Below are positions 1 through 6,498 of a DNA stretch of 6,498 nt, piece after piece. The position numbers and the translations under genes were made by a program. The number at the start of each line of letters is the position of its first letter. Position 1 is the first letter of the stretch. Under the pieces are notes generated by a model. It was not told the DNA's origin. It worked only from the letters and a program-made list of their open reading frames with translations, and did no database searches. The DNA comes from B21-G16 sp003644825 [NCBI: Candidatus Zhuqueibacterota bacterium] (lineage in GTDB: Bacteria > SM23-31 > B21-G16), in the NCBI GenBank assembly GCA_003644825.1, contig QNDJ01000100.1, positions 1-6,498 on the forward strand, read 5' to 3'.

Positions 1-8
1 GAAATGAA

Positions 9-2039
9 ATGTATAAAAAATGTTTTTTGTACATATTCCTGTTATTACTTATACCATTTTTTGTATTTTCACAGGCTGTTAATAAAAGACCCTGGAATAT
101 AGAGGATACTTTTCGCATAAAGAACATTGGTAACTTACAGGTTTCCCCTGATAATAGATATTTACTTTTCACTGTAAGTAAGAGGAGTCTCAGAGATAAT
201 CGTTCTTATACGAGTATATGGGTTATGCCTGCAAAGGGAGGAGAGCCTGTGTCATTGACTTCTCTGAATGGTTCTGCTTTTAGTCCGAGATGGTCACCAG
301 ATGGCAGGAAAATTGCTTATTTTTCGACTGATAAAGATGGATTAGGATTATGGATAATGAACAGGGATGGTTCTGTAAAGAGAAAGTTAACCATCCTTGA
401 AAGGTCTAATGCTTATCTCGGTATGAGAGGGAATGAGCTTAGCTGGTCGCCCTGTGGTAAGATGCTTGCGTATACAGCTGCGGGGCCAAGGCATTATACA
501 AATATACCAAGACCTACTGATCCACCTAATGGTAATGATGTTATGGTTGTGGATAGACTTTTATATAAAGCGTTTTACTATTATTCAGACCTGCGCAGGA
601 CTTATGTATGGGTGATATCTGCTGATGGTGGTAAGCCCAGACAGATATCGTTTGGAGATTACGATTATCATTCTATATCGTGGTCGCCAGATGGTAAAAG
701 AATCGCCTGTGTATCAAATAGAACTGGAAAGGATGATTATAATGCAAATAATGATATATGCTTACTCTCAGTTGATGGTAGCGATATGATACAGTTGACT
801 CATACCGTTGGTCCTGAATATACACCTGTATATTCTCCTGATGGTAAGAAGATTGCATACCTCGGCAGGATAAGGGACCACAGAAGTAAGGAGAGCGATG
901 CTGAACTTCGCAAGGTTTATGTAATACCTTCTGATGGTGGAGCTCCTGTTAATTTAACGGCTCCTCTTGATCGCTGGAGTCAATCCCCGACGTGGAGTTA
1001 TGATAGTAAAGAGGTATATTTTACTGCTCAGAATTCCGGTAGAGTATGTTTATACAGGGCGCCTGCTGATGGTGGAAAAGTTATACCTGTTATTGAGGAT
1101 AACGGTCAGATAACAAGTTTTTCTCTCGGGAAAAATGGTGAAATATTTTATGTATACACAGATTTTACACATCCGCCTGAAATATACTGGAGTATTGTTT
1201 ATGGCAGTGGAAAAGAGAAGTTAACTTCTTTTAACAAAAAAATAACAGAAGAAGTGGAAATTATTGAAAGTGAAGAGTTTTCTTATCCAAGTTTTGATGG
1301 ATTGAGAATAGAAGGATGGTTAATGAAACCTTATGGGTTTAAAAAGGGGAAGAAGTATCCTATGGTTCTTGCTGTGCATGGTGGTCCTCATGGTCAGTAT
1401 GGATACAGACTTTCCCGAACTTATTTATTTCAATTTCTCGCAGCTAATGGATATGTAGTTGTATTCATTAATCCGAGAGGTAGTTCAGGTTATGGCCAGA
1501 AATTTTCAGACGGCTGTGTTGGAGACCTTGGTGGTGGCGATTATAAAGACCTTATGTGTGGAGTTGATTATGTTCTTAAGAAATATGATTTTATTGACCC
1601 TGATAGACTGGGTGTAACCGGTGGAAGCTATGGCGGTTATATGACTAACTGGATAATAACCCACACCAATAGATTTAAAGCTGCAGTTCCTGTTGCAAGC
1701 ATAAGTAATCTTATAAGTCAGTGGGGTACCGATGCCAATACTTTATGGTTTGAGAGTGATGGGGGGGGTATGCCTTTTGAGAATTATGAAAAAGCCTGGG
1801 ATATGTCACCTCTTAAATATATTAAAAATTGTAATACTCCAACACTCTTTATTCACGGGGCCTGGGATTTTTGTGTAAATCTTGGTCAGGCAGAAGAAAT
1901 GTTCACTGCTCTGAAAAAATTGGGAGTTGAAACCGTATTGGCTATTTATCCTAATGAAGGTCACGGTGTTCGTCAACCTGCTCACATTGTTGACTATTAT
2001 GAAAGAACACTTAACTGGTTCAATAAATATTTAAGGTGA
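9..2039 (+). CDS. Exported S9-family (prolyl oligopeptidase type) serine peptidase, DPP5/acylaminoacyl-peptidase-like
   Basis: Probable periplasmic serine peptidase that removes dipeptides or acylated residues from the N-terminus of short peptides. Residues 1-21 form a signal peptide: basic YKK, a Leu/Phe-rich core, and likely cleavage after VFS (19-21). The only Cys there is residue 5, so there is no lipobox. Residues about 40-400 form a TolB/WD40-like propeller with WSPDG-type motifs at 95-99, 146-150, 225-229, 275-279 and 329-333. Residues about 420-676 are the alpha/beta hydrolase. HGGPHG at 457-462 is near the oxyanion site. The predicted triad is Ser540 in GGSYGG, Asp620 in HGAWD and His652 in EGHG. 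The 676-aa length fits exported DPP5-like enzymes. ATG at 9 is chosen because the signal peptide starts there, although the frame is open to the left edge and no ribosome binding site is visible. The family is secure; the exact specificity (DPP5, DPP4-like or acylaminoacyl) is inference. Confidence 0.93.
   Translation: MYKKCFLYIFLLLLIPFFVFSQAVNKRPWNIEDTFRIKNIGNLQVSPDNRYLLFTVSKRSLRDNRSYTSIWVMPAKGGEPVSLTSLNGSAFSPRWSPDGRKIAYFSTDKDGLGLWIMNRDGSVKRKLTILERSNAYLGMRGNELSWSPCGKMLAYTAAGPRHYTNIPRPTDPPNGNDVMVVDRLLYKAFYYYSDLRRTYVWVISADGGKPRQISFGDYDYHSISWSPDGKRIACVSNRTGKDDYNANNDICLLSVDGSDMIQLTHTVGPEYTPVYSPDGKKIAYLGRIRDHRSKESDAELRKVYVIPSDGGAPVNLTAPLDRWSQSPTWSYDSKEVYFTAQNSGRVCLYRAPADGGKVIPVIEDNGQITSFSLGKNGEIFYVYTDFTHPPEIYWSIVYGSGKEKLTSFNKKITEEVEIIESEEFSYPSFDGLRIEGWLMKPYGFKKGKKYPMVLAVHGGPHGQYGYRLSRTYLFQFLAANGYVVVFINPRGSSGYGQKFSDGCVGDLGGGDYKDLMCGVDYVLKKYDFIDPDRLGVTGGSYGGYMTNWIITHTNRFKAAVPVASISNLISQWGTDANTLWFESDGGGMPFENYEKAWDMSPLKYIKNCNTPTLFIHGAWDFCVNLGQAEEMFTALKKLGVETVLAIYPNEGHGVRQPAHIVDYYERTLNWFNKYLR
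1761..1768 (+). repeat. Eight-G homopolymer inside the S9 peptidase gene
   Basis: A run of eight G encodes Gly585-Gly587 as GGG GGG GGT, although most other glycines in this gene use GGT or GGA. The Gly-rich turn itself is expected in this part of S9 catalytic domains, between the nucleophile and the HGxxD segment. A single-base change in the run would shift the frame before Asp620 and His652 and abolish activity. Confidence 0.9.
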
Positions 2040-2147
2040 TTTATAGGGCTTAAAGAATGATTACTAATTTATTGTGAAACAAATGAAATAGATACTCGTA
2101 AAAAATTATTATAGCTGTTCATAAATTTATTGAGTTTCTTTTTTTCA

Positions 2148-2178
2148 TTGCTATTAATTAACTGCATAAAAATATAAA
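2148..2178 (+). promoter_or_regulatory. Weak candidate sigma-70-type promoter for the tricorn-like gene
   Basis: TTGCTA at 2148-2153 resembles a -35 box and TATAAA at 2173-2178 resembles a -10 box. The 19-base spacing is longer than optimal. Such matches are common by chance in DNA this AT-rich, and a start from here would leave only a very short leader before the ATG at 2196. This is only a candidate. Confidence 0.2.
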
Positions 2179-2182
2179 ATAC

Positions 2183-2189
2183 AGGAGGT
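2183..2189 (+). promoter_or_regulatory. Strong Shine-Dalgarno site for the tricorn-like gene
   Basis: AGGAGGT lies six bases before the ATG at 2196. It is a near-complete match to the anti-Shine-Dalgarno sequence at good spacing. It fixes the start, which also gives a well-formed signal peptide, and it suggests efficient translation independent of the upstream gene. Confidence 0.9.
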
Positions 2190-2195
2190 AATTGA

Positions 2196-5100
2196 ATGAG
2201 AAAGTTTATTCTATTTTTAATTATTTTTTTTCTGTTGCTCCCGGCTTTTGTTTTTTCCTCAGATTATACCAGATTGCTGAGGTCCCCGGATATAAGTCAT
2301 AATAAGATTGTTTTTGTGTATGGTGGAGACCTATGGACGGTATCAATTGAAGGCGGAGAGGCAATGAGATTAACTGCTCATCCTGGTATTGAAGTTTCTC
2401 CAAAGTTTTCCCCGGATGGAAAGTATATTGCTTTTTCCGGTCAGTATGATGGGAATACAGACGTTTATGTGGTTTCTGCTGAGGGCGGAGAACCAAAACG
2501 ATTGACCTTCCATCCTGGCAGTGACCTGGTTCTGGGGTGGACACCAGACGGTAAGAAGATTTTATTTCAATCAGCCAGATTAAGCTACAGTAGATTTCAC
2601 AGGTTGTTTACAATTGATATAAATGGTGGTTATCCAGAGGTACTACCAATGCCTATGGCAGAACTTGCTGATTATTCCCCGGATGGATGTTACATTGCAT
2701 ATACACCCCTTGCAAATGCTTTTGACACCTGGAAAAGATATAGAGGGGGAAGAACAACACCTATCTGGATATTCAATTTTACTGATAACTCTATAGTAGA
2801 AATTCCTCACGAAAATGCCAGTGATACTTTTCCTATGTGGGTTGGAGATAAAATTTATTTTCTTTCGGACAGGAATGGCACAATGAATCTTTTTTCTTAT
2901 GATACAAAATCTGGCAGGGTCAATCAGTTAACTTACAGCACCGAGTTTGATATAAAGTCAGCTTCAGCAGGAGATAACCTGATAGTTTATGAATGTGGAG
3001 GATACCTTTATATATTTGACCCTTCTGAAAATAGTTCAAAAAGGGTCAATATTAAAGTTCCCAGTGACCTTATAAATGTTCGACCTAAATTTATAAAGGT
3101 GGCGAATCAAATATTAGATGGTGATATATCTCCAACAGGGGTTAGAGCAGTGTTTGAGGCACACGGTGAAATCCTTACAGTTCCTGCTAAAAAAGGTGAT
3201 ATTAGAAATCTTACTAAATCTCCAGGAGCATGTGACAGATATCCGGCATGGTCTCCTGATGGACAATCAATTGCATACTTTTCTGATGCTGACGGTGAGT
3301 ATGCTCTGTATATTGTAGACCAGAAGGGAGAAAAAAAACCGACAAAAATAGCTTTTGAGAATCCTTCTTTCTATTATACGCCCCGATGGTCACCTGATAG
3401 TAAAAAGATTGCTTTTACTGATAAGCATTTACATCTTTATTATTTGGATGTTGAGAAAAAGACACCTATACTTGTGGATACTGACCTTTATTCTGACCCT
3501 GAACGTTCATTAACTCCTGTATGGTCTCCTGATAGTAAGTGGCTTGCATATTCCAGGAGAGTTAATAAGATATTCAGGGCTATTTTCCTGTATTCGCTTG
3601 ACGCTGGGGAATCATATCAGATTACCGACGGAATGAGTGACGCCGTTTCACCATCTTTTGATAAAGATGGTAAATATCTCTTTTTTCTTGCAAGTACAGA
3701 CGCCGGGCCCAAAAAGTGCTGGCTTGACCTTTCTTCATATCCACAACAGGTTACGATGAATATTTACCTTGCAGTTCTTAACAAGGAATTACCATCGCCT
3801 TTTGCACCGGAAAGTGATGATGAAAAAGAAACAAAAAAAGAGGAAAAGGTAAAGGAGACTAAAAAAGAAGAAAAAAAGGAAAGCAAAGTAATAAAAATCG
3901 ATTTAGATGGTATAAGTCAGCGGATTATATCTGTTCCTGTTCCAGCAAGAAACTATACAAATTTGACCGCATGTGATGGTAAATATCTATTTTATATGGA
4001 GTATGTTCCCAATCAACCCGGAAGAAAACTCAATCGATTTGATATGAAAAAAAGAAAAGCAGAAACCTTTATGACAGGTATATCAGGATACACAATCTCT
4101 CATAATGGGAAAAAACTTTTATATATGGCAAGGAATGTATTTGGTATAGTTCCTACTTCGGGAAAACCAAAACCCGGACAGGGAAAATTAAATACTTCTG
4201 CGATGGAGGTAAAAATTGACCCGAGAAAAGAATGGAAACAGATGTTCTATGAAGCGTGGCGTATTAACAGGGATTTCTTTTATGATCCTGGGATGCACGG
4301 TGTTGACTGGAAAATGATGTATAAAAAGTATGCAGAAATGCTGCCCTATGCTGCTCATAGAAGTGATATTAATTTTCTGATTGGAGAGCTAATTGGGGAG
4401 CTTCATGTGGGGCATGCTTATGTTGGAGGTGGAGATTATCCAGAGATTGAGAGAGTTCCAGGGGGGCTATTGGGTGCTGATTATGAAATTGTTAATGGAA
4501 GGTATAGAATTAAAAAGATTTACAGTGGTTTGAACTGGAACCCTGACCTGAGAGCACCTCTTACGGAACCCGGTGTTAATGTAAAAGAAGGTGATTACAT
4601 CCTGAGTGTAAACGGTAGGGAACTCGATGGTTCTATGAATATATTTAGCCTCTTTGAAAAAACAGCAGGAAAACAGGTTACTTTACAGGTAAATTCGGAA
4701 CCAGTTATGGAGGGAAGTAGAAAGATTATAGTTGTTCCTATTGCAAATGAAATGGGTTTAAGAAATCGTAATTGGGTTGAAGGAAACAGAAAGCGTGTTG
4801 AGGAATTATCAGGTGGCAGAGTTGGATATGTATACTTACCAAATACATCAGTTGCAGGTTATATTTATTTTAACCGTTATTTCTTTTCCCAGTTAGATAA
4901 GGAGGGATTGGTTGTTGACGAGAGATTTAATGGTGGAGGTTATGCTGCTGATTATATTGTTGATATGCTTAACAGGCCGCTTTTGAACTACTGGGCTACA
5001 AGAGATGGAAAAGATTTTACAACACCTCTTGGTTCGATTTTTGGACCCAAAGCAATGATAATAAATGAGTATGCTGGTTCAGGAGGAGATGCTCTACCAC

Positions 5101-5417
5101 TTTATTTCAGGCGTCGCAAGATTGGACCCCTTGTTGGTAAGCGTACCTGGGGTGGTCTTATCGGGATTTATGATTATCCTCGACTTATGGATGGGGGTTA
5201 TGTTACAGCTCCACGGGTCGCAATATGGAGCCCTGATGGGGAATGGGAAGTGGAAAATATTGGTGTATATCCTGATATTGAAGTGGAAATGACACCTGCA
5301 GAAGTTATTAATGGCCATGACCCCCAGCTTGAAAAGGCTGTTGAGGTTGTTCTTGAAGCTTTGAAAAAACACCCAATTCACAAACCTTCAAGACCACCAT
5401 ATCCTATTAAGAGGTAA
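2196..5417 (+). CDS. Exported tricorn-type protease (peptidase family S41)
   Basis: Large serine protease expected to cut oligopeptides into very short products, probably as a hexamer. Residues 1-21 are a signal peptide ending VFS, without a lipobox. A first propeller spans about 25-300 (SPDG motifs at 72-75 and 161-164; bacterial hallmark WKRYRGG at 179-185). A second spans about 305-660 (WSPDG at 352-356, WSPDS at 398-402 and 443-447). A Lys/Glu-rich insert lies at 539-564. The helical domain is about 675-755, PDZ about 760-850 (GDYILSVNG, 799-807), and the S41 core about 860-1060. Predicted catalytic residues are His740, nucleophile Ser962 in AGSGGD and Glu1020 in VENIGV, with Gly915 for the oxyanion hole. 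They match Thermoplasma tricorn H746, S965, E1023 and G918, with the S-to-E spacing of 58 kept exactly. The Ser before that His is Gly739 here. Length (1073) matches archaeal tricorn (about 1071). The archaeal enzyme is cytosolic; this one looks exported. Confidence 0.95.
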   Translation: MRKFILFLIIFFLLLPAFVFSSDYTRLLRSPDISHNKIVFVYGGDLWTVSIEGGEAMRLTAHPGIEVSPKFSPDGKYIAFSGQYDGNTDVYVVSAEGGEPKRLTFHPGSDLVLGWTPDGKKILFQSARLSYSRFHRLFTIDINGGYPEVLPMPMAELADYSPDGCYIAYTPLANAFDTWKRYRGGRTTPIWIFNFTDNSIVEIPHENASDTFPMWVGDKIYFLSDRNGTMNLFSYDTKSGRVNQLTYSTEFDIKSASAGDNLIVYECGGYLYIFDPSENSSKRVNIKVPSDLINVRPKFIKVANQILDGDISPTGVRAVFEAHGEILTVPAKKGDIRNLTKSPGACDRYPAWSPDGQSIAYFSDADGEYALYIVDQKGEKKPTKIAFENPSFYYTPRWSPDSKKIAFTDKHLHLYYLDVEKKTPILVDTDLYSDPERSLTPVWSPDSKWLAYSRRVNKIFRAIFLYSLDAGESYQITDGMSDAVSPSFDKDGKYLFFLASTDAGPKKCWLDLSSYPQQVTMNIYLAVLNKELPSPFAPESDDEKETKKEEKVKETKKEEKKESKVIKIDLDGISQRIISVPVPARNYTNLTACDGKYLFYMEYVPNQPGRKLNRFDMKKRKAETFMTGISGYTISHNGKKLLYMARNVFGIVPTSGKPKPGQGKLNTSAMEVKIDPRKEWKQMFYEAWRINRDFFYDPGMHGVDWKMMYKKYAEMLPYAAHRSDINFLIGELIGELHVGHAYVGGGDYPEIERVPGGLLGADYEIVNGRYRIKKIYSGLNWNPDLRAPLTEPGVNVKEGDYILSVNGRELDGSMNIFSLFEKTAGKQVTLQVNSEPVMEGSRKIIVVPIANEMGLRNRNWVEGNRKRVEELSGGRVGYVYLPNTSVAGYIYFNRYFFSQLDKEGLVVDERFNGGGYAADYIVDMLNRPLLNYWATRDGKDFTTPLGSIFGPKAMIINEYAGSGGDALPLYFRRRKIGPLVGKRTWGGLIGIYDYPRLMDGGYVTAPRVAIWSPDGEWEVENIGVYPDIEVEMTPAEVINGHDPQLEKAVEVVLEALKKHPIHKPSRPPYPIKR
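3825..3878 (+). repeat. Tandem 27-base repeat encoding a Lys/Glu-rich nonapeptide twice
   Basis: Two adjacent 27-base units (3825-3851, 3852-3878) encode KETKKEEKV and KETKKEEKK, residues 544-561 of the tricorn-like protein. Eight of nine residues match, while several codons differ only synonymously, so composition is kept while the DNA has drifted. The segment is probably a flexible, highly charged loop between strands of the second propeller. It follows LPSPFAPES, where bacterial tricorn homologues often carry low-complexity inserts (from memory). Confidence 0.8.
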
Positions 5418-5428
5418 ATAAAAGTAAA

Positions 5429-5475
5429 TATACCCCTGCTCCAGATACAATTTTCTCTGGAGCGGGGGGGGTATA
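5429..5475. terminator. Hairpin terminator between convergent genes, probably bidirectional
   Basis: GCTCCAGA (5438-5445) pairs with TCTGGAGC (5456-5463) around a 10-base loop. The stem extends through a T-G wobble and CCCC (5433-5436) with part of a G8 run (5464-5471), then TATA (5429-5432) with TATA (5472-5475), leaving about three unpaired G. Read on the minus strand, it is followed at once by a T-rich stretch (complement of 5412-5428), the better terminator context. On the plus strand, T6 at 5482-5487 starts six bases after the stem, so plus-strand termination may be weaker. The 88-base gap between the stop codons at 5417 and 5506 holds nothing else. Confidence 0.82.
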
Positions 5476-5505
5476 CAAATGTTTTTTCTGAAAAAATTAA
5501 CGGGT

Positions 5506-6498
5506 TTAACAGGGTTGTACTATTTTAAGGTGTTCTTCAACGTATTTTTCGTTTTTACAATATTTTTTAGCTTCTTTTAATCTGTTAATAGCTTCATTTA
5601 AATTTCCTTTTTTATAGAAAATCCAGCCTATTGTATCTAAATGAAAACATTTTTCAGAGTCTGTCCTTGAAAGATTCAGTGCTTTAAAAGCAAGTTTGCT
5701 GGATTTATCAAGATTTTTACCCTGAAAAGCATATATCCAGGCTGGAATTCCATAAAACATACTGTGTATTTCGAATCCTGCTCTTTTTTGAAAACTAATT
5801 GCTTTTTCGCACATTTCAACGGTTTTATCGAATTCACCTGTTGTATATAACCTGTGAATGGTTATGTAGTAATCTAAAACAACTTTAGTAGACAGGTTTC
5901 CCGTTATTTGGAGGGAATTTTCCATTAGTTTCTTTCTTGCTTCCCCGATTTTAATCATTCTTAATGCTGGATTTCTGTTCTCTTTTAGCCAGTAATGATA
6001 ATCCTGGAGAATAATTTCTCTGGAGTTCTTGCTCATATTCTGAAAAATTTTATTTTGAACTTCTTCATTTATATTATGAATAACCCGTGTTATAACTCTT
6101 CTGTCAGTTTTTCTCAAAAGCAATTGAATTTGTATATTATTTAGTTCTCCTATGATTTTATCAAACAGATGACTTTTCAGGATGAGCTCTGTTTCAATAC
6201 TGATTCTTTTATCTTCTTTTCTTTTTAACAATGTATATAATCTTTTTAAATTTACTGGTAGACTAATTCTTTTTTTAGAATACAGGTTGAATAGAGTATT
6301 AAGACAATCCCGTTTAACCATTGTCATTTCAACAGGAGATTCCAGATTTGTTTTCAGGGTTTCAATAAATTGCCTGGACGCATTTTTTGAAAGATTATTG
6401 CAGATTTTATCCTTCAAATCGTTCGATGAATCTGAAAATGCAAGAGCAAGTTTTTCTATGCCTTTATTTTTTATGAATTCCTGAATGAATATTCTCAA
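5506..6498 (-). CDS. C-terminal part of a protein with two FliG C-terminal-like domains and TPR-like repeats (5' end outside window)
   Basis: The visible 330 residues are numbered from the right edge. The edge codon is TTG with no start context, and the first domain is cut, so the gene continues beyond 6498. Residues about 2-80 and 109-195 resemble FliG_C. The first has LALAF at 18-22, then a helix ending NNLSK (34-38), then SPVE (54-57). The second has LFDKII (111-116), LLLRKTD (126-132) and IFQNMSKN (151-158), like the FliG signature FxNMSKR. The NLSK and NMSK motifs lie 119 residues apart, about one domain plus linker. Residues about 208-315 are helical TPR-like hairpins; the best is GWIFYKKGNLNEAI (291-304). 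No signal peptide or membrane segment is visible, so it is probably cytoplasmic. Function is unknown; a protein-binding scaffold is inferred. HEAT-like helical repeats are the main alternative for the FliG-like part. The gene converges on the peptidase pair and shares a terminator with it. Confidence 0.75.
   Translation of the reverse strand: MRIFIQEFIKNKGIEKLALAFSDSSNDLKDKICNNLSKNASRQFIETLKTNLESPVEMTMVKRDCLNTLFNLYSKKRISLPVNLKRLYTLLKRKEDKRISIETELILKSHLFDKIIGELNNIQIQLLLRKTDRRVITRVIHNINEEVQNKIFQNMSKNSREIILQDYHYWLKENRNPALRMIKIGEARKKLMENSLQITGNLSTKVVLDYYITIHRLYTTGEFDKTVEMCEKAISFQKRAGFEIHSMFYGIPAWIYAFQGKNLDKSSKLAFKALNLSRTDSEKCFHLDTIGWIFYKKGNLNEAINRLKEAKKYCKNEKYVEEHLKIVQPC

What the first reader, a model, noticed from the sequence alone, without database searches (positions are those of the whole stretch)
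5900..6498. Tandem FliG C-terminal-like domains fused to TPRs outside any visible flagellar context
Two stretches about 119 residues apart each follow the FliG_C pattern: a 'LLREVDxxDLALALKGA'-like segment, a helix ending N(L/M)SK, then an acidic helix. The second also keeps the preceding F-x-x-x-I strand-helix region (LFDKII). FliG normally has one such domain at its C-terminus; here two precede a TPR-like tail and the protein continues upstream, perhaps with more copies. I know of no described system with this layout. It could be a FliG-derived scaffold or adaptor repurposed from the rotor.
Basis: partly seen in the sequence, partly recalled or inferred. Interest (0 to 1): 0.62.

Follow-up and report, generated by a model that had tools for sequence, protein, structure and literature searches.

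The report
Double flagellar-rotor-like domain protein
An uncultured bacterium and some of its relatives carry a protein with two copies of the flagellar rotor's engine-contact domain, both lacking the residue most tied to torque, so it looks like a rotor part turned into an adaptor or regulator, perhaps of the motor itself.

Summary
The minus-strand ORF at 5506-6498 (330 aa, cut by the contig end) carries two FliG_C (PF01706) matches, each over Pfam's cut-off, 119 residues apart, then a TPR-like tail.

It is not a one-off. Tandem-FliG_C sequence is in 4 of 6 genomes of its phylum: complete in two, cut by the contig end in the window, and in two separate pieces in the fourth. The relatives carry an unknown ~235-residue N-terminal domain before the pair and no TPR tail. 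Second copies group together, window included (96/92). A relative's modelled second copy superposes on solved FliG_C (88 of 89 residues, 2.2 A).

All six genomes have FliM/FliN-family genes and the host has an ordinary FliG elsewhere, so 'outside flagellar context' is true only locally. R281, the torque arginine, is in 0 of 8 tandem copies and 12 of 12 aligned canonical FliGs.

Best reading: a FliG-derived accessory adaptor, slightly more likely than not acting at the motor. A separate multi-FliG_C protein outside the phylum, in one of two genomes beside a FliD gene, shows the layout is not unique. Function is inferred only.

The parts
5506..6498 (-). tandem FliG_C - TPR ORF, 330 aa plus stop, open at its 5' end (contig end)
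   Evidence: the ORF listing; contig C100 is exactly 6498 bases
6325..6486 (-). first FliG_C copy (residues 5-58 matched), truncated on its N-terminal side by the contig end
   Evidence: PF01706 28 bits, E 6e-6, cut-off 23.3; residues at E. coli positions 264/281/289 are S/N/T
5992..6177 (-). second FliG_C copy (residues 108-169 matched); LFDKII at 6151-6168
   Evidence: PF01706 36.8 bits, E 8.1e-9; groups with second copies of relatives, support 96/92, on a long branch
5518..5895 (-). TPR-like helical tail (residues 202-327)
   Evidence: AlphaFold2 model, blocks of pLDDT 72-95; VIA-align Z 15.3-17.4 to TPR domains; Pfam TPR_1 20.4 bits, below its cut-off 27.8; best TPR motif at residues 284-317

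Best explanation
A probably cytoplasmic accessory protein derived from the FliG C-terminal domain. Shown: two FliG_C-type domains without a FliG_N or FliG_M match; a partner-binding or unknown module attached (TPR-like tail in the window, an unknown N-terminal domain in relatives); presence of the tandem in 4 of 6 genomes of a phylum whose six genomes all have FliM/FliN-family genes; absence of the torque arginine from all eight copies, while a canonical FliG is found elsewhere in three of the four carriers. Inferred: the FliG_C domains dock on the flagellar rotor by ARM-type stacking, or on the MotA stator, without transmitting torque, and the attached module brings in or senses another protein, so that the whole acts as an adaptor, brake, clutch or stator-recruiting factor. 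In the second copy an acid at E. coli position 289 (linked in the literature to stator assembly) is kept in 4 of 4 and arginine 281 (linked to torque) in 0 of 4, which fits 'binds but does not drive'.
For: FliG_C matches over cut-off. Relatives: L009, 456 aa, and L010, 460 aa, complete; G001 in two pieces, L034 and L014. A profile of the tandem region lists FliG in 11 of its 20 solved-structure rows, best E 3.2e-10, and everything else at E 0.031 or worse. Modelled second copy of L050 on 1qc7_B: Z 12.9, rmsd 2.2, 88 of 89; on 8ucs_H, FliG bound to MotAB: Z 11.2, rmsd 2.0, 87 of 88; the first non-FliG row has Z 5.7. Torque residues (recounted in 111): K264, R281, acid 288, acid 289, base 297 in 12 of 12 aligned canonical FliGs; R281 in 0 of 8 tandem copies, K264 in 1 of 8, acid 289 in 4 of 4 second and 0 of 4 first copies. 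Roles of R281 and D289 from PMC6079164 (one passage). FliMN_C family in 6 of 6 and FlhA in 4 of 6 phylum genomes. Outside the phylum, a multi-FliG_C protein lies beside a FliD_C gene in one of two genomes.
Against: No flagellar gene recognised beside it in the window or in the flanks listed for three relatives; I read most of these by eye, and only five flank ORFs were scanned. G002, 90% complete with FliG and FlhA, has no tandem protein. G005 has the tandem protein but no FliG or FlhA was found, though it is 63% complete and has FliMN_C matches. Identity between window and relatives is only 19-22% and the TPR tail is in the window alone, so function may differ. In G001 the C-terminal piece is preceded by unrelated sequence with in-frame stops, so the gene is either misassembled or broken there. 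The tool warns that Z under about 13 can be a common arrangement for helical folds. Residue assignments at 288, 289 and 297 rest on alignment of divergent copies. No interaction was tested.
Confidence: 0.5

Rival explanations
1. A FliG_C-derived scaffold that has left the flagellum and serves another cytoplasmic system; the host's motility genes are coincidental.
For: No flagellar neighbour recognised at the loci read (by eye; five flank ORFs scanned); not found in G002, which has FliG and FlhA; a further FliG paralogue of about 240 aa lies beside genes that I read by eye as der, uvrA or ligA and pyk rather than flagellar genes; FliG_C-type domains are fused to other modules elsewhere, e.g. 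a cNMP-binding domain in L080.
Against: All four carriers have FliMN_C-family genes; no conserved non-flagellar neighbour was seen either.
Confidence: 0.33
2. A FliG-type rotor module for a non-flagellar 5:2 motor (ExbBD, TolQR or similar), with the domains meeting a MotA-like stator other than MotA.
For: FliG_C fold kept with an altered stator-facing charge pattern.
Against: No such motor gene was recognised nearby and none was searched for; nothing here tests it directly.
Confidence: 0.07
3. A decaying or idle duplicate under relaxed selection.
For: Window copy very divergent (end branch 2.76 for copy 1, 1.45 for copy 2); lower GC than its neighbours, 0.30 against 0.39; the G001 gene is not in one piece.
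Against: Frame open in the window and in G003 and G005; the relatives share well conserved blocks (45-59% identity), with invariant runs in the N-terminal domain.
Confidence: 0.07
4. Not FliG_C at all but a generic HEAT/ARM or TPR helical repeat that mimics it.
For: Weak overlapping MgtE_N (22.7 and 25.0 bits, cut-off 25.9) and TPR_MalT matches.
Against: FliG_C over cut-off in both copies and in relatives; no HEAT or ARM family listed in scans to E 1; fold match of a relative.
Confidence: 0.03

Closest known systems
FliG, flagellar motor switch protein (TIGR00207, PF01706)
   Same: FliG_C domain sequence and modelled fold
   Different: two FliG_C copies, no FliG_N or FliG_M match, torque arginine absent from all copies, 38.7 bits against the FliG cut-off of 226.7
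FlgY E-ring protein of Campylobacter (MgtE_N/FliG-type ARM domain; PMC11870540, passages read)
   Same: an accessory motor protein built from a FliG/MgtE-type ARM domain
   Different: FlgY is described with a predicted signal peptide and a long helix before one such domain; here two FliG_C copies, and the strongest hydrophobic stretch of two full-length relatives is not at the N-terminus
Multi-FliG_C protein of genomes G137 and G274 (L073, L074; unnamed, outside the phylum)
   Same: an N-terminal unknown region followed by several FliG_C-like copies
   Different: two clear copies and a weaker third; homology of the whole proteins to the window family not detected (hhalign probability 0.6%); one of the two lies beside a FliD_C gene
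FliF_C-FliG-TPR fusion frame of genome G217 (L090, 722 aa)
   Same: FliG_C followed by TPR repeats
   Different: also holds FliF_C and FliG_M
YcgR brake (PMC10140304, start of abstract in the listing) and MotV/MotW (PMC8789113, passages)
   Same: proposed role only: proteins outside the rotor core that act on FliG, FliM or MotA
   Different: not compared by sequence here; an analogy of function

Membership tests
FliG_C domain (PF01706) | profile match over the curated cut-off | tested here: met
   28 and 36.8 bits separately, cut-off 23.3; 57.4 bits whole protein
FliG_C domain (PF01706) | fold superposes on solved FliG_C | tested here: met
   met for the second copy of relative L050: 1qc7_B Z 12.9, 88 of 89, rmsd 2.2. 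For the window model FliG appears only at Foldseek ranks 24-25, E 0.015, probability 1.00, behind TPR proteins, and not among the 50 VIA rows
FliG (motor switch protein) | equivalog score TIGR00207 | tested here: not met
   38.7 bits against 226.7; relatives 34.8, 32.6, 18.8
FliG (motor switch protein) | FliG_N and FliG_M domains | tested here: not met
   no such family listed to E 1 for full-length relatives L009 and L010 or for the window protein; the window gene's own N-terminus is missing and so untested
FliG (motor switch protein) | charged torque residues K264, R281, D288, D289, R297 | tested here: not met
   R281 in 0 of 8 copies against 12 of 12 aligned FliGs
MgtE_N | profile over cut-off | tested here: not met
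   22.7 and 25.0 bits, cut-off 25.9
TPR | TPR fold in the tail | tested here: met
   Z 15.3-17.4 to many TPR domains in a predicted model
TPR | Pfam TPR score over cut-off | tested here: not met
   best TPR_1 20.4 against 27.8; hence 'TPR-like' in this report
FlgY / E-ring protein | signal peptide and long N-terminal helix plus one ARM domain | tested here: inconclusive
   hydropathy maximum of two relatives lies at residue 69 and 371; no signal-peptide program was available; the window N-terminus is missing
motor accessory protein (works like) | physical contact with rotor or stator | not testable with these tools
   needs binding or localisation experiments

The most novel reading that the evidence does not exclude
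A previously undescribed kind of motor component: a protein with two or more FliG_C domains that offers torque-dead copies of the rotor's stator-facing domain, so that it binds stator units or stacks on the C-ring without driving it, with an exchangeable sensor or adaptor module, and that has arisen in at least two separate lineages.
Probability: 0.25. Interest if true: 0.7.

Novelty: new variant of a known kind. Interest (0 to 1): 0.5.

Why it matters
FliG_C is the point where the stator pushes the rotor. A protein with two such domains that keep the fold and lack the torque arginine would be a natural separation-of-function experiment: it would let one ask which contacts bind a stator and which drive rotation. 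It would also add a candidate motor part in a lineage with no cultured member known to me, and the survey hints that rotor domains have been reused more often than the one-FliG textbook picture suggests.

Tried and rejected
Tested and dropped: HEAT/ARM or generic helical repeat (no such Pfam family listed to E 1). FliG itself (score far below cut-off). More FliG_C copies upstream (the relatives have an unrelated domain there). A distribution of multi-FliG_C proteins confined to the phylum: the tandem profile suggested it, but a family search over the same 386 genomes gave 175 with FliG_C, of which 37 outside the phylum had two or more matches (my count from its table). I re-examined 53 of the 175: those 37 and 16 with a single match weaker than about 1e-22, and fetched 20 stretches, two of which hold the multi-FliG_C protein. 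The match list was cut and the other rows were not inspected one by one, so further cases may exist. Many second matches lie in FliG-sized frames and I take them for the FliG middle domain. One more genome, G157, had a match spanning both halves of the tandem profile; its frame is 352 aa with one FliG_C match, i.e. FliG-sized.

Led nowhere: scan of genome contigs with the window protein (no relative confirmed). The relatives' N-terminal domain: Pfam best E 0.11; 3 of 386 genomes, the known relatives; structure mostly under pLDDT 50, so its fold is untested rather than new. Recovery of the window gene's 5' end. Relation of the G137/G274 proteins to this family (not significant, but profiles of two and three sequences). 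Whether first copies, or both copies, or both with the 240-aa paralogue form one clade is unresolved (AU p 0.315, 0.385, 0.319); a profile comparison links copy 1 with that paralogue (probability 85%). Ten paper searches (nine on FliG terms, one on the organism name) showed no description of a tandem FliG_C protein in their listings; two searches were swamped by the word 'flight', only the top rows were shown, and most subscription journals are not held, so this is weak evidence of absence. PMC8789113 matched 'FliGC' and TPR but concerns MotV and MotW.

The 'third' FliG_C copy of G137/G274 is weak (i-E 0.014; 0.024 and 0.053). The 240-aa paralogue L006 does match Pfam FliG_N over its cut-off, but on the stretch of its FliG_M match. 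Identities are 19-22%, not 19-21%.

Full report
What is there. The window is a whole contig (6498 bases) of a fragmented genome, G000 (2.48 Mb, 493 contigs, 83.6% complete). Its minus strand carries an open frame at 5506-6498, 330 residues. The TTG that the ORF list gives as start is simply the first codon at the contig end, so the true start is not in the window. Two genes on the plus strand, an S9 peptidase (9-2039) and a tricorn-type protease (2196-5417), point towards it and look unrelated.

The two FliG_C domains are real. Pfam FliG_C matches at 6325-6486 (28 bits) and 5992-6177 (36.8 bits), cut-off 23.3; together E 2e-15. NCBIfam's FliG model gives 38.7 bits against a cut-off of 226.7: related to FliG, not FliG. 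A profile of the tandem region (window plus relatives) searched against solved structures has FliG in its first 11 of 20 rows (best E 3.2e-10) and other proteins only from E 0.031; the window sequence alone finds designed TPR proteins first (E 7.9e-7) and FliG next (E 9.3e-5). The window model (pLDDT 85.6, pTM 0.59) is all helical; its tail, residues 202-330, matches TPR domains at Z 15.3-17.4. Structure lists for the window model are filled by TPR proteins; FliG appears at Foldseek ranks 24 and 25.

Relatives. Apart from TPR matches, the window protein's best matches are in three genomes of its class, G003, G005 and G001 (E 8.8e-13, 6.8e-12, 3e-9; the best FliG is at about 1e-5). Two proteins are complete: 456 aa (L009, G003) and 460 aa (L010, G005). 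In G001 the N-terminal 327 residues (L034) run off the end of one contig, and the C-terminal 156 (L014) are on another, preceded there by unrelated sequence with in-frame stops and without any shared 16-base word; whether this is misassembly or a broken gene is open. That the phylum is GTDB's SM23-31 is my recollection, not a tool result. The relatives have a ~235-residue N-terminal domain with invariant runs, then two FliG_C copies, and no TPR tail. That N-terminal domain has no Pfam match better than E 0.11, was found in 3 of 386 genomes, these same three, and did not model with confidence. It was not found in G000, so whether the window gene begins with it is unknown. Identity of window to relatives over the pair is 19-22%. 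A tree of 24 single domains puts the window's second copy with the relatives' second copies (96/92), but the tool flags both window copies as long branches, and the first copy is not placed.

Fold. In the L050 model (the same protein as L010) the pair is modelled at block pLDDT 60-90, and residues 362-456 superpose on Thermotoga FliG_C, 1qc7_B (88 of 89, rmsd 2.2, Z 12.9), and on FliG bound to the MotAB stator, 8ucs_H (87 of 88, rmsd 2.0, Z 11.2); the first row that is not FliG has Z 5.7. The tool cautions that for helical folds Z under about 13 can mean a common arrangement; here sequence and fold agree.

Flagellar context. 'Outside any visible flagellar context' holds for the window, and I recognised no flagellar gene in the flanks listed for the relatives (read by eye; five flank ORFs scanned, giving a methyltransferase, a SpoIIE phosphatase, a GGDEF protein and two without a family). 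But G000 has an ordinary 338-aa FliG on contig C165, in a run of genes that I read by eye as fliF, fliG, fliH, fliI and fliJ. FlhA is found in 4 of 6 and FliMN_C-family genes in 6 of 6 genomes of the phylum. The tandem is in 4 of 6. Against a strict link: G002, 90% complete, has FliG and FlhA but no tandem protein; G005, 63% complete, has the tandem protein and FliMN_C matches, but no FliG or FlhA was found.

Torque residues. In E. coli FliG, R281, D288 and D289 are of primary and K264 and R297 of secondary importance; D289 is linked to stator assembly and R281 to torque (PMC6079164, one passage). The E. coli positions were checked on the K-12 sequence. In 12 of 12 canonical FliGs aligned, K264, R281, an acid at 288 and 289 and a base at 297 are kept. 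Of 8 tandem copies R281 is kept in 0, K264 in 1, an acid at 288 in 7. At 289 second copies have an acid in 4 of 4 and first copies in 0 of 4; at 297 second copies have a base in 4 of 4 and first copies in 0 of the 3 that have a letter. The 297 assignment is the least certain because of a length difference before it. The pattern suits a domain that could still meet the stator but not take its push. That is inference.

A wider picture. The phylum has a further FliG paralogue of about 240 aa in 4 of 6 genomes (G000-G003; in G002 a frame of 251, 175 from its first ATG), beside genes that I read by eye as der, uvrA, or ligA and pyk. The G000 copy matches FliG_M and FliG_C, with a FliG_N match on the same stretch as FliG_M, and aligns to FliG positions 111-335. 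All four have N at the R281 position, and a profile comparison links copy 1 of the tandem protein to this paralogue (probability 85%), a hint at its source. Over 386 genomes 175 have FliG_C. Of 53 of these looked at again, two of one family, G137 and G274, have a protein with two FliG_C copies by Pfam (36.8 and 40.3 bits for the whole proteins) and a weaker third by my own profiles, behind a different N-terminal region. Its relation to the window family was not detectable, and a profile of it found no other full-length match in the 386 genomes. In G274 it lies beside a FliD_C gene; in G137 beside genes that I read by eye as mutS and proC. A FliF_C-FliG_M-FliG_C-TPR frame in G217 shows that FliG_C followed by TPR also occurs within a rotor-type protein.

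Verdict. It is a new variant of a known kind: an accessory FliG_C protein. No step of the mechanism has been tested.

Noticed in passing
L006:322-1041 (-), L069:3406-3933 (+), L070:85-810 (+), L071:6399-7124 (-): A FliG paralogue of about 240 aa covering the middle and C-terminal domains, away from flagellar loci (beside genes read by eye as der, uvrA, or ligA and pyk), with N in place of the torque arginine in all four genomes that have it.
   Followed up: partly
L073:2357-3796 (-), L074:1440-2972 (+): Proteins of about 480-510 aa with two clear and a third weak FliG_C-like copy behind an unknown N-terminal region in two genomes of one unnamed family; one lies beside a FliD_C gene.
   Followed up: partly
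L090:1630-3795 (-): A 722-aa frame matching FliF_C, FliG_M, FliG_C and TPR in that order: an apparent natural MS-ring/C-ring fusion with a TPR tail; long frames with FliG_C in G076, G342 and G048 may be similar.
   Followed up: no
L080:1889-3127 (-): A cyclic-nucleotide-binding domain and a C-terminal FliG_C domain in one 413-aa frame, possibly a ligand-controlled regulator.
   Followed up: no
L031:1-370 and L072:2341-3321: The G001 copy of the tandem gene is in two contigs that share no word, and the C-terminal piece is preceded by unrelated sequence with in-frame stops: misassembly or a real break.
   Followed up: partly
window 5506-6498: The tandem FliG_C ORF has GC 0.30 against 0.39 for both neighbouring genes.
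   Followed up: no
window 9-2039 and 2196-5417: An S9 prolyl-oligopeptidase-type and a tricorn-type protease in a row on the plus strand, both with PD40 propeller repeats.
   Followed up: no
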